Positions 1 to 64,000 of a stretch of 64,000 nucleotides of DNA are shown in pieces (positions within the stretch are counted from its first letter, which is position 1; each line of letters begins with the position of its first letter). The position numbers and the translations under genes were made by a program. The stretch is from Gemmatimonadaceae bacterium (GTDB lineage Bacteria > Gemmatimonadota > Gemmatimonadetes > Gemmatimonadales > Gemmatimonadaceae), in the NCBI GenBank assembly GCA_037721215.1, contig JBBJNV010000006.1, positions 1-64,000 of the forward strand, in the 5' to 3' direction. The notes beneath the pieces were generated by a model. That model was not told the DNA's origin, ran no database searches, and saw only the letters and a list, made by a program, of their open reading frames with translations.

Positions 1-566
1 GATTCACACTCTAGTACCGCGGCACCACCTGAATTTCAACTAGACCTGGGACTCACCCGCGACCAGGTCAGCCTCACTTATCTCGTAACGTACTCCCGAT
101 GCACTATCGTTCTTCGAGGGATGGAGATTCGCTTTCCCCGAACCATCAATTTTACTTCGCTTATTGAACGCAAGCTTGAATCAGAGAGTTCAGCTGGGTC
201 GCGCGAGCGCAAAGGCACGACTCCATAGTCACGCAGACGACCGGAGCACAGGTTCGAACCAAATGCGAAGATAAATACACACTTAGGAGTTTGGCCCCGC
301 TGACGCCTAGTTCAGCTGCAAGCACACGACAACCATTGCGGCGGAGCCGCATCCGAAAAGTGCTTGCCTGCTGCAATGTTCGTTAGCCGGGTGGTGGGTG
401 CTTCCTGAGTTCAATCGCAGGAGACGCCAGGCTTCAATTCGACTATCAGGTATGGATGGGCGCACTGACCAAGTTTTTCACCGAGTGGGTGATCGCTGGG
501 TTTCAATACCATATACAGATCGCGTTGCACACTAAAGTCCCGGATATGATCTGAAAGGAGACCTCG
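1..566. other. no convincing gene
   Basis: No recognisable coding region is visible. One forward frame is open from base 1 to about 225 and could be the 3' end of a gene starting outside the window, but its translation shows no motif I recognise. Short frames on the minus strand look like chance. The stretch is less GC-rich than most of the window, as is the following SGNH gene. A Shine-Dalgarno sequence for that next gene lies at 554-560. Confidence 0.4.
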
Positions 567-1736
567 ATGTCGGAAACTGATGGCGTCTCTATGCGCCGCT
601 TGAGCCTCAAGAAGAAACTCTTTTTCACTTTAATTATGACTGTTATCGGAGGAACTCTCGCGCTGTCGGTTGCTGAAATAATCTTCCGCTACACTTCCAA
701 CTCGAGGTACGACACGCCGGAGACACTGAAGAAGCGGACACTGGAATATGCGCCCGCGCTATTCGCCAGGCACATCTTCCCGCGAAAAGAGCTGCGTGCT
801 ACCAATGAAGATGAAAACAACTTGGTAGAATACTATATCAATGAGAAGGGCTACCGTGGGCGTAATTTCTCAGTCGTTAAACCCGGGGAGACGATTCGAA
901 TAATATTTTATGGAGGGTCTGCCACATTCGATGTTAATCTGCCGGAAGGGCAAGACTGGCCCCATAGAGTTGAAGCCATCCTTAGACTAAACGGCTATCC
1001 GGAGGTGGAGGTCATCAATGCCGGAATCCCGGGGCATGCCTCCTGGGATAGCTTCGGCAGATTGTTTTCCGAGGGGCATCATTTCAATCCTGATTATGTA
1101 GTTTCTAATAATGGGTGGAATGATTTCAGGTATTTCCTGTCGAGTCAGCCGCTCCTCAGGGAGTTCCAGCCCTTGTCTCAGTCATCGAGGAATACTGACC
1201 CGCGCCTCAATTACCGTAGTACTCTTGACCGCTTTCTCTGTGAACACTCTCAATCCTACCTCCGACTACGGTCGCGTTATATCGATTGGCGGCTCGGGAT
1301 CGGCCCGCTCGGGGCGGCATCCAAAGGAGCGCACTCTTCTGAAATCACTGAAACGGCGCTCAGGCAATACTATCTAAACCAGATAATGTTCGTGCACATG
1401 GCGCGAGAGGTAGGCGCTGTGCCGGTCTTGATGACGGAAGCGAGACTAACGGCGCCGACTAATACGGAAAACCAGAAGTCCCGTATAGACCCCTACCTCG
1501 ATTATGTGAAGCTCAACCATCAAGGGCTTCTCAAGGCTTACGACGGGATCGAGGGGACGCTTCGTAAAATATCCGTCGAGAAGAATGTTGAGCTGATAGA
1601 TGTCTCGAGCGATTTGAACGGCAGAGATGAATTTTTCTCCGACGTAGTGCACCTGACCCCAAAAGGTTCGGAAGAACTCGCCCGAGCGACGGCCCAAAAG
1701 TTAATAGAGATTCTCAACGCTAGAAGCCGAAGGTAG
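567..1736 (+). CDS. membrane-anchored SGNH/GDSL-type hydrolase
   Basis: Predicted 389-residue esterase-like protein of the SGNH fold. Residues about 17-40 form one hydrophobic segment after a Lys/Arg-rich start, which fits an N-terminal anchor with the catalytic domain outside the cytoplasm. SGNH blocks are visible: GGSATF with the presumed nucleophile Ser118, the block with NAGIPG, the Asn-containing NNGWND, and the final DVVH with Asp359 and His362. A good ribosome site (AAAGGAG, 554-560) supports the ATG at 567. Such proteins often remove or add acyl groups on surface glycans, and it stands in an island with a polysaccharide exporter, so a role in glycan acylation is plausible but inferred. 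Its base composition is more AT-rich than the genes after 18 kb. Confidence 0.8.
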   Translation: MSETDGVSMRRLSLKKKLFFTLIMTVIGGTLALSVAEIIFRYTSNSRYDTPETLKKRTLEYAPALFARHIFPRKELRATNEDENNLVEYYINEKGYRGRNFSVVKPGETIRIIFYGGSATFDVNLPEGQDWPHRVEAILRLNGYPEVEVINAGIPGHASWDSFGRLFSEGHHFNPDYVVSNNGWNDFRYFLSSQPLLREFQPLSQSSRNTDPRLNYRSTLDRFLCEHSQSYLRLRSRYIDWRLGIGPLGAASKGAHSSEITETALRQYYLNQIMFVHMAREVGAVPVLMTEARLTAPTNTENQKSRIDPYLDYVKLNHQGLLKAYDGIEGTLRKISVEKNVELIDVSSDLNGRDEFFSDVVHLTPKGSEELARATAQKLIEILNARSRR

Positions 1737-1846
1737 TGAACCCCTGAATGAGACAAAAAGTTAAGGAACGTAGATGAATCATATTGCCAGAAATGGAAGC
1801 TGTCATCTCAGGTTCTGCGCGACCGTCAGAAGGTTGGTCATCGAGA

Positions 1847-2149
1847 TCAGGCCCGCAAACCGGTATCCACGCCACATAGGATTTTCCCGGCTAAATTTTC
1901 CCAGAATTCATTCTGCAAGAACCAAAACGAAATGACAAAAGTCGCCGGAATAACTAAGAGCAGGTCCGCAAAAGAGGGGTGAGTCGAAGTAAATTGCGGA
2001 AACAAAATGACGATCGTCGAATAAGGGATTAACAGAAAAAGAGCTTGTCGAAGCGGGTGATACTGCTTCTGTTTTTGAAACAAGTAGGAAAAGCCGACTC
2101 CGAGGAAGAGAGTGATTATGAAGTAAAAAGCGGTGGGCCAGGACCTGAG
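1847..2149 (-). pseudogene. C-terminal fragment of a multi-spanning membrane protein
   Basis: The minus-strand frame ending at 1847 encodes about 95 very hydrophobic residues with three likely membrane segments, in AT-richer DNA than the neighbours. The upstream part of the same open frame (to 2269) is only the shadow of the adjacent IS3 transposase remnant, so the real gene was cut near 2150, where transposase sequence begins. I cannot name the family; a polysaccharide polymerase or flippase would fit the island but nothing proves it. Confidence 0.4.
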
Positions 2150-2545
2150 TTCGTCGCGAAGAAGCTCTCGGCCATCGAGTTGTCGTGAGCATCGCCGACC
2201 GAGCCCTTTGACGGCCTTACTCCCATTTCTCCACATCGTTTGCCGAAAGCAAGCGACGTGTATTGGCATCCGTGATCGGAGTGATGAATCACTTCAGCCG
2301 GCCGGCGTTGTTCGAGCGCCATCTCCAGCGCATCGAGCACCAGCGCGGTCTTGAGATGAGTCGCCATCGCCCAACCGACGATTCGCCGGCTGAATGCATC
2401 GAGGACGACCGAGAGGTAAAGAAATCCCGCCCACGTCGGCACGTAGGTTATGTCAGCCACCCAGAGCTGGTTCACAGCCTTCGCGGTGAAGTCACGATCC
2501 ACCAGGTCAGGAGCAGCCTCAGCTCGCGCTGCTCCTCCTTTCCCA
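2150..2545 (-). mobile_element. IS3-family transposase (OrfB) remnant
   Basis: Minus-strand translation gives an integrase-core segment with the IS3 DDE pattern: WVADITY (first Asp), HHSDHGCQYTS (second Asp) and NSMAESFF (Glu). The protein stops matching directly after ESFFAT, where it runs into the membrane-protein fragment, so its C-terminus is missing. The N-terminal part is also missing: recognisable sequence begins with APDLVDRDF. Just upstream, near 2573-2592, lies GTCCACGAAACGGGGCA, which resembles the terminal repeat of this kind of IS. The element is dead. Confidence 0.75.
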
Positions 2546-2572
2546 TTGTGAACCTCCTCTCTCAAAGAGTGA

Positions 2573-3148
2573 AGTGTCCACGAAACGGGGCAACTCCACA
2601 CGTAATATCACCTACATCAACATTGCCGGAACGCTCTACTATCTCTGCGCTTTCCTGGATGGCTACAGCCGGGTGCTGGTCCACTGGGAGGTCAGGGAAC
2701 GAATGAACTCGGCCGATGTGGAGACCATCGTGCAGCGCGCGAGAGAGAAGTATCCGGCCACGAGTCCACGGATCATTTCTGACAACGGTCGCCAGTTCAT
2801 CGCCAGGGATTTCCGGGAATTCATCAGGTCTCGGGAATGACACACGTGAGAACCTCGCCCTATTATCCCCCAGTCGAACGGAAAGATGGAACGCTGGGAT
2901 CAGACATTGAAGGTCACCACGATTCGGCCAAAGGCACCTGGCTCACTGGAAGAAGCGCGGCGGGTTGTGTCGCCGCCTTCGTCGAGTACTACAATACCGA
3001 GCGGCTTCACAGCTCGATCGGCTACATCACGCCGGCCGACAAGCTCAGAGGAACAGAGAACGAAGTATGGGAAGCCCGAGACCGGAAAGTCGAGGCCGCG
3101 AGGGAGCGGCCCGGGCAGCGCCGCGAACAGATGGCTGCCACAGTCTAA
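2573..3148 (+). mobile_element. second IS3-like transposase remnant, frameshifted
   Basis: Plus-strand integrase-core pieces in several frames form one broken transposase: TYINIAGTLYYL, then IISDNGRQF (second Asp), then YYP and SNGKMERW (catalytic Glu), then YYNTERLHSSIGYITPADK. The frame changes near 2830, again around 2870-2880, and again near 2970, so at least three indels are needed. Sequence upstream of TYI, including the first catalytic Asp, is lost. It lies head to head with the other IS3 remnant but is not the same element, since the two sequences differ strongly. Non-functional. Confidence 0.75.
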
Positions 3149-3389
3149 CACCAAATCCAACAGAGTCACATTTCCGCTGAACCAATCCAGCACGTCCGGA
3201 AGATGCTACTGCACCCGCGTGAAGCCACAACAGATCCGGTCGCGAGCGCATGAAGTGGAGGCGATACCTCAGGCACCAGCATGTGACGGAAAGCGTCCTC
3301 GAGAAACCGCCGCGCCTCCGGCACATTTGTGGTCACCGACAATTGACGTCCACCGAACTCGATGAACAGTTCGGTGCCTGGCGAAGCGC

Positions 3390-4592
3390 TCACTCCGATG
3401 CCGCCGGTCTCGAGCGCAGGACATTGCTGAGCGCGCGCCGTCCCAGCCGTAGCGGGCGACTGATCCACGCGAACGGGCCTGCACCGCTATCGTTTTCGGT
3501 CGGTACAAGGAATACGCGGACAAGCGTCGCGACCTGGTCAGTCCTGCGCTCGCGCGACCTTGCCCAGAAAATCAGAGGCCGCAGGCGAAAGTCGAGCCGG
3601 GCGGTCCAGCCGGCTCGCGAGTCTCGCTTCTCCGTCAATCCGAGCCTCATCGAGACCTGCGCGGCAAGCCGTGCGGCCTCCGGGTCGCTGAACGGGACAC
3701 GACTGACAAAGGGTCCATTCATTTCGCCGATGACATCCCGGGCTACACGAAGAGCCAGCTCGAGAATCCTTTTCGCATTCGCACGTTCCGCAAGCGCGAG
3801 AACAGCATCCGCCTCGCCGCTGTCGAGACGCTCGGCGAGCTGCACGATATCGCAGATCCAGCGAATTCGCTCCCACTCGTGCTTAGTTCCGTGCGCGCAG
3901 AGGAACATGAAGAGATGCGCCGGCCCAAGCACTCGCAACTCCGCGCCGGCGCAGGGAACGAGCCGTGAAGTGCTCCACAGCTCGGCCTCGCCAATGTCGA
4001 AGCGCAGGTGTTTCGAAAGGAGTGCCCAGTGCAGCTCTACCTTGATGTTCTCGCGCGAGAACTCGAGGGCGTGCTGATCGCTAATGAGTCGCCGCTCGCT
4101 CGAAGGCGAATAGTCGCGAGCGTAGCCGAGTGCGAGAAGGAGGTCCCGCGCGCTGGCGAGGTCCTGCTTCCTTACGAGAAGATCGATATCGGCAAAAGTG
4201 CGAAACGAAGGATTGCCATAGGCGGCGATTGCAACCGCCGGGCCCTTGAGAATGATCAGGTCGATCCGGCGATCTGTAAACCTGTCGGCGAGGTCAACGA
4301 GCACAAGCGTGCCTGAGAGGGCTTCCGTGCGCGCGTGCTGCTCGTGTACAGCTGCCCTTTTCAGAATGGGTTCAGCCAGCGTATCGCTGAAATGGGTACG
4401 CAGATTCGACATCACGACCGGCTCAACATCCCAAGCAGCGGCCTGCGAGAAGAACGCATCCCACGCAACGGCCTGTGAGAAGAACGCATCCCACGCCGTC
4501 ATGTCATCGATCGCCGCGCGGATGGCATGGAGGCGATCTTCCGGAAGCGGGGTGCGCGACAGCGCCAGGACTAGGTCTTCCACGGGCCTCAT
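3390..4592 (-). CDS. nucleotidyltransferase family protein (PF14907-like)
   Basis: A 400-residue protein with the nucleotidyltransferase core of the NTP_transf_5 family: LKGPAVA at about 115-121, then YGNPSFRTFADIDLLV with the metal-binding Asp135-x-Asp137 pair. In characterised relatives from lasso-peptide clusters (pseudomycoidin type), such enzymes act after an HPr-kinase-like kinase and add sugars to the phosphorylated peptide C-terminus; many others stand beside asparagine-synthetase-type and PqqD genes. Here it lies about 3.7 kb before the amidotransferase/PqqD/kinase cluster, with an IS256 remnant and Wzm/Wzt in between, so partnership is likely but not shown. Residues 33-52 contain a perfect 10-residue tandem duplication followed by a partial third copy. 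The ATG at 4592 is the natural start. Confidence 0.75.
   Translation of the reverse strand: MRPVEDLVLALSRTPLPEDRLHAIRAAIDDMTAWDAFFSQAVAWDAFFSQAAAWDVEPVVMSNLRTHFSDTLAEPILKRAAVHEQHARTEALSGTLVLVDLADRFTDRRIDLIILKGPAVAIAAYGNPSFRTFADIDLLVRKQDLASARDLLLALGYARDYSPSSERRLISDQHALEFSRENIKVELHWALLSKHLRFDIGEAELWSTSRLVPCAGAELRVLGPAHLFMFLCAHGTKHEWERIRWICDIVQLAERLDSGEADAVLALAERANAKRILELALRVARDVIGEMNGPFVSRVPFSDPEAARLAAQVSMRLGLTEKRDSRAGWTARLDFRLRPLIFWARSRERRTDQVATLVRVFLVPTENDSGAGPFAWISRPLRLGRRALSNVLRSRPAASE
4441..4500. repeat. 30-bp tandem duplication inside the nucleotidyltransferase gene
   Basis: Two head-to-tail 30-bp units (4441-4470 and 4471-4500) share the segment AGAAGAACGCATCCCACGC and differ at only a few bases. 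In the protein they give AWDAFFSQAV and AWDAFFSQAA, followed by another AWD. The unit length keeps frame, so the gene stays open. This is a recent slippage-type or unequal-exchange duplication. Confidence 0.9.
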
Positions 4593-4787
4593 GCGATTGA
4601 AGATACTCCAGACTGGGGGCCTTTGTGCCGGCGCCAGCCAGGAGGCGCTGGCTGTTTTATATTGGAAGCACTCGTTGAAGCAGTTCCACTTCCCGTCAGG
4701 ACAACCGGTGCAGTTCGTTCACGCTCATAGATCTCCTGGCGCTCGGCCCTCGGCTGGTCGGCGCGACACTCCTCTGAGCCGGAGGCG

Positions 4788-5476
4788 GCGCTGCTGGTAC
4801 TGGGAGGGGCACTCTCGAATGGTGAGAAAGTCGTCCTCGCCGTCGAGAGCGGCCAACGGGAATCGAGCGAGAGTTGGGGAGCCCTTCTGCGTGACCTGAA
4901 AGCGCGAGGACTTCGCTCACCGAAGTTGACGATTGCAGACGGGCACCTGGGAATATGGAGCGCACTGGCGAGTGTGTACCCGTCGTCAGCAGAGCAGTGC
5001 TGCTGGAATCACAGGACGCGGAACGCGCTTGATGTGGTCTCGCTGAAGCACCAGCCGGATTTAAAGAGGAAACTCCAGGAGATCGCATCGGCCCCGACGC
5101 GCACGGAATGCGAACGGTCGAAGCGCGAGTTTGCAAAAGCGTACGCGCGTGTCATCCGAAAGCGGCTGAACGGCTGGAACGCGACTGGGAGCGAATGGTA
5201 ACCTTCTACAACTTTCCGGCCGCACACTGGAAGCACCTGCGCACGACAGACATCGTAGAGTCACCGTTTGCGGCGGTGAGACTCCGCACCGGAGCAGCGA
5301 ATAGATGCAAGAAGGGGGGAAACGCGACCGCGCTGATCTGGAGGATGCTCCTCGTCGTCGAGCAGAACTTCCGGAAGCTGAACGCACCGCACCTGCTGTC
5401 GGAAGTTAATGCTGGAATCGAATACACGACGAGATCTCGTGCCGTCACTAACACCCGAGAGCAGCTCGCCGCCTGA
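4788..5476 (+). mobile_element. IS256-family (mutator) transposase remnant, frameshifted
   Basis: The C-terminal half of an IS256-type transposase is readable: KLTIADGHLGIW (second Asp region), CCWNHRTRNALD, ERLERDWERMVTFYNFPAAHW, HLRTTDIVESPFAAVRLRT (catalytic Glu region) and LNAPHL. The frame changes around 5110-5160, and the N-terminal half with the first catalytic Asp is absent. It lies directly upstream (in minus-strand terms) of the nucleotidyltransferase start and before the exporter genes. Inactive. Confidence 0.85.
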
Positions 5477-5858
5477 CGCTCATCTACAAACCAAATGACA
5501 AGACCTCCACCCAGACATCGTATTGGCCAAAGTATGGCGGCAAACTCACCGATGGACTCAATCACGCCGAATTTCTGGAGCCAAGCTACACGCCATCGTA
5601 TTACGATAAGCACATTGTTGCGATGCACTTTTATCATAACCTCATTTTCATCTACAAGGGCATCAACGATGAGGGAAGTAACTGTGCGCGAACGGTGAGC
5701 TACGGTGCTGATCTGCATGCCAGCAGTAGTCCCCGGGATGTTAGATCGACATCTGCCGCGCGGCCAGCATGCCCAGGGACAATGATACTGCCTGGAGGGG
5801 GTTCAACCTCCAGGCTGCGCTCTAGCAACCCTACTAACAGAGTTCGACAGGCAAATCC
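5477..5858 (+). other. gap with a possible gene fragment
   Basis: No complete gene. One plus frame is open from 5479 to 5862, and its first 70 or so codons read like real protein, for example YWPKYGGKLTDGLNHAEF and MHFYHNLIFIYKGIND. The later part looks non-coding. It may be the remnant of a secreted or carbohydrate-active protein cut by IS insertion; I cannot assign a family. The promoter for the exporter genes should lie in the second half but I see no clear consensus boxes. Confidence 0.3.
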
Positions 5859-6731
5859 TTGAGCGAATCATCACGTCCAGACGAGTCGCTACGAATTCGT
5901 GTTACGACTCCGCAGCAGGCACGCGCCCCGTTTCGAGGAGTAGTCTGTGATTTAAGGGCCAACTTCAAGCAAGCCAGTGTCCTGGCGTGGACTCTTTTCC
6001 GCCGGGATGTCAGTGCCGAACACCGTCAAAGTCTGCTCGGTTACTTCTGGCTGCTTCTGCCCCCGGTTGCGAGCACCTTGGTGTGGGTGTTCCTGACGAG
6101 CCAGAGGGTTATCACGATCGACTCGGCCGGTGTACCCTATCCATTATTCGCTTTGACAGGCACCGCTCTCTGGACCGCATTCAACAGCGGCGTTATGGGC
6201 ACGTTGACCGCGCTGTCTGGCGCCAGAATGCTTCTGCCGAAAGTGAACTTTCCGCACGAAGCGCTGGTCTACTCAGCGCTACTCAAATCCGGCCTCGATA
6301 TGCTGATTGCCGCCATCCTCGTGGGAGTTGCTGTGCTTCTATTGGGGTACAAGCTGAGGCCCGAGTTCGCCTTATTTTGTATGGCGCTCCTGATCAATGC
6401 GATCGTTGGCGCAGCCCTTGGACTTGTCGCCCTGCCTATCTCGGCCCTTTATCCGGACATTTCAAAGGGAATTCAGTTCGTTCTGCGGTTTGGTTTTTTT
6501 CTGACGCCCGTTATATACGCCGTGCCTGCAAGCGGGGCCGCACGAACGCTGATGCTTGCCAATCCCGTTACCCCGATAATCACCACCGGAAGGGCTTGGC
6601 TGACGGGGTCAAGCGAGGCCATGCCCGCAGCCTTCGCTGTTGTGAGCATCAGCAGCCTCGGTATCCTCCTTGCCGGGCTGGTGCTGTTCAAGATCGCACT
6701 TCCCTTCCTCACCGAGCGCTTGGGCTCATGA
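5859..6731 (+). CDS. wzm: polysaccharide ABC exporter, permease subunit (Wzm-type)
   Basis: A 290-residue ABC-2-type membrane protein with about six hydrophobic segments. The typical Wzm/TagG signature is present: LFRRDVSAEHRQSLLGYFWLL before the first helix, and a C-terminal FFLTPVIYA motif. It should pair with the following ATPase to export an undecaprenyl-linked polysaccharide (O-antigen or capsule type) across the inner membrane. It probably begins with TTG at 5859; the ribosome site is weak, so the start is uncertain. The stop overlaps the next ATG by four bases (ATGA), which implies translational coupling. The glycosyltransferases normally found next to such pairs are missing or truncated here. 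Confidence 0.85.
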   Translation: MSESSRPDESLRIRVTTPQQARAPFRGVVCDLRANFKQASVLAWTLFRRDVSAEHRQSLLGYFWLLLPPVASTLVWVFLTSQRVITIDSAGVPYPLFALTGTALWTAFNSGVMGTLTALSGARMLLPKVNFPHEALVYSALLKSGLDMLIAAILVGVAVLLLGYKLRPEFALFCMALLINAIVGAALGLVALPISALYPDISKGIQFVLRFGFFLTPVIYAVPASGAARTLMLANPVTPIITTGRAWLTGSSEAMPAAFAVVSISSLGILLAGLVLFKIALPFLTERLGS

Positions 6732-7987
6732 CTGAGCCAGCCCTCGCCGTGGCCGAGCATGTCTCCAAGAAGTTCTGTCGTTCACTTCACCGCTCTCTAT
6801 GGTACGGATTGCACGACCTGACATCGGCAATTCTCCCATGGCACCGTGGCAATATGGGCCGGGGACCAAACGACGAAGCCGCGCGACCGCTTCGCACCGA
6901 GGAGTTCTGGGCTCTGAGAGACGTCTCCTTCGAGTTGCACCGGGGTGATTGCCTCGGGGTCATTGGCCACAACGGTGCCGGCAAATCCACGCTAATCAAG
7001 CTGGTCAACGGGCTCATTACGCCAGACACTGGGCGGCTGACAACGCGTGGGCGGGTATGCGCATTGATCGAGCTCAGCGCCGGCTTCGACCCGATCCTCA
7101 CCGGGCGGGAGAACATTTACAATCAGGCCACGCTGCTTGGCTTCAGCCGGGAGGAAACACGACGCAAATTCGATTCGATCGTCGATTTCGCTGATATCGG
7201 TGAATTTCTTGACACTCCGTTGCGGAACTACAGCACCGGAATGGCTATGAGGCTCGGCTTTGCTGTCGCCGCACATCTGGAGCCCGACGTCCTGATCATC
7301 GACGAAGTGTTGGCAGTTGGGGATATATCCTTTCGATGCAAGTGCATGAATGCAATCGGCCAGCTCCTCCAGACGTCCGCAGTCATCTTTGTCTCTCATG
7401 CCATGCCGAACATCGTGCGCCTGTGCAATGAGCTGATCGTGCTGGATCGGGGACAAGTCACTTATCACGGCCGGGATCTGGCCCGGGGTATCGGGCAGTA
7501 TCAGGCGCTGTTCCAGGGAGCCCCTCAGAGCGTAAGCGGATCCGGCGAAGTCGTCGTCAGGAAACTGTCAATTGACAGCGGTGACTCGCATGCAGACCTG
7601 GGGGGAACATGCTCCGTTTCTTATGGAGCCGAGTTACGTATCACCGTGACGATCGATTCGATCGACCACCTGGAGGGAACACGAATCCAGTTTGTACTCT
7701 GGAACGCGGAGATGCTTCCCGTCCTTGACGTCGTTGCAGAAAACCTGGAAGGGACGTATATCGATCTGACAGAGAGCCGTCTGATGCAAGTGACCGCATT
7801 CGTGCCGCAAACGGAGTTGAATGGCGGCAAATATACATTAAGCATCATCGCTGAAGCTCGGGAGCACACCAGAACCTATTGCAGGCATGACAACGCCGCT
7901 TACCTCCAAGTGGATGCGGAGACAACCAGCGGTGCCCATTTCTTGACGGTGGCCGAATGGAGCCAGCAAAAGGCGACGGGCAGCTGA
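6728..7987 (+). CDS. wzt: polysaccharide ABC exporter, ATPase subunit (Wzt-type)
   Basis: A 419-residue ATPase. Walker A is GHNGAGKST (80-88), the signature is YSTGM (168-172), Walker B is DVLIIDE (187-193) and the H-loop His is at 224. After about residue 265 there is a further 150-residue beta-rich domain, as in Wzt proteins that recognise the modified end of the exported glycan. That domain suggests this system exports a terminally capped polysaccharide. The gene overlaps its permease by four bases. Codon use is similar in both genes, so they moved as a unit. A small frame at 7957 overlaps its end. Confidence 0.88.
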   Translation: MTEPALAVAEHVSKKFCRSLHRSLWYGLHDLTSAILPWHRGNMGRGPNDEAARPLRTEEFWALRDVSFELHRGDCLGVIGHNGAGKSTLIKLVNGLITPDTGRLTTRGRVCALIELSAGFDPILTGRENIYNQATLLGFSREETRRKFDSIVDFADIGEFLDTPLRNYSTGMAMRLGFAVAAHLEPDVLIIDEVLAVGDISFRCKCMNAIGQLLQTSAVIFVSHAMPNIVRLCNELIVLDRGQVTYHGRDLARGIGQYQALFQGAPQSVSGSGEVVVRKLSIDSGDSHADLGGTCSVSYGAELRITVTIDSIDHLEGTRIQFVLWNAEMLPVLDVVAENLEGTYIDLTESRLMQVTAFVPQTELNGGKYTLSIIAEAREHTRTYCRHDNAAYLQVDAETTSGAHFLTVAEWSQQKATGS

Positions 7988-8334
7988 GCGCTTCGTCCGC
8001 GCGGCGCAGGGTCATCTCGAGAGTCGCAGGCGACAATGCCTTGCGCCGCGTCGATGCGATTCGCCACGAGCTTCGATATGGACCTCCAGCCGCGTGGGGA
8101 CGTTGGAGGGAGAAGCGCCTGTCGGCACGGAAGCGGCGGATTCTCGCTGGCTGGCTGGAAAGTCATGGAGCGAACCCTCCTGAGGTCCTTCTTGGAGCTA
8201 ACGTCAATCGATCGGATGGAATTAGGAATCACGTTCTTGGCATTTTCAAGTATGCCCAGCGCGACCGCGCGGTTCGAGTAGCGCCGCAGTCCCGGAGTCA
8301 CCTTTTAATCGAAGATCTACGATGTGCGGAATAG
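7957..8334 (+). CDS. small protein, perhaps the N-terminus of a truncated glycosyltransferase
   Basis: A 125-residue frame begins at an ATG inside the end of wzt and runs into the asparagine-synthetase gene. Basic, Arg-rich sequence precedes a segment GANVNRSDGIRNHVLGIFKY that looks like the first Rossmann strand and loop of a family-4 glycosyltransferase. Such a gene is what usually follows wzt. The reading then ends abruptly where the next cluster starts, so I suspect a truncation at an integration or rearrangement boundary near 8.3 kb. It may also be a chance frame. If it is not a gene, 7988-8321 holds nothing else that I can see. Confidence 0.35.
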   Translation: MEPAKGDGQLSASSARRRVISRVAGDNALRRVDAIRHELRYGPPAAWGRWREKRLSARKRRILAGWLESHGANPPEVLLGANVNRSDGIRNHVLGIFKYAQRDRAVRVAPQSRSHLLIEDLRCAE

Positions 8335-10043
8335 CCGGCATACTCACCAAGAGCCGCGCCCCCGAAAAGGCGGCGTTGGAAAGAATGCTCGACCAGATCT
8401 CGCATCGGGGGCCCGACGGCAGAGGTATTTACACCGGGAGCAGGGCCGCTTTGGGCTGTTGCCGGCTCGCTTTCACGGACATCGCCGGCGGCACCCAGCC
8501 TATCAGGGACGAATCCGGCCAGCGCATGATTATCGCCAACGCCGAGATATACAACGCTCCCGAGCTCCGTTCCGCGCTGCAGTCGAAGGGCCATATCTTC
8601 TCCACCCGTTCCGACGTCGAGGTGATACTGCATCTTTTCGTGGAGCATGGCGCGGCTTGCCTCGCGCATTTGGAAGGGATGTTCGCCTTCGCCATCTGGT
8701 CCGAGCATTCCGGCGAGCTTTTCGTCGCCAGGGATCGCTTCGGGATCAAGCCTCTCTATTATGCCGATTCAGGCGAGGCCTTCGCCTTCGCATCAGAGCT
8801 GAAAAGCTTGGTAGCGCTGGACGGAGTGCGGAAGGAAGTCGACGCGAACGCGCTGGCTTCCTACTTCGCCACACTCGCGGTGAGCGAGCCATATTCGATT
8901 TTCAGAGGTATCGCAAAACTTCCGCCTGCGCATTACATGGTCGTCGGCGAGTCCGGGATGAAGATCGAGCGTTACTGGATGCCGCGGGCCGCGCCGCGAG
9001 AACATGGCGTGTCGCCGTCCGAGCTTCGCGACGTCTTGGCCGTGAGCGTCAGGCGCACCCTCATCTCCGAAGCTCCGCTGGGAGTGCTGCTGAGCGGCGG
9101 CCTGGATTCCACAATCGTCGCGGCGCTAGCGGCTAGAGAGCGTCCCGGTATTCCCACCTTCTCGCTCCGCATGGAGGACGCTGCCTACGACGAAGGCCCT
9201 TACAGCAGGGAGGCGGCCCGGAGCTTCGGGACGGAGCACAACGAGGTTACCGCCACCGTAGCTTCGATCGCGGACGCGCTCGAAGCCATCGGCGGGCAGA
9301 TCGACGAACCCTTCGCCGACGCTTCCTTCCTGCCGAGCTATCTGATCTTCCGCGAGGCCAGCCATAGCGTAAAAGGTTTGCTCACTGGGGAAGGGGCGGA
9401 TGAGCTCTTCGCAGGCAGCCCCTGGCACGCGCCCGGAGCTGCCGATGGCGCGATCGTTCCGGCGTCGCGCAGGATCTTTTCCTACGAGCAAATTGAAAGC
9501 TTTTGGCCCGACTCCCCAGGCGCGGCTTGGGAGAACTGCGAATACATCGCGGGGCTCGCCGCTGGCGATAGCTCCGACGCGATCGCGCGCGCGATCGACT
9601 TGGACCTCGGGCTATATCTCCCTTCGGACTTGCTCGTCAAGGCTGATCGCATGTCGATGCTGTGCTCCGTCGAAGCGCGGGTACCGTATCTCAACCCCGC
9701 GGTGGCGGATGCCGCGCTGGCGATACCGACAGCGGGCAAAATTTCGAGGGAGGTTAGGAAAATACCTTTGAAAGAAACCTTCAAGGATTTGATCCCGGAG
9801 TCTATCGTCGGGCGGCCAAAGCAGGGGTTCTCCATTCCGCTCGACCTGTGGCTTTGGCAGGACACGCCGCTCAAGGACCTCATTTATGGGGCGCTTTTCG
9901 ATCGAAACGCCAAATGCAGGCAGCTCTTCGATTACCGGCGGCTCGAGTTGATGCGGAGCGAGCACGAGAGGCTGATTGCGCTGCACGGCTACAGGCTCTT
10001 TACATTATATATGATGGAGCGTTGGCTCAGATCGTGGAACTAG
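8322..10043 (+). CDS. asnB: asparagine synthetase B-type amidotransferase
   Basis: A 573-residue glutamine-dependent amidotransferase. The N-terminal Ntn domain keeps Cys2 as nucleophile (MCGIAGI) and shows RLAFTDIAGGTQP (48-60); the NGE glutamine loop reads NAE (73-75), a Gly-to-Ala change. The ATP-pyrophosphatase domain has LSGGLDST (257-264). Typical AsnB makes asparagine from aspartate, while homologues in lasso clusters activate a peptide side-chain carboxylate to form a ring. The intact Cys2 argues for a functional glutaminase and so for amide formation from glutamine. It is directly followed by a leader-like peptide gene, and PqqD-type and HPr-kinase-like genes are close. Whether its substrate is free Asp, that peptide or a sugar acid cannot be told from sequence. 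Confidence 0.9.
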   Translation: MCGIAGILTKSRAPEKAALERMLDQISHRGPDGRGIYTGSRAALGCCRLAFTDIAGGTQPIRDESGQRMIIANAEIYNAPELRSALQSKGHIFSTRSDVEVILHLFVEHGAACLAHLEGMFAFAIWSEHSGELFVARDRFGIKPLYYADSGEAFAFASELKSLVALDGVRKEVDANALASYFATLAVSEPYSIFRGIAKLPPAHYMVVGESGMKIERYWMPRAAPREHGVSPSELRDVLAVSVRRTLISEAPLGVLLSGGLDSTIVAALAARERPGIPTFSLRMEDAAYDEGPYSREAARSFGTEHNEVTATVASIADALEAIGGQIDEPFADASFLPSYLIFREASHSVKGLLTGEGADELFAGSPWHAPGAADGAIVPASRRIFSYEQIESFWPDSPGAAWENCEYIAGLAAGDSSDAIARAIDLDLGLYLPSDLLVKADRMSMLCSVEARVPYLNPAVADAALAIPTAGKISREVRKIPLKETFKDLIPESIVGRPKQGFSIPLDLWLWQDTPLKDLIYGALFDRNAKCRQLFDYRRLELMRSEHERLIALHGYRLFTLYMMERWLRSWN

Positions 10044-10106
10044 ACATTGAACGATTCTTGCCGTGATGTTACCGTTATCCACTCTCATCCCATCCCATTT
10101 TCCCCT

Positions 10107-10232
10107 ATGGACAAGAAAGCGAAAGGCGAAGCCAAGAAACCCGCCAAGAAACCAGCCAAGAAATACTCGGCTCCGATCGTTACTCGGCACGGCAATATCC
10201 GCATGATGGTGCAGATGTATTCGCCCAGCTGA
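10107..10232 (+). CDS. 41-residue lasso-leader-like peptide with almost no core
   Basis: A short gene 63 bp after the amidotransferase. The first 19 residues are Lys/Ala/Pro-rich, with AKKP repeats. Residues 20-36 then match the recognition pattern of lasso-peptide leaders, Y-x2-P-x-L-x3-G-x5-T-x: Tyr20, Pro23, Val25 in place of Leu, Gly29, Val35 in place of Thr. In a lasso precursor the core would begin after this point and be 15 or more residues long, with an Asp or Glu at core position 7-9. Here only MYSPS remains, with a C-terminal Ser and no acidic residue. Related HPr-kinase-like enzymes phosphorylate a C-terminal Ser. So the peptide may be a carrier or tag modified at Ser41, not a lasso. 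The ATG at 10107 has no clear ribosome site; an upstream TTG frame start at 10047 is less likely. Confidence 0.55.
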   Translation: MDKKAKGEAKKPAKKPAKKYSAPIVTRHGNIRMMVQMYSPS

Positions 10233-10242
10233 GGCAGGCGCA

Positions 10243-10518
10243 CTAGCTCGAAACTTCGATGAAGCCCTTTGATTGAAGGTTGCCGAGAAAGGTCAGGGCG
10301 TCCTTCAGGGCAGTGGTCGCTGGGATCGAATAGACTTTTGCGAGCTCCCGCGCCAGTTCCTCGACTGATTTTTCGCCTTCCAGCAGCTTCCAAATTTCCA
10401 TGCCCGGCTCGTTCAGGGCGACGTAGTCGCCATTCTCGAGGTTCAATAAGACCATCTCCCCTTCGAGCTCTTTTGCGGGGATTTTCTTAGCTTTGCTGAC
10501 GATCGATGTCCGATTCAT
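10243..10518 (-). CDS. PqqD-family peptide chaperone (RiPP recognition element)
   Basis: A 91-residue protein with a PqqD fold: beta-hairpin segment ELEGEMVLLNLENGDYVALN, then helices with IWKLLEG, SVEELARELAKVY and a C-terminal LQSKGFIEV. Such small domains (lasso B1) bind leader peptides with the YxxPxL motif and deliver them to modifying enzymes. The gene ends only 11 bp after the leader-like peptide gene, on the opposite strand, which supports a functional pair. The ATG at 10518 is chosen because the protein starts there like its family and has ACAGG upstream; a longer frame to 10635 is unlikely. It lies 73 bp downstream of a GT2 gene in the same direction. Confidence 0.8.
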   Translation of the reverse strand: MNRTSIVSKAKKIPAKELEGEMVLLNLENGDYVALNEPGMEIWKLLEGEKSVEELARELAKVYSIPATTALKDALTFLGNLQSKGFIEVSS

Positions 10519-10591
10519 GACCTGTGAATATCCCGGATTTCGCGGCAGCCGCAATAGCAGGCTTCCGAAATTTTTTGTTCTCGCCGCCGGT

Positions 10592-11326
10592 TCAGCGCTG
10601 TTTCCGCAAGCGGCGCTCGCCAGCTTCCGACACAAGGCGCCACATGGTTTCTGGCACTTTCTTGTCGGTGCGGGTCTGGCCTTTCGAGTGGCGCCTCCAG
10701 ACGTAGTAAATCTCCCCTGCCAGATATCTGTACCGGGTAATCTCGCTCATCTTGAGCCACAAGCTCTTGTCGTCCAGTGAACCGGCGCCCTCGTCGTAGC
10801 CTCCAACCGTTAGGGCTAGCGCGCGCCGCATCATGCAGCCGCCATGGTTAACCGTATCTTCGATCAGATCCCAGCTGCGCGTATGATCCTTGGCGACGAT
10901 CTGCGGGAAATCCAGCATGCGCCCACGATGGATCTCGATCGCCAAGATATCGCCATATGCCATTCCGATCTCGCTCTCTTCGTCTAGCACGGAGCACAGT
11001 CGCGAAAGATTGCGGGGCAAGAGCAGATCGTCGGCGTCGCAAGGCGTGACATAGTCCGCGCGGGCATGACGGAGCAGGAAATTGCGCGTGGCGCCCGATC
11101 CTTTGTTGCGGCGGTTCCGGAAGATCCGCACTCGCGGATCACGGCTGTAGCGGCGCAGGATCTCGAAGCTGCCGTCCGTCGAGCGATCGTCGGCGGCCAG
11201 CAGTTCGAAGGCCGGACCCGCTTGCGCGAGCACACTTTCAATCGCCTGCGGCAGGTATGCGGCAGCGTTGAAGACCGGCATGATAACGGCGATCCTGGGA
11301 CGGCTAACGGGGGGTTTTCGCGGCAT
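10592..11326 (-). CDS. family 2 glycosyltransferase
   Basis: A 244-residue GT-A enzyme. The first strand and helix read IAVIMPVFNAAAYLPQAIESVLAQ, followed by LLAADDRSTDGS and the metal-binding CDADD. The likely acceptor region contains WDLIEDTVNHGGCMMRR and a late W-R-R motif. No membrane segments are visible, so it works in the cytoplasm or at the membrane face. The ATG at 11326 is preceded by AGGA at good spacing; the open frame to 11431 is probably not translated. It is transcribed with the PqqD gene and is divergent from the kinase gene, which suggests that one control region serves both. Confidence 0.85.
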   Translation of the reverse strand: MPRKPPVSRPRIAVIMPVFNAAAYLPQAIESVLAQAGPAFELLAADDRSTDGSFEILRRYSRDPRVRIFRNRRNKGSGATRNFLLRHARADYVTPCDADDLLLPRNLSRLCSVLDEESEIGMAYGDILAIEIHRGRMLDFPQIVAKDHTRSWDLIEDTVNHGGCMMRRALALTVGGYDEGAGSLDDKSLWLKMSEITRYRYLAGEIYYVWRRHSKGQTRTDKKVPETMWRLVSEAGERRLRKQR

Positions 11327-11409
11327 TTTGATCCTGAGCGGATGCGGGAAGCCTCCGAGCTTGAAGTAAACTACTGGAGCCGCTCCGCCGGCGGGCGTAA
11401 AGTATAGCG

Positions 11410-12489
11410 ATGCCGTCGAGCGCCCGTACATACCGCTTCGGAAACAAGCTCGTCCAAATCAACATCGACGGCAGGCGCCTGGAGCGCTTTGTATCACAGC
11501 AATGGGCGCCTTTCGATGCAGGAGCGGTTCACGCGAAGGCGCCGCATGCTGCTATCAACATCAGGCAGGAAGAGCGCGGCGATCTGCCGTGCCACGCGGA
11601 ATTCGAGCAGTGCTTCTACGATAACGAAGTTACGGTGATCGCTGATGCGCAGAAAACCTTGGCCTGCTACTTCGGGCGGCCCCCTTCGAACGCATTCCTG
11701 ACGTTGAAGGCCGATATGGAGCCTTCGTTCGCGCACTACTACGTGATCGAGCCGCTCCTTCTCTACCTGCTGCGGCGCTTGAATGTCTTACAGCTTCACG
11801 CCGCGGTCCTGGAGCGGAATGGCAAGGGCATCCTGATCGCTGGAGCCTCGGGTACCGGCAAGTCGACCGCGAGCGCCGCGCTCGTGGGGGGCGGCTACAG
11901 CCTGCTTTCCGATGACAGGGCATTCCTGGCCAAGGCAGGGCGGCAGACCCGCTTGTACGCGAACGATCCGCGCATCTCGCTCAGCGACCAATCGCGGAAG
12001 CTCTTCTCCCCTCTCGGCTTCCTAAGGCCGGCTGAGATGCGCCGGCGCGGCAAAAGCGGCAAGCGGATCTACTCGCCGATCCGCGGGAGGGAAGTTGGGA
12101 GTGGGTCAGTGAAGCCACATCTCCTGATCTTCACGGAGCCTCGTCGCGGGAAAGCGACGGTTTTGCGGCCCTTGCCCAAGGCGGAAGCGCTCGCGCGGCT
12201 GCTTGAGCGCAAGCCGATTGAATATCCCGTGATGCTAGCGGACGGAGCGGGGCTTACAAACGAGCTCGAGCTATGCGGAAGGCTCGTGGCGAGCGCCCGG
12301 ACATTCGCCATGAATTTCGCGGGCAACCCTGAAGAGCTGCCGTCCTTGATCGATTCCCTCGCGGGCGAACTTTCCGGACGCGGCGCTGGCCGGAGCCCGG
12401 CGTCCAAGAAGAAGGGAGCGAGCGCGGGGATTCGAAAGCGCGAGCCAGGTTCGCGGCCGCCGCGCGGCCGAAAGCCTTCAGGCCGCTGA
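11410..12489 (+). CDS. HPr kinase-like Ser/Thr kinase
   Basis: A 359-residue protein whose C-terminal half carries the HprK-type kinase core: LHAAVLERNGKGILIAGASG with Walker A GASGTGKS at 145-152, and LLSDDR at 165-170. It has no N-terminal HprK regulatory domain of the Firmicute type. Relatives in peptide clusters (paeninodin family) phosphorylate the C-terminal Ser of a precursor peptide, and the peptide encoded nearby ends in Ser. The last 45 residues are a basic, Gly/Arg/Lys-rich tail that is unusual and possibly unstructured. The gene is convergent with the epimerase gene, 21 bp apart, and divergent from GT2. Kinase assignment is firm, the substrate is inferred. Confidence 0.8.
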   Translation: MPSSARTYRFGNKLVQINIDGRRLERFVSQQWAPFDAGAVHAKAPHAAINIRQEERGDLPCHAEFEQCFYDNEVTVIADAQKTLACYFGRPPSNAFLTLKADMEPSFAHYYVIEPLLLYLLRRLNVLQLHAAVLERNGKGILIAGASGTGKSTASAALVGGGYSLLSDDRAFLAKAGRQTRLYANDPRISLSDQSRKLFSPLGFLRPAEMRRRGKSGKRIYSPIRGREVGSGSVKPHLLIFTEPRRGKATVLRPLPKAEALARLLERKPIEYPVMLADGAGLTNELELCGRLVASARTFAMNFAGNPEELPSLIDSLAGELSGRGAGRSPASKKKGASAGIRKREPGSRPPRGRKPSGR

Positions 12490-12510
12490 GCGACTTCCCG
12501 TCCGGCATAT

Positions 12511-13476
12511 TCAGGATGAGGCTTCTATTATCCCCATCAGCGTCTCCCGCAAGGGTATGGAGGGAGAGAAGCCTAGCAAAGAGGCGAGCTTCGAGATATC
12601 GGGCGAGCGCTTCGGGAAATCTTCCAAGCCTCCCGGCATGCATTCGGCATAGGGCAGCGTCACGATACGCGAGCTGCTGGCGCAAAGCTCGCGTATCTGG
12701 CGCGCGAGCTCGAGGATCGAGATCTCCAAAGGATTGCCGATGTTGTAAACCTGGCCGAAGGCCTCCTGCCGCTCCGCTAGATCTGCCAGCGCCTCGACGC
12801 ACTCGCGGACGTCGAGAAAGCAGCGGGTTTGCGAGCCGTCGCCGAAAATCGTCATGTCCCCGCCTGCGCGCGCCTGGCGGACCAAGGTCGGCGCCACCAT
12901 GCCGTAATCGGATGATTGCCTGGGACCGATGATATTGAAGAAGCGGGCGATTACCACGGGAAGGCCGTACTGCGCGTGGTAAGAATAGGCCAAGTGCTCG
13001 CCGGCGGCTTTGCCGGCGGCGTAAGCCCAACGCGGGTGGGCGGGCGGACCGATCTCGATCGGATCGCTCTCTCGCGACTTCCTGGAAACGCTGCGCCCGT
13101 AGACTTCCGAAGAAGACGCGAACAGCGCGGGCTTGCGATGTTCGCGGCAGAGGCGGAACACGGCTTCGCAGCCGAGCAAGTTGCCGCGCAGCGTGCCGCT
13201 GGGGTCGGCCAGTATCTTCCTCACGCCGACGGCCGCCGCCAGGTGGTAAACGTAATCCGATCGCGCGACGAGTCTCCCGGCCAGATCCTCGTCCAAGACC
13301 GATCCGATCGTTATCTCCAGCTTCGGATCTTCGGCGACGGCCCGCAGGTTCCCGGCGCTCGAAGAGGACAGATCGTCGAGCGCCATGACCGCGTGGCCGC
13401 GCGCGAGCAGCGACTCGCAAAGGTGGGAGCCGATGAAACCGCAGCCGCCAGTCACTAGAATTTTCAATCGAGGCAT
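12511..13476 (-). CDS. NAD-dependent sugar epimerase/dehydratase (extended SDR)
   Basis: A 321-residue enzyme starting MPRLKILVTGGCGFIGSHL, with the GxxGxxG nucleotide motif at residues 10-16. It has the catalytic Ser in SSSEVYG and the YAAGK Tyr-x3-Lys motif. Later segments (FNIIGPRQ, GDGSQTRCFLDV) are typical of nucleotide-sugar epimerases and dehydratases such as UDP-glucuronate decarboxylases. It probably makes an activated sugar for the nearby glycosyltransferases. The exact reaction is not predictable. The ATG at 13476 follows CACAGG; an upstream Met at 13521 lies before the conserved start and is unlikely. It is divergent from the GT4 gene. Confidence 0.85.
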   Translation of the reverse strand: MPRLKILVTGGCGFIGSHLCESLLARGHAVMALDDLSSSSAGNLRAVAEDPKLEITIGSVLDEDLAGRLVARSDYVYHLAAAVGVRKILADPSGTLRGNLLGCEAVFRLCREHRKPALFASSSEVYGRSVSRKSRESDPIEIGPPAHPRWAYAAGKAAGEHLAYSYHAQYGLPVVIARFFNIIGPRQSSDYGMVAPTLVRQARAGGDMTIFGDGSQTRCFLDVRECVEALADLAERQEAFGQVYNIGNPLEISILELARQIRELCASSSRIVTLPYAECMPGGLEDFPKRSPDISKLASLLGFSPSIPLRETLMGIIEASS

Positions 13477-13545
13477 CCTGTGAATGCCGGAAGTGCCTTC
13501 CGGCATCCGGCCAAAGTTCATAGCATCGCATCTCGGCGTTCTGAT

Positions 13546-13557
13546 CTATACATATAG
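13546..13557. promoter_or_regulatory. AT-rich dyad in the divergent epimerase/GT4 interval
   Basis: CTATA-CA-TATAG forms a 12-bp dyad in otherwise GC-rich DNA, between two divergent genes. It may be overlapping -10 elements or a regulator site. No matching -35 box at the usual spacing could be fixed. Confidence 0.25.
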
Positions 13558-13658
13558 CTTCCTACGGGGAATGTTAAGGCTATTGATAGAAAATCTCGGG
13601 GTATTGAACCATCCTGAAACGAGGCCTCCCATGAGCCGAAAGGCATCCCGCGATATAT

Positions 13659-14726
13659 ATGGCGCGACATAAACCCCGCTTGGTCTTCAACCTTCATCCG
13701 CGCGTATTCGGCGGCACCGAGTCGTTCTTTCTCAGGCTGGCGGTCGCGCTACGGAAGGATTTCGCTCCCGTTTTCATCTCCCCGCGTTTGGGGCCGGCCC
13801 TTTCCCGCGCGGCGAGCTTCGGTTTTGAAACCGCCCTTGTGCGCGAGGGGCGCGGGTCCGCCCGCAAGCTACTCCAGATCGCGCCATCGCTCCTGCAATC
13901 CAACTACTATCTGCCGTTCATGGCGATGGCGGGCAAGGAATTGGGCGTTCCGCATGTTTGGAGGGTGGGCGGCCATCCTGACTTGGTTTTGGCGCATCTC
14001 TCCGCGCCAGATAGGGAGGCTTTCCTGAAGATGATGTCGCTCTTGTCGGACAAGATTATATGCGCATCGAGGTTCATCGCCAGGCCCTTCGCCGCGGCCG
14101 GGCTCGAGGATGCGGCGGTGATCAACAACGGAGTGAGCCTCCCATCGCGTGCGCTGCCTGCTTTTCGCGAAGGGAACCCGTTCAAAATAGCGATGGTCGC
14201 CCATCTGCACCCGCAGAAGCGCCATGAGGATTTCATCCGCGCGGCGGGGGAGCTTCTCCGGGGACCGCGAATGTACGAATTCGTCATTTTCGGGAATGCG
14301 CTAGCCGATCAGCGGACGTATGCCGCGGGCTTGAAGAAAATGGCTCGCGAGCTGGGGGCGGGCGGCAAAATCAAGATCCGCGCTTTCAGCGGCGATGCGT
14401 CCGCCGCGTTGGCGGATTGCCACGCCTTCGCGCTGCCTGCCGAAAACGAGGGCGCCAGCAACGCGATCTTGGAGGCCATGGCTTTGGGCCTGCCTGCGGT
14501 CGTGGCGCGCAGCGGAGGCAATGCCGAGCTTGTGGCGCACAGGAAGACGGGACTGATCATCCCGGCGCGGGAGCCGCGTGCATTGGTGGCGGCAATCGAG
14601 GTCCTGGCCAGCAATCCCGGGCTTCGACTCCGGATCGGGCAAGCCGCCCGCGAAGCGGCCAAACGGAGCTTCTCTATCGAAGCGTCAGCCGCGAGATACG
14701 CGCGTCTCTACGCCTCGCTCTTATAG
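13659..14726 (+). CDS. family 4 glycosyltransferase
   Basis: A 355-residue GT-B enzyme. The N-terminal domain begins PRLVFNLHPRVFGGTESFFLRLA, and the C-terminal donor-binding domain has IAMVAHLHPQKRHEDFIRAA and the GT4 signature PAENEGASNAILEAMALGLPAVV, with the presumed catalytic Glu residues. Function: transfer of a sugar from a nucleotide donor to a glycan or other acceptor, cytoplasmic side. The 3' end overlaps the convergent gene on the other strand by 19 bp. The start codon at 13659 follows an AT stretch without a clear ribosome site. Confidence 0.85.
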   Translation: MARHKPRLVFNLHPRVFGGTESFFLRLAVALRKDFAPVFISPRLGPALSRAASFGFETALVREGRGSARKLLQIAPSLLQSNYYLPFMAMAGKELGVPHVWRVGGHPDLVLAHLSAPDREAFLKMMSLLSDKIICASRFIARPFAAAGLEDAAVINNGVSLPSRALPAFREGNPFKIAMVAHLHPQKRHEDFIRAAGELLRGPRMYEFVIFGNALADQRTYAAGLKKMARELGAGGKIKIRAFSGDASAALADCHAFALPAENEGASNAILEAMALGLPAVVARSGGNAELVAHRKTGLIIPAREPRALVAAIEVLASNPGLRLRIGQAAREAAKRSFSIEASAARYARLYASLL

Positions 14727-15793
14727 GTGCTCGCGGCCGAGCGTATCGCCGCCAGGTACGCCGGCGGGATCGGCTTGATACCGTGTTCCCCTGGCCAGAA
14801 ATGGACGGCTTCGTTGTAAATCCAAACCAGCCAATCGGTCTGCTCCATTGCTGCGCGCAAGGAGCGCTCGAGCTTGGCGGGGCTGAAATGGTTCCTCCAA
14901 TGCCACGCGTGGCTCCAGCGCTTATCGAAGTCGAGCCAGATCCCAAACCCGAATGACATTACGCTTGCCGCTTTAGCAGGATCGCTGAGCAGGCTTTCGC
15001 GGGCTTGTCGCATCCGTTCGTAGCCCTCCCAAAATTGCACGGGCGTCCGGTAGCCGTAGGAGAGCTCGTACCCGTCTATGAGCTGGCCTTCTCGATCGGC
15101 CGCCCTTACCAAGCCGTCGATGAATGGTACGAGCAAGCCATAGCTGATCTCGCGCGCTGCGAGCTTGCCTTCCCTGGAGAGTTTCCAGACCAAACTCGGC
15201 CCGAAGCTCAGCGCGAGCTTAGCGCCGGGGTTGCCACTCTGGATTGCGGACATGATTTCGAAGCCGCGTTGCTCAGTTTGGAGCGCGTAATCCGCCCAGG
15301 AGTGCTCTGCCGCCAGCGGTTGGTTCGCGTAGGTGAAGACACGGCCCGCGTATTCCTCGACATCGAGGAAGATGCCTCGCGCCCCGCCCACCGCCGTGAG
15401 CAGCGCTGCGAGGCGGAAGTTGCCCAGCACTGATCCGAAATCGTCAAACCAATCGAGATCGCCGGGAGAGGCGTTCATCCGCAGAAAACTGCCCGTTAGT
15501 AGGGGATTGGACCGTCCCGCCCGCAAGTCTTCGAATGCTTCTTTGAGCTCGCTGCTTTCGTAAGCTCTCTTCCCCCAGGCGTTCCAAGTAAAGTTTTTGT
15601 AGGTTTGGTTCTCCCCGTTGGCGAAGATTTGGAAGACGCAGCCAGCGAAAGGGCTGCCAGCAGGCGGGTCCGCGCGGAAGAAGCCGGTGCCCGGCATGTC
15701 CCAGCCGAATTGGATCAAGTGCTTCGCGTTCGGCCGCGAATGCGGGAAAGTTTGGAAACGGCGGCGGAAGGGGAGCCGCGGAAACCTCAACAT
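14708..15793 (-). CDS. predicted TIM-barrel, glycoside-hydrolase-like protein
   Basis: A 361-residue protein with no signal peptide. Patterns such as HLIQFGWDMPGTGFFR near the start, GIFLDVEEY in the middle, LALSFGPSLVW, DGYELSYGY and a C-terminal WLVWIYNEAVHFW suggest alternating strands with acidic or aromatic ends, as in hydrolase barrels. I do not recognise the exact family. It follows the GT2-TPR gene with its ATG one base after that stop (TAAGATG), so the two are co-translated; that coupling also supports the start at 15793 over the frame start at 15814. A role in trimming or sensing the glycan made by this cluster is a guess. Confidence 0.55.
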   Translation of the reverse strand: MLRFPRLPFRRRFQTFPHSRPNAKHLIQFGWDMPGTGFFRADPPAGSPFAGCVFQIFANGENQTYKNFTWNAWGKRAYESSELKEAFEDLRAGRSNPLLTGSFLRMNASPGDLDWFDDFGSVLGNFRLAALLTAVGGARGIFLDVEEYAGRVFTYANQPLAAEHSWADYALQTEQRGFEIMSAIQSGNPGAKLALSFGPSLVWKLSREGKLAAREISYGLLVPFIDGLVRAADREGQLIDGYELSYGYRTPVQFWEGYERMRQARESLLSDPAKAASVMSFGFGIWLDFDKRWSHAWHWRNHFSPAKLERSLRAAMEQTDWLVWIYNEAVHFWPGEHGIKPIPPAYLAAIRSAASTYKSEA

Positions 15794-15794
15794 C

Positions 15795-16922
15795 TTAGCC
15801 ACCCTGCCGGGCATCCTTCAGCCTGGCCATGTTTTGCTCAAAAAGGGAATTATTTGGAAGCACCTTTAGCGCACGCTCGTAGCAAGCGCCGGCTTGCGCG
15901 AGCTTCCCCAGCCGTTCGAGCACTACGCCCAAGCTATTCAATGCCAAGGGATGTGAAGTGTCGAGGCTGAGAGCCTTCCGCAGGAACGCTTCGGCATTCT
16001 CCGCCCGACCGTCCGCATCAGCGATCATTCCCAGCAATATCCAAGCTTCCGGACGGCGCGGCGCGATGGATTTGCAGCGCTCCAGGGCGCGCTCCGCCAG
16101 CTTGTAACGGCGAAGCTCCTTGCGGATCGACCCTAGGAGCAGCCAGCTGCGGTAACAGACGGGGTCGAGCTTGACGGCTTTGGTGGCCGCCGCGAGAGCT
16201 TCCTCGTCGTGGCCCAGGGAGAAATGGCCGATGGCTACGTTGTAGTGATTCCAATGGTCGCCTGGGTATAGCCGCATGTGGCGGATCTCGTTCCGCAGGC
16301 GCGCAGCTTGTTTTTTCCGGATGAATGCGCCGCCGCCTTTGAGCGAATGGAAGTGATGGATAACGGCGGCTGATTCGCAGAACCCATCGCTATAGGCTCG
16401 CAGGGATCGCTTCGGATTAGTGTGGACGCTGAATCCTTCGATGTACCGCGCCTCGGGAACCCTTCTGAACATGCGGAAAATGCGCGCCTCGGAGAAGCCT
16501 GAGCAGCGGCTGAAGCTCTCCTCGGGCGGATACCGCCCGTCGTTCTTGCGCCAGGCGCTCAACAGGTTCATCTGATCGGAGTACTCCCGCACGATAAAAT
16601 GGACTCCCGTGGCGGCAGGCTGCCTTGCCAGGGCGCGAAGCCCGGCGAGATCTTTGCGGGCAACGCTTTCGTCTCCGTCGAGCACCAGGATCCAATCGCA
16701 AGTAGCCTCCTCGATGTAGAGGTTCCGCGCCCGCCCCAAGCTGCCATCCCATTTGTATCGCAGAACCCTGGCGCCCGCGGCCTCGGCGAGCTTGCGCGTG
16801 CCGTCGCTCGAGCCGGTGTCTACTACGAGTATCTCGTCTACTATCGGCTCGACGCTGGCGATCGCCCGCTGGATGAGGAGCGATTCGTTCTTTACAACCA
16901 TGCAGAGCGCGATGCTAGCCAT
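15795..16922 (-). CDS. family 2 glycosyltransferase with C-terminal TPR repeats
   Basis: A 375-residue two-part protein. Residues 1-220 form a GT-A domain (IALCMVVKNESLLIQRAIAS, VVDTGSSDGT, VLDGDES as the DxD motif, and a late HHFHS). From about residue 225 the sequence turns into tetratricopeptide repeats, for example GHDEEALAAATKAVKLDP and GKLAQAGACYERALKVLP. This layout is common in glycosyltransferases that modify proteins or cell-surface glycans, with TPRs binding the acceptor. That is of interest next to a candidate modified peptide. It is first in a two-gene unit with the barrel protein. Confidence 0.85.
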   Translation of the reverse strand: MASIALCMVVKNESLLIQRAIASVEPIVDEILVVDTGSSDGTRKLAEAAGARVLRYKWDGSLGRARNLYIEEATCDWILVLDGDESVARKDLAGLRALARQPAATGVHFIVREYSDQMNLLSAWRKNDGRYPPEESFSRCSGFSEARIFRMFRRVPEARYIEGFSVHTNPKRSLRAYSDGFCESAAVIHHFHSLKGGGAFIRKKQAARLRNEIRHMRLYPGDHWNHYNVAIGHFSLGHDEEALAAATKAVKLDPVCYRSWLLLGSIRKELRRYKLAERALERCKSIAPRRPEAWILLGMIADADGRAENAEAFLRKALSLDTSHPLALNSLGVVLERLGKLAQAGACYERALKVLPNNSLFEQNMARLKDARQGG

Positions 16923-17274
16923 AGTTCAAATGGGCATGGTTCGAAGCGGCGATGCTCGCCGCCCGCCCGCAGCCTCCAGACTCGGGTAGTTTTTACGCCC
17001 TTGGCGGATGGGCTGTCGTTTCCGCATTGCACTGGCGGGCGGATGCCGCTTATCCATTAGGATGGAGGCGCCTTCAGCCAGGCCGCAATTTCTCCTAATT
17101 ATAATTATCTAAACTCGCAAGCGCTGTTTGCGGAACAAGAAAACCTTGAGCGAGCTCCGGGCTATTTCCTATAGCATGTGCTTCGCCCGCGAGCTTCCGC
17201 CGGCGCGCCGCAACGATAACTTCGGATGCGGAGGACCGGATCGCTATGGATAATCCCGAAAACTTCGAGGCGAG
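16923..17274. other. non-coding interval with an AT-rich palindrome
   Basis: No gene is visible on either strand; the short frames do not resemble proteins. It lies between the minus-strand GT2-TPR gene and the plus-strand methyltransferase remnant, so it should hold promoters for both. Its most distinct element is the 12-bp perfect palindrome at 17096-17107 (listed separately). Confidence 0.45.
17096..17107. promoter_or_regulatory. 12-bp AT-only palindrome TAATTATAATTA
   Basis: A perfect palindrome made only of A and T inside GC-rich DNA, about 175 bp before the GT2-TPR start. It could be a regulator site or a melting region for the minus-strand promoter. No -35/-10 pair could be set with confidence. 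Confidence 0.3.
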
Positions 17275-17907
17275 ATGAAACCTGAGATTGCCGCCTATCT
17301 GCGCTATCCGCGCTGCGAGGGAGAGCTTAGCTGCGAGCGGACAGATATCGGCAATGGCCGCCTTAAATCGGGCGCGCTGGAGTGCCGTTCCGGCCATTCC
17401 TTCCCGATCGCGGATTACCTGCCGACATTCTCGCCGGCGCTGGGATACGTGGGCGCCTTCGAGTTCCTGTGGTCCACGCCTTCATGCGACTTGACGGTAG
17501 CACACGGGGATACTTTTGTACGCGAGCTCACCGAGCGGGAGTTCTCGCAGCAGACCCGGCGGGCAGCCTCGCGGGTAAACTGGTGCTGGACGCGGGGTGC
17601 GGAGGGGCGCGCTTCGCGGAGTATCTCGCCGGGTTCGGCGCGGAAGTGATCGGCGTAGACATGGTTGAGCGCGCGCTGCGGGGCGACATCCAGCGCAATC
17701 TGGCCAGAGAACCTGAATTTTTTCCAGGTGAACCTTTTCGACCTGCCCTTCAGGGAAGGCGTCTTCGACTTCATCTATAGCCTCGGCGTGCTGCACCATA
17801 CGCCGGATTGCGAAAAAGCCTTCAAAGGGCTCGTGCGGCATCACGGAAAACAGGATGCCATCAATGGAGCCCGAGTCGTGGAGCGGAAGTATGTGTGGAT
17901 TAAATAG
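17275..17907 (+). pseudogene. SAM-dependent methyltransferase, frameshifted and truncated
   Basis: Three frames together read as one class I methyltransferase with a short zinc-ribbon-like (Trm112-type) N-terminus. Frame one gives LKSGALECRSGHSFPIADYL; frame two, from about 17555, gives GKLVLDAGCGGARFAEYL and VIGVDM (SAM-binding motif I and following strand); frame three, from about 17708, gives NLFDLPFREGVFDFIYS and GVLHHTPDCEKAFKGL. Indels near 17555 and 17708 break it. After GLVR, about 17838, homology stops and a short unrelated tail leads to a stop at 17907, so the C-terminal half is gone. Such enzymes often methylate glycans or lipids in surface-polysaccharide clusters. Confidence 0.75.
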
Positions 17908-17912
17908 TCATC

Positions 17913-17935
17913 TTATGCAGCGAGGCGGTGCATAA
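17913..17935. repeat. 7-bp inverted repeat at the island boundary
   Basis: TTATGCA (17913-17919) and TGCATAA (17929-17935) are perfect inverted arms with a 9-base loop. They start six bases after the pseudogene stop and end exactly where the truncated LacI-type sequence begins. It might be a weak terminator or a recombination scar. It does not match the integron attC core. Confidence 0.4.
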
Positions 17936-17943
17936 CGTTACGC

Positions 17944-18684
17944 GTGACTCGCGAAATTCCGCGCGACCGGCACATTCAGACGCTGCTCGAGCGGCAGGTG
18001 GATGGAATCATGGTCGATGCCATCGGTGGAGCGTCACTGCCGGCAGCGATGCTCGAAGGCGCTAACCTTGTTCTCATCGACGAACCTCCCAACAAATGGC
18101 CCGGCGTGGCGAGCGATGCTTTTGGTGCGGGACGCGTCGCGGCAGAGCACCTGTTATCGCTCGGTCACGAGCGGTTCGGATTTCTGGGTCCCGCGACCAA
18201 TGTCCACGCGATCCGGATGCGCGAACGCGGCTTCGTGAGAACAATCGGCGGGCGTGGCTTTGCGGTCAGCTCGACAGCGTTGCGTCGAGTACCCGCTACA
18301 GCGGCAGGCGGCCAGGTGGGCATGCGGGCACTGCTCGCGCTCGAGTCACGACCGACAGCGGTATTCTGCACCAACGATCTCGTTGCAGCCGGTGCGCTCA
18401 AGGTTTGTTCTGTCGACTCTGTTCGCGTGCCACAGGACATGTCGATTGTCGGCTGCGACGACATCGAGCTCGCGTCACTCCTGCTACCCGAGCTGACAAC
18501 GGTTGCGATCCCCGCGCGGGAGCTCGGAGCGCGTGCGGCCCGACTTCTCCTCAACCATATGAGGAGTGACGAAGCGGAACCCCGTCCGGATACCAGGCCA
18601 CAGCGAATGGTTGCCTCGCGGCTGGTGATCCGTGGATCGACGGCCGTGCCTCCAAAACCGAAAAGCCCGAAATCGCCCTCGTGA
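17944..18684 (+). CDS. LacI-type ligand-binding domain, N-terminally truncated
   Basis: A 246-residue protein matching the second half of a LacI/GalR regulator: HIQTLLERQVDGIMVDA, then GRVAAEHLLSLGHERFGFLG, PTAVFCTNDLVAAGALK and IVGCDDIELASLLLPELTTV. The HTH domain and the first 70 or so residues of the sugar-binding domain are missing; LacI-like sequence starts at about 17930, right at the inverted repeat. A GTG at 17944 could start translation, giving a regulator that cannot bind DNA. The stop overlaps the next GTG by four bases (GTGA), so the stub still heads the operon. Probably a decayed local regulator of these genes. Confidence 0.75.
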   Translation: MTREIPRDRHIQTLLERQVDGIMVDAIGGASLPAAMLEGANLVLIDEPPNKWPGVASDAFGAGRVAAEHLLSLGHERFGFLGPATNVHAIRMRERGFVRTIGGRGFAVSSTALRRVPATAAGGQVGMRALLALESRPTAVFCTNDLVAAGALKVCSVDSVRVPQDMSIVGCDDIELASLLLPELTTVAIPARELGARAARLLLNHMRSDEAEPRPDTRPQRMVASRLVIRGSTAVPPKPKSPKSPS

Positions 18685-19679
18685 GTAGAGGTCTCCGTAA
18701 CGCAGCAATTCTTGGAACGGGTTCCTACGTACCCGACCGCATCGTCACCAACGCCGAGCTTTCCGAGATCCTCGGCGAAGATATCGACGACTTTGTCGCG
18801 AACAACCTCGGCATCAGGGAGAGGCGTTACTGCGCCCCGAATGAGTCCACGGCGGATCTCGCGGCGGCTGCTGCATTTCAGGCACTGGATGCCGCGAATC
18901 TTGCCGCCATGGACATCGATCTGTTGATAGTCGCAACTGACACACCGGAGTATGTATCGCCGGCAACAGCGGCTGTAGTGCAGGCGCGGATCGGCGCGTG
19001 GAAAGCAGGCGTGTTCGACATCAACAGTGCCTGCGCGGGCTTCGTCACTGCACTCGACGTAGCGTGGAAGTACATACGCGCAGACGAACGGTACGAACGG
19101 GTGCTGGTGGTCGGCGCCTATGCCATGTCCAAATTCATCGATCAGGCTGACAAGAAAACGTCAACCATTTTCGCGGATGGTGCGGGCGCGGTAGTCGTCG
19201 GAGCATCCGACAAACCAGGGATGCTAGCTTCGGAGCTGTTTGCTGATGGCCGGCTTGCCGGGGGAATGGGGATATTTGCGGGCGGAACGGCGGAGCCGAT
19301 CACCGAAGATGTCATTCGTGATGGGAAGCGAAACAGGCTTCGCTTCGTGACAAAGTATCCGCGCGAAGTGAACGAAGAGGGATGGCCGCGGATTGCGCGC
19401 TCGGTGCTTGCTCGAATCGGCCGTGATGAGACCGATGTCGACATGTGGCTTTGGACACAGGTAAATCTCTCGACCATCAGAGGAGTCATGGAAACGCTGG
19501 GGCAGCCGATGGAGAAGGCGCACACCGTCATGGGAAAGTGGGGATATACGGGGGCTGCATGCCTGCCGATGGCACTCGACGATGCGGTTCGGGGCGGGCG
19601 GCTGAATGAGGGGGATCTCATTCTTCTAACCGGCTCCGGTGCGGGATTGACGATGGGATGCATGGCGCTCGAATGGTAA
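18681..19679 (+). CDS. 3-oxoacyl-ACP synthase III-like enzyme with altered active site
   Basis: A 332-residue thiolase-fold protein of the FabH/KASIII type: AILGTGSYVPDRIVTN at the start, the active-site Cys in NSACAGF, and GSGAGLTMG at the end. Two of three catalytic residues differ. The HQAN motif of FabH reads TQVN, so His is Thr, and the GNTSAAS motif reads GYTGAAC, so Asn is Tyr. The nucleophile alone suggests acyl transfer without decarboxylative condensation, or another substrate class. The neighbours (hydratase, esterase, acyl-CoA ligase, symporter) point to acyl or hydroxyacyl metabolism. It starts with GTG at 18681. Confidence 0.8.
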   Translation: MSRGLRNAAILGTGSYVPDRIVTNAELSEILGEDIDDFVANNLGIRERRYCAPNESTADLAAAAAFQALDAANLAAMDIDLLIVATDTPEYVSPATAAVVQARIGAWKAGVFDINSACAGFVTALDVAWKYIRADERYERVLVVGAYAMSKFIDQADKKTSTIFADGAGAVVVGASDKPGMLASELFADGRLAGGMGIFAGGTAEPITEDVIRDGKRNRLRFVTKYPREVNEEGWPRIARSVLARIGRDETDVDMWLWTQVNLSTIRGVMETLGQPMEKAHTVMGKWGYTGAACLPMALDDAVRGGRLNEGDLILLTGSGAGLTMGCMALEW

Positions 19680-20194
19680 AACCGGATCTCACGAGGCGAG
19701 TTGCGAGATTCGCTTTGATCGCTGCCATATGCATGATCGCGCTGGGATATGCATCAGCATTTACACCCGGAGGCGCACCGGCGTGGGCGCCGTGGATGCT
19801 GGCTCTTGGCATCCCCACCGCGCTCGGGGGTGTGATGGCACTTGGCGCTGCACGAGGCAGTGCCGGTATCGGGCAGCTCAAGGTGCCATTCGTATTCGTA
19901 TTCCTGGTTCTGGCGACCGGGTTCTGCGCGGCTCTGGCATTGCCCGCCAGCGAGGGTCCGCTCAGTGAACTGTGGCTCGGGCTGCCAGCACGCGCGGCGA
20001 TTGTCATATACGGTATCGGGCTGCTCCCGATTGTAGTGCTCCCCGTTGCGTACGCGCTCACGTTCGAGACGCAAACCCTGAGTGCGTCGGACATCGAGCG
20101 GGTTCGCACCCTGGCCCGTGAGATTCGCGAGGAAACCGACCGCAAAGGGGGCAAGACAGCGGCCGGCTCAACCACGAGTGAGGGTGCATCGTGA
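19673..20194 (+). CDS. small membrane protein preceding the symporter
   Basis: A 173-residue protein with four likely membrane segments (around residues 10-28, 36-55, 70-90 and 105-128) and a charged cytoplasmic tail from about 140. Its start overlaps the KASIII-like gene by seven bases and its end overlaps the symporter by four, so it is made with the symporter and may be its accessory subunit, as DUF485 proteins are for ActP. It does not look like DUF485 itself. The family is unknown to me. An ATG at 19658 in the same frame is a possible alternative start. Confidence 0.6.
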   Translation: MVKPDLTRRVARFALIAAICMIALGYASAFTPGGAPAWAPWMLALGIPTALGGVMALGAARGSAGIGQLKVPFVFVFLVLATGFCAALALPASEGPLSELWLGLPARAAIVIYGIGLLPIVVLPVAYALTFETQTLSASDIERVRTLAREIREETDRKGGKTAAGSTTSEGAS

Positions 20195-21720
20195 CGGCCC
20201 TGATCCCAGGCATAAATGTATGGGCCATCATACAAGCGTCGCTGCCCCGCGTTGCGCAGCCAGCGGTGATTGCGGTGGGTATTGCGTACTTCGCAGTAAT
20301 CATCGGCATCAGCGTATGGGCATCGCGACGGACGAAAACCGCCAGCGATTTTTTCGTTGCCGGGCATGGCATTGGCCTGATCGCGCTCACGGTCGCATCA
20401 GTTTCAACATCCGTGTCAGGGTTCGCGTTCATCGGAGGCCCGGGGCTGATCTACTCAATCGGGCTCGGGGCGATGTATCTGGTACTGCCCGCGTCGGTAA
20501 CCAACGTCATGGGCGCGTGGGTGCTCGCAAAAAGGATGCGGCTGCTTGGAGAAGCGCGGAGTCTGATGACCGTGCCCGATGCAATCGGAGCGCGATACCG
20601 CTCGCCTGCGGCGCAAGGCCTCGCCGGCTTTGCGATGCTGGTCGCAATCATCGGCTACATGGCGACCAACGCGCTCGCCATGGGTGTGGTCATCAACGCG
20701 ATATTCGGGATTGGAATTGGCTGGGGAATCTGGCTGGGGATGGGCTTCACCCTCGCGTACTCGGTGGCAGGGGGAATCCTCGCCGGCATTTACAACGATG
20801 TGTTTCAGGGAACGCTGATGGCCGCGGCATCGGTGTTGGTGTTCCTTTTCGTCCTCAGCGCAGGCGGTGGCCTTGGCGAAATATCGCGCACCATCCTCGG
20901 CACCGATCCGCAGTTCCTCAGCCCCTGGGGGAAGATCACCCCACTCGCCGCGCTGTCTTTCTTCTTTGTCTTCGCAATGGGATCACTCGGACAGCCGCAG
21001 GGAGTTCACAAGTACTACATGCTGCGCGATCCGCTTCAGCTGAAATGGTATCCACTTCTCAAAACGCTCGGCCTGATTCTCGTGCTGCTGCTTTACTTCG
21101 CTGTCGGCGTGGGCGTCAAGGCATTCGTTCTCAGCGGCCGTATGGCGCCCCTCACCGCAAATGATCAGGCAACCCCGGCGCTGCTGCTCAGCATCACGCC
21201 AATACTGCTCGCGGCGCTCGTATTTTCGGGAATCGCTGCAGCCACAATGAGCGCGGCGAACTCGTTCATCAACATCGGTGCCGCAGTAGTTATGCACGAC
21301 CTGCCCATCGCTTTTGGAAAGAGACTGAAGAATGAGCTGTTCTGGGGGCGAGTGGTGACTGTTTTTATTGCGATCGCCGCAGCGGTGATCGCTCAGAACT
21401 CGGGCTCGATGGTCGCGTTTCTGGGGATCTTCGGCTGGGGTTTGTTCGCTTCCACTCTCGTGCCTGCCTTGGCAGTCGGACTGAACTGGCAGGGCGCGAC
21501 GCGGGCGGGCGCGATTGCATCAATCGCGACTGGTCTGGTGGTGACGTTGTCGCTCGAGACGGCCGCATATCTCAAGGCTTTCTCTTTTCCGTCGGGTGTA
21601 ACTGCGTCGGCGGTGGCGTTGGTGCTGTCGTTCCTGGTTTTCTTCGTCGTGTCGTGGGTGACACGGAGTACCGCAGACGCGTCGATCGACCCCGACGTCC
21701 GGCTGATAATGGAACTCTGA
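20191..21720 (+). CDS. sodium:solute symporter (SSS family)
   Basis: A 509-residue transporter with about 13 hydrophobic helices and SSS hallmarks: SRRTKTASDFFVAGHGIGLIA in the first loop, TSVSGFAFIGGPGLIY in TM2, GSLGQPQGVHKYYMLRD in the middle and the AAATMSAANSFINIGA sodium-site helix. Related carriers move proline, pantothenate, acetate or other monocarboxylates with Na+. The operon contains an acyl-CoA ligase, a MaoC hydratase and a PHB-type esterase, so a short-chain (hydroxy)acid is the likeliest substrate; this is inference. The GTG start overlaps the upstream stop. Confidence 0.85.
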   Translation: MTALIPGINVWAIIQASLPRVAQPAVIAVGIAYFAVIIGISVWASRRTKTASDFFVAGHGIGLIALTVASVSTSVSGFAFIGGPGLIYSIGLGAMYLVLPASVTNVMGAWVLAKRMRLLGEARSLMTVPDAIGARYRSPAAQGLAGFAMLVAIIGYMATNALAMGVVINAIFGIGIGWGIWLGMGFTLAYSVAGGILAGIYNDVFQGTLMAAASVLVFLFVLSAGGGLGEISRTILGTDPQFLSPWGKITPLAALSFFFVFAMGSLGQPQGVHKYYMLRDPLQLKWYPLLKTLGLILVLLLYFAVGVGVKAFVLSGRMAPLTANDQATPALLLSITPILLAALVFSGIAAATMSAANSFINIGAAVVMHDLPIAFGKRLKNELFWGRVVTVFIAIAAAVIAQNSGSMVAFLGIFGWGLFASTLVPALAVGLNWQGATRAGAIASIATGLVVTLSLETAAYLKAFSFPSGVTASAVALVLSFLVFFVVSWVTRSTADASIDPDVRLIMEL

Positions 21721-21723
21721 CTG

Positions 21724-22143
21724 ATGCGACTGGAAGATCTGGCGGTTGGACAAACCGCGGAGTTCGCGAAGACCATTACCGATGCGGATGTGACCCTGTT
21801 TGCCGGAGTGACAGGCGACTTCAATCCCGTTCACATCGATGAGACGGCAGCGCAACGATCACGCTTCGGCGGGCGCATTGCTCACGGCATGCTGAGCGCA
21901 GGGATTATCTCGGCGACGATTGCCGGGAAATTGCCTGGACCTGGCTCGATTTATCTGTCCCAGACGTTGCGGTTCACCGCACCGGTGCGGATTGGCGATA
22001 CCGTCACTGCGTCAGTGTCCATTTTGGAGATTCTTACAGCAAAACGGCGCGTCCGTCTTTCAACTGTATGCCGAAATCAGAACGGTGCAACGGTCCTCGA
22101 CGGTGAGGCCACAGTGCTCGTGGAAGACAGCCATGATCCCTGA
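21724..22143 (+). CDS. MaoC-like (R)-specific enoyl-CoA hydratase
   Basis: A 139-residue hot-dog-fold protein, the usual length of PhaJ-type hydratases. The catalytic motif is clear: DVTLFAGVTGDFNPVHID with Asp and His, then the conserved Ser/Gly segment in GRIAHGMLSAG. The reaction is reversible hydration of trans-2-enoyl-CoA to (R)-3-hydroxyacyl-CoA, linking beta-oxidation with polyhydroxyalkanoate. It starts three bases after the symporter stop and overlaps the esterase gene by 11 bp. Confidence 0.88.
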   Translation: MRLEDLAVGQTAEFAKTITDADVTLFAGVTGDFNPVHIDETAAQRSRFGGRIAHGMLSAGIISATIAGKLPGPGSIYLSQTLRFTAPVRIGDTVTASVSILEILTAKRRVRLSTVCRNQNGATVLDGEATVLVEDSHDP

Positions 22144-23101
22144 TTCTCCCGCACCTCCGCCGGCAGTCGCGTGGGCTGCAGACACGTCGTCGATGACCAA
22201 CGGAGAGTTCGTCTGGCGGGAAGTGGCAACCGGGAGCGTAACTCGTCGCTACCGGCTCTACATACCGCGAGGCTACGACAAAAAACGGGCGCTGCCGCTG
22301 GTGGTGGTGCTACATGGGTGCACGCAGGGCGCGGACAATATTGCGCGTGGAACAAGATTCAACGCCGCCGCGGACGTGAAGAAGATCATCGTTGCGTATC
22401 CGGAGCAGCCTGCGTCCGCAAATGCACTTCGATGCTGGAACTGGTTTGAACCTGCGCATCAGCAACGGGATAAAGGAGAGCCGGCATCGATCGCCGCCAT
22501 CACCCGCCAGATCCTGCACGATATGCGCATCGACCCGGCTCGCGTATACATCGCGGGAGTCTCAGCGGGAGCAGCGATGGCTCTCAACGTCATGTATACG
22601 TACCCGGAGCTGTATGCCGCCCTCGGTGCGCATTCAGGGATTGCGTACGGCCACGCCTCATCGATCTCTGAAGGAGTGAAGGCGATGAGCACCGGGGCAG
22701 GCAATTCTCAACTGCTTGGCGAAGCGGCGGTGCGTGCGATGGGTGACCGCGCCAGACCAGTAGCTGCGATTGTGTTCCATGGTCGAGCCGATCCGGTAGT
22801 GAAAGTAGTGAATGGAGCACAGGTGGTGAGCCAGATCGTCGCAGCGAATTCCATAACAGGAACGCGCAAAAAAGGGGCGGCGACCGCCGTGACTCCCGTT
22901 TCACACGGAGAAACGAGCACTGGTTATCACTACGATCGCGTCGTTCATGGGAAGGGTAAGTCGACCGTCGAGCATTGGACCGTCGACGAGCTGGCGCACG
23001 CCTGGTCAGGTGGATCGCCCGACGGTACGTACACTGATGCCAGGGGGCCGGACGCAACCGCGGAGATGATTCGATTTTTTCTCGATCATCCCCGACGTTG
23101 A
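22133..23101 (+). CDS. PHB depolymerase-family esterase
   Basis: A 322-residue alpha/beta hydrolase. It shows VVVLHGCTQGADN (oxyanion region), the lipase box GVSAG with nucleophile Ser, HGRADPVVKV with the acid residue and LAHAWSGGSPDGTY with the catalytic His. These are marks of type 1 PHB depolymerase and related feruloyl or acetyl-xylan esterases. No signal peptide is obvious at the chosen ATG (22133), so it may act inside the cell or need an upstream start. Context favours hydroxyacyl-ester breakdown feeding the hydratase and the ligase. Confidence 0.82.
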   Translation: MIPDSPAPPPAVAWAADTSSMTNGEFVWREVATGSVTRRYRLYIPRGYDKKRALPLVVVLHGCTQGADNIARGTRFNAAADVKKIIVAYPEQPASANALRCWNWFEPAHQQRDKGEPASIAAITRQILHDMRIDPARVYIAGVSAGAAMALNVMYTYPELYAALGAHSGIAYGHASSISEGVKAMSTGAGNSQLLGEAAVRAMGDRARPVAAIVFHGRADPVVKVVNGAQVVSQIVAANSITGTRKKGAATAVTPVSHGETSTGYHYDRVVHGKGKSTVEHWTVDELAHAWSGGSPDGTYTDARGPDATAEMIRFFLDHPRR

Positions 23102-24637
23102 CCAGCCGTTTGACCGCAACGACAAACTGGCCCGTCTTCCCGCGATCTACCGATCCGCTGCGACACTGGAGCAAGCTTTCTCCAGACCGCGTGGCATTGG
23201 TGGACCGCAGGCGCAACAGCAGACAGACCTACGCCGAACTCAATACCGCCGCCGACGTCTGGGCAGGCAACCTGCGAGAACGCGGAGTAAAACGCGGCGA
23301 TAGAGTCGTCGTTATCGCTACCAACCGACATGAGATCCCAGAACTGTTTTTCGCCTGTTGCCGAGTGGATGCTTCGTTAGTATCGCTTAATTGGCGCCTT
23401 GCTGGCGCGGAACTCGACGCGATCTTAACGCATGCCAGACCGGTGCTGGTGATGGGTGAGTCAAGATTCCTCGACCTCATCTCTCCGAATAATCCGGCGA
23501 TCCGCGGTCGATCGATGTACGTCGACCTCGATGATCCACCCATCGATCTCACGCCCAACTCAACACCCAGTGCAGCCATCGCCGACGCCGAACTGGCGCC
23601 CGATGATCCAGCGCTGATTCTGTACACGTCGGGGAGTACTGGCCTCCCGAAGGGTGTGATCATCCCGCACCGGCAGATTCTCTTCAACGCGGTAGCGACG
23701 GCGACCGCGTGGGAGCTTGGGCCATCCGACATCGCGCCGGTGGCGACGCCCTTTTTTCACACCGGCGGATTCAATGTTTTCGCCACGCCGCTCTGGCATC
23801 GCGGCGGAACGGTTGTGCTGTTCGACCAATTCGAGGGCCAGCTTCATGGAAGGATTGGCGGAGGAGAAGTGCACGGTAGCGTTGACGGTTCCAACGCAGC
23901 TTGTGATGTTGCGGGCGAGCGCGCGCTGGGGCATTGACTTGCCCGCGCTGCGCTACTTCATATCCGGGGGTGCCACGTGCCCGCCGTCGCTGTCGGCAGC
24001 GGTACGCGAAGCTGGATATACGCTGCGCGAGGGGTATGGTCTAACCGAGTGTGGGCCGAACTGCTTCGCGATCTCTGACGCCGAATCACCGGCGAATCCC
24101 GGATGTGTCGGACGTCCGGTGCCGTTTCTCGAGATGCGGCTTGTCACCGAAGACGGCGGTGACGCCGCAACTGGTGAGCCGGGTGAGTTGCTGCTGCGCG
24201 GGCCGCAGATGTTCGGAGGCTACCTGCACGACGCTGATCGCACTGAAGAGGCGATCGCCGGCGAAGGCTGGCTCCGTACCGGCGACCTCGCGACGCGTAA
24301 CGAAGCGGGACTCTACTCGATCTCCGGGCGCCGGAAGGAGATGTTCATATCCGGAGGCGAAAACGTATTTCCCGCTGAAGTCGAATCGGTGCTGACGGCG
24401 CACCCGTGTGTTGGTGAAGCCGTAGTGGTGGGAGTCGCAGATCCGTTGTGGGGAGAGGTCGGCAGGGCATTCGTAATATTGAAGGATGTCCCCGGTCTGC
24501 CATCGTGCGAGGAACTCACGGGATTTACCCGCCAGCGGCTCGCGGGCTACAAGGTGCCGAAGTCGATGATGTTTGTCAGAGAGTTCCCGCGGCTGGGGTC
24601 GGGCAAACCCGACCGCCGCGCATTGGCCTTGATGTAG
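23098..24637 (+). pseudogene. acyl-CoA ligase (AMP-binding), single frameshift
   Basis: Two overlapping frames join into one AMP-forming acyl-CoA synthetase of about 512 residues. The first part holds the P-loop-like LILYTSGSTGLPKGVII; the second holds YGLTECGPN, the hinge segment TGDLATRNEAGLYSISGRRKE and a C-terminal GSGKPDRRAL with the catalytic Lys. The shift is at the GGG at 23835-23837: removing one G restores the expected FDQFEASFMEGLAEE. It is either a sequencing error in a G run or a true recent mutation; no other damage is visible. It starts with TTG overlapping the esterase stop. Similarity is to medium/long-chain or FadD-like ligases. Confidence 0.85.
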
Positions 24638-24638
24638 G

Positions 24639-25193
24639 ATGGCGTACGCGAAAGCCTCGGCGCTCAAGGCGACGCTCGATTTCGTGCGCGACGAAAAAGG
24701 CGACGCCGTGCTGAAATCGATTCTCGCCCGGCTAGGCGCCAGGGACCGAGCGCGCATCGCCGATTCCGCGCCGACCGACGAGATACCGTTCGATCTACTG
24801 CTGGCCCTGTGGCATGCAACCGATGACGAACTGCGGGACGACGATCCGGAATGGGTCGAGAGGGCTGGTGGGCATTCAATCGAATTCACGGCCGCGCGGC
24901 TTTACCGCGGAATCATCCGCAAGGCATCACCGACAGAGTTTTTGACGCAGCGCATTTCTCTTTTCCGCCTCTACTACAATCCCGGCAACATGGAAGTGGT
25001 GGAAGAGCAGGAAGAACACGCCGTCCTGCGCCTGGTGGGATTCGATCAGGCGGACTCGCTGTTCTGCCGGCGTCAGACCGGAGGACTGCGAAGGGCGCTG
25101 ACCGAAGCCGGGGGTGAGGAACCGATGACCTCACATGTACGGTGTGTGGTTGAGGGGGATGCATTCTGTGAATGGGAGCTGCGCTGGCGGTAG
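24639..25193 (+). CDS. V4R/TIGR02265-like small-molecule-binding protein
   Basis: A 184-residue soluble protein starting one base after the ligase stop. A helical N-terminal half (ALKATLDFVRDEKGDAVL, RARIADSAPTDEIPFDLL) leads to a beta-rich C-terminal part ending HVRCVVEGDAFCEWELRW, which resembles the end of 4-vinyl-reductase-like (V4R) and Myxococcus TIGR02265 domains. Those domains bind small hydrophobic ligands, often with regulatory function. It may sense an acyl compound processed by the operon. The family call is uncertain. Confidence 0.5.
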   Translation: MAYAKASALKATLDFVRDEKGDAVLKSILARLGARDRARIADSAPTDEIPFDLLLALWHATDDELRDDDPEWVERAGGHSIEFTAARLYRGIIRKASPTEFLTQRISLFRLYYNPGNMEVVEEQEEHAVLRLVGFDQADSLFCRRQTGGLRRALTEAGGEEPMTSHVRCVVEGDAFCEWELRWR

Positions 25194-25273
25194 TTTCAGG
25201 GTCAATCGACATCCCGGACTGTTCCGCGTCCGGCTTCGGCAAATACTTCCAGGAGATGTCATATGGATGAGCG

Positions 25274-26473
25274 ATGCGCACCCTGAGTTTCGGAATGTGG
25301 GTCGGAACATGCGTGATCTCGACAGTTGCGTCGAGCATGCTTCAGGCCCAACGTCAGATTCCTGACCCAGCAAGCCTGATCTCGCGGATAGAGGCCGCGC
25401 AATCCCCCAATCGGCAAGGGTACGACGGTCTCACTTTGCCGGAACTCCTGAAGCGGTTTCGCGTTCCGGGGGTGAGCGTTGCGGTAATCATGGATTATCG
25501 CATCCACTGGGCAAAGGGCTATGGCGTTGCGGATGTCGAGTCGGGTCAGCCGGTCGACACCGGCACAGCGTTCCAGGCGGCGTCGATCAGCAAGCCCGTG
25601 TTTGCCATGATGGCGGTCAGGCTCGTGCAGGACGGCCGTCTGTCGCTCGACAGCGACGTCAACTTGTTTTTGAAGTCGTGGCGCATACCGGACAGCGAGC
25701 ACACACGTTTGCAACCTGTCTCACTGCGCTCATTGCTCAGTCACACCTCCGGTGCCGACGACGGGTTTGGATTTCCTGGCTACGACCCCGCCGAGCCGCG
25801 GCCGACGCTGGTGCAGATTCTGAATGGCGAAAAGCCGTCGAACGTTGGAGCAGTTCGATTCGCGCGTCCTCCGTTTGCGGGAATCAAATATTCAGGTGGA
25901 GGCGTAACACTCGCTCAACTCGCAGTCACGGATGTTGTTCGGCGTCCTTTCGCAGAATTCGCTCAGAGCATCCTGCTTGGGCCGCTCGGCATGTCGAGGA
26001 GCTCTTTCGAGCAGCCAATATCAAGCGTGATTGCGTCGAATGCGGCTCGCGCTCACAGCGGGGCGGGGGTACGCGTGGGCGCTCCCTGGCATGTTTACGC
26101 CGAGCAAGCGGCGGCAGGGTTATGGACGACGCCAAGCGACCTGGCTCGCTTTGCCATAGAGGTTCAGCGCGCGATTCGCGGACCGCGCGGTGTGGTCCTC
26201 ACTCAGGCGTCTGCGCGTGAAATGCTGTCACCCGTCGGGACTGGAGCATACGCCGTCGGGTTGTCGGTAGCGCAGCGCGGCGAAGGCTGGTACTTCATGC
26301 ACGGCGGTGCAAACTGGGGCTTTCGGTGCAATCTGCTCGCGCACTTCAGGAAGGGTTACGGCGTCGTAATCATGACCAACAGCGATAGCGGAGGGGCGCT
26401 GATCGCTGAACTGGAGTCACGTATAGCGGCTGCATATGGATGGGACTCCCTCGACAAGCCGATTCCGCGCTGA
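25274..26473 (+). CDS. serine hydrolase, beta-lactamase/PBP class C family
   Basis: A 399-residue secreted protein: signal peptide with hydrophobic core at about 4-20 and a cut near LQAQ. The serine beta-lactamase-like fold is shown by SISKP (Ser-x2-Lys nucleophile), YSGGG in place of YxN, and HGGANWGF in place of the KTG triad. This set is typical of EstB-type esterases and D-aminopeptidases, not of true AmpC. Substrate unknown. It ends before a perfect hairpin that separates it from the convergent lipoprotein gene. Confidence 0.85.
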   Translation: MRTLSFGMWVGTCVISTVASSMLQAQRQIPDPASLISRIEAAQSPNRQGYDGLTLPELLKRFRVPGVSVAVIMDYRIHWAKGYGVADVESGQPVDTGTAFQAASISKPVFAMMAVRLVQDGRLSLDSDVNLFLKSWRIPDSEHTRLQPVSLRSLLSHTSGADDGFGFPGYDPAEPRPTLVQILNGEKPSNVGAVRFARPPFAGIKYSGGGVTLAQLAVTDVVRRPFAEFAQSILLGPLGMSRSSFEQPISSVIASNAARAHSGAGVRVGAPWHVYAEQAAAGLWTTPSDLARFAIEVQRAIRGPRGVVLTQASAREMLSPVGTGAYAVGLSVAQRGEGWYFMHGGANWGFRCNLLAHFRKGYGVVIMTNSDSGGALIAELESRIAAAYGWDSLDKPIPR

Positions 26474-26523
26474 TCAGGTCGCGCCGTTGCGGGCAGCGAA
26501 TGCGGGTGAAGGTGTTGCCGGTG

Positions 26524-26552
26524 AATGCCGCGAGGTTTGTGCTCGCGGCATT
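26524..26552. terminator. perfect 11-bp hairpin between convergent genes
   Basis: AATGCCGCGAG (26524-26534) and CTCGCGGCATT (26542-26552) are perfectly complementary with a 7-base loop GTTTGTG. It lies 50 bp after the serine-hydrolase stop and 48 bp from the end of the convergent lipoprotein gene, so it can stop transcription from both sides. There is no long T run on either side. Confidence 0.6.
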
Positions 26553-26599
26553 GTCAATGAAGCCGACGTTCCGCACCACGCATGTTCAAGGGACTGGAG

Positions 26600-27499
26600 T
26601 TACGACACCTTGATTGCCTGCGTCATGCCATGCATGAAATGAGGTTTTCCATCCTTGTGGTCTTCCAGGAAACACACTGCCGCGTAGTCACCCGGCTGCA
26701 GGTTCACGGTGATGTAATTGGCCCTTCCCGCGACGACACCCGCAACTCCGCCCACGGGCATCGCTGGCGGCGGACCCTTCATGGTCGGGAGCCAGGCCTC
26801 GAGATCCTTCATCGTCTTCCCCGGCGGCAGTTGAAACAAAGTCAGCTCGTGTGGCTGACCAGCGGCCGTCTCCACCCGGATGACATGGCGGCCGGCGGTG
26901 AGCGGTTTCGACCACTCGAACTTATAGTCGGAGAGGGTCAACATGATATCGGCAGTCGGCTCGGGAGCCATTGCGGTAGTAGTGCCTGACGCCGGCAACA
27001 CGGTGATGCCTTTTGTCATCCCGAGCATGAAATGCGGGACCATCTTTGCGTCGGGGACAAAACATACGAGGGCGTAGTTTCCCGGCTCGAGCATTACCGT
27101 TGCATTCGATTCACCACCCGGGGCGATTGCATTTGGTCCGCCTGCAAGCTCGACCCACGCGGGGGGATGGCTGCCGGGCTTCATTGCTTTCATTACGGCC
27201 ACGAGATCGGCGTGGGTCTTCCCGTCTTTCAGTCTGATCAGTGTGGCGTGGTGAACTTCCTTGCCGGTGTCCACCAGCTTGAATTCCGTGACACCCGCGG
27301 GAATCTCATCTGGTGCAGCGAACGCGTAATCGCTGGCGGTGATCGTTACCACATTTGGCACGGCCGGCGTACTCGCGGCTGCACCCGCTCCGGAATCAGC
27401 GGTCACTGCTGTATCGGCCGGCCCTTCCCTGGCGGTACAACCTGCAACAGTGCAAAACGCCATTGCCGACAAAACTCTCAGGTGCTTCCAGCAAGCCAT
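26600..27499 (-). CDS. lipoprotein with two cupredoxin-like domains
   Basis: A 299-residue exported lipoprotein with lipobox TVAGC (Cys21) and a Thr/Ala/Gly-rich linker. Two plastocyanin-like domains follow. Domain 1 shows His83/84, Cys146, His156 and Met161; domain 2 shows His217, Cys276, His287 and Met292. Both sets match the type 1 copper ligand order H...C...H...M, so two copper centres are predicted. Such a protein could pass electrons in the periplasm or bind copper. The ATG at 27499 is preceded by AAGGAG; the longer frame to 27568 is not needed. It is divergent from the following gene. Confidence 0.75.
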   Translation of the reverse strand: MACWKHLRVLSAMAFCTVAGCTAREGPADTAVTADSGAGAAASTPAVPNVVTITASDYAFAAPDEIPAGVTEFKLVDTGKEVHHATLIRLKDGKTHADLVAVMKAMKPGSHPPAWVELAGGPNAIAPGGESNATVMLEPGNYALVCFVPDAKMVPHFMLGMTKGITVLPASGTTTAMAPEPTADIMLTLSDYKFEWSKPLTAGRHVIRVETAAGQPHELTLFQLPPGKTMKDLEAWLPTMKGPPPAMPVGGVAGVVAGRANYITVNLQPGDYAAVCFLEDHKDGKPHFMHGMTQAIKVS

Positions 27500-27619
27500 G
27501 GTGTCTCCTTGAAGCGAATCAGGGGGAATGAAGCGGTAAATCTTCGCAACCACGGGAACGCACGTCAAGCGATACTATTGTTCCGTCCCGAAACACCGGT
27601 TCTTAAACATCATTCAGCA

Positions 27620-29137
27620 ATGCCACGATTCATTCCCGCTTTTTCACTGACTCTGCTTCTGTCATCGACCGCGTGGAGCCAGTCAACCCCGACGCCCGAA
27701 GTCGCCCGGGAATTCCGAGCAGTATGGATTGCCACCGTATCCAACATCGACTGGCCCTCGCGCCCGGGGCTGAGTGCGTGGGAACAGCAGGCAGAGCTCG
27801 TGGCGATCCTGAATCGGACCGTCGCCCTCAACATGAATGCGGTGATCCTGCAGGTCCGGCCAGCGACCGACGCACTGTACAAGTCGGATCTGGAGCCCTG
27901 GTCCGAGTACCTCTCTTCACAGATGGGCAGACCGCCCGAGCCGTACTACGATCCACTCGAATTCGCTGTCGCGGAAGCACACAAACGCGGACTCGAGCTG
28001 CACGCCTGGTTCAACCCCTATCGCTCACGGCACCCATCGGCGAAATCGGAAATTTCCGCAAATCATCTGAGCAATGCACGTCCTGAGATGGTGCGCACAT
28101 ATGGCAAGCATCTATGGCTCGATCCCGGCGATCCGGCGGTACGACGACATTCGCTGCGCGTGATCATGGACGTGGTACGCCGTTACGACGTGGATGGCAT
28201 TCACATCGACGACTACTTCTATCCCTACAAGGAACGCAATCCGGCCAATGAGCTGATCGACTTCCCCGACGACGCTACGTGGAGCCGCTACGAAAAATCC
28301 GGGGGAAAACTGGCCCGGCACGACTGGAGGCGGAATAACGTCGACACGTTCATCCGCGAGCTATACGCGGAGACGAAGCGGGTGAAGCCCTGGGTCAAGT
28401 TTGGCATCAGCCCGTTCGGCGTGTGGCGACCGGGCTATCCCGAGCAGATAAAAGGTTTCGACGCCTATACCGAATTGTACGCCGACTCGCGAAAGTGGAT
28501 CAATGAAGGATGGCTGGATTATTTCACTCCGCAGCTCTACTGGCCTATCGCGCGCGCGGATGTCAGCTATCCGGTGCTGCTGAGATGGTGGGTTTCCCAG
28601 AACACCAGAGGGCGCAACATCTGGCCGGGCAACTTCACCAGCAGAGTGGGCGGCGCAGCCCCTACTGGAATTACCGCCCAGGAAATCCTCGACCAGATCT
28701 CCGTCACGCGCCGTGAGCCCGGTGCCTCGGGAAATGTGCATTTCAGCGCGAAAGCATTGATGAACAGCAAGGACAGTCTGGTAGAGAGGCTTATGGCGGG
28801 CCCTTATTCCGGGCCCGCGCTCGTACCCGCCTCGCCATGGCTCGACAGTATTGCACCGCGCTCGCCTCGCGTTTCAATTACCCGTGACGCGGCAACCCGT
28901 GCACTCGTTGCGAGCTTCACACCTCGCGGCGTGGAAAAAGTCTGGCTGTGGGTGCTGCGCTATCGGAATGGGCCCGACTGGACGGTGCGAGTATTACCGG
29001 GCTGGCAACGCTCGCACATGTTCGCGGGCGGTAGCAACTCGCCAGAGCCTGATGCCGTCACAGTGTCGGCGGTAGACCGCACGGGGAATGAGAGCGATGC
29101 GGCAACCAGCGTTTTGGGTCCCAGCCGGCGACCTTGA
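27620..29137 (+). CDS. glycosyl hydrolase-like protein, GHL10/DUF187 family
   Basis: A 505-residue secreted protein with a signal peptide (PAFSLTLLLSSTAWS). The GHL10-type TIM barrel is shown by EFRAVWIATVSNIDWP, NAVILQVRPATDALY, GLELHAWFNPYR, YDVDGIHIDDYFYP and VKFGISPFGVWRPG. The last 100 residues look like a beta-sandwich (fibronectin-like). This family is linked to cell-wall glycan or peptidoglycan stem processing, but the reaction is not firmly known. The ATG at 27620 fits the signal peptide; the longer open frame upstream overlaps the divergent lipoprotein gene. Confidence 0.85.
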   Translation: MPRFIPAFSLTLLLSSTAWSQSTPTPEVAREFRAVWIATVSNIDWPSRPGLSAWEQQAELVAILNRTVALNMNAVILQVRPATDALYKSDLEPWSEYLSSQMGRPPEPYYDPLEFAVAEAHKRGLELHAWFNPYRSRHPSAKSEISANHLSNARPEMVRTYGKHLWLDPGDPAVRRHSLRVIMDVVRRYDVDGIHIDDYFYPYKERNPANELIDFPDDATWSRYEKSGGKLARHDWRRNNVDTFIRELYAETKRVKPWVKFGISPFGVWRPGYPEQIKGFDAYTELYADSRKWINEGWLDYFTPQLYWPIARADVSYPVLLRWWVSQNTRGRNIWPGNFTSRVGGAAPTGITAQEILDQISVTRREPGASGNVHFSAKALMNSKDSLVERLMAGPYSGPALVPASPWLDSIAPRSPRVSITRDAATRALVASFTPRGVEKVWLWVLRYRNGPDWTVRVLPGWQRSHMFAGGSNSPEPDAVTVSAVDRTGNESDAATSVLGPSRRP

Positions 29138-29205
29138 CCGAAAGAGAGAACGCTGCGGCCGTTGAGGCGCGCGTCTCTGGCAGTTTCAGCGATTTCAATG
29201 TTCGG

Positions 29206-29607
29206 CTACTTCAGTTTGTCGGCGCGCTCCAGTGACGCAGAATTGATGCAGTAGCGCAGACCGGTAGGAGCTGGCCCGTCGTCGAACACGTGACCCAGAT
29301 GAGCGTCACACTGGCTGCACATCACTTCAGTGCGTTTCATGAAGAAACTCGAATCCGTTTCGGTGCTCACATTTGCCTCGGCAACTGGCGCGTAAAAGCT
29401 CGGCCATCCAGTCCCCGATTCGAACTTTGTATTGGAGTCGAAAAGTTCGTTCTGGCAGCAGACACACCGATAAATTCCGGGCTCCTTCGCCGCGTTGTAC
29501 TTGCCCGTAAACGCAGGCTCAGTCCCCTTTCTGCGTGCTATGCGGTACTGATCGGGAGTAAGCTGTTGCTTCCACTCCTCCTCGGTCTTCGTGATCTTCT
29601 CGCTCAT
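29206..29607 (-). CDS. msrB: peptide-methionine (R)-S-oxide reductase
   Basis: A 133-residue MsrB of normal length. It has the two zinc-binding Cys pairs (Cys48-x2-Cys51 and Cys97-x2-Cys100), GTGWPSF, and the catalytic Cys120 in RYCINSASL. It repairs methionine-R-sulfoxide in oxidised proteins. No signal peptide is present, so it acts in the cytoplasm. It is divergent from the retropepsin-like lipoprotein. Confidence 0.95.
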
Positions 29608-29737
29608 GAGTGGCTCCGTAAAGTTGAACTACTGATCTGACTGGACTCGCAACACCTGCACCACTCGCGTGTGGATACATGTGCAGGGCGACATATTACT
29701 ACCCCTGATTGATCCATCGAGGTGACCCATCGAGCAG

Positions 29738-31123
29738 ATGCTGACGAGGATGAAGATCAGTCTGGCGTGTCTCGGGCTCGCAGTGGCACTGTCTTTATCC
29801 GGATCCGGATGCGCGCCACCCAGACCCGTGATGGTGGACGAGCCGGTCAGCGTGACGCTCGACAAAGCCGCTGCCGCGCGTTCAGGGGCCTCGCGGAAAT
29901 CCGATGCGAAGACATTCTGGCAGGCGATGTCATCGCTCGACCCGGCATTCCCGGAGACTCACGACGTCAGCAGCTCGGAGCGTGCGTTTGCCGCCGCGCT
30001 TGGGTTCATTGTCGCCGGAGAGGTGGACGAGGCGGAACTGCTGCTCGACAGCCTTCGCTCGAGCGGCACCGACTCGCTGGTGAGGTCTGCGTCGCGCGTG
30101 CTCCTGACGGCAATGCTCCAATACCAGGACAAATGGAAGATTCTCGCTGAGCTCAACCCTGCATCCGCTGTACGGGACAGCAGCCAGTGGAGAGACAAGG
30201 CGGAAGTCGAAGCATGGGCTGCCGCGTTCGGAAACGTACCCGCACGGACGGTTTCATTTCCTGGTCGAACCGTATCGCTGCCTCTCACGATATCGGCGTC
30301 GGGAGCGCCGGTGATTCCAGTGTCGATCAACGGACGACGAAGACTTTTCTGGCTCGACACTGGGTCCAGCATGTCGATAATCGCATCCGATGTGGCAGCT
30401 GCCTCAGGTGTAAGACCCCTTATATCCGACACGCTCGAGGTGGCGACCGCCACTGGCAGGGTCGGCGCCCAGCCAGCCTCGATATCACGCATCGACCTCG
30501 GCGCCATTGCTATCGCCAATTCGACGGCGATGATAATCGACAGCAACCTCATGCGTGTGAGAATGGGGCCGGACGCCGGGAACCCGGATCACGTCGTGAA
30601 GATCGATGGGATCATCGGGTTTGATGTCATTAGTCGCCTGGACATCAGGATTGATTACAGGAACCAGCAGGTGACGTTGGCAAAACCGGTGCGTCCCGCC
30701 CGCGCTGTCCACCGTCCGCGGAATTTGTTCTGGATTGGAAAACCCATCGTCCAGTTGACGACCCGCAAAGGCGTTCCCCTCCACTTTCACCTGGACACAG
30801 GGGCACAGGAGACATATGCGACGGAGGCATTGACGTTCAAGGTCAAAGTACGGAGCTTCGCCGGCGAGCGGCGCATGGTAGCCGGATTTGCAGGCACGCA
30901 GCGGGTAAAGGGTACCTTTGTCGACAACCTCCGGCTATTCCTCGCTGGCCGTCCGGTATTGTTTCGCAGGATGCTGGTGTTCGTTCCGGCGTATTCATCG
31001 TTCGTCACTCTGCACGGGGTATTTGGCAGCGATATCGGCAAGACCGGAATAGTACGAATCGATGCCACGAATGGAATTTTCCTCATTGAGGAAAGCCATC
31101 CAGCCTCGGGATTGCGTCCTTAG
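29738..31123 (+). CDS. lipoprotein with two retropepsin-like aspartyl protease domains
   Basis: A 461-residue lipoprotein (SGSGC, Cys25). After a helical region of about 150 residues come two consecutive retropepsin-like units: FWLDTGSSMS (Asp207), with GIIGFDVI as a companion motif, and HFHLDTGAQETY (Asp353), with VFGSDIG near the end. Viral retropepsins are homodimers; a single chain with two DTG motifs could fold as a pseudo-dimer, or each unit could dimerise. Predicted to work in the periplasm on unknown protein targets. An alternative ATG lies four codons further in (29750). Confidence 0.75.
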   Translation: MLTRMKISLACLGLAVALSLSGSGCAPPRPVMVDEPVSVTLDKAAAARSGASRKSDAKTFWQAMSSLDPAFPETHDVSSSERAFAAALGFIVAGEVDEAELLLDSLRSSGTDSLVRSASRVLLTAMLQYQDKWKILAELNPASAVRDSSQWRDKAEVEAWAAAFGNVPARTVSFPGRTVSLPLTISASGAPVIPVSINGRRRLFWLDTGSSMSIIASDVAAASGVRPLISDTLEVATATGRVGAQPASISRIDLGAIAIANSTAMIIDSNLMRVRMGPDAGNPDHVVKIDGIIGFDVISRLDIRIDYRNQQVTLAKPVRPARAVHRPRNLFWIGKPIVQLTTRKGVPLHFHLDTGAQETYATEALTFKVKVRSFAGERRMVAGFAGTQRVKGTFVDNLRLFLAGRPVLFRRMLVFVPAYSSFVTLHGVFGSDIGKTGIVRIDATNGIFLIEESHPASGLRP

Positions 31124-31131
31124 GATTAGTC

Positions 31132-31143
31132 AGTTATCTAACT
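31132..31143. promoter_or_regulatory. dyad just before the ArsR-type gene
   Basis: AGTTA-TC-TAACT ends three bases before the ATG at 31147. An AT-rich dyad at this position would suit autorepression by the encoded HTH protein or by another regulator. No other evidence. Confidence 0.35.
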
Positions 31144-31146
31144 ATC

Positions 31147-32298
31147 ATGACGCTCTCGTCGAACGCAGCATCTCTCTTTCTTTTCGCGATTACACCCCGG
31201 TTCGAGATCTTCTACGCCCTTCAGGTGCTTGCTCAACCAGAAAGCCTTGAAGACTCTTCCTGGAGAAAGGAAACCAGCCGCAAGCTGTCGAAAGACCTGA
31301 GGTCGAGGCTGGCGCGGCTGGCCCCTTCACCTCTGGTATGGCCCCTCCTTGCTGACTCCCTTCGCAGTGCACCGCCCATGGTGCAGTTCAGGGGAATGAT
31401 GGAGGAGCTGCGAACAATGGAAAACGGAGATTTTCAGCGCGCGGTTCTGGGCGGGGCGTTTAAAAACGTCGAGTCAGTGGAGTGTCTCCTCTCTGGGGAG
31501 ATGACCCTTTCGCAGACAATAGCGGCCGAAGCCTCTTCCCGGAAGCAACTGCTTTCGCTGTTCGGGCTGCTGCCGTTCCGGAAAAGCGCTCCTGGGACCC
31601 GCGCTTTCGATCGCATTGTGAGCAATCCGAAGGACTATAAAACGGAGCTTGCAGATTCGCTCGAATCGTTCTGGACGACGACGTTCGCAGATACCTGGGA
31701 ATCCATGAAGCCCCAGATGCTCAATTCAGGCGATCGGTTCGAGGAAATACTCTCCAATTCCTCGCTCGACGAGTTCGCACGCATCACCCGCCTTCCGTTG
31801 AAAATCGAAGATGGTTCAGTCGCGTCGGTGCAGGGCACAATGCGCGTACCGCTGGGCAATGTGGAAGGCATCCACGTCATCCCGTCGGCTTTCAACCGCC
31901 GTCGTTTCTGGGCGGCGTACACAGACACATCTTCCCGGACGCGCTTCTTCATCCCGCTCCTCGATGCTGCGCTCCGCCCCATGGGTGAGGGCGCCGCAGA
32001 GCCATCGCTGGTCTTCAGGGCGCTGGGAGATACGACACGTTACGCGATTGCGTCCGTGATCGCGCGCACCCCCACGACGTCGGTCGATCTGGCGCGAATA
32101 TTCGGAGTCTCGAAGCCGACGATTTCGCATCATGTGCAAATCCTGCGGTCGGCGCGACTTCTCCACGAGCTTCCGGGCGAGCATGGCGTCGTTTTGAGCT
32201 TGAACAGGGTAGCCCTCGAGCGAGCGTCGGGAGATGCCGCGACAGAGATGTTCTCCGCGACCGGAAAAGCGCCAGCCGTGCGCCGTTCCCGCAAATGA
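31147..32298 (+). CDS. ArsR-type HTH regulator with large N-terminal domain
   Basis: A 383-residue protein. The C-terminal 100 residues carry a winged HTH of the ArsR kind (FRALGDTTRYAIASVIARTPTTSVDLARIFGVSKPTISHH... with recognition helix SKPTISHHVQIL). The first 270 residues form a helical domain without metal-binding Cys motifs, seen in some long actinobacterial-type ArsR regulators, probably for ligand sensing. The target could be the following SDR gene, 80 bp downstream, or its own promoter, where a dyad abuts the start. Confidence 0.75.
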   Translation: MTLSSNAASLFLFAITPRFEIFYALQVLAQPESLEDSSWRKETSRKLSKDLRSRLARLAPSPLVWPLLADSLRSAPPMVQFRGMMEELRTMENGDFQRAVLGGAFKNVESVECLLSGEMTLSQTIAAEASSRKQLLSLFGLLPFRKSAPGTRAFDRIVSNPKDYKTELADSLESFWTTTFADTWESMKPQMLNSGDRFEEILSNSSLDEFARITRLPLKIEDGSVASVQGTMRVPLGNVEGIHVIPSAFNRRRFWAAYTDTSSRTRFFIPLLDAALRPMGEGAAEPSLVFRALGDTTRYAIASVIARTPTTSVDLARIFGVSKPTISHHVQILRSARLLHELPGEHGVVLSLNRVALERASGDAATEMFSATGKAPAVRRSRK

Positions 32299-32377
32299 AC
32301 AGGTTGCTCAATATCCGGCGGCCGTGGAACCGAAGCCATCGGTCGAGAAAAAATCAATGAATGATAGGGAGCGTACC

Positions 32378-33190
32378 ATGAACGCCGTATTCGGCACCAG
32401 AATTCTCGAAGGAAAAGTGGCACTCGTTACCGGCGGCGGCAGCGGTATCAACCTTACTATCGCCGAGCGGTTTGCGGAACATGGCGCAAGCGTCGCGCTT
32501 GTCGGGCGTACGCTGGCCAGACTCGACGGGGCTGCCGCAGGAATCGTGGCCGGCGGAGGACGTGCTCAGGGATTTCCGGCGGATGTTCGCGATTACGAAG
32601 CACTCAACACTGCGATCGCGTCCGCCAGCGAGGTCTTTGGCGAATTTGACATCGTCATCTGCGGTGCGGCCGGCAATTTCCCGGCTCCGGCACTCGGAAT
32701 GTCGGCGAATGGGTTCAAAGCGGTGGTAGATATCGACTTGCTTGGGACCTTCAACACCTGTCGCGCGGCGTTTGAGCACCTGAAGCGCCCCGGAGCATCC
32801 ATCGTCAACATCTCGGCGACCCAGGCGTTTGTGCCGATGGCCATGCAAGCCCACGTTTGCGCGGCAAAAGCGGGGGTCGATATGCTGACGAAAACTCTTG
32901 CGCTCGAGTGGGGATCGGAGGGAGTAAGGGTGAATTCAATCGCGCCAGGTGCGGTAGACGATACGGAAGGCATGCGTCGCTTGGCACCAACCCCCGAAGC
33001 ACGCCAGGTTTTCACAAAAGCGATTCCCCTGGGAAGGTTCGCGAAAAAAAGCGAGATCGCCGATCTGGCGCTTTTTCTTTGCTCTGATTCGGCTCGGTTC
33101 ATAACCGGAACAGTGATGGTTTGCGACGGAGGTCAATCACTTGCGGGCATGGGCGCTGGACGCGTCGGCATGTCCGGCCAAGGTGCCTAA
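32378..33190 (+). CDS. SDR family oxidoreductase, 2,4-dienoyl-CoA reductase-like
   Basis: A 270-residue short-chain dehydrogenase with NAD(P) motif VTGGGSGINLTIA. The usual YxxxK is replaced: the segment after NISATQAF reads QAHVCAAKAG, so Lys stays but Tyr is missing. This matches peroxisomal-type 2,4-dienoyl-CoA reductases, which lack the Tyr. The reaction would be NADPH-dependent reduction of dienoyl-CoA in the oxidation of unsaturated fatty acids. The ATG at 32378 is chosen because AGGGAG precedes it; an ATG at 32357 is possible. Confidence 0.8.
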   Translation: MNAVFGTRILEGKVALVTGGGSGINLTIAERFAEHGASVALVGRTLARLDGAAAGIVAGGGRAQGFPADVRDYEALNTAIASASEVFGEFDIVICGAAGNFPAPALGMSANGFKAVVDIDLLGTFNTCRAAFEHLKRPGASIVNISATQAFVPMAMQAHVCAAKAGVDMLTKTLALEWGSEGVRVNSIAPGAVDDTEGMRRLAPTPEARQVFTKAIPLGRFAKKSEIADLALFLCSDSARFITGTVMVCDGGQSLAGMGAGRVGMSGQGA

Positions 33191-33232
33191 GACCTTGGGA
33201 GATAGCCATTTGCGGCCCGCATATATATGTTC

Positions 33233-33250
33233 GTACGAAAGTTGTCGTAC
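33233..33250. promoter_or_regulatory. candidate operator of the BlaI-type repressor
   Basis: GTACGA (33233-33238) and TCGTAC (33245-33250) form a perfect inverted repeat with a 6-base spacer, 25 bp before the GTG start of the BlaI-type gene. BlaI/MecI proteins bind such dyads and repress their own gene. Inferred only. Confidence 0.45.
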
Positions 33251-33274
33251 CTACTGCAAGGTTGAAGGTTCCCG

Positions 33275-33643
33275 GTGAAGTCGTCCCTCCCCACAGATAG
33301 TGAGCTGAATATTCTCAAGGTACTCTGGGAGAAGGGGCCCAGCCGGGTGCGTGACGTCCATCAGGAATTGGGGAAGGTTGGGTATACCACTGTGCTCAAG
33401 CTTCTTCAGATCATGCATAACAAGGGGATTGTCGAGCGAGAGCGCGCGGGAAGCGGCCACATCTACTCGCCCGCGGTTTCCAGAGAAGTGACGGAACAGA
33501 GGCTTGTCGCGCGGCTGGTTGACGAGGTGTTCGATGGTTCCACGCACCGGCTCATCATGAGCGCCCTTGGGCCCGAAGCAGTATCCCGTGCCGGTCTCAA
33601 GAAGATCCGGAAGCAGATCAAGAAGGAAGAGGCAGCGAGGTAA
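33275..33643 (+). CDS. BlaI/MecI/CopY-type transcriptional repressor
   Basis: A 122-residue winged-helix protein of normal length for the family: LPTDSELNILKVLWEKGPSRVRDV, then the recognition region VGYTTVLKLLQIMHNKGIVERE, and a helical dimerisation tail. In most genomes such a gene is next to an M56 sensor protease (BlaR-like) that inactivates it; none is present in this window. Starts with GTG at 33275. The dyad upstream suggests autoregulation. The regulon cannot be told. Confidence 0.88.
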   Translation: MKSSLPTDSELNILKVLWEKGPSRVRDVHQELGKVGYTTVLKLLQIMHNKGIVERERAGSGHIYSPAVSREVTEQRLVARLVDEVFDGSTHRLIMSALGPEAVSRAGLKKIRKQIKKEEAAR

Positions 33644-33862
33644 ATCCTGGCAGGCTGTCAGAGCTCGTCGATCGACCGTGGCCAGTCCTGTTTCAGTAGT
33701 TGGGAAAGCGCGCGATCGGCGAGAAGCCGCCCGTCGGTCTGACACCGCGCACCATAGTTGGTCTCGTTGCCCCCGGAAGATTCTGCTCTTCCATCGACGC
33801 CTGTCCCGGACGACGCGGCAACATTACTATGCAGTCCATTCACCTGCGTCTGGAGATGTTTA

Positions 33863-34405
33863 ATGGTGGGGATGGTTACGGCGGTGAGCCGGAATTCGGT
33901 GCACACAATCCGCAAGCCCAACGTGAGTTGCATTCGCCTGCTCGCGGGTCTGGGGGTCGACGGCGACATCCACATGGGTGAGACGGTCAAACATCGCTCG
34001 CGGATTGCTCGTAACGCGTCGCAGCCGAATCTGCGCCAGGTTCACCTCATTCATGCTGAGCTCCACGACGAATTGCTTTCCGCCGGATTTACAATACTGC
34101 CTGGAGAGATGGGTGAGAACGTCACGACCCGTGGGGTCGAGCTGCTGGCATTGCCGGCCGGAACCCGGTTGCACATTGGAGACATGGCCATCGTAGAAGT
34201 CACCGGTCTTCGTAATCCCTGCTTTCAGCTCAACGGACTGAAAATGGGGCTGATGAAGGCGGTGCTCGGGCGGGATGAAGATGGAAATCTGATTCGAAAG
34301 ACTGGAGTCATGAGCATTGTCGTTGCTGGAGGCGATGTGAAGGCTGGTGACCCGATACATGTCACGCTGCCTGACGGGCCTCGTCGTGCACTTCAGCCTG
34401 TGTGA
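33863..34405 (+). CDS. MOSC domain protein
   Basis: A 180-residue protein with the MOSC (molybdenum cofactor sulfurase C-terminal) pattern: [12 protein letters not shown] at the start, [40 protein letters not shown] and a Cys in RNPCFQL. Stand-alone MOSC proteins of the YiiM/YuaD type are thought to handle sulfur on molybdenum cofactor or to detoxify N-hydroxylated compounds. GGAG eight bases before ATG 33863 supports this start. The stop overlaps the next gene's start (GTGA). Confidence 0.85.
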
Positions 34406-36531
34406 CCACGGCACCGGCAGAAGATTCGTCAGCGGCATCGGGTGCTGACGAGCCAGCCATCGACCCTAACCCACTGCTTGCCGTGTGGAGCGGATCCCAC
34501 GGAGGCGTCCCGCCATTCGATCTGGTCGAAGTCAGACACTTCGAACCTGCGCTGTACGCGGCGATGCAGGAAAACCTCGCCGAAGTGGAACGAATCGCGA
34601 GCGACTCCAGCGAGGCATCTTTCGAGAACACCCTGCTCGCGCTAGAACGCTCAGGTCGCATGTACGAGCGGGTGACAACGGTGTTTGGAGTCTGGAGCTC
34701 GGCGATGAGCGGGTCCGAATTCCAGCAGGTAGAGCTGGAGATGGCGCCGAGGATGGCGTCATTCGCTGATCAGATTACGCAGAACAGCGCACTTTTCGAA
34801 CGCATCGAGTCAGTTTATAAATCGTCGGACACCGGTCTGCTGACCCCGGAGCAGCGACGGCTTGCCTGGCTTTACCATACGAACTTCGTTCACGCAGGTG
34901 CGCGGCTCGACTTATCGGCCAAGGCAAGGCTTTCGGAGATCAACCAGGCGCTGGCCGCGATGTATACGCGGTTTGCCCAGAACGTACTCGCTGACGAGAC
35001 CGACCATTATCTCGTTCTCCACGATGAGGCCGAGCTGGACGGCCTGCCTCAATCGGCGCGCGACGGAGCTGCCGCTGCCGCCAGAGAGAGAGGGATGACG
35101 GGCGGGTGGGTCATAGCAAACTCCCGGTCTGCGATCGATCCTCTTCTTACGTATTCGAGCAGTCGCGAATTACGCGAAAAGGGCTGGCGCATGTTCACGA
35201 GCCGGGGCGATATGGGCGGGGCGCACGATAACAACGAGATCATCTCCGGGATACTCGCTCTTCGCAGCGAGCGGGCGATTCTCCTTGGTTACCCAACTCA
35301 TGCGCATTGGCATCTCGATGACACGATGGCAAAAACTCCAGAGCGTGCCGCTTCTCTGCTGGAGCAGATGTGGCTTCCCGCGGTGTCACGCGTGAAGGAG
35401 GAAATTGCGGCCATGCAGGAATTGGCTCGCTCGGAGCAGCAGACTTTCCAGATCGAGCCATGGGATTACCGCTATTACGCCGAAAAAGTTCGGAAGCTGA
35501 AATACGATCTCGATCAAAACGAGGTGAAAGCGTATCTGCAGCTGGAAAAGCTCCGTGAGGGGATGTTCTGGGTAGCCGGAGAACTGTTCGGGTTTCGGTT
35601 TGCCTCAGTGGAGGTGCCGGTTTATCACCCCGACGTACGCGTCTGGGAAGTGACCGATAGGTCGTCCGGCACGGCTCTGGGACTCTGGTATTTCGACCCC
35701 TACGCCCGTTTGGGCAAACAGTCCGGCGCGTGGATGAACTCGTTTCGGAGCCAGGAAACGTTCGAGGGCGGCATCACTCCGATTGTCTCGAATAACTCCA
35801 ATTTCGTGGAGGGGAGGCAGGGGGAACCGGTGTTGATCTCCTGGGACGATGCGCGAACGCTCTTTCACGAGTTCGGGCACGCATTGCACGGACTCGCATC
35901 CAGCGTGACATACCCTGCATTGAGCGGCACTGCGGTCGCGCGCGATTATGTGGAGTTTCCATCACAGCTGCTGGAACACTGGCTCGTCACGCCAGAGGTG
36001 TTACAGCGATTTGCCGTTCATTATGAGACGGGGGAGCCGATTCCGCGGGTCCTCGTCGACCGCATCGAGCAGTCGTTGACCTTCAATCAGGGATTCGACA
36101 CGATCGAGTATCTGGGAAGCGCTCTGATGGACATGAAGATGCATCTGGCTACCGGGCATCCCATCGACCCTCGCGCCTTCGAGCGCGATACACTCGCCAC
36201 ACTCGGCATGCCTCACGAAGTTTCGATGCGCCACCGCAGTGCACATTTTCTTCACGTTTTTTCGAGCGATGGTTACTCTGCCGGGTACTACAGCTATCTC
36301 TGGGCAGATGTATTGACGGCAGATGCGTGGCAGGCGTTTATGGAAAGCAGCGGTCCTTACGATGCTATAGTTGCGGCAAAGCTGCGCGATAGAGTCTTTT
36401 CGGCGGGAAACACCGTCGATCCTGCAGAGGCCTACCGCTCATTTCGCGGACGTGATCCGGGGATTGAAGCGTTGATGCAGAAGCGCGGTTTCGCGCCGGG
36501 ACCCGGACAACCTCAGGAGATTCAGGCATGA
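34402..36531 (+). CDS. M3-family zinc metallopeptidase (peptidyl-dipeptidase Dcp-like)
   Basis: A 709-residue enzyme, typical length for oligopeptidase A/Dcp. The zinc motif is HEFGHALHG at about 490, with the third-ligand segment after it. Other family blocks include FDPYARLGKQSGAWMN and HFLHVFSSDGYSAGYYSYLWADV, which shapes the substrate pocket near the C-terminus. No signal peptide, so it likely degrades small peptides in the cytoplasm. The GTG start overlaps the MOSC stop by four bases; a poorly conserved first 20 residues make the exact start uncertain. Confidence 0.92.
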   Translation: MTTAPAEDSSAASGADEPAIDPNPLLAVWSGSHGGVPPFDLVEVRHFEPALYAAMQENLAEVERIASDSSEASFENTLLALERSGRMYERVTTVFGVWSSAMSGSEFQQVELEMAPRMASFADQITQNSALFERIESVYKSSDTGLLTPEQRRLAWLYHTNFVHAGARLDLSAKARLSEINQALAAMYTRFAQNVLADETDHYLVLHDEAELDGLPQSARDGAAAAARERGMTGGWVIANSRSAIDPLLTYSSSRELREKGWRMFTSRGDMGGAHDNNEIISGILALRSERAILLGYPTHAHWHLDDTMAKTPERAASLLEQMWLPAVSRVKEEIAAMQELARSEQQTFQIEPWDYRYYAEKVRKLKYDLDQNEVKAYLQLEKLREGMFWVAGELFGFRFASVEVPVYHPDVRVWEVTDRSSGTALGLWYFDPYARLGKQSGAWMNSFRSQETFEGGITPIVSNNSNFVEGRQGEPVLISWDDARTLFHEFGHALHGLASSVTYPALSGTAVARDYVEFPSQLLEHWLVTPEVLQRFAVHYETGEPIPRVLVDRIEQSLTFNQGFDTIEYLGSALMDMKMHLATGHPIDPRAFERDTLATLGMPHEVSMRHRSAHFLHVFSSDGYSAGYYSYLWADVLTADAWQAFMESSGPYDAIVAAKLRDRVFSAGNTVDPAEAYRSFRGRDPGIEALMQKRGFAPGPGQPQEIQA

Positions 36532-37472
36532 GCGAGGCAAAGATCATTGCGGTCGCCGGCGCTACAGGGGCACAGGGAGGCGGACTCGTACGTGCGATTC
36601 TGGCTGAGCCGGATGGCGGGTTCGCAGCCCGGGCCCTGACGCGTAACGTCAATTCAGACAAGGCCAGGGAGCTCGCGGACCTGGGGGCGGAGGTGGTCGA
36701 GGCGGATCTTGATGACCCCGACAGTGTGAACAAGGCCTTTGTCGGAGCTTACGGTGCTTTTTGTGTCACTTTCTACTGGGCACACATGTCGCCGGACACA
36801 GAGGGAGCTCAGGCAAAAACGATGGCCGAGGCCGCCAAAGCGGCGGGTTTGAAGCACGTGATCTGGTCGACACTAGAGGATACGCGTAACTGGATTCCAC
36901 TCAGCGATAGCCGGATGCCGACGCTTATGGGCAAGTACAAGGTTCCGCATTTCGACTCGAAGGGTCAGGTAGACTTCGTGTTCGACGAGATGGGAGTGCC
37001 AACGACATTCATGCAGGTGGCGTTCTACTGGGAGAATTTCATCCACTCCGGCCCGAAGAAATCCGGTGATGGGCCGCTCCTGCTGACGCTCCCCCTACAG
37101 AACAGGAAACTGGCAGGCATTGCCACTGAGGATATCGGCAAATGTGCGTATGGAATTTTCAAGCGGGGCGTGGAACTCGTCGGCCACAGGGTCGGAATAG
37201 CAGGCGAGCAGCTGACGGGTGAGGAGATGGCGGCAAAGCTGTCGCGGGCGCTGGGCCGTGAGGTTGCATATAACGGTGTTTCGGCGGAGACATTTCGCGG
37301 CTTCGGGTTTCCAGGCGCAGAAGACCTTGGTAACATGTTCCAGTTCTATGCCGAATTCGATGAGGTCGTGAATGCGAGCCGCAACGTGGACAAATCACGG
37401 GCATTGAATCCCGAGCTTCAGTCGTTCGACATGTGGCTCGAGAACAACGCGAAGCTGATTCCGCTAGAGTAA
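36528..37472 (+). CDS. NmrA-like NAD(P)-binding protein
   Basis: A 314-residue atypical short-chain dehydrogenase. The nucleotide motif GATGAQGGG follows the first strand (IIAVAGATGAQGGGLVRAIL). It lacks a YxxxK centre in the usual place, as in NmrA-type redox sensors and HSCARG homologues. ATLG-like substrate segments such as TLEDTRNWIP and MQVAFYWENF match that group. Overlaps the peptidase stop by four bases (ATGA). Function probably regulatory or as NADPH-dependent reductase; unknown. Confidence 0.85.
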   Translation: MSEAKIIAVAGATGAQGGGLVRAILAEPDGGFAARALTRNVNSDKARELADLGAEVVEADLDDPDSVNKAFVGAYGAFCVTFYWAHMSPDTEGAQAKTMAEAAKAAGLKHVIWSTLEDTRNWIPLSDSRMPTLMGKYKVPHFDSKGQVDFVFDEMGVPTTFMQVAFYWENFIHSGPKKSGDGPLLLTLPLQNRKLAGIATEDIGKCAYGIFKRGVELVGHRVGIAGEQLTGEEMAAKLSRALGREVAYNGVSAETFRGFGFPGAEDLGNMFQFYAEFDEVVNASRNVDKSRALNPELQSFDMWLENNAKLIPLE

Positions 37473-37538
37473 TCGCTTTAAAACACCGCACCGCCGACTT
37501 CGAAGCTGGCGAGCACAGTGGGAGGTCACTGATCGATC

Positions 37539-38147
37539 ATGCAGCGGTACATTGCCTTTCTTCGGGCCATAAATGTCGGCGGCCACAATGTGAAGATGGC
37601 GGACCTGCGCGTTCTGTTCGAACGGCTCGGATTTCGAAACGTCGAGACTTTCATCGCGAGCGGGAATGTCATTTTCGAAGCGCCCGTGGGAAATTTGCCG
37701 CAGCTCGAGGAGCAAATCGGCCGGCATCTCCAGAGATCACTCGGCTACGAGGCGACGGTGTTTATCCGTACTCCTGCCGAGGTGGCGGCAATCGCCGAGT
37801 ATGAGGCGTTTCCCGAGGCGGACGCCAGGGCCCCGGGGACCACTATGTTCGTGGCCTTCCTTCCCAGTCCGCCAAAGGACGCAGTCAAGCGGCAGCTGCG
37901 CGGTTTCCGCTCCGAGCTCGATGACTTCGCTATCAATGGGCGTGAAGTCTACTGGCTATGCCGGACCAGGATGACGGATTCTCCGTATTCCAGGCCGCTG
38001 CTGGCGAAGACACTCGGTGCACCGGCAACGCTGCGCAACATCAATACGGTACGAAACCTCGCTGCGAAGTATGCAGGAGATGCGGGAGCTCGTGCGGAAG
38101 CGCGGACGGTGGGACCGCGGGCAAACAAACGAATGCCCGGTCGGTGA
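37539..38147 (+). CDS. DUF1697 family protein
   Basis: A 202-residue protein that starts with the DUF1697 hallmark RYIAFLRAINVGGHNVKMADLR and then FRNVETFIASGNVIFEAP. The family is widespread, cytoplasmic and without known function. The C-terminal 30 residues are basic and vary. It stands 66 bp after the NmrA-like gene in the same direction. Confidence 0.9.
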   Translation: MQRYIAFLRAINVGGHNVKMADLRVLFERLGFRNVETFIASGNVIFEAPVGNLPQLEEQIGRHLQRSLGYEATVFIRTPAEVAAIAEYEAFPEADARAPGTTMFVAFLPSPPKDAVKRQLRGFRSELDDFAINGREVYWLCRTRMTDSPYSRPLLAKTLGAPATLRNINTVRNLAAKYAGDAGARAEARTVGPRANKRMPGR

Positions 38148-38249
38148 GGCGGGCCCTGCCATTCGATACTGTAATACCGGTGCGGCAGCGTTGCTGCGGT
38201 TGACGCCTGCGGTGACAGGAAAGCTGCACTTACTCTTCCTCCAGGACAT

Positions 38250-39662
38250 ATGAGCACTTCACACGTCCCGATGTTCGCGCAGGTCAACAAGTACTTCGAC
38301 AAAGCCGCCGCGTATCTCGATCTGTCCCCTGGACTGCTGGCGCAGATCAAGGCCTGCAATTCTGTATTCCGGGTGAGCTTTCCGCTCAAGCGCGATGATG
38401 GCACAATCCAGGTCATCAACGGCTGGCGTGCGCAACACAGCGTGCATCGGCTTCCCACGAAGGGCGGTATCCGGTTCGCTCCGCAGGTGGATGAAGACGA
38501 AGTTTCTGCTCTTGCCGCGTTGATGACCTACAAGTGCGCGCTTGTCGATGTCCCCTTTGGCGGTGCCAAGGGGGCAGTGCGGATCGATCCAGTGAGATAC
38601 TCCGTCGATGAGCTGGAGCGAATCACGCGCCGATTCACTTATGAGTTGTTCGCGAAGAACCTGCTTGGTCCCGGCCTGGATGTGCCCGCGCCTGACTATG
38701 GAACCGGACCGCGCGAGATGGCGTGGATTATGGACACCTATTCGACGCTCGCGCCGGGGTCCATCGATGCGCTGGGCTGCGTCACGGGGAAGCCGGTGAC
38801 ACAAGGCGGAGTGCGCGGGCGGGCAGAGGCCACGGGCCGGGGCGTCTACTTTGCGTTACGCGAGGCGTGCGGATATGCAGATGACATGAAATCGATGGGG
38901 CTCGCGACAGGTCTCGCGGGTAAGCGTGTGGTAATTCAGGGACTCGGAAACGTCGGCTACCACGCCGCGAAGTTCATCGAGGAGGGCGGCGGCATCATCG
39001 TCGCGCTTGCCGAGCGTGAGGGAGCGATCTGGAACGACTCCGGGCTCGACGTGGATCGGGTAATGGCACACCGAAAGGAGACCGGTTCGATCCTCGGCGT
39101 TGCAGGTGCCCGTGACATCGCAATGAACTCCGATGCACTGGAGCTCGATTGCGACGTTCTCGTTCCCGCAGCGCTCGAGAACGTAATCACCATGGAGAAT
39201 GTGGATCGTATCAAGGCCAGGATCATCGTTGAGGGTGCGAATGGACCGATAACTGCCGACGCGAGCGAGCGACTGCTTTCGCGCGGCACATTGATAATTC
39301 CGGATATCTACGCCAATGCGGGTGGCGTCACCGTTTCGTATTTCGAATGGGTAAAGAATCTCTCGCACATGCGGTTCGGTCGCATGGAGAAGCGATTCGC
39401 GGAGAGAAGCAACGAGCGGATTCTGGAGGGCATCGAGGAGCTGACCGGTACCAGGTTTACATCGCATGCACGGGGAATCGCCACCGCGGCGGCAGGCGAG
39501 GAGGAGCTCGTCAATTCAGGGCTCGAGGAGACGATGGTAGCAGCGTACACAGAGCTTCGGTCGATACAGAATGGTCACGGGGTGGATCTGCGCACGGCGG
39601 CTTTCATGAACGCGATCGGGAAAGTCGCGATGGCATACCAGCAGCGGGGAATTTTTCCGTGA
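38250..39662 (+). CDS. gdhA: Glu/Leu/Phe/Val dehydrogenase (glutamate dehydrogenase)
   Basis: A 470-residue enzyme. The substrate domain has [18 protein letters not shown] and the catalytic-Lys segment [16 protein letters not shown]; the dinucleotide domain has [16 protein letters not shown]; the late part has [11 protein letters not shown] and [15 protein letters not shown]. Those are typical for hexameric NAD(P)-dependent glutamate dehydrogenases, which interconvert glutamate and 2-oxoglutarate plus ammonia. The length is slightly above the usual 410-450 because of the C-terminal part. AGGA lies before the ATG at 38250. gdhA is the common symbol; a role with NAD (catabolic) or NADP is not decided. 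Confidence 0.93.
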
Positions 39663-39782
39663 GTGCCTGCTCCAACTGTCAGACACCGGCGTGATGTTCC
39701 TGCTGTCGGAGCAGCGGTCCCCGGCGGACATTCTCTAACAGAAAGTAGTTATGTCGAGTTTTACTGAGACAGCAGAGTAGAA

Positions 39783-40952
39783 ATGGCCCGGCCCTCCAAG
39801 CTTCAACGCTGGACCGATCTGATTGCCGCGCTTCTGCCGCGGCGATATCCGGCCACCTTCGAACAGCTCGCCCCCGATGTTCCCGCGTATTGCAGTGAAG
39901 GCACGCGGCACGACGCAAGAATGCGAATGTTCGAGCGCGACAAGGACGAGCTGCGGTCGTTCGGAATTGGTATCGAGACAGTAGCGTTCGACGACGGCGA
40001 GGCAGTGGGGTACCGGCTGGATACGAAGAGTTTCTATCTACCCTATCTGTCGCTCGCCGCGCGCGAAGGGAAACCAGGGTCGACGCCGAGGAAGCCGGAT
40101 AAATACGGCTTTCGTGCGCTGGCGTCGCTGGTGTTCGAGCCGGATGAGCTGTCGGTGATCGTGGAAGCAGCAAAACGGGTGATAGCGTTGGGCGACCCGG
40201 TGCTCGCTGAGGAAGCTGAATCGGCGATGAAAAAGCTCGCGTTCGATTTGCCGTTGCCGGAATCGGGCAATGCCGCTGAAGGGCCCGCGATGGAGGTAAT
40301 GGCATCGCCAGCGATGACAGTTTCTTCAATGCTCAGTGATGCACCGCAACCGCGTTATTCAAGCCCGGCAATTCGGAGCGTTCCCTCTGCGGACGTGTTC
40401 CCGGTTTTGAACGATGCGTTATTCCGGCGCAAGATCGTGACGTTCGACTACAGCGGCATGGCGACGAACAGCGATGCGCGGCGCACGCTCGAACCGTACG
40501 GACTCTTTTTTCTTTCGGCGCACTGGTATGTCACTGGACGGGACGTGCAAAAGGGCGAGCTGCGGAATTTCCGGCTGAACCGCATGCGGAACGTCGACGT
40601 AAACAGCGCGACATCACAGACGGCGGACTACAAAATCCCGCTGGGGTTCAATCTTCGCGAGCATGCAAAGTCGCGTCATGCGTGGGAGATTGGCGGAGGC
40701 GTGCATGAAAATGCAGTCGTTGATTTCCAGAATGCCACCGGCGCGGCTCAGGCTGCTGCCCGGCTCGGAATGGAGATCGAGGGATCGCCCGATCGTCGCG
40801 CGTTTCAGTTCCGCCGCATGGATTCGTTTGCGAGGTGGCTCCTGTCGTTCGGGGGTGAAGCCATTCCGGTCGAGCCGCCGGCGCTGGTGGCGGAATTCAG
40901 GCGGCAGGCTCGCGCGACGCGCGCGCTGTATGGAGCGGGCGATGAGCGATAG
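39783..40952 (+). CDS. WYL-domain transcriptional regulator (first of pair)
   Basis: A 389-residue protein with an N-terminal winged-helix-like region (RWTDLIAALLPRRYPATFEQLAPDV), a long middle part, and the WYL domain at about 215-300 (VTFDYSGMATNSDARRTLEPYGLFFLSAHWYVTGRDV, then RNFRLNRMRNVDV). WYL proteins sense ligands or DNA breaks and often act as pairs, as PafB/PafC in actinobacteria. The next gene overlaps it by 11 bp and is also WYL. Targets unknown. Confidence 0.85.
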   Translation: MARPSKLQRWTDLIAALLPRRYPATFEQLAPDVPAYCSEGTRHDARMRMFERDKDELRSFGIGIETVAFDDGEAVGYRLDTKSFYLPYLSLAAREGKPGSTPRKPDKYGFRALASLVFEPDELSVIVEAAKRVIALGDPVLAEEAESAMKKLAFDLPLPESGNAAEGPAMEVMASPAMTVSSMLSDAPQPRYSSPAIRSVPSADVFPVLNDALFRRKIVTFDYSGMATNSDARRTLEPYGLFFLSAHWYVTGRDVQKGELRNFRLNRMRNVDVNSATSQTADYKIPLGFNLREHAKSRHAWEIGGGVHENAVVDFQNATGAAQAAARLGMEIEGSPDRRAFQFRRMDSFARWLLSFGGEAIPVEPPALVAEFRRQARATRALYGAGDER

Positions 40953-42003
40953 CGGAGCGAAGCGCCCCCGCCGCGCGGAGTCGGACGGTAGTGCGGGGGC
41001 GTCGCGCCGCGGTAAGGTAAGCAATAAAGCAGCGAAGATGTCACGACCTGCTCGCGTGCCCGACACCGCAGCCCGGCAGCTACGACGAATCCTCATGGTT
41101 ATTCCGGGGATTGCCGACGGTAACGCACACCGTCTCTCGAAGGTCGCCAGGAGTGCCGGCGTTGAAAAGGCGGTATTGCTCGCAGATCTGAAATCGCTTG
41201 CCGACCGTCATGGTGCGCCAGGTGGCTTCGTCGACGGCATGCAGATTTACATCGGGCCCGAGATGGTCGAGGTCACGTCCAACCATTTCCTGAGGCCGAT
41301 GGGTCTCACAATTCATGAATTGTGCGCGCTCGAGCTCGGCCTCGCCATTCTGCGTGCCGAGCGGCCGCCGGATGAGACTGCTGTGATCGAAAGCGCGCGC
41401 GGCCGGCTGCGGAAGCTGATTTCGAGACTGCCGGTGGACCACGGCGACATCGAGACGCGATTCGCCGAGCTTGCACCGACGGAGGGGTTACCGCATCTCG
41501 AGGAGCTGCGAAAGGCGCTGCGAGATCATCACAAGGCGCGGATTACGTATCGCCGGGCGGGAGCGAATGCCGCTACAACCCGGGTGGTGCGACCGTACGC
41601 AATCGTCCCCGCCAGCGGAATGTGGTATGCAGTTGCGTATTGTGAGGCCAGCGAAGGTCTCCGGGTGTTTCGCATGGACCGGGTGGAAGGGCTGACATCT
41701 CTCCCGGACAGGTACGAGATCCCTGCGACTTTTTCCGTTCGCGAGACATTGCGGGATGGCAAAGCTCTTCAGATCGACACGCCGGCCGCCGGAATGAAAG
41801 TCCGCTACTCAGCGAAAATTGCGCGGTGGATTGCGGAGCGTGAAGGCGTCGAGGTGGATGCGGATGGATCTCTTACGATCGAACATCCGCTGGCAGACGC
41901 GGATTGGGGGGTGCGGCATGTGCTGCAGTACGGGCCGGATGCAGAAGTGCTGGAGCCGCCAGTGTTGCGAGAGGAAATTTTGAGACGATTGACGGCGGTC
42001 TGA
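40942..42003 (+). CDS. WYL-domain transcriptional regulator (second of pair)
   Basis: A 353-residue protein. Its first 45 residues are Arg/Lys/Ala-rich and probably disordered. Then follow a helical/HTH-like region (IADGNAHRLSKVARSAGVEKAVLLADLKSLADRHG) and a WYL domain (ARITYRRAGANAATTRVVRPYAIVPASGMWYAVAYCEASEGLRVFRMDRVEGL). It is translated with the first WYL gene through an 11-bp overlap and likely forms a heterodimer with it. The open frame extends upstream to 40663, but that is the shadow of the first gene. Confidence 0.85.
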   Translation: MSDSGAKRPRRAESDGSAGASRRGKVSNKAAKMSRPARVPDTAARQLRRILMVIPGIADGNAHRLSKVARSAGVEKAVLLADLKSLADRHGAPGGFVDGMQIYIGPEMVEVTSNHFLRPMGLTIHELCALELGLAILRAERPPDETAVIESARGRLRKLISRLPVDHGDIETRFAELAPTEGLPHLEELRKALRDHHKARITYRRAGANAATTRVVRPYAIVPASGMWYAVAYCEASEGLRVFRMDRVEGLTSLPDRYEIPATFSVRETLRDGKALQIDTPAAGMKVRYSAKIARWIAEREGVEVDADGSLTIEHPLADADWGVRHVLQYGPDAEVLEPPVLREEILRRLTAV

Positions 42004-42094
42004 TACGGTGGTCGTCCCTTCGTTTGATGTGGTACATCTTTCCGCCTCAGGTCTTCCATAACCGGGCAACCGGCGAAAAAGGACTGACCGCAGC

Positions 42095-43144
42095 TTACCA
42101 GTCGTACCGCCCGGTCAACGCGAATACGTGATCCAGATACCCGTTGTCCGGGTCGTTCGACGTCCGGTTTTCGAAATTGTAATTCGCGATCAGCGAAAAG
42201 CCCGCGCCGAAACGATGATTCCATTCGAGGGTCGGAGTGAGACGGTAATCGTGTCGCGGCACATCCTCGTCATCCACCTCGACGAGCCGCTTAGGGTAGC
42301 GCTGGGACCGGAACTTCAACTCCGCGAACATATCATCGTTGCGTCCAAACGATCGCTCCAGGCCGGTCGAATACGTGCGCCGGACGTAACTTCGCCGCTC
42401 CGACCGCGCACTGTTCGTCTCATATCGGTAACCAACGTCAACGCGTGAGTGTCGACCAACGTCGCTGCGCAATTCCGCGCCGACGTATCTGTTAGCCGCG
42501 TCCCGGTCTGGATTGGTTTCGTAACGGCGGATGCGATAAGCGCCGAATGCGCGGAGCCTGCGAGCCGCGTCCAGCCGGTAATTCAGCCGCGGCAGGAAAA
42601 GGAACTGGTTGCCCACGTCGCGATCTTCGGACGATCCCTTCAGCGCCGCCTCTCCGATCGTCTCCGCAGTGACCTGCTTCGTAAGGCGCCTCGACAGCAC
42701 AACACTCAGGTTCTGGCTGATCCTGTCGAACTGTTCGCTGGCGGTGTAAGAATGCCGGGCCGCCTCGTACGCCACTGCAAATCCGGGCCGCGATTCCGCG
42801 CTCTGGTACCGCACGACACCACCAATGACGAAACCGTTGGCGCGAGTCGGATCTTCTCTCTCACGATCGATGTTGCTGTCGAAGACCTCGGCGGTGAAAG
42901 CCGAAAACCCGTATGGACGCCAGCGGCTTGCCTGACGGACGGTATCCTTCGCGGCGGTCTTCCCGGGTTTAGTCGCGGTGGGAACACGAGGAGTTGCAGT
43001 CACCGGAGGAGCTTGCGGCTTCGCGACCGGCGGTTTTGCAGGTTTGGTCGCGGTCGGCGCTTTCCGTGGTGGAGTGCGAACTTGCGCATCGAGCGGAGCA
43101 GAAGCGATGCAGGCAACGAGAGGTAAAATCAGGGTTTTGATCAT
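42095..43144 (-). CDS. outer-membrane beta-barrel protein with Pro-rich linker
   Basis: A 349-residue secreted protein: signal peptide (ILPLVACIASAPLDAQ), then about 50 residues rich in Pro, Lys, Thr and Ala, then about 270 residues of alternating polar/hydrophobic strands with many Tyr and Arg, ending YLDHVFALTGRYDW with a terminal aromatic residue as in outer-membrane barrels. It is last in a seven-gene operon and overlaps the phosphotransferase gene by four bases, so it may be the outer-membrane step of the exported product. No family name can be given. The ATG at 43144 matches the signal peptide. Confidence 0.7.
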   Translation of the reverse strand: MIKTLILPLVACIASAPLDAQVRTPPRKAPTATKPAKPPVAKPQAPPVTATPRVPTATKPGKTAAKDTVRQASRWRPYGFSAFTAEVFDSNIDREREDPTRANGFVIGGVVRYQSAESRPGFAVAYEAARHSYTASEQFDRISQNLSVVLSRRLTKQVTAETIGEAALKGSSEDRDVGNQFLFLPRLNYRLDAARRLRAFGAYRIRRYETNPDRDAANRYVGAELRSDVGRHSRVDVGYRYETNSARSERRSYVRRTYSTGLERSFGRNDDMFAELKFRSQRYPKRLVEVDDEDVPRHDYRLTPTLEWNHRFGAGFSLIANYNFENRTSNDPDNGYLDHVFALTGRYDW

Positions 43145-44145
43145 CGCGTCTCCACCAAAGACCGCTCCAGGCGTCGCTCGCACTCGGCGAGAATCGCCGG
43201 CGTCATGTGGCCGCGGTCCGGAATTCGTGTGCTGATCCATAGATGTCGTGCCAGAGTGAGTAAATCATAAATCAGAATTGTAGTTCTCCCGACGCCATTG
43301 CGAACGGCGCGTTCGAGCAACGAAGTTCGAGCGTCGTCGAAAGCGAACGGCTCGCCGCGAAGACGAATCGACTGCTCCGTCATGTGCGCGAGAAAATTGC
43401 CGATGTCGAGCGCCGGATCGCCTTCGCAGAATTGATCGAGATCGAGGATGTAGAGCCGGTCACCAGCCACTACGATCTGGTCGCCATAAAAATCGCGATG
43501 TATCCCCGCGAAACGACCGGTGGGTGCACTGCCTGCCATTTCCCCGCACGCCGCCGCGACATCGCGGATCCGCGGATCCAGATCAGGTCTCGCGTCGGCC
43601 GCCTTCGAAAGCGCTGCATCGAGGATCGTAATCTCGTTCTCGATTGTGTGCCTGGTGGCACCCGCGACACCTGACAGGTGAATTTTTTGCGCGACATCCG
43701 CTGCGCGCTCCGCAAACCATGTGCGCTCCGCACCGGCCAGATATTCGCTTACCGGAGTTCCTTCCACCTTTACCGCCAGCCACATGCGCCAGTCAGAAAT
43801 TACGCCGGCAAGCTCAGGGACCGATATGCCGTCTGCGGAATGCGATCCGAATCCGGCGTCCCGGAGAGCGGTCATGACCCGAATCGTTTCGCGGTTCAGC
43901 CCCTTTGCTCTTACCTTGCCGAGGAGACAGATTTGGCGTTGCAGGCCGCGGTGTTGCACGTCGACACAATACTCGATCAGGCATCTTCGTCCTAGATGAT
44001 GTCGCACCAGGCGCACACCGCGGACTTTCAGCGATGGCGGATCGAGGGTGGGCAATGTCACGGAGCTTCGCAGCATCGCCTGCGCACGTTCCAGGTTCAG
44101 CGCGTCATCCAGCCATGGCATTGCCGGATCGGCGAATCCAGTCAC
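43141..44145 (-). CDS. APH-fold phosphotransferase (operon member 6)
   Basis: A 334-residue protein with an aminoglycoside/choline-kinase-type core: GIHRDFYGDQIVV (catalytic loop with Asp) and LYILDLDQFCEGDPALDIGNF (metal-binding DxD). The ATP-binding N-lobe is divergent. Such enzymes phosphorylate small alcohols, sugars or antibiotics. It lies between another APH-like gene and the barrel gene with four-base overlaps on both sides. Two kinases beside three glycosyltransferases and an exporter suggests phosphorylation of a glycosylated product or of its precursor. Confidence 0.78.
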   Translation of the reverse strand: MTGFADPAMPWLDDALNLERAQAMLRSSVTLPTLDPPSLKVRGVRLVRHHLGRRCLIEYCVDVQHRGLQRQICLLGKVRAKGLNRETIRVMTALRDAGFGSHSADGISVPELAGVISDWRMWLAVKVEGTPVSEYLAGAERTWFAERAADVAQKIHLSGVAGATRHTIENEITILDAALSKAADARPDLDPRIRDVAAACGEMAGSAPTGRFAGIHRDFYGDQIVVAGDRLYILDLDQFCEGDPALDIGNFLAHMTEQSIRLRGEPFAFDDARTSLLERAVRNGVGRTTILIYDLLTLARHLWISTRIPDRGHMTPAILAECERRLERSLVETR

Positions 44146-45422
44146 TCGTCGCCTCGAAGATGCCGTTCCGCCATCTCGAGAATCACTTCGATTTCCTGAG
44201 GCCAGGCGGTGCGATGGCGGCGGAATGGCTCCAGCGCCATCGCGAACAACGCCATCGCCGTCGCTGTGCGCAGGTCCTTCGCCGGTGGGAGCGGTGCGCG
44301 CGACTCATATCCGCCGATCAGACCGTCGATTGCCTCGCGGGCGTCCGATTCAGCAATTTCACTCCTCGCTGCACTGACCTTCAGTTTAGCAACGAAATTG
44401 CCGATATCGATTGCAGGAGGCCCGCTCGAGCATTCATCGAGATCGATGATCGTAGCCGCCGTTTCGTTTATCAGCACCTGGCTTGCATCGAAATCCCCGT
44501 GAATCGTGGCTCGCGCAGGTTCGACCGTTTCAACGACCCGCGCCAGATCACGCCCGAGCGCGGCCGCTCGTGGTGCAAGATCCGGACAGAGTGATCCCAG
44601 CGCCTTCACGGTTTGCTTCAGTCGCTTTATTGCGTCGTCGGCTCTCCATTCCGGGAGCGCGGCCGGGTCTTGTGCGTGGAGGCTGGCCAGTTCCCCACCA
44701 GCTGATGTTAAGCGCGTTCGGCTCGAAAGTCCGTCACGCAGCCCGGCGGCAAGTGACACGCCTTCGCACCAATCCATCGCCAGGAGACGATGGTGCATGT
44801 CGCAGCCGATCAGTCGCTGAATTCCAGCTGCACCGCTGTCGGAAAAGTGCATGGCTCTCGCGAGGGCAGGCCCGAAGCCGCGTGCCTCATACGCTCTGAT
44901 TACGACGGGGCGTTTCTCCACCGGCGTCAGCACGAGAACACACCGCCGCTCCGGCTTGTATGCGAGTACCGTCACTGCAGTTTCGATGGCTCTTGTCTTC
45001 AGCGGCTTGATTCGGAGCAGAAGTCGCTGCCGCGTTTTCGCATCGGCAAGCCGGATGAGCACAGGGATGTGGTCGTCGTTTGGAAATACGCAAAGCTCGA
45101 TCGCATGCTCGCCCATCACCACGCGACCCGGGCCTTCTGCCGTGTGCACAACCTTGCGCTGGTAAGCTTTGACGAGTTTGGCGCTGTCCCGCCGAAACGC
45201 CGTTGCGTAGTACCGTAGGTGCCGCGAATCCCGCGCTGATGCATAGGCCACAATGCAGGCCGTGGATGGCTTGAATCTCACGTAGGACACCGCCGCATCT
45301 GCCGGCAGCGTGAGACCATAAGAGGCTGCTGCGCCTGCGAGCGCCTCGGCATCCAATGCAGTCGCGAGACCCGGGAGCAGCGGCTGGCGCTTCGTCAGAC
45401 CCAGATCAGGCGATGCGAGCAC
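44142..45422 (-). CDS. APH-fold phosphotransferase (operon member 5)
   Basis: A 426-residue protein with TIHGDFDASQVLIN as catalytic loop and TIIDLDECSSGPPAIDIGNFVAKL as metal site. It shares the LD-x-D/E...G-x-PA-x-DIGNF pattern with the next gene, so the two are probably ancient paralogues. About 140 residues of extra N-terminal sequence precede the kinase core (ETAVTVLAYKPERRCVLVL). Starts with GTG at 45422, overlapping the ABC transporter stop by 17 bp, and its end overlaps the next start by four. Confidence 0.78.
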   Translation of the reverse strand: MLASPDLGLTKRQPLLPGLATALDAEALAGAAASYGLTLPADAAVSYVRFKPSTACIVAYASARDSRHLRYYATAFRRDSAKLVKAYQRKVVHTAEGPGRVVMGEHAIELCVFPNDDHIPVLIRLADAKTRQRLLLRIKPLKTRAIETAVTVLAYKPERRCVLVLTPVEKRPVVIRAYEARGFGPALARAMHFSDSGAAGIQRLIGCDMHHRLLAMDWCEGVSLAAGLRDGLSSRTRLTSAGGELASLHAQDPAALPEWRADDAIKRLKQTVKALGSLCPDLAPRAAALGRDLARVVETVEPARATIHGDFDASQVLINETAATIIDLDECSSGPPAIDIGNFVAKLKVSAARSEIAESDAREAIDGLIGGYESRAPLPPAKDLRTATAMALFAMALEPFRRHRTAWPQEIEVILEMAERHLRGDE

Positions 45423-47241
45423 TGCGCACCGGCGTTCTTGTCAGCTCGTTGCGGGCGCGCGACTGAGCGACATACAGCCGCGCGTACCTGCCGTTGGCCG
45501 CCATGAGTTCGGAATGAACGCCGCTTTCCGCCACTACTCCGTTCTCAAGGAAGACAATGCGGTCGCACGACGGAGCAAGGGCAAGGTCGTGGGTAATGAG
45601 CAGCGTGGTGCGGTGGCGGCCGAGCTGTTCCAGGGCCGTGGCAACCATCGCCCGATTGTCTTCATCGAGACCGGTGGTTGGCTCGTCGAGAAGAAGAATC
45701 GGACCGTTCCTGACCGCGGCGCGGGCAATTGCAATTCGCTGCCGCTGTCCGCTCGAGAGTGTAACGCCGCGCTCCCCAACCAGTGTATCGTAGCCATCGG
45801 GCAGCGCACGGATAAAAACATCCGCTCTCGCGATACGTGCTGCTTCCTCGACGGACTCACTCGTCGCGCCCTCTGATCCAAGAGCGATGTTGTCGCGAAT
45901 CGTCCCGGCAAAGAGCAGCGTATCCTGAAGCACGACGCTGATCTGCCCTCGCAGCGACTCGGTTGTGTACTCCCGCACATCACGGCCGTCAACCAGCAGT
46001 TTGCCTTCGCCGGCCTCATAGAGGCGAAGCATCAGACTCGCAATTGTGGACTTGCCCGCGCCGGATTCCCCGACGAGCGCTATTCGTTCTCCGGGCTCGA
46101 TGCTGAGATTGAATCCCCGCAACACGTCATGGCCCGGTTCGTAACCGAAGCGAACCTGCTCGAACCTGATCGCCCCCGTGAGCGCATGCGCGGGAACAGC
46201 ATCCGGCCGGTCTCTCAGCTCGGGCACGGTATCGAGAATGTCGAGCACGCGCTCACCCGCCGCCCCGGCTTTCGACAGGCGCCCCGTGTACTTCGCGAAA
46301 TCGCGCACCGGTTTGAAGGCGTTCTTCAGGTAAGTGAGAAACACGACCAGCCCGCCCAGCGTCATTGTGCCGTCGAGAACCATTCGCGCCCCGAACCACA
46401 GAACCAGCGCGGATGAGACCGCGATGAGTCCATCGACGGTACGCTCGAGTGCTGCTTCGATTCGCTTTGCCTTCACGCCGTCAGTCAGGCTCTTCGCGTT
46501 CTCGACCGCAAATGCAGAGGAAAAAACCTGCTCGAGCGACAGCGCTTTCACGAGCTTGATCGATCCGATCGACTCAGCCGCCGTGGCGGCCATTGCTCCT
46601 TCGCGCTTCCGCTGCTCCCGGGCCACATGCCTCAATCGCCTGGTAAGCGTAGCCGTGCGAAGCCAGAATATCGGAAGGGTCATGAGCGACAGCAGACCGA
46701 GGCGCCAGTCGAGCCACATCATCACGCCGATCATTCCCGTCACCATCAGAATATTGGTGAGAAAGGGCAGCATGGCGCCGACAGTGGCGTCCTTCAGAAG
46801 TCCGACATCCGAGATCACACGGATGAGCAGGTCGCCGCTCCGCGCCCTCGTGTGGTAAGAAAGGGGCAGGGCCTGGAGATGCCGGTAAAGATCCGAGCGC
46901 ACCTGCGTCAATACCCGGTTACCGACGAGGGCAAGCCCGACAGTGTTCGCGTATGCCGCCAATGCCCGCAAAGCCCCGAACGTGACGATCATCAGCGCCG
47001 AAATCGTGACGAGAGTCAGGGGTGATACGCCGCGGAGGATCCGAGGAAGATCGCTGGAAGACCCGACAGGATCGAGGACATGATCGATGACGAATTTGAT
47101 CGGCCACGGTTCGAGCAGGCGCATGCCGACTTCGCCGATTACGCCGACAGTCGACAAGGCGAGCAACTTTTTTTCCGCCATGATCTGCGGTCGGAATCTC
47201 CGGAAGAAGTTGAACAGCCCCGACGGCGAAGCGTGGGCCAT
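45406..47241 (-). CDS. type I ABC exporter, fused permease-ATPase
   Basis: A 611-residue half-transporter of the ABCB/MsbA kind. Six membrane helices come first (RLLEPWPIKFVIDHVL in TM1-2 region, MTGMIGVMMWLDWRLGLL in TM4), then the ATPase with Walker A VGESGAGKST, signature LSSGQRQRIAIARA, Walker B ILLLDEPTTGLDEDN and ITHD. It should work as a homodimer exporting a lipid, glycolipid or peptide. The ATG at 47241 overlaps the upstream stop by one base (TAATG). It is the transport step of this operon. Confidence 0.9.
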   Translation of the reverse strand: MAHASPSGLFNFFRRFRPQIMAEKKLLALSTVGVIGEVGMRLLEPWPIKFVIDHVLDPVGSSSDLPRILRGVSPLTLVTISALMIVTFGALRALAAYANTVGLALVGNRVLTQVRSDLYRHLQALPLSYHTRARSGDLLIRVISDVGLLKDATVGAMLPFLTNILMVTGMIGVMMWLDWRLGLLSLMTLPIFWLRTATLTRRLRHVAREQRKREGAMAATAAESIGSIKLVKALSLEQVFSSAFAVENAKSLTDGVKAKRIEAALERTVDGLIAVSSALVLWFGARMVLDGTMTLGGLVVFLTYLKNAFKPVRDFAKYTGRLSKAGAAGERVLDILDTVPELRDRPDAVPAHALTGAIRFEQVRFGYEPGHDVLRGFNLSIEPGERIALVGESGAGKSTIASLMLRLYEAGEGKLLVDGRDVREYTTESLRGQISVVLQDTLLFAGTIRDNIALGSEGATSESVEEAARIARADVFIRALPDGYDTLVGERGVTLSSGQRQRIAIARAAVRNGPILLLDEPTTGLDEDNRAMVATALEQLGRHRTTLLITHDLALAPSCDRIVFLENGVVAESGVHSELMAANGRYARLYVAQSRARNELTRTPVRSARIA

Positions 47242-48422
47242 TATCGCTCTCCGGCTGGCACCGGGGTTGCCATCGCGGCTTCCACCAACGCAAGGATTTT
47301 CCCCGCGACCATCCGCCACGTGTGCGACTTGACAATCGACTGCCGGGCTGCCGATCCAAGCCGCTCAGCCACCCCGGGGGACTCACGCACCCACTCGAGC
47401 GCGTCTGCAAACGCCCGCGCGTCGCCCGGCGGGCACAGCAATCCGTTCACGCCGTGCTGGATGATATCGGGAATCTGCCCAATGGCGCTCGCAACCACTG
47501 GAAGTCCGCTCGCCATGTACTCGTAAACCTTCAATGGCGAAAAATAAAAATCACCCTGCGGATATGGTGCAACCGCCACGTCCATGGACCTGAGCAGGGC
47601 GGGAATCAACTCCGGCTCGAGCGGCCCGGTAAACGTCACCGCGGCCTGCATGCCATCGGCAGCGAGCTGTGCTCCAAGCGTTGCCCGCTCAGGTCCGTCG
47701 CCACCAACAAGCAATCGTGTGTCAGCGTGACGGGCATGCAGTTGGGTGAAGGCGTCGGCGAGAACCGGGAGTCCATGCCACGGCTTGAGCGTCCCTACAA
47801 AGCCGACTGTGAAGACCCCAGGCTCGCGCGGGAAGAGTGGTAGGACTCCCGGATGAAACCGGTCGGGGTTCACTCCGTTCGGGACGACATGCACACGGGG
47901 GCTCACTCCGGAGTACCGGCAGAGGTATGATGCAACTTCAGCGGATACGACGACAATCGCGGAAGCCGCATCGAGCACACGTTGCGCGACCTGCTCCGCG
48001 CTTCCACGGTCGACGAGCCCACGATGCCGCGCCTGTTCCTCGATCAGCGGCGCGTTCACCTCGAGCACCCCCGGTATCCCCTCCTCGCGAGCGTACTCCA
48101 TTCCCGCATAGCTCCAAATGGAATAGCGCTCGTAAACGAAGTCGAACGGCCCGGCACCGCGCAGCATGGCCTGGAGTCCGAGGTTGGCACCGAGCGACGC
48201 CCGTTCGCGAGACGCTATGTCGCCTTTGGGAAGCGCCGACAGCCAGTAGACTCCCGCGTTACGCAGATCTTCCGGAGGATCTCCATCGAAGCGCGTGGCA
48301 AAGATCTCGACTTCGGCGCCATGCGCGATCAGCGCCCGCACGACTTCCTGGACGTGAACCGACGATCCCTTGGTGCCGAAGACCGGAACACCCGGGTCGG
48401 CGCAAACGTAAGCCACCCTCAT
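47241..48422 (-). CDS. family 4 glycosyltransferase
   Basis: A 393-residue GT-B enzyme: N-terminal Rossmann domain RVAYVCADPGVPVFGTKGSSVHVQEVVRAL and GT4 C-terminal domain VGFVGTLKPWHGLPVLADAF, then FSPLKVYEYMASGLPVVAS with the donor-site Glu. Motif spacing is normal. Its start overlaps the previous stop by one base (TGATG). Works in the cytoplasm on a membrane-linked or soluble acceptor together with the other two transferases. Confidence 0.88.
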   Translation of the reverse strand: MRVAYVCADPGVPVFGTKGSSVHVQEVVRALIAHGAEVEIFATRFDGDPPEDLRNAGVYWLSALPKGDIASRERASLGANLGLQAMLRGAGPFDFVYERYSIWSYAGMEYAREEGIPGVLEVNAPLIEEQARHRGLVDRGSAEQVAQRVLDAASAIVVVSAEVASYLCRYSGVSPRVHVVPNGVNPDRFHPGVLPLFPREPGVFTVGFVGTLKPWHGLPVLADAFTQLHARHADTRLLVGGDGPERATLGAQLAADGMQAAVTFTGPLEPELIPALLRSMDVAVAPYPQGDFYFSPLKVYEYMASGLPVVASAIGQIPDIIQHGVNGLLCPPGDARAFADALEWVRESPGVAERLGSAARQSIVKSHTWRMVAGKILALVEAAMATPVPAGER

Positions 48423-49693
48423 CAGGCCGCTTCTGCACCGCTGATACGGCCGACCGTGAAAAGCTTCCTCACCGCGGCTGAGTTACGATTGACACTAAAC
48501 TCGGCTTCAATCATCTGTCGGGCTGCGGCTGCGAGCCTGCACCGCATGTCAATGTCTGACAGCAGTGATTCAATCGCCAGGGCGAGTGCTGAAACGTCTC
48601 GTTCACCTACCAGGATCCCAGTCTCCCCGTGGCGCACCGCCTCGGGAATGCCGGCGACCGCGGTTGAGATACAGGGCGTTCCAAGTGCCATTGCTTCGAG
48701 CAGAACAGTCGGCAGTCCGTCGCGGTTGCCGTCGAGGCCGTTGACGCACGGCGCCGCGAGAACACTCGCCAAGCCAACCCGGTTCGCCATCTCGCGCTGC
48801 GGCAGCGGGCCGATGAGGGCCACCGTTTCTCCCAGTCGATGATTGGCGATCAACCCGCGCAGCTCGTCGTCCATCTCGCCAGATCCGATGATCTCGCAAC
48901 GCGCGCTGACGCCGCGATCACGCAGGACCCCCATCGCACGGATGAGGTCGTCGAAACCCTTCTTCTCAACAAGACGCCCGACGGCGACAACGATATTTTC
49001 CCGATTGCGGGGCGCGGAAAACGGAAAATTCTCGAGATCCAGGCCGTTGTAGATCCTGCGGACGCGGCCTGCAGCCGGACCGTAGGCTTTCCGGAGAAAC
49101 TTCTCATTGAAATCGCTGACCGTTACGACGGCGGCAGCATCGCCGAGCTTTCGCCTCAGTTCGGCGGCGTCGACAGTCTCGTGATAGATGTCCTTGGCGT
49201 GAGCAGTGAATGAAAATGGAATTCCCGTCAACCGCGACGCCATTCGCGCGACTGTCGCCGCAACGCTCGCAAAGTGCGCGTGGATGTGCGTGAAGCCACC
49301 CGCTGCCAATTCGCGTGCGAGCAACGCAGCCTGATAGACGTCCCGCTCGTCCTCGCCCGCGAACTGACCAAGCATCTGCCAGAAACGGGGAAGACTGTTG
49401 CCTGCAGTCGATAGCGCGGCCCAGAAGTCGGCCGTCCTTGGCCGTGCACTGGCGACAAAGCGAACAGGCGACCGGACGCGGGCCAACATATCCTGAAAAT
49501 GCGTATCGACAGTCGGACGAAGGGAGAAAATCTCGAGCGACAGACCGGCGCGCTCATGTGCGAGGATCTCCGAAACGATAAAAGTTTCCGAGAAGCGGGG
49601 ATACATTTTGACGATGTAGGCGACCTTGCAGTGCTCGAACGTTTCCGCGGGGGCCCCCCGAAACACGGGATCATGCGACGGCAAGAAGCTCAT
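48422..49693 (-). CDS. family 4 glycosyltransferase
   Basis: A 423-residue GT-B enzyme. It begins after a short leader with KVAYIVKMYPRFSETFIVSEILAHERAGL, then HIHAHFASVAATVARMASRLTGIPFSFTAHAKDIY, and has GRLVEKKGFDDLIRA and the donor motif DGLPTVLLEAMALGTPCISTAVAG. Closest in style to colanic-acid or exopolysaccharide GT4 enzymes. The ATG at 49693 overlaps the upstream gene by 23 bp; an earlier frame to 49807 lies inside that gene and is unlikely. Confidence 0.88.
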   Translation of the reverse strand: MSFLPSHDPVFRGAPAETFEHCKVAYIVKMYPRFSETFIVSEILAHERAGLSLEIFSLRPTVDTHFQDMLARVRSPVRFVASARPRTADFWAALSTAGNSLPRFWQMLGQFAGEDERDVYQAALLARELAAGGFTHIHAHFASVAATVARMASRLTGIPFSFTAHAKDIYHETVDAAELRRKLGDAAAVVTVSDFNEKFLRKAYGPAAGRVRRIYNGLDLENFPFSAPRNRENIVVAVGRLVEKKGFDDLIRAMGVLRDRGVSARCEIIGSGEMDDELRGLIANHRLGETVALIGPLPQREMANRVGLASVLAAPCVNGLDGNRDGLPTVLLEAMALGTPCISTAVAGIPEAVRHGETGILVGERDVSALALAIESLLSDIDMRCRLAAAARQMIEAEFSVNRNSAAVRKLFTVGRISGAEAA

Positions 49694-50879
49694 CAGCGAG
49701 ATGCGGGATCCGGGCAAGACCGTTGAAGTCGATGCGGTCGCGTATGCCTGCCGGCGACGCAACGTCCTGTCGCATCCAGTCGGTAAGCGCAGCAGGCGAC
49801 GTCTCATCGGGCATCATGACCGACAGCGCGCCCAAGTCTCGTAATCGCTCGGCGCGAATGAGCTGCTCCGTACGCGGACGCGTTCGGGGGACGATCAGCG
49901 CCGGCTTCTCCATTGAAAGCAGCTCGCAAACCGTGTTGTAGCCTCCCATCGCAATCACACGGTCGGCTCGCCGAAGAAGATGGGTGGGTTCGGACGAGAA
50001 TTCGACGAGATGCATTCTCCCGTGTTCGGTCGCGCGCTTAGTGAGCCTGGCGCGCGCAGCCTCCGGCATGAAGGGGCCCATGATAATCACTCCGACCGTA
50101 TCGTCTGGAAGTTCTGACTCCACAAACGCCGCAACGATCTGCTCACCGTCCTGCCCGCCGCCCACCTGACAGAGGACCATTCTGCTGGACTCGTCAATGG
50201 ATTCGAGAACTGTGGTCGAGGTAAAATCCGGCTCGCCAGTAAACCTGCCCGACGGGTCTAGATAGCCGGTGAAACGAACGCGCTCCGCCGTTTCGTCGGA
50301 CATCCGGTATTCGTTCAGGAGGTCGTAAACCGTCGGATCGCCGTAGACCCACACCCGGTCGTAATGCTCGGCGATAGCTTCCTCACTGCGTCCCTGCACC
50401 CATTCCCGCTCGACGGTGCCGGGATCGTCGAGGATGTCCCGAAGTCCCAGAATACACCGCGTACCGGCCTTCCGAAGGGCCGATAGCGTGGCGTCCAGCT
50501 CACCAAGGGCGCCGCGGGGCAGCTTGTCCACGATGAACAAATCCGGCTGAAACGCCTCAAGAGCAGCTTCGATCGTCCGCGCCCTGATGTTCGTGAGATC
50601 GCTTCTCGGAATCTCGAGATTCCTCGGGCGGTATTCGCCGCTGGCGGCCTTGGTGAGCGCGGGAAGGGTGATGCAGTCGATCCCCGGCGCCAGCGCCATG
50701 GCGTTCATTTCCTTGGCACCTGAAATCAGCAGCACAACGGCATTAGCCGGTGCCCCGGCAAGAGTCTGTGCGATGAGAGAATTACGCCGCATGTGGCCCA
50801 TTCCGATGGCGTCATGCGAATAAAGGGCAATTCGCGGTTTTCTGCAGGCGGGGGAGGCAACCTGGTCCGGTGCAGTCAT
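49671..50879 (-). CDS. MurG-like glycosyltransferase (COG4671-type), first gene of the operon
   Basis: About 402 residues with a GT-B fold of the MurG/GT28 sort: RIALYSHDAIGMGHMRRNSLIAQTL at the start, DLFIVDKLPRGALGEL, VLCQVGGGQDGEQIVAAF and RADRVIAMGGYNTVCELLSMEKPALIVPR with the Gly-rich nucleotide site. Members of this group often appear with a GT4 gene in actinobacterial and similar operons. No clear ribosome site; Met codons at 50897 and 50879 are both possible. It begins a seven-gene minus-strand operon with overlaps at every junction. Confidence 0.82.
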   Translation of the reverse strand: MTAPDQVASPACRKPRIALYSHDAIGMGHMRRNSLIAQTLAGAPANAVVLLISGAKEMNAMALAPGIDCITLPALTKAASGEYRPRNLEIPRSDLTNIRARTIEAALEAFQPDLFIVDKLPRGALGELDATLSALRKAGTRCILGLRDILDDPGTVEREWVQGRSEEAIAEHYDRVWVYGDPTVYDLLNEYRMSDETAERVRFTGYLDPSGRFTGEPDFTSTTVLESIDESSRMVLCQVGGGQDGEQIVAAFVESELPDDTVGVIIMGPFMPEAARARLTKRATEHGRMHLVEFSSEPTHLLRRADRVIAMGGYNTVCELLSMEKPALIVPRTRPRTEQLIRAERLRDLGALSVMMPDETSPAALTDWMRQDVASPAGIRDRIDFNGLARIPHLADELLAVA

Positions 50880-51045
50880 TCTGGTATTGCAGTGCATCTT
50901 CCACGCCTTGAGTAACAACCCGGTAACCTTCCGCAAAAATCCCTTGTTCGCGGTGACGCTGGCAGCGAATCACACCTGCGTCTCGTGCAACGTCACGATG
51001 TGGTAACAGGGATGTCTTGAGTGGGACGATTACACCATGCGCTGC

Positions 51046-51170
51046 GTCACGTTCCACCGAATTCTTGCCGGAACAGGCAAATCTTCTCCACCAGTGTCCG
51101 GGCAATACAGCACAACCGCTTACGAAGCAGGATGTGGCCGACCTCTGCACAAGGCGCGAGGAAGTCGAAC
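51046..51170 (+). pseudogene. fossil copy of the coiled-coil membrane-protein gene at 53273
   Basis: Bases 51046-51113 resemble 53164-53224 (shared ...GGCAAATCT, GTCCGGGC, then CAGCAC), and 51114-51170 resemble 53376-53433 (GTGGCCGACCT, AAGGCGCGAGGAA). So the same upstream flank and the middle of that gene occur here with the first 100 or so coding bases deleted. It has no open frame of its own. It is the main content of the interval 50880-51268, where no other gene is visible. Confidence 0.6.
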
Positions 51171-51215
51171 CAATTCACATCGAGGGAGACCCCCGTGAAG
51201 AATCTGGCGCCAATA

Positions 51216-51250
51216 TGTTAATCCATTGACACTATGTGAATGGATTAACA
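51216..51250. repeat. perfect 12-bp inverted repeat
   Basis: TGTTAATCCATT (51216-51227) and AATGGATTAACA (51239-51250) are exact inverted arms around GACACTATGTG, which itself contains CAC-TAT-GTG. It is AT-rich in GC-rich DNA, 18 bp beyond the stop of the minus-strand SRPBCC gene and about 340 bp before the glycosyltransferase operon. It may terminate the SRPBCC transcript or bind a dimeric regulator of the operon. No T run follows. Confidence 0.7.
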
Positions 51251-51268
51251 CAATCAATATGGTTGCGC

Positions 51269-51745
51269 TCAGCGAGCGGTTTCTGGCACCAGGCCCGGCG
51301 GGAAAATCTGCTCCAGGGCAGCGTTGCGATAGTCGAAAATACGCCTCAGCTGGCGCCTCACCAGCGGGTGAGCCAGCCTTCCAAGAACGCCGAAAGGAAG
51401 GGCGTAAACGACGCGGTCCTCGATGATCGTGTAGCCCTTGTCTTCCACGAAACGGTGTGAATGCACCCACTTTTCGTAGGGTCCGGTGAGCTGGCTGTCC
51501 TCGAATGCGTAGGGAGGATTCCACCGCGTAATCTCCGTGAGCCAGTTCATCGGTATTCCGTACAGCTTGATCGTGTAAACGATCAGGGCGCCCGGTCTCA
51601 TTACTATAGGAACTTCGGATCTGATACGAAATCCGAGTTCAGGCGGTGTCAACCGCTCCAGATTCTCCGCGGTTGCAAAAAACGAGAATACTTCGGGCAG
51701 GCGGCGCGGCACCCGGCTGCTGCGTTCGATCACATACTCTTTCAT
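51269..51745 (-). CDS. SRPBCC family protein
   Basis: A 158-residue protein with the START/polyketide-cyclase-like fold: RVPRRLPEVFSFFATAENLERLTPPELGF, then YEKWVHSHRFVEDKGYTIIEDRVVYALPFG and a C-terminal helix with FDYRNAALEQIF. It probably binds a hydrophobic ligand; similar genes accompany CarH/LitR regulators and carotenoid or photolyase genes. The ATG at 51745 has GGAG at good distance. It is divergent from the CarH-like gene and has its own promoter in the interval. Confidence 0.8.
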   Translation of the reverse strand: MKEYVIERSSRVPRRLPEVFSFFATAENLERLTPPELGFRIRSEVPIVMRPGALIVYTIKLYGIPMNWLTEITRWNPPYAFEDSQLTGPYEKWVHSHRFVEDKGYTIIEDRVVYALPFGVLGRLAHPLVRRQLRRIFDYRNAALEQIFPPGLVPETAR

Positions 51746-51790
51746 CAAATGCTCCGAGTGGAAAGCACGCAACCGGACGCGCGGACGAGA

Positions 51791-51819
51791 TATTTATCGA
51801 TCATCGGGCCATCTGTCAA
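51791..51819 (-). promoter_or_regulatory. sigma70-type promoter of the SRPBCC gene
   Basis: On the minus strand TTGACA (51819-51814), 17 bp, then TAAATA (51796-51791). The start site would be near 51784, about 40 bases before the ATG at 51745. The -35 box is perfect, the -10 box differs at two bases. It faces the promoter of the CarH-like gene 22 bp away. Confidence 0.7.
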
Positions 51820-51840
51820 GCAAAAGTTCAGCTTATAGCC

Positions 51841-51869
51841 TTGACACTACCTCGACAGACTTGGATTAT
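51841..51869 (+). promoter_or_regulatory. sigma70-type promoter of the CarH-like gene, leaderless
   Basis: TTGACA (51841-51846), 17 bp spacer, GATTAT (51864-51869). The ATG at 51875 starts five bases after the -10 box, so transcription would start at or next to the A of ATG and the mRNA would be leaderless. No ribosome site is present, which agrees. Confidence 0.7.
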
Positions 51870-51874
51870 CCCTT

Positions 51875-52819
51875 ATGGCATCAGTTGAAGCACGTCACCC
51901 GATTGGAGTAGTCTCCGATCGAACAGGCCTCACCCCCGATATCCTGCGCGTCTGGGAACGCCGGCACAGAGTAGTTGAACCAACAAGGACACCGGGCGGA
52001 CAGCGGCTGTACTCTGATGCGGACATCGAACGCCTGGTGTTGCTGCGCCGCGCGACCCAGGGTGGTCACGGAATCAGCCTTGTCGCCAGTATTAGCAGCT
52101 CGAAACTCGATGAACTGGTGCGCGACATCGCATCTGTCGAGCGGAATTCCATCCGGTCGCTCGAAAGCTCCGGCGAGCCTCAAGCTGCTGTCGAACAGGC
52201 GATCAGGTTCACAGAGATGCTCGACCCTGCGGGCCTCGAGATTCTGCTGCGACGAAATTTCGCCCGCTACGGCACGATCGATTTCCTCGACTTTGTCGCG
52301 GCACCATTTCTTAGAGAGATCGGCGATGCCTGGCACGCAGGAAAGCTCACGGTGTCACAGGAGCATCTTGCAACCGCGCTGGTTCAGCGAGTTGTTTCCC
52401 AGACCGCGCCCTTACCCACGTACCCGGCGGGAAGTCCGACGATCGTGCTTGCGACGCTCCAGGGGGAACGTCATGCAAACGGAGCACTCATGGCGGCCGC
52501 AACGGCTGCTAATGCCGGCTGGCAAGTCATCTACCTCGGTTCGGATCTTCCGCTGTCCGACCTGGCCGACGCGACTACCAGAACCGGGGCCCGCGTAGTG
52601 GGCGTGAGCGTCGTGCTTTCCGGGAAACCATCACGTGTCGCAGCAGAACTTCGCGATCTCGACAACCTCATTTCCGACGACGTGGAACTGTTTGTAGGTG
52701 GCGATGGATCGAAGCGTCTGAGTCATGGGTTGAGACGGAGCCGAATGGTTTTCATCGAAAGCATGTTCGAGCTTCATAACGAGCTGGCAAGAATTCACTC
52801 GCCGGCACCCACACCGTAG
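51875..52819 (+). CDS. CarH/LitR-like B12-binding MerR-type regulator
   Basis: A 314-residue regulator in three parts: MerR-type HTH (GVVSDRTGLTPDILRVWERRHRVV, then GGQRLYSDADIERL) at 8-60; a helical bundle with the CarH signature Trp153-x9-Glu163-His164; and a Rossmann-like cobalamin-binding domain with GERHANG, the ExHxxG motif (Glu198, His200, Gly203) whose His ligates cobalt. All key residues for adenosylcobalamin binding and light-triggered disassembly are present. In the dark such tetramers repress by covering promoter DNA; green or blue light releases them. Likely targets: the divergent SRPBCC gene and itself. No carotenoid or photolyase genes are in the window. Confidence 0.88.
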   Translation: MASVEARHPIGVVSDRTGLTPDILRVWERRHRVVEPTRTPGGQRLYSDADIERLVLLRRATQGGHGISLVASISSSKLDELVRDIASVERNSIRSLESSGEPQAAVEQAIRFTEMLDPAGLEILLRRNFARYGTIDFLDFVAAPFLREIGDAWHAGKLTVSQEHLATALVQRVVSQTAPLPTYPAGSPTIVLATLQGERHANGALMAAATAANAGWQVIYLGSDLPLSDLADATTRTGARVVGVSVVLSGKPSRVAAELRDLDNLISDDVELFVGGDGSKRLSHGLRRSRMVFIESMFELHNELARIHSPAPTP

Positions 52820-52964
52820 CCCGCGACGTTGCGGCTTCGCCAGCATCAGCAGCGTCGAGGATGCGCTCGCAACTCCGGCGAGTCAGCCGCACGCTAATTT
52901 GTGTGCAGGCGCGATCTACATGACAGTTTCAGGCGCGAAATCTCATCTGCAAAGGAACCCTTGT

Positions 52965-53147
52965 ATGGCGGACTTCACCCAGCAGTGGATAGACCATCTG
53001 AAAGCCGAGATCGCCGGCAGGACCGATCCTCTGGCTTCGGCCATGACTCCTGCTCTGTACGATGAACTCGTTACCGACCTCGCCTGGTTCACCTTTCGAT
53101 TCTCGACGAACCCCGAGACGAAAATGAGAAAGGTCTCCCGCCAGTAA
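52965..53147 (+). CDS. hypothetical 60-residue protein
   Basis: A short gene with AAGGAA eight bases before its ATG. The protein (ADFTQQWIDHLKAEIAG, then ALYDELVTDLAWFTFRF) is amphipathic and mostly helical. No homologue that I know. The larger frame start at 52899 lacks a ribosome site. It is 125 bp before the coiled-coil membrane-protein gene. Confidence 0.45.
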   Translation: MADFTQQWIDHLKAEIAGRTDPLASAMTPALYDELVTDLAWFTFRFSTNPETKMRKVSRQ

Positions 53148-53272
53148 TCGATTTGTGCGATTGTAACGCTCCACGAATTGCTGCACCGGCAAATCTCTCC
53201 GCCATTGTCCGGGCGATGCAGCACGCTTGCAGCCGTGAAACGCCGGCGGTGACCATGCCGTAGGTTTGTCTC

Positions 53273-53944
53273 ATGCAAGCCTCCAGTGGTCCCGCGCAGG
53301 CGACACCAGCGCCGTCGAGCGGTCGCGCAACGGTAACCGTCACTAACGCCGATGGAACAAGCCAGACACTGGCTATTCCGCTCACGAAACAGGGCGTGGC
53401 CGACCTTCGCGCAAGGCGCGAGGAATTGTCAAACCAGCAGCAATCATCGGCAGGCCGGCGACGCCGGCTGTCACAGGAGCTTCGCGCCCAGCCCGAGGGA
53501 GCACCGCGCGCTGGAATTGAAGGCCAGCTTGCCGTGCTCGATACGCGCCTGATGCAGCTGGAAACCGATATCGCGGCGACAGGCCGCCAGCTCTCCGCTG
53601 CTCCGCTGGCAACTGTTTCAGGCGCAGGCCCGCTACCTGGCAACGACATTCCCGAAAACGTCGCCGCCCTCTCCGGTGCGTTCACGGTCTTCGTTCTCTT
53701 TCCAATCGCGCTTGCGTACGCGCGGCGGATATGGAAAGGTTCCAGCCGTACTCCCTTGCAGACGTCGTTTCCACCGGAATCAGCGCAACGTCTGGAACGC
53801 CTGGAGCAGGGAATGGAGTCAATTGCAATCGAGATCGAGCGAGTGGCCGAAGGCCAGCGGTTCGTGACCCGGTTGCTTTCCGAAGCCGCGCCCGTCGGCA
53901 AGATCGGATCGATATCACATCAGGCAGAAGCACACCGGACCTAG
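53273..53944 (+). CDS. coiled-coil protein with one membrane segment
   Basis: A 223-residue protein. The first third is low-complexity (Ala, Ser, Thr, Pro) and contains TLAIPLTKQGVADLRARREEL, followed by a likely coiled coil (about 40-95). One membrane helix lies at about 131-149 (AALSGAFTVFVLFPIALAY), and another helix region follows (LERLEQGMESIAIEIERVAEGQRF). Unknown function; similar architectures are frequent hypothetical proteins in Gemmatimonadota-like genomes. A degraded second copy of part of this gene lies at 51046-51170. Confidence 0.6.
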   Translation: MQASSGPAQATPAPSSGRATVTVTNADGTSQTLAIPLTKQGVADLRARREELSNQQQSSAGRRRRLSQELRAQPEGAPRAGIEGQLAVLDTRLMQLETDIAATGRQLSAAPLATVSGAGPLPGNDIPENVAALSGAFTVFVLFPIALAYARRIWKGSSRTPLQTSFPPESAQRLERLEQGMESIAIEIERVAEGQRFVTRLLSEAAPVGKIGSISHQAEAHRT

Positions 53945-53975
53945 CACCCGGCCGAGTTTGACAGAATTCTCTTTG

Positions 53976-54896
53976 ATGAATGACATCGGTGTTCCACCCC
54001 CTGGGTACCGATTGCCCCCATCGGCGCACATCGGCCGGGTCAGACTTCAGATCGGTGATCTCAGCCAGTCAGTCGCGTACTACGAAACGGTTCTCGGATT
54101 TCGCACGCTCCACAGATCCGAGGGGTCGGCGACCCTTACAGCCGCAAACGACAACACTGCGCTTATCGAATTATGCCAGAGGCATGGCGTAGCGCGGATG
54201 CCCCGGCGCGGATTGATCGGTCTATATCATTTCGCAGTGCTGCTGCCCAATCGGGCTTCACTCGGCCAGTTTCTTCTCCACCTTTCGGCGATCGGCATCC
54301 AGCCCGGTATGGCCGACCATCTGGTAAGCGAGGCACTTTATCTCACTGATCCGGACGGCCTGGGAGTAGAAGTCTACGCCGACCGGCCTCGGGAAAGCTG
54401 GACGTCGGCCGGCGGGCAGCGGGAGATTGCGACAAAACCGCTCGACACTGAAAGCCTCGTCGAGTCCGCGGGTAGCGAGCGATGGACCGGGCCGCCTGCA
54501 GGCACAAGGATCGGCCACGTTCACTTTCATGTTGGTGATCTGGAGGAAGCCGCTGCCTTTTATCATGCAGCAATGGGCCTGGACAAGACCGTATGGGGCT
54601 ACCCGGGAGCGCTGTTCATGGCGGCCGGGGGCTACCATCATCATGTGGCGGTCAACACCTGGGCCGCGGGAGCCCGTCTCGCGAATGATGACGACGCGCG
54701 CCTTCTCGACTGGGAACTCGTGCTGCCAGACTCGCGAAGCGCCGAATCGGCCGCGAAGAGCATCGAAAGCGCGGGATTCGCCGTAGATCGCATCGACGGA
54801 TGCGTGACTGCCACTGATCCGTGGGGAATCAGAGCTCGGTTACATGTTTTCCAGCGAACCTCGGGAGTGAGCCCAGCACTTCGCGCCGGCGCTTGA
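53976..54896 (+). CDS. VOC-family protein, catechol-2,3-dioxygenase-like (two domains)
   Basis: A 306-residue protein with two VOC modules: IGRVRLQIGDLSQSVAYYETVLGFRTLH with LYHFAVLLPNR, then IGHVHFHVGDLEEAAAFYHAAMGLDKTVWG with HHHVAVNTW. His and Glu at the usual metal positions (HFAV/GVEVY, HVHF/HHHV) fit an Fe- or Zn-dependent ring-cleaving dioxygenase of the CatE type. ATG at 53976 is preferred to the TTG at 53958. Its last 68 bases overlap the end of the GH9 gene on the other strand. Confidence 0.85.
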   Translation: MNDIGVPPPGYRLPPSAHIGRVRLQIGDLSQSVAYYETVLGFRTLHRSEGSATLTAANDNTALIELCQRHGVARMPRRGLIGLYHFAVLLPNRASLGQFLLHLSAIGIQPGMADHLVSEALYLTDPDGLGVEVYADRPRESWTSAGGQREIATKPLDTESLVESAGSERWTGPPAGTRIGHVHFHVGDLEEAAAFYHAAMGLDKTVWGYPGALFMAAGGYHHHVAVNTWAAGARLANDDDARLLDWELVLPDSRSAESAAKSIESAGFAVDRIDGCVTATDPWGIRARLHVFQRTSGVSPALRAGA

Positions 54897-57558
54897 CGTC
54901 TCCATCCGGAATTACAACCGCAACCCAGGGCGCACTGGTTGAAAGTATCGGCGTTCTCCATTGAAGCTTTTGGCTTTTTCCTGGCCGCAGCGATACGGAC
55001 CTGGCAACCGGATTCGTCACGAGGTTCTCTGCACGGACGGAAAAGGTGTGAACACCCGAGCCCGACGCTTCGAGATTGATTGTGACTTCCCCTTTCGCAC
55101 TCGTCTCTGAGACTACCGCAAACTTCAGCGCCGCGCCTGCAGCGATCGGGGTAGAATCATCGCTTGACGTCGGGCCAGCCAGATCCTGCATGAGCCACAG
55201 CCACCGGCTTGCAGGGTGTATCCAGACTTCCTTGTAGACGTACATGTTCTGCGACGGCCAGTACGGGAGATCGGTGTTGCCGCGACTCTGCATTCCGACG
55301 GGAAGTGATCCAACCATGTCACCGGAAGAAACGTTGTACTGCTGGGCCCAGTCATAACCCTCGCCATACATGGTGCTTTGAACGAAGGGGTTTCGGCCGA
55401 CAATCCACTGTGCCTGAGTCTGTGCCAGCTCGAGTCCGAGCCGGTCGCCGCGTAACTGCGAGGCTGCCGATAGCGCCTTCGCCTGAGATAGCAGCACACC
55501 ATAGTTACCGCGTCGCGCAAACCACACCGGGAAGGCTTTCAGGTAGTACCCGCCACCCATTGGCATGCCGTTCAGAACCTGATCGCGAAATGCATCACGC
55601 GTTGCCATATGCAGCGCGCCCTTTTCAGGCACCTGCAGAAATTCCCGGTCGTGGTAAACGTACGCAGGCAAAACGCCCCACGGCGCGGTCGCGCGCGAGC
55701 TCTTTTTCTGATATTCAGAATACAACGCTACAACCGAATACCAGCTCATCCAGTCCTCATGCCGGGGAAACTCGGCGACAAGCCTGCTCAGGCCAATGAT
55801 CGGAGCCTGATCGTTACCACGATGGAACTGATGGAACAGCGTGTCCCGATCAGGTCCGGTGTAAAAGAAACCTGCAAGCGGAAATGTCGTGCCGACGAAA
55901 CTCTTCTGCTGAGAAGCCACAATGATCCGCGCGAGCTCGAAACCCTTGTCGGCATACTGCTTTTTCCCAGTGACGCTGTGAAGCTCGAGCGACGCGAGGA
56001 TGCCTATGCCAGCCAGCTCTACGGGCGACGCCGCAAATGCTGGGGTGTGCCACGTCCCTGGACCTTCCGTGCCCGCAATGGCGAAACGCCAGTCCTCCTC
56101 TGCGGTCGCAAGACTGCGCGCAGCGAGCACCGGGTCGGTCCGTTTAAGCACGCGATAGGCAATCGCCTCGGCAGCCGCCGCAATGTAGTTGGCGTTCGGG
56201 TTGTTCTTTGCTTCTCGAGAACGGTCGTCCTCGTCCCCGATTATCCCGTTCGACCAGAGGTTGTGCGAAGCAAACGCAATGCGATATCCGCCGGGAAACC
56301 GGACTTTCAACACCCAGTCGAGGCCCCACTTCGCTTCCTCGATGAGCCGTCGCGACAACTCCGGTTCTCCGCCCCTGGCCATTAACTGCTCGGCAAGGGC
56401 GAACATGGCGTAAGTCGCTTCACCGGTGTTGATCACCCCCTGCGACAGGTCGCCCGCGTCGTGCCACCCTCCGTTCATAACGATCTTCCTGTCGCCCAGC
56501 GTAGCGAACCAGTCCTTGTGATCCACGCCATGATGTCCCGGCACTGCATACCCGCAGCGCTCGGCGTAAAAGAAGTTGATCGTTTTCCAGAGGGTTCCCT
56601 TCCAGACATTGTCGTCGATACGGAACAACCGCGTACGCACGTCGCCGGCAGCAATGACATAGCTACCCGCATCGCGAACCTCGGAAAAATCAATTCGCTG
56701 GAATTCGCCGAAGCGCGTGTTCACAGTCTGGACCGGCTTCTCGAGAACCACTTTTTCTGACGTGCCATCACCGATACGGATCAAACTGAAGCGGCGGGCG
56801 GAGAGACCGCTGGCAAGCGCGGTTTTCTGTGACCCCGACTGATATCCCGTGTGACTGTAAGCGATTTTGCCCGGAGCAACTTTCCATCCTTCATAGTGAT
56901 CAGGGGTCACTCGCTGCAACTCGACGCTGCCGATTTCGAATGCCACCCGGTCGGTCGGCGCCGCCAGCATCTTGTTTACCCAATAGCCAATCTCGAGCGA
57001 CGTGACCTTGTCCCGCGCGAGGGGGGTGATCTCCCAGACCACCTGCTGCCACTTGTCGTTCTCCAGCGTTACGTAGTGGATGCCTTCACGGTAGTACGCA
57101 TCCGGCACTTTCTCCTTTCCGTCATTGTGAAGGACAATCTGGATTGGAAGCATGGGAAACCCGGACAACTGCGGCCGTACCCAGAAAGAGATGCGATTGT
57201 AGTCACTCCAGTTCTCACCAGTGAACGCACGCTTCAGATTCACGGACGACAGCTTGCTTCGGGTCGGGGCGGGTATCCGGGTGAACATGTCCATGTCCAC
57301 TCTCAGCGCTGGAATCCGTGCGGGATGATTTGTAGACGGAAGGAATGTCAGCTTCCCCGTTCCCTGAAATACCCAGTTTTCCCTGCGAGTCATGTCGTCG
57401 AGAGAGCGCGTGGCAATCACTTCCTTCGCGAGCCAGCCTGCTTCCGCCGAGTGCCTGGGATCGATCGGCATGGGAAGATGCGGTGTCTGCGCAGCCGCGC
57501 TGGCGGCAGCGACCGAGACGATCACGAGCGCCAGTGCGCGCAGGCATCGGGATTTCAT
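54829..57558 (-). CDS. family 9 glycoside hydrolase (cellulase-like)
   Basis: A 909-residue secreted enzyme. Signal peptide (ALALVIVSVAAASAAAQ); residues about 40-215 form a beta-sandwich, possibly carbohydrate-binding; about 232-312 match the CelD-type Ig-like N-domain (SGLSARRFSLIR...VLEKPVQ); then the GH9 (alpha/alpha)6 barrel begins with GVDHKDW and GGWHDAGD (363-370, catalytic Asp residues). The late part has GRNPFVQSTMYGEGYDWAQQY, and a final beta-sandwich of about 100 residues closes the protein. Predicted substrate: beta-1,4-glucan or a related polymer outside the cell or in the periplasm. Confidence 0.9.
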   Translation of the reverse strand: MKSRCLRALALVIVSVAAASAAAQTPHLPMPIDPRHSAEAGWLAKEVIATRSLDDMTRRENWVFQGTGKLTFLPSTNHPARIPALRVDMDMFTRIPAPTRSKLSSVNLKRAFTGENWSDYNRISFWVRPQLSGFPMLPIQIVLHNDGKEKVPDAYYREGIHYVTLENDKWQQVVWEITPLARDKVTSLEIGYWVNKMLAAPTDRVAFEIGSVELQRVTPDHYEGWKVAPGKIAYSHTGYQSGSQKTALASGLSARRFSLIRIGDGTSEKVVLEKPVQTVNTRFGEFQRIDFSEVRDAGSYVIAAGDVRTRLFRIDDNVWKGTLWKTINFFYAERCGYAVPGHHGVDHKDWFATLGDRKIVMNGGWHDAGDLSQGVINTGEATYAMFALAEQLMARGGEPELSRRLIEEAKWGLDWVLKVRFPGGYRIAFASHNLWSNGIIGDEDDRSREAKNNPNANYIAAAAEAIAYRVLKRTDPVLAARSLATAEEDWRFAIAGTEGPGTWHTPAFAASPVELAGIGILASLELHSVTGKKQYADKGFELARIIVASQQKSFVGTTFPLAGFFYTGPDRDTLFHQFHRGNDQAPIIGLSRLVAEFPRHEDWMSWYSVVALYSEYQKKSSRATAPWGVLPAYVYHDREFLQVPEKGALHMATRDAFRDQVLNGMPMGGGYYLKAFPVWFARRGNYGVLLSQAKALSAASQLRGDRLGLELAQTQAQWIVGRNPFVQSTMYGEGYDWAQQYNVSSGDMVGSLPVGMQSRGNTDLPYWPSQNMYVYKEVWIHPASRWLWLMQDLAGPTSSDDSTPIAAGAALKFAVVSETSAKGEVTINLEASGSGVHTFSVRAENLVTNPVARSVSLRPGKSQKLQWRTPILSTSAPWVAVVIPDGDVKRRREVLGSLPRFAGKHVTEL

Positions 57559-57769
57559 GGCTTAGGTAATACGCCGGGGATTCGGAGGGATCAAGCACCG
57601 TGCTCGTGGAGTTTGCTGTTATCGATAAAGAACAAGGTGTAGGCGAGGCGTAAACCGGGACGGCCCCGTGGTCCGGGAGGCGGCACGATTGTTCCAATTG
57701 AACGGCTTTGTCAGGCACTCGATACTGGTGCAGCGGGCACGGGCGGTTGATCACACAACGGAGGAGATA

Positions 57770-58045
57770 GTGTCGAGGGCGTTTGTCAACGAAGACGCTG
57801 GGCAATGGGGCAACCCTGCCCGGAGATTCAATCTCCCGGATCGAGCCGACCCTGGCTTCGATGCCGCAGCCGCCGAGGCAATGCTGGAGGCGGCGCGGGA
57901 GGGCGATACTGGCAGTGCAGAAATGGCGACCGGATACTACTGGGGCGAGGAGCGGTTGAAGCCGTTCGTCGAAGCCATCCTCATTCGTGCCCGCGCTGCC
58001 GATGACGAGCGACTGGTGCAACTCGCCGAGCGGTTCGTAAGGTGA
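57770..58045 (+). CDS. conserved hypothetical 91-residue protein
   Basis: GTG start with a strong GGAGGAG just before it (57760-57766). The acidic protein reads SRAFVNEDAGQWGNPARRF, LPDRADPGFDAAAAEAMLEAA, DTGSAEMATGYYWGE and a helical end. The residue pattern looks conserved and is probably a nucleic-acid or GreA-like accessory protein, but I cannot name the family. An upstream ATG-less frame extension to 57668 is not needed. Convergent with the aldo/keto reductase gene. Confidence 0.65.
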   Translation: MSRAFVNEDAGQWGNPARRFNLPDRADPGFDAAAAEAMLEAAREGDTGSAEMATGYYWGEERLKPFVEAILIRARAADDERLVQLAERFVR

Positions 58046-58131
58046 TCGCCCCCCCTTTCCCGGCCAGCGCCTCAGTTCTGTCGAACAGAGACGGTAATAG
58101 TAACGAGCAGCTACTAATTCCCGATCAGTCG

Positions 58132-59097
58132 CTATTGAGTGCTCTTCAACGTCTCGAGCACGGGCATGAGCACAGAGTCGATCGATTTTAGAGTCTCATC
58201 ATCGAGTCGGACGCCGGCCGCACGGGCGTTATCACTCACCTGTGCCGGCCTGCTCGCGCCGACTATTGCCGACGAAACACCACCCTGCCGCAGAACCCAC
58301 GCGAGCGCCATTTGCGCCATCGTAATTCCAAGATCGTCAGCGATAGGCACCAATCGCTGGACTGCGGCGAGCGTACCGTCGTTCCGCAGATCGTCTCCGA
58401 AGAATGCGTTCATGTCGTCGTTTGCAGCCCGTGAGTCGGCTGGTGGTTGTTTCCCGGGAAGGTATTTGCCGGTAAGCACTCCCTGGGCGAGCGGCGACCA
58501 TACTATCTGGCCAATCCCAATTCGCGCACACAGCGGAATTACTTCCTTTTCCGGTTCGCGCCAGAGCATCGAATACTGAGGCTGGCTCGACACGAACCTC
58601 TCCACGCCGTCGATGTCGGCGGCGGCCTGTATCTGCGGCGCGGTCCATTCACTGAAGCCTATGTAGCGCGCCTTGCCCTGATTGACGACCTCCGTCAGCG
58701 CGGTCATCGTTTCGTCGAGCGGAGTGTTGCCGTCGTAGCGGTGACACTGGTAAAGATCCACGTAGTCGGTGCGAAGCCGCTTCAGGGATGCATCGATCTG
58801 CTTGCGAATCTGCAGCGCCGAGAGCCCCCGATCATCGGCAGTCATCGGGAAATACAACTTCGTCGCGAGCATGTAGGATGAACGATCGCGGCCGGCGAGC
58901 TCGCTGCCGAGGAAAGTTTCAGCCGCGCCGCGGCCGTAAATATTGGCAGTGTCGATGAAATTGATGCCCTCGTCGAATGCCCTCTTGAGACATGCGCGTG
59001 CATTGTCATCGTCAACGCCGAGGCCATATGTAAGCCACGATCCAAGTGAGATCTCGGGGACGCGAAGATCGCTGTTCCCCAGCTGTCGGTATTCCAT
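58132..59097 (-). CDS. aldo/keto reductase
   Basis: A 321-residue TIM-barrel oxidoreductase. It has the family blocks MEYRQLGNSDLRVPEISLGSW, FDEGINFIDTANIYGRGAAE with the catalytic Asp and Tyr, KLYFPM with the active-site Lys, VDLYQCHRYD with His, and a C-terminal NADPH region QGGVSSAIVGASRPAQVSDN. Most like the Kv-beta/YajO/L-glyceraldehyde reductase branch. Met codons at 59112 and 59157 also stand in frame; the start at 59097 is chosen as the family-like one. Confidence 0.9.
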   Translation of the reverse strand: MEYRQLGNSDLRVPEISLGSWLTYGLGVDDDNARACLKRAFDEGINFIDTANIYGRGAAETFLGSELAGRDRSSYMLATKLYFPMTADDRGLSALQIRKQIDASLKRLRTDYVDLYQCHRYDGNTPLDETMTALTEVVNQGKARYIGFSEWTAPQIQAAADIDGVERFVSSQPQYSMLWREPEKEVIPLCARIGIGQIVWSPLAQGVLTGKYLPGKQPPADSRAANDDMNAFFGDDLRNDGTLAAVQRLVPIADDLGITMAQMALAWVLRQGGVSSAIVGASRPAQVSDNARAAGVRLDDETLKSIDSVLMPVLETLKSTQ

Positions 59098-59290
59098 TGA
59101 GAAAGTGGGCATGAGGTCGGGAATGCGAACGACGGAGTGGCGACTGCCGCCATTCATGTCGCGGCCCTGAAACAGGAGATTGTCGAAGGGACTGCATAGT
59201 ATCGCAGGATTGAAGCTAGACGTCCGGAACAGCAGCTAATAGGTTGGAGCGCCGAATCTCACTTTCCATGACCTGTTTGCCGGGACACCC

Positions 59291-60190
59291 ATGAAGAAAG
59301 CGTTCAAGTGGCTTGGTTATATCGTCGGCGGACTTGTGGCAGTCATCCTGCTGGCGGTTGGAACTGTTTACGCAATTACGTCATCGCGAATGGGAAAGAC
59401 TTATCCGACCGAAGTCGCTGCAGTGGCGATTCCAACGGATGCGGCAGCCATTGCGCGCGGAAAACATCTTTCGCTGACGACTGGCAAATGCCAGGTATGC
59501 CATGGAGACGACATGGCGGGTAAAGTGATGATGGACGCTCCTGTGTTTGCAAGACTGACGTCCTCGAACCTCACTGCAGGCAAAGGCGGAATTGGCGGCT
59601 CGTACAGCGAGGCCGACTATGTGCGGGCTATTCGTCACGGCGTTGGCCGGGACGGTAAGCCACTCATCTTCATGCCCTCCGAGGCGTTCTACCACTTCAA
59701 TGACGCAGACCTCGGCGCGATCATCGCATACCTCAAGACCCTGCCATCCGCAGACATGACTTTCGCTCCGATGCAGCAGATCGGGCCGATTGCCAGAATC
59801 ATTTATCTCTTTGGCGATTTCCCTCTGATTCCCGCGGAGATCACCCCGCGTGGCGAGCCCAGACCTGCGCCTGTCGCCGAGGGAGTGACCGCTGAGTACG
59901 GCGAATATCTCGCGAAGGCCGGCGGATGCACCGGCTGCCATGGCCAGGACGTCGGCGGCGGAAACACAATCGAGGGAGTGAAGGTGCCGAACCTTACTCC
60001 TGAAGGTGACATGGGAAAATGGACGGAAGCTGACTTTTTCAAAACGATTCGAACTGGCGTTCGCCCTGATGGACGCGTACTTAGTGCAGCGATGCCCTGG
60101 CCTGCGATGAAGGAACTAACGGACAACGAGATGCGGGCGTTGTGGATCTATCTTCGTTCGAGGCCGGCAAAGGCAGTGCGGGCAAATTAG
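59291..60190 (+). CDS. membrane-anchored diheme cytochrome c
   Basis: A 299-residue protein with one N-terminal membrane segment (about 8-29) and two class I cytochrome c units. Heme sites are C67QVCH71 and C213TGCH217; distal Met candidates lie in LIFMPSEAFY and SAAMPWPAM. The pattern resembles alcohol/aldehyde dehydrogenase cytochrome subunits. Periplasmic electron carrier; partner not in the window. It is convergent with the antiporter gene, with only 37 bp between the stops. Confidence 0.9.
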   Translation: MKKAFKWLGYIVGGLVAVILLAVGTVYAITSSRMGKTYPTEVAAVAIPTDAAAIARGKHLSLTTGKCQVCHGDDMAGKVMMDAPVFARLTSSNLTAGKGGIGGSYSEADYVRAIRHGVGRDGKPLIFMPSEAFYHFNDADLGAIIAYLKTLPSADMTFAPMQQIGPIARIIYLFGDFPLIPAEITPRGEPRPAPVAEGVTAEYGEYLAKAGGCTGCHGQDVGGGNTIEGVKVPNLTPEGDMGKWTEADFFKTIRTGVRPDGRVLSAAMPWPAMKELTDNEMRALWIYLRSRPAKAVRAN

Positions 60191-60227
60191 AGTCAGTCGA
60201 AAACAGGGTCGATCGGCTGGACGAGAT

Positions 60228-61517
60228 TCAGGGCACCGGAGGTCGATCGTTACGCTCAAAATTCCGGGCTGCACCGGCCACCAGGTCGTCGATGCCACCG
60301 TCGCCGGGCCGGTCGTATCGCGCGTTGGATTCTTCCTCATGCGGTATGGTCCCGGCCGCGCATTTTTTCCGTGCAACCAGCACGGCAAGCCATGGCGGGG
60401 CGATAAAGGTAGTTACCAGCACCATCAGCGCGATTGCGCTGAATAACTGGGATGTCAGCGCTCCAGTTGCGAGACCCATCTGGGCGAAAATGAGGCCCAC
60501 CTCCCCTCGCGGTATCATCGCGACGCCGATGAGCGTCTTGTCGCCCTTCAGCCAGAAGGGAGCGTAGCCGGCGGCGAGCTTGCCGAGTACTCCGACCGCG
60601 ATCAACGCACCGCCGATTGCCAGTGCCCGCGCGTCGGCAAGGGTGTTCAATTCGACCGCCGCCCCGACGGCAGCAAAAAAAATGGGCACAAAAAAATGAC
60701 CGAGAGCAGTGGTCGCTTTCTCTATCTCCGCCTTTTGCGAAGTATTGTGCAGCACGAGTCCGGCAGCAAACGCGCCAATGATGGTGGCTGATCCTGCCAG
60801 TGAGGCCAGCCATGCGAGCATGAACGCGAATGTGAGGCCTGCGATGCCAAGCGTACCGCTTGCTTCGACCCGGCCGACGATGCGGAACAGCGGCGGTATG
60901 AGCACGCCTCCGAGTACGATTGCGCCAATGACGAACCCGATCGCGATGCCGCTCGTCACGGCAACGCCTCCAAGCGTCAGCGTGGCGCCTCCGACGAGGC
61001 CGCTCACCACTGAGAGAATGACCAGTCCCACCACGTCATCGAGTACCGCTGCGCCGAGCACAATCTGACCTTCCGGAGTGTCGAGCTGTCCCAGATCTGA
61101 AAGCGTTCTCGCGGAAATGCCAATGGATGTCGCGGTTAGCGCGGCACCGGCGATGATGGCCGGCAGTGTTGCCAGTCCGAGCGCGCTGCTCGCTGCGTAT
61201 CCGAGGCCAAAGGGCAGGACAACACCCACGAAGCCGACTGCCATCGCGGCGTTGCCCACCTTCATCAGTGAGCGGATGTCCGTGTGCAGCCCGATCTCGA
61301 ACAGAAGTACCAGCACGCCGAGCTCGGCGAAACTGCGAAGAACCGGGTCAGCGGGATCGAGGATTCCAAGCACTGACCCGCCGAGAATGATGCCGGCGAT
61401 GAGTTCTCCGACCACCGCTGGCTGGCCGAGTTTCTGCGCCATGAACCCGAGCGCCTTGGCAGTGAGGAGCAGTGCAACGAGGACAGCAAGCAGGTGGGGA
61501 AACGAATGCTCGGTCAT
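60228..61517 (-). CDS. cation:proton antiporter (CPA2 family)
   Basis: A 429-residue membrane protein with about 12 helices. CPA2 features: AQKLGQPAVVGELIAGIILGGSVLG, FEIGLHTDIRSL, and LGAAVLDDVVGLVILS with the Asp-Asp pair used for ion exchange. No C-terminal TrkA-N (RCK) domain is present, so it is of the NapA/MagA-like short type. Exchanges Na+ or K+ for protons, serving pH and salt homeostasis. Start at ATG 61517. Confidence 0.9.
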   Translation of the reverse strand: MTEHSFPHLLAVLVALLLTAKALGFMAQKLGQPAVVGELIAGIILGGSVLGILDPADPVLRSFAELGVLVLLFEIGLHTDIRSLMKVGNAAMAVGFVGVVLPFGLGYAASSALGLATLPAIIAGAALTATSIGISARTLSDLGQLDTPEGQIVLGAAVLDDVVGLVILSVVSGLVGGATLTLGGVAVTSGIAIGFVIGAIVLGGVLIPPLFRIVGRVEASGTLGIAGLTFAFMLAWLASLAGSATIIGAFAAGLVLHNTSQKAEIEKATTALGHFFVPIFFAAVGAAVELNTLADARALAIGGALIAVGVLGKLAAGYAPFWLKGDKTLIGVAMIPRGEVGLIFAQMGLATGALTSQLFSAIALMVLVTTFIAPPWLAVLVARKKCAAGTIPHEEESNARYDRPGDGGIDDLVAGAARNFERNDRPPVP

Positions 61518-61659
61518 CGCGCGGGCGTAGGGGTGAACAAAGGTCTCGGCGAAAAAAGAACGGCGTTCATCTATTGGGCCAAGTCGTAAACTACTAGCTT
61601 TTTTCTCTGCAGCCGCGCGAGTCGCACGCGCAAGAGTGCCCCAATCTTTCGTGCACGCA

Positions 61660-62136
61660 ATGCTTACAACTGATCAACGCAACGCCATGATCGCGCAACT
61701 GCGCGCATGTCCACCAGCCATTCGGGCAGCGGTAGCGGGACTCGATGATGCGCAACTCGATACGCGCTATCGAGATGGGGGCTGGACGGTGCGGCAGGTT
61801 GTGCATCACCTCGTCGATTCCCACGCCAATGCCTACCTTCGCTTCAAATGGATTGTTGCGGAGGACCATCCGGTGATCAAGACTTACGATCAGGATGCGT
61901 GGGCGGCGATGCAGGATTCCATGATGCCAGTGGGCCCGTCGCTGGAAATGCTGGATGGCCTGCACGAGCGGTGGGCATTTTTTCTTTCGCGGCTGCCGGA
62001 ACCCGCTTGGTCGCGAAGCGCGACTCATCCCGAACGCGGCGACGTCACTCTCGATGATCTGCTCGCGATTTACGCCGATCATGGCGCAAAGCACGTTGGA
62101 CAGATTACCAGGTTGAGGGAACGACGGGGTTGGTGA
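61660..62136 (+). CDS. DinB-like metal-binding protein (YfiT/BstA-type)
   Basis: About 158 residues of a four-helix DinB fold. The His ligands are in VRQVVHHLVDSHANAYLR and YADHGAKHVGQITRLRE. YfiT-type proteins are putative metal-dependent hydrolases or bacillithiol/thiol transferases. A GTG at 61636 is an alternative start. It lies 12 bp before the histidine kinase gene and is likely transcribed with it. Confidence 0.88.
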   Translation: MLTTDQRNAMIAQLRACPPAIRAAVAGLDDAQLDTRYRDGGWTVRQVVHHLVDSHANAYLRFKWIVAEDHPVIKTYDQDAWAAMQDSMMPVGPSLEMLDGLHERWAFFLSRLPEPAWSRSATHPERGDVTLDDLLAIYADHGAKHVGQITRLRERRGW

Positions 62137-62148
62137 GGCACGCGTAGC

Positions 62149-63894
62149 ATGCAGTTGCCGGCAATTTCGCCGATGGAGCACCGCAAACTGGTTCGATCTT
62201 TCAGATTGCTGCCGCTGTTGCTGGGCACCGTAGTTCTGGTCGCCGGTTGTCTGGCCCTGCTCGGATGGGCTTTTGGCATCGCTGCCCTGAAAGGCGAGTG
62301 GAGCGGAGGGATTCCAATGCTTCCGCTGTCGGGGGTGTCATTTGCAATAGCCGGCACCGCGCTCCTGCTGGCCCAGTACACGGACGTGCGGTGGTCGATG
62401 ATCGCTTCGAGAATCCTCGCTGTGGTCGTCGGCGGGATCGCGCTCGTCACACTTGCCGAGTATGCGTTCAGCATCCCATTCGGGCTGCATACAACGCTCT
62501 TCCACGACGAAGTGGTAAGCTCCGATGCGCGCGCCTCCGGCCGCATGGCCCTCAATACAGCGTTCGTTTTTCTGATCTGCTCAGCGGGTCTTGTCCTGCT
62601 GCAACGCGACCGCGAATCGCGGAGGATGAGTTCCCAGTTCCTCGCGACATTGATGCTTATCATCTCATTTCTCGCGCTCATCGGGTACACTTTCGGCGTA
62701 CGGAATTTCTACAGTTTCCAGATGCTGTCGGGGATGTCGCTCTACTCTGCAATCACGTTCACTCTGCTGGGTGTCGGACTGTTGTTCTCGCAGCTGGATC
62801 GCGGTGTGCCTGCACTTCTCATGGACCCTGGGGCAGCGGGCTTTGTGGCCCGGAGGCTGATACCCGGCACACTTGTTCTTCCCATCGTGTTCACTCTCCT
62901 GCGGGTAGCCGGAGAGAACAACGGACTGTTCGACAGCAACCTCGGCGCGTCGTTTGTGGTTGTAGCGGAAATGGTCGCGTTTTTGCTGCTTATCGGGTGG
63001 AGTGCTCGTGTGCTGCGATCGACAGATCGGACACGGGCTGATCTCTATGTGCGCGAGCAGAAAGCGCATGAAGCTTCCGAACGGGCGCGAGCCGATGCCG
63101 AAGCGGCGACGACGCAGGCGATGGCGGCGCGTGCCGAGGCCGAGCGCGCGAACGGCGCCAAGAGCGATTTCCTGGCGGTGATGTCGCACGAACTGCGTAC
63201 ACCGCTCGCTGCAATCATGGGTTATCAGGAACTACTGGCCGATGGGATTACCGGCCCGGTCAATGAGCAGCAGACGCAGCAGCTGGGTAGAATCAAGGTG
63301 AGCGCGCGGCACCTGCTGTCCCTGATCGATGAGATCCTCACCTTCACACGACTCGATGCAGGGCAGGAAACTCTTACGATAGAACCCGCCGATCTTCGTA
63401 GTCTGATCGACGACTCCGTGGAAATCGTCGAGCCCCTGGCGAGGGCCAGGCGTCTCGATCTACAGGCGGTGAAACCGCTTGTCGAAACAATTATCCAGAC
63501 TGACGCCACCAAGGTCAGGCAGATGCTCGTAAATCTGCTTTCGAATGCAGTAAAGTTCACCGAGGAAGGCAGCGTGAGGGTGATGGGTGAAGTCCGCGGC
63601 GATCAGGTAGTTCTGGTTGTATCGGACACGGGCCCTGGCATCGACTCCGAGCACCATCATAAAATCTTCGAGCCCTTCTGGCAGGTCGAGCAGAAGGCCA
63701 CGCGGCGCACTACCGGTACGGGGCTCGGACTCACCGTGACGCGCAGGCTTGCCAATCTCATGGGCGGAGACATCACCGTGCTGAGCACTGCTGGAAGCGG
63801 AACCTCTTTCACCATTATCCTGCCGGCCAAGGTCGTTCCTCTGTCCGTGACGCGCCCGCGAGCCACTCCGTTGCGCGGGATAGCTCCGGTTTGA
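62149..63894 (+). CDS. multi-TM sensor histidine kinase
   Basis: A 581-residue kinase. The first 290 residues hold about eight membrane helices with little outer sequence, so it senses something in or near the membrane. A short coiled coil (300-335, Ala/Glu/Arg-rich) leads to HisKA with the phosphorylated His347 in SHELRTPL, then the ATPase with QMLVNLLSNAVKFT (N box), VSDTGPGID (G1), and TGTGLGL (G2). No receiver domain is attached and no response regulator gene is within the window, so the partner is elsewhere. Nothing is recognisable in the last 100 bases after it. Confidence 0.92.
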   Translation: MQLPAISPMEHRKLVRSFRLLPLLLGTVVLVAGCLALLGWAFGIAALKGEWSGGIPMLPLSGVSFAIAGTALLLAQYTDVRWSMIASRILAVVVGGIALVTLAEYAFSIPFGLHTTLFHDEVVSSDARASGRMALNTAFVFLICSAGLVLLQRDRESRRMSSQFLATLMLIISFLALIGYTFGVRNFYSFQMLSGMSLYSAITFTLLGVGLLFSQLDRGVPALLMDPGAAGFVARRLIPGTLVLPIVFTLLRVAGENNGLFDSNLGASFVVVAEMVAFLLLIGWSARVLRSTDRTRADLYVREQKAHEASERARADAEAATTQAMAARAEAERANGAKSDFLAVMSHELRTPLAAIMGYQELLADGITGPVNEQQTQQLGRIKVSARHLLSLIDEILTFTRLDAGQETLTIEPADLRSLIDDSVEIVEPLARARRLDLQAVKPLVETIIQTDATKVRQMLVNLLSNAVKFTEEGSVRVMGEVRGDQVVLVVSDTGPGIDSEHHHKIFEPFWQVEQKATRRTTGTGLGLTVTRRLANLMGGDITVLSTAGSGTSFTIILPAKVVPLSVTRPRATPLRGIAPV

Positions 63895-64000
63895 TCGACC
63901 GGTCACACCTGACTGCCGCCGAAGTTCGTCCAGTCTCTTTCCTGCGGCTATCCACCACTTACCCGTGGTTAATGTCTACTCACTTTTCCTCCGTCATCAT

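Follow-up and report, generated by a model that had tools for sequence, protein, structure and literature searches.

The closest described systems are the kinase-tailored lasso peptides (Bsf, paeninodin and pseudomycoidin; PMC10368454, PMC9266682) and the linear polyphosphorylated peptides (LPP). Among the former, BsfK phosphorylates Ser3 of the BsfA core and is stimulated by B1 (PMC10368454), the paeninodin kinase modifies the linear precursor at its C-terminal Ser, and pseudomycoidin requires PsmN, which carries a nucleotidyltransferase annotation, for the addition of hexose to phospho-Ser. Mutational studies have demonstrated that lasso kinases need a His-Lys-Asp-Asp motif. LPP, reported by Popov et al. 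in 2026 and stated to be restricted to Bacillota (PMC13381572), draw on the same gene types without a cyclase, are encoded in glycosyltransferase-rich loci and possess a kinase that polyphosphorylates core Ser3. Here we describe a short peptide gene and its neighbors within a stretch of 64,000 nucleotides (the window, meaning the whole of the DNA analyzed), and compare this locus with both systems. Feature coordinates are collected in Table 1.

Table 1 Features of the peptide locus in the window and of related precursor loci
Feature	Position	Strand	Basis
41-aa precursor peptide: Lys-rich N-terminus, lasso-type leader, core MYSPS	10107..10232	+	ORF, NF033528, leader matrix
Predicted RRE-binding leader segment YSAPIVTRHGNIRMMVQ, -17 to -1	10164..10214	+	spacing as in BsfA (PMC10368454) and aligned relatives
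Core MYSPS; candidate phosphosites Ser3 (10221-10223) and C-terminal Ser5 (10227-10229)	10215..10229	+	alignment
PqqD-type discrete RRE (lasso B1-like), 91 aa	10243..10518	-	PF05402 E 1.5e-19
HprK-like peptide kinase	11410..12489	+	Hpr_kinase_C E 6e-8, just under cut-off
NTP_transf_5 nucleotidyltransferase	3390..4592	-	PF14907 E 1.1e-53
Glutamine-dependent asparagine synthase-like amidotransferase	8322..10043	+	MCGIAG start (Cys2), TIGR01536
Polysaccharide-type ABC exporter: Wzm-like permease (5859-6731), Wzt-like ATPase (6728-7987)	5859..7987	+	context
Glycosyltransferase family 2 (-), sugar epimerase/dehydratase (-), glycosyltransferase group 1 (+)	10592..14726	mixed	Pfam
Loci of second cyclase-free precursor type	L181:13897-14340, L182:9358-9567, L183:16498-16737, L184:17601-18002, L185:13396-14031

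A short peptide gene with a lasso-type leader

The peptide gene translates as MDKKAKGEAKKPAKKPAKKYSAPIVTRHGNIRMMVQMYSPS and ends in a TGA stop; the N-terminus of the product is Lys/Ala/Pro-rich and of low sequence complexity, and no obvious ribosome-binding site precedes the ATG. The lasso leader pattern described in the initial annotation (Tyr20, Pro23, Val25, Gly29 and Val35) is present, with Tyr20, Pro23, Val25 and Val35 at positions -17, -14, -12 and -2 and the RRE-binding motif YxxPx[LVI] spanning -17 to -12. With Tyr20 as -17, the leader ends at Gln36 and leaves a core of only five residues, MYSPS, which carries Ser at +3 and +5. The earlier description of the peptide as strictly leader-only is therefore not supported. 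Thr is the usual residue at position -2 of lasso leaders. The window peptide features Val at this position, and every lasso cluster in which Duan et al. found Ile or Val at -2 contains a kinase or phosphotransferase gene (PMC10368454).

In a whole-library scan, the NCBIfam model NF033528 ('lasso peptide') matched the peptide with 20.9 bits (E 2.6e-4), below its cut-off of 33, and NF033521 ('lasso leader') gave 12.6 bits, below its cut-off of 19. A position matrix derived from the leaders of 21 aligned relatives (positions -19 to -1, with the window peptide left out) was used to score all 85,186 six-frame 19-mers of the 64 kb window and placed the peptide leader at rank 1, with a score of 14.7 compared to 6.1 for the runner-up; a small HMM built from the same relatives' leaders did not separate the peptide and returned only E 0.8. 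Judged by the sequence matrix, the leader match exceeds chance and we regard the observation as real. Dozens of precursors of the same phylum carry leader motifs of this family. Searches for homologues of the peptide in 99 relatives and in plasmids yielded none above chance, and consequently revealed no sign of selection on the peptide. Three weak matches (L003-L005) were discarded, as they were either at chance level or contained in-frame stops.

Candidate phosphosites were assigned by alignment to BsfA Ser3, to the C-terminal Ser of paeninodin and to the Ser+5 column of cyclase-free relatives. Ser3 of MYSPS lies 19 residues from the leader Tyr, the same distance as in BsfA, while Ser5 is C-terminal, as in paeninodin, a precedent that lends support to the C-terminal Ser as the candidate site named initially. 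Core Ser3 appears at least as likely to be the kinase target.

The PqqD protein, the kinase and the surrounding locus

The pqqD gene lies 10 bp from the peptide gene in convergent orientation on the opposite strand, and the two can therefore not share a transcript. Comparison of its product with PDB sequences revealed a match to TbiB1 (E 1.2e-8), and the predicted structure (pLDDT 94.5) returned the TbiB1-leader complex as top Foldseek match (TMq 0.83); according to this model, the protein is a lasso-type RRE, nearest in fold to TbiB1. The leader contacts described for LppB, namely Asn33, Tyr60, Asp70, which fixes the Tyr, and Phe74 (PMC13381572), map to N36, Y63, D73 and F77 of the window protein, which is, as in LPP, a discrete RRE of the YxxP type. 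Opposite the first aromatic residue of the leader, LppB, TbiB1, the window PqqD and eight of nine compared lasso RREs have Asp, and the leaders that belong to the RREs with Asp mostly carry Tyr and in one case Trp; the same position is occupied by Gln in PbaB1 (Trp leader) and by Thr in the L106 RRE (Phe leader). The contact residue tracks the leader aromatic and, together with the TbiB1-like fold, the retained D73 and the leader motif, supports the pairing of leader and PqqD protein put forward in the initial annotation, with binding itself inferred from these residues. Plasmid searches with PqqD retrieved lasso clusters and a single locus from Tistrella, and scans of genome contigs with PqqD and with HprK returned no relatives. 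The Tistrella stretch (L119:6758-8187, Tistrella mobilis plasmid pTM1) encodes two W..P peptides of about 50 residues that end in SPS and GGS, together with PqqD, HprK-like and O-GlcNAc-transferase-like genes, and holds neither B2 nor a lasso cyclase.

The kinase proposed as a nearby partner was indeed recovered 1.2 kb from the peptide gene. The HprK-like protein matched HPr kinase structures with E 3e-5, and its residues H130, K151, D168 and D169 are invariant in the alignment, so that the His-Lys-Asp-Asp motif is kept as in LPP kinases. Both the kinase and the RRE tree reach too deep for the window proteins to be placed; in the former, the nearest rows by path were kinases of cyclase-free operons, with no supported grouping with them. 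Plasmid searches with the window kinase found nothing. HPr-rel-A systems (TIGR04352/TIGR04353), which likewise combine an HprK-like kinase with PqqD, were considered and rejected, with scores of 58.6 of the 200 bits needed for the kinase (TIGR04352) and 18.6 of 35 for PqqD (TIGR04353). The kinase ends in a basic low-complexity tail (window 12379-12489) that recalls the N-terminus of the peptide; the kinases aligned with it stop short of this tail.

The NTP_transf_5 gene is located 5.5 kb from the peptide gene, beyond the ABC exporter and amidotransferase genes, and among the compared loci it is lasso cluster L082 that encodes the nearest counterpart of its product (E 1.2e-32). The same gene type is found in kinase-tailored lasso and LPP clusters, and we count it as a putative member of the system by family and proximity only. 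The peptide, pqqD, HprK and NTP_transf_5 genes do not form a single operon. Fragments of integrase-type transposases, apparently broken insertion sequences, adjoin the NTP_transf_5 gene on both strands (window 2116-3148).

With a Wzm-like permease (NF050109, E 5.6e-9), a Wzt-like ATPase recognized from P-loop motifs in its sequence, and glycosyltransferase and sugar epimerase/dehydratase genes, the surroundings are read as a surface-polysaccharide locus. At window 17095-17907, short overlapping open frames resemble a broken methyltransferase gene.

Absence of a lasso core, B2 and cyclase

The window peptide retains 12 residues after the leader Gly, compared with 21-48 in some forty related lasso precursors, and MYSPS holds no acidic residue and does not reach the Asp/Glu at +7 to +9 through which a lasso ring closes. 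A hidden core was likewise absent: reading through the stop and the -1 frame each add nine residues, while the +1 frame adds 18 that run antisense to the end of pqqD and lack an acid at core positions 8/9, and a frameshifted core was therefore rejected. In none of these frames was a plausible core recognized.

No match to the B2 peptidase (PF13471) exceeded the cut-off in the genome, which is 96.6% complete. The amidotransferase next to the peptide gene, regarded as a partner in the initial annotation, scored 445 bits with TIGR01536 (cut-off 267) and, at 234 bits, stayed below the 525 required by the lasso cyclase model. It keeps Cys2 and finds its best match in the ordinary asparagine synthase family, whereas the cyclases of related lasso clusters with a readable start begin with M/V-S/T-G and lack Cys2. 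It was rejected as a lasso cyclase, is not supported as a partner of the peptide, and probably belongs to the polysaccharide locus. As no lasso cyclase of the Asn-synthase type was found at the locus, a result that covers the window AsnB, and as no B2 exceeded the cut-off in the genome, we concluded, in agreement with the initial annotation, that a lasso cannot form.

Cyclase-free operons with tiny cores in the same phylum

A kinase-led search recovered ten relatives of the kinase gene from the same phylum. Nine of them lie in operons with PqqD, B2 and NTP_transf_5 (L103, L104, L106 and L172-L177), and the tenth (L105) is accompanied only by a 50-aa peptide. A profile for Asn-synthase-type cyclases, which did find the cyclases of lasso clusters L076 and L108, detected none in L103-L106 and L172-L177 and was likewise negative for ten additional HprK loci (L178-L187), several of the contigs being short. 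Six loci encode one to four precursors of 26-38 residues upstream of the kinase, with the conserved leader F[VT].P.L..EA.L..LTL and cores of 4-17 residues (among them STII, SAGIPG, SGNGIQL, NPVTSQTV, QAVTSRPE, LPQTSRLIT, AGAISSIR and GLQVSQGPRG). Ser occupies +5 or +1 in most of the cores, and none is composed like a lasso core. In L172 (7946-11499), four tandem precursors combine near-identical leaders with different cores, which is the usual RiPP pattern. An NCBIfam scan of nine of these precursors matched no model; the precursor operons apparently represent an undescribed RiPP family.

Near-coreless leaders thus recur in the phylum, in cyclase-free operons whose kinases are among the nearest relatives of the window kinase and which share the same partner families and the presence of Ser or Thr in the core. 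The differences concern the leader and the gene order: the window peptide carries Y..P.V..HG, scores -11.2 with the matrix of the tiny-core family (rank 1718) and does not show its leader motif, and the tiny-core genes form single operons with a B2 peptidase, neither of which applies to the window. By the sequence of its leader, the window peptide stands outside the tiny-core family as a parallel with a lasso-type leader. Short peptides beside similar genes, for which the initial annotation proposed to search, exist in the form of cyclase-free precursors with HprK, PqqD and NTP_transf_5 in the same phylum, but not as close homologues of the window peptide.

A second type of cyclase-free precursor, W[VI].P.V..LPRLT.LTL, was observed beside HprK and PqqD (Table 1); its cores are Gly/Ser-rich with STVF/STVCP-like ends. 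The lasso cluster L088 (7539-11515) features two precursors and two cyclase genes in tandem.

Comparison with known systems and alternative explanations

The window shares with LPP a YxxPxV leader, including the His and Ile that follow Tyr at +8 and +11, a discrete RRE, an HprK-like kinase, an NTP transferase, glycosyltransferase-rich surroundings, a candidate Ser at core +3 and the absence of B2 and cyclase from the locus. Within the LPP consensus YxxPxVLxHQxIxFETxxS, the window peptide agrees at Y, P, V, H and I and departs at L, Q, F, E and T and in the spacing of the Ser; the distance from Tyr to Ser3 is 19 compared with 18 in LPP, and the core comprises 5 residues compared with 45 in LppA. 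No SpI-like leader peptidase was found among the scanned window genes, S26 peptidases being present only on other contigs, nor was an MsbA-like exporter found nearby, which leaves the window system without a peptidase of its own. On account of the missing SpI and MsbA-like genes, the partial leader consensus and the core length, we did not file it as LPP, although by analogy it would work like one. With the kinase-tailored lasso systems, it has in common the spacing of Tyr(-17), Pro(-14), (-12) and (-2), the Ile/Val(-2) subtype, a B1-type RRE, the His-Lys-Asp-Asp kinase, the NTP transferase and Ser at core +3 and at the C-terminus; it differs in lacking B2 and a lasso cyclase and in a core below ring length.

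These likenesses could also be the legacy of a decaying kinase-tailored lasso cluster, in which a rearrangement removed core, B2 and cyclase and left the remaining genes as relics. The leader is of the lasso-cluster kind and the peptide has no close homologue, related lasso precursors retain far more residues after the Gly, B2 is gone, and the genes are scattered and inverted, with transposase fragments at 2.1-3.2 kb; moreover, the peptide of lasso cluster L082 ends in IYGPS, compared with MYSPS here, as an internal core deletion would leave. However, PqqD, HprK and NTP_transf_5 are full length with their catalytic or contact residues kept, and cyclase-free operons with tiny cores are maintained elsewhere in the phylum, so that we regard decay as a serious alternative, though as less likely than not. 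That sequencing or assembly error cut the core of a true lasso precursor would agree with the 18 open codons of the +1 frame past the leader, but these codons overlap the 3' end of pqqD in antisense and encode no acid at core +8/+9, and a genome with no B2 over the cut-off and a locus with no lasso-type cyclase render such an error very improbable.

Two further readings question the peptide as a substrate. A functional leader that occupies the PqqD protein as a decoy or regulator would be consistent with a peptide that is almost all leader and with a convergent layout permitting antisense coupling; as the peptide has Ser at both of the sites that known systems phosphorylate and a kinase gene lies nearby, which points to a substrate instead, we consider this very unlikely. 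A chance ORF unrelated to PqqD could account for the low-complexity N-terminus, the sub-threshold NCBIfam scores and the weak score with the small HMM, but the first rank with an independently trained matrix and the exact leader spacing 10 bp from a lasso-type RRE gene speak against it, and we consider it very unlikely.

Proposed pathway and implications

The interpretation that the gene encodes a precursor which matures into a linear, kinase-tailored RiPP with a mini-core, in an LPP-like system outside Bacillota, is in our estimate evenly balanced between right and wrong. According to this precursor model, the cleft of the PqqD protein would bind the YxxPxV leader, with Tyr20 directed to Asp73 and Pro23 and Val25 in two pockets, and would present the tail of the peptide to the HprK-like kinase, which may phosphorylate Ser at core +3, the C-terminal Ser at +5, or both. 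The NTP_transf_5 protein could then place a sugar or nucleotide on the phosphate; glycosylation had been suggested from the outset, and the nucleotidyltransferase-linked precedent in pseudomycoidin is in line with it. As no cyclase acts, the product would be linear, and as no dedicated leader peptidase is encoded nearby, the leader would either be cut by a general protease or retained. The product may serve at the cell surface.

More tentatively, and with the balance tilted against it, a class of kinase-tailored RiPPs without a cyclase may exist outside Bacillota, with genes that encode little more than a leader. Its products would be linear tags of 4-17 residues, phosphorylated and perhaps also glycosylated, with a link to surface polysaccharide, and the window would hold a form that has dispensed even with a leader peptidase of its own.

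RiPP mining relies on core and cyclase, and would discard a leader followed by only five residues as a truncated gene; here, the kinase and carrier genes beside the peptide are intact, and whole operons with such precursors, of which those scanned match no NCBIfam model, recur in the phylum. If such mini-peptides are phosphorylated, the LPP idea would reach beyond Bacillota, and they would provide tiny, easily synthesized substrates for probing HprK-like peptide kinases and NTP_transf_5 enzymes.
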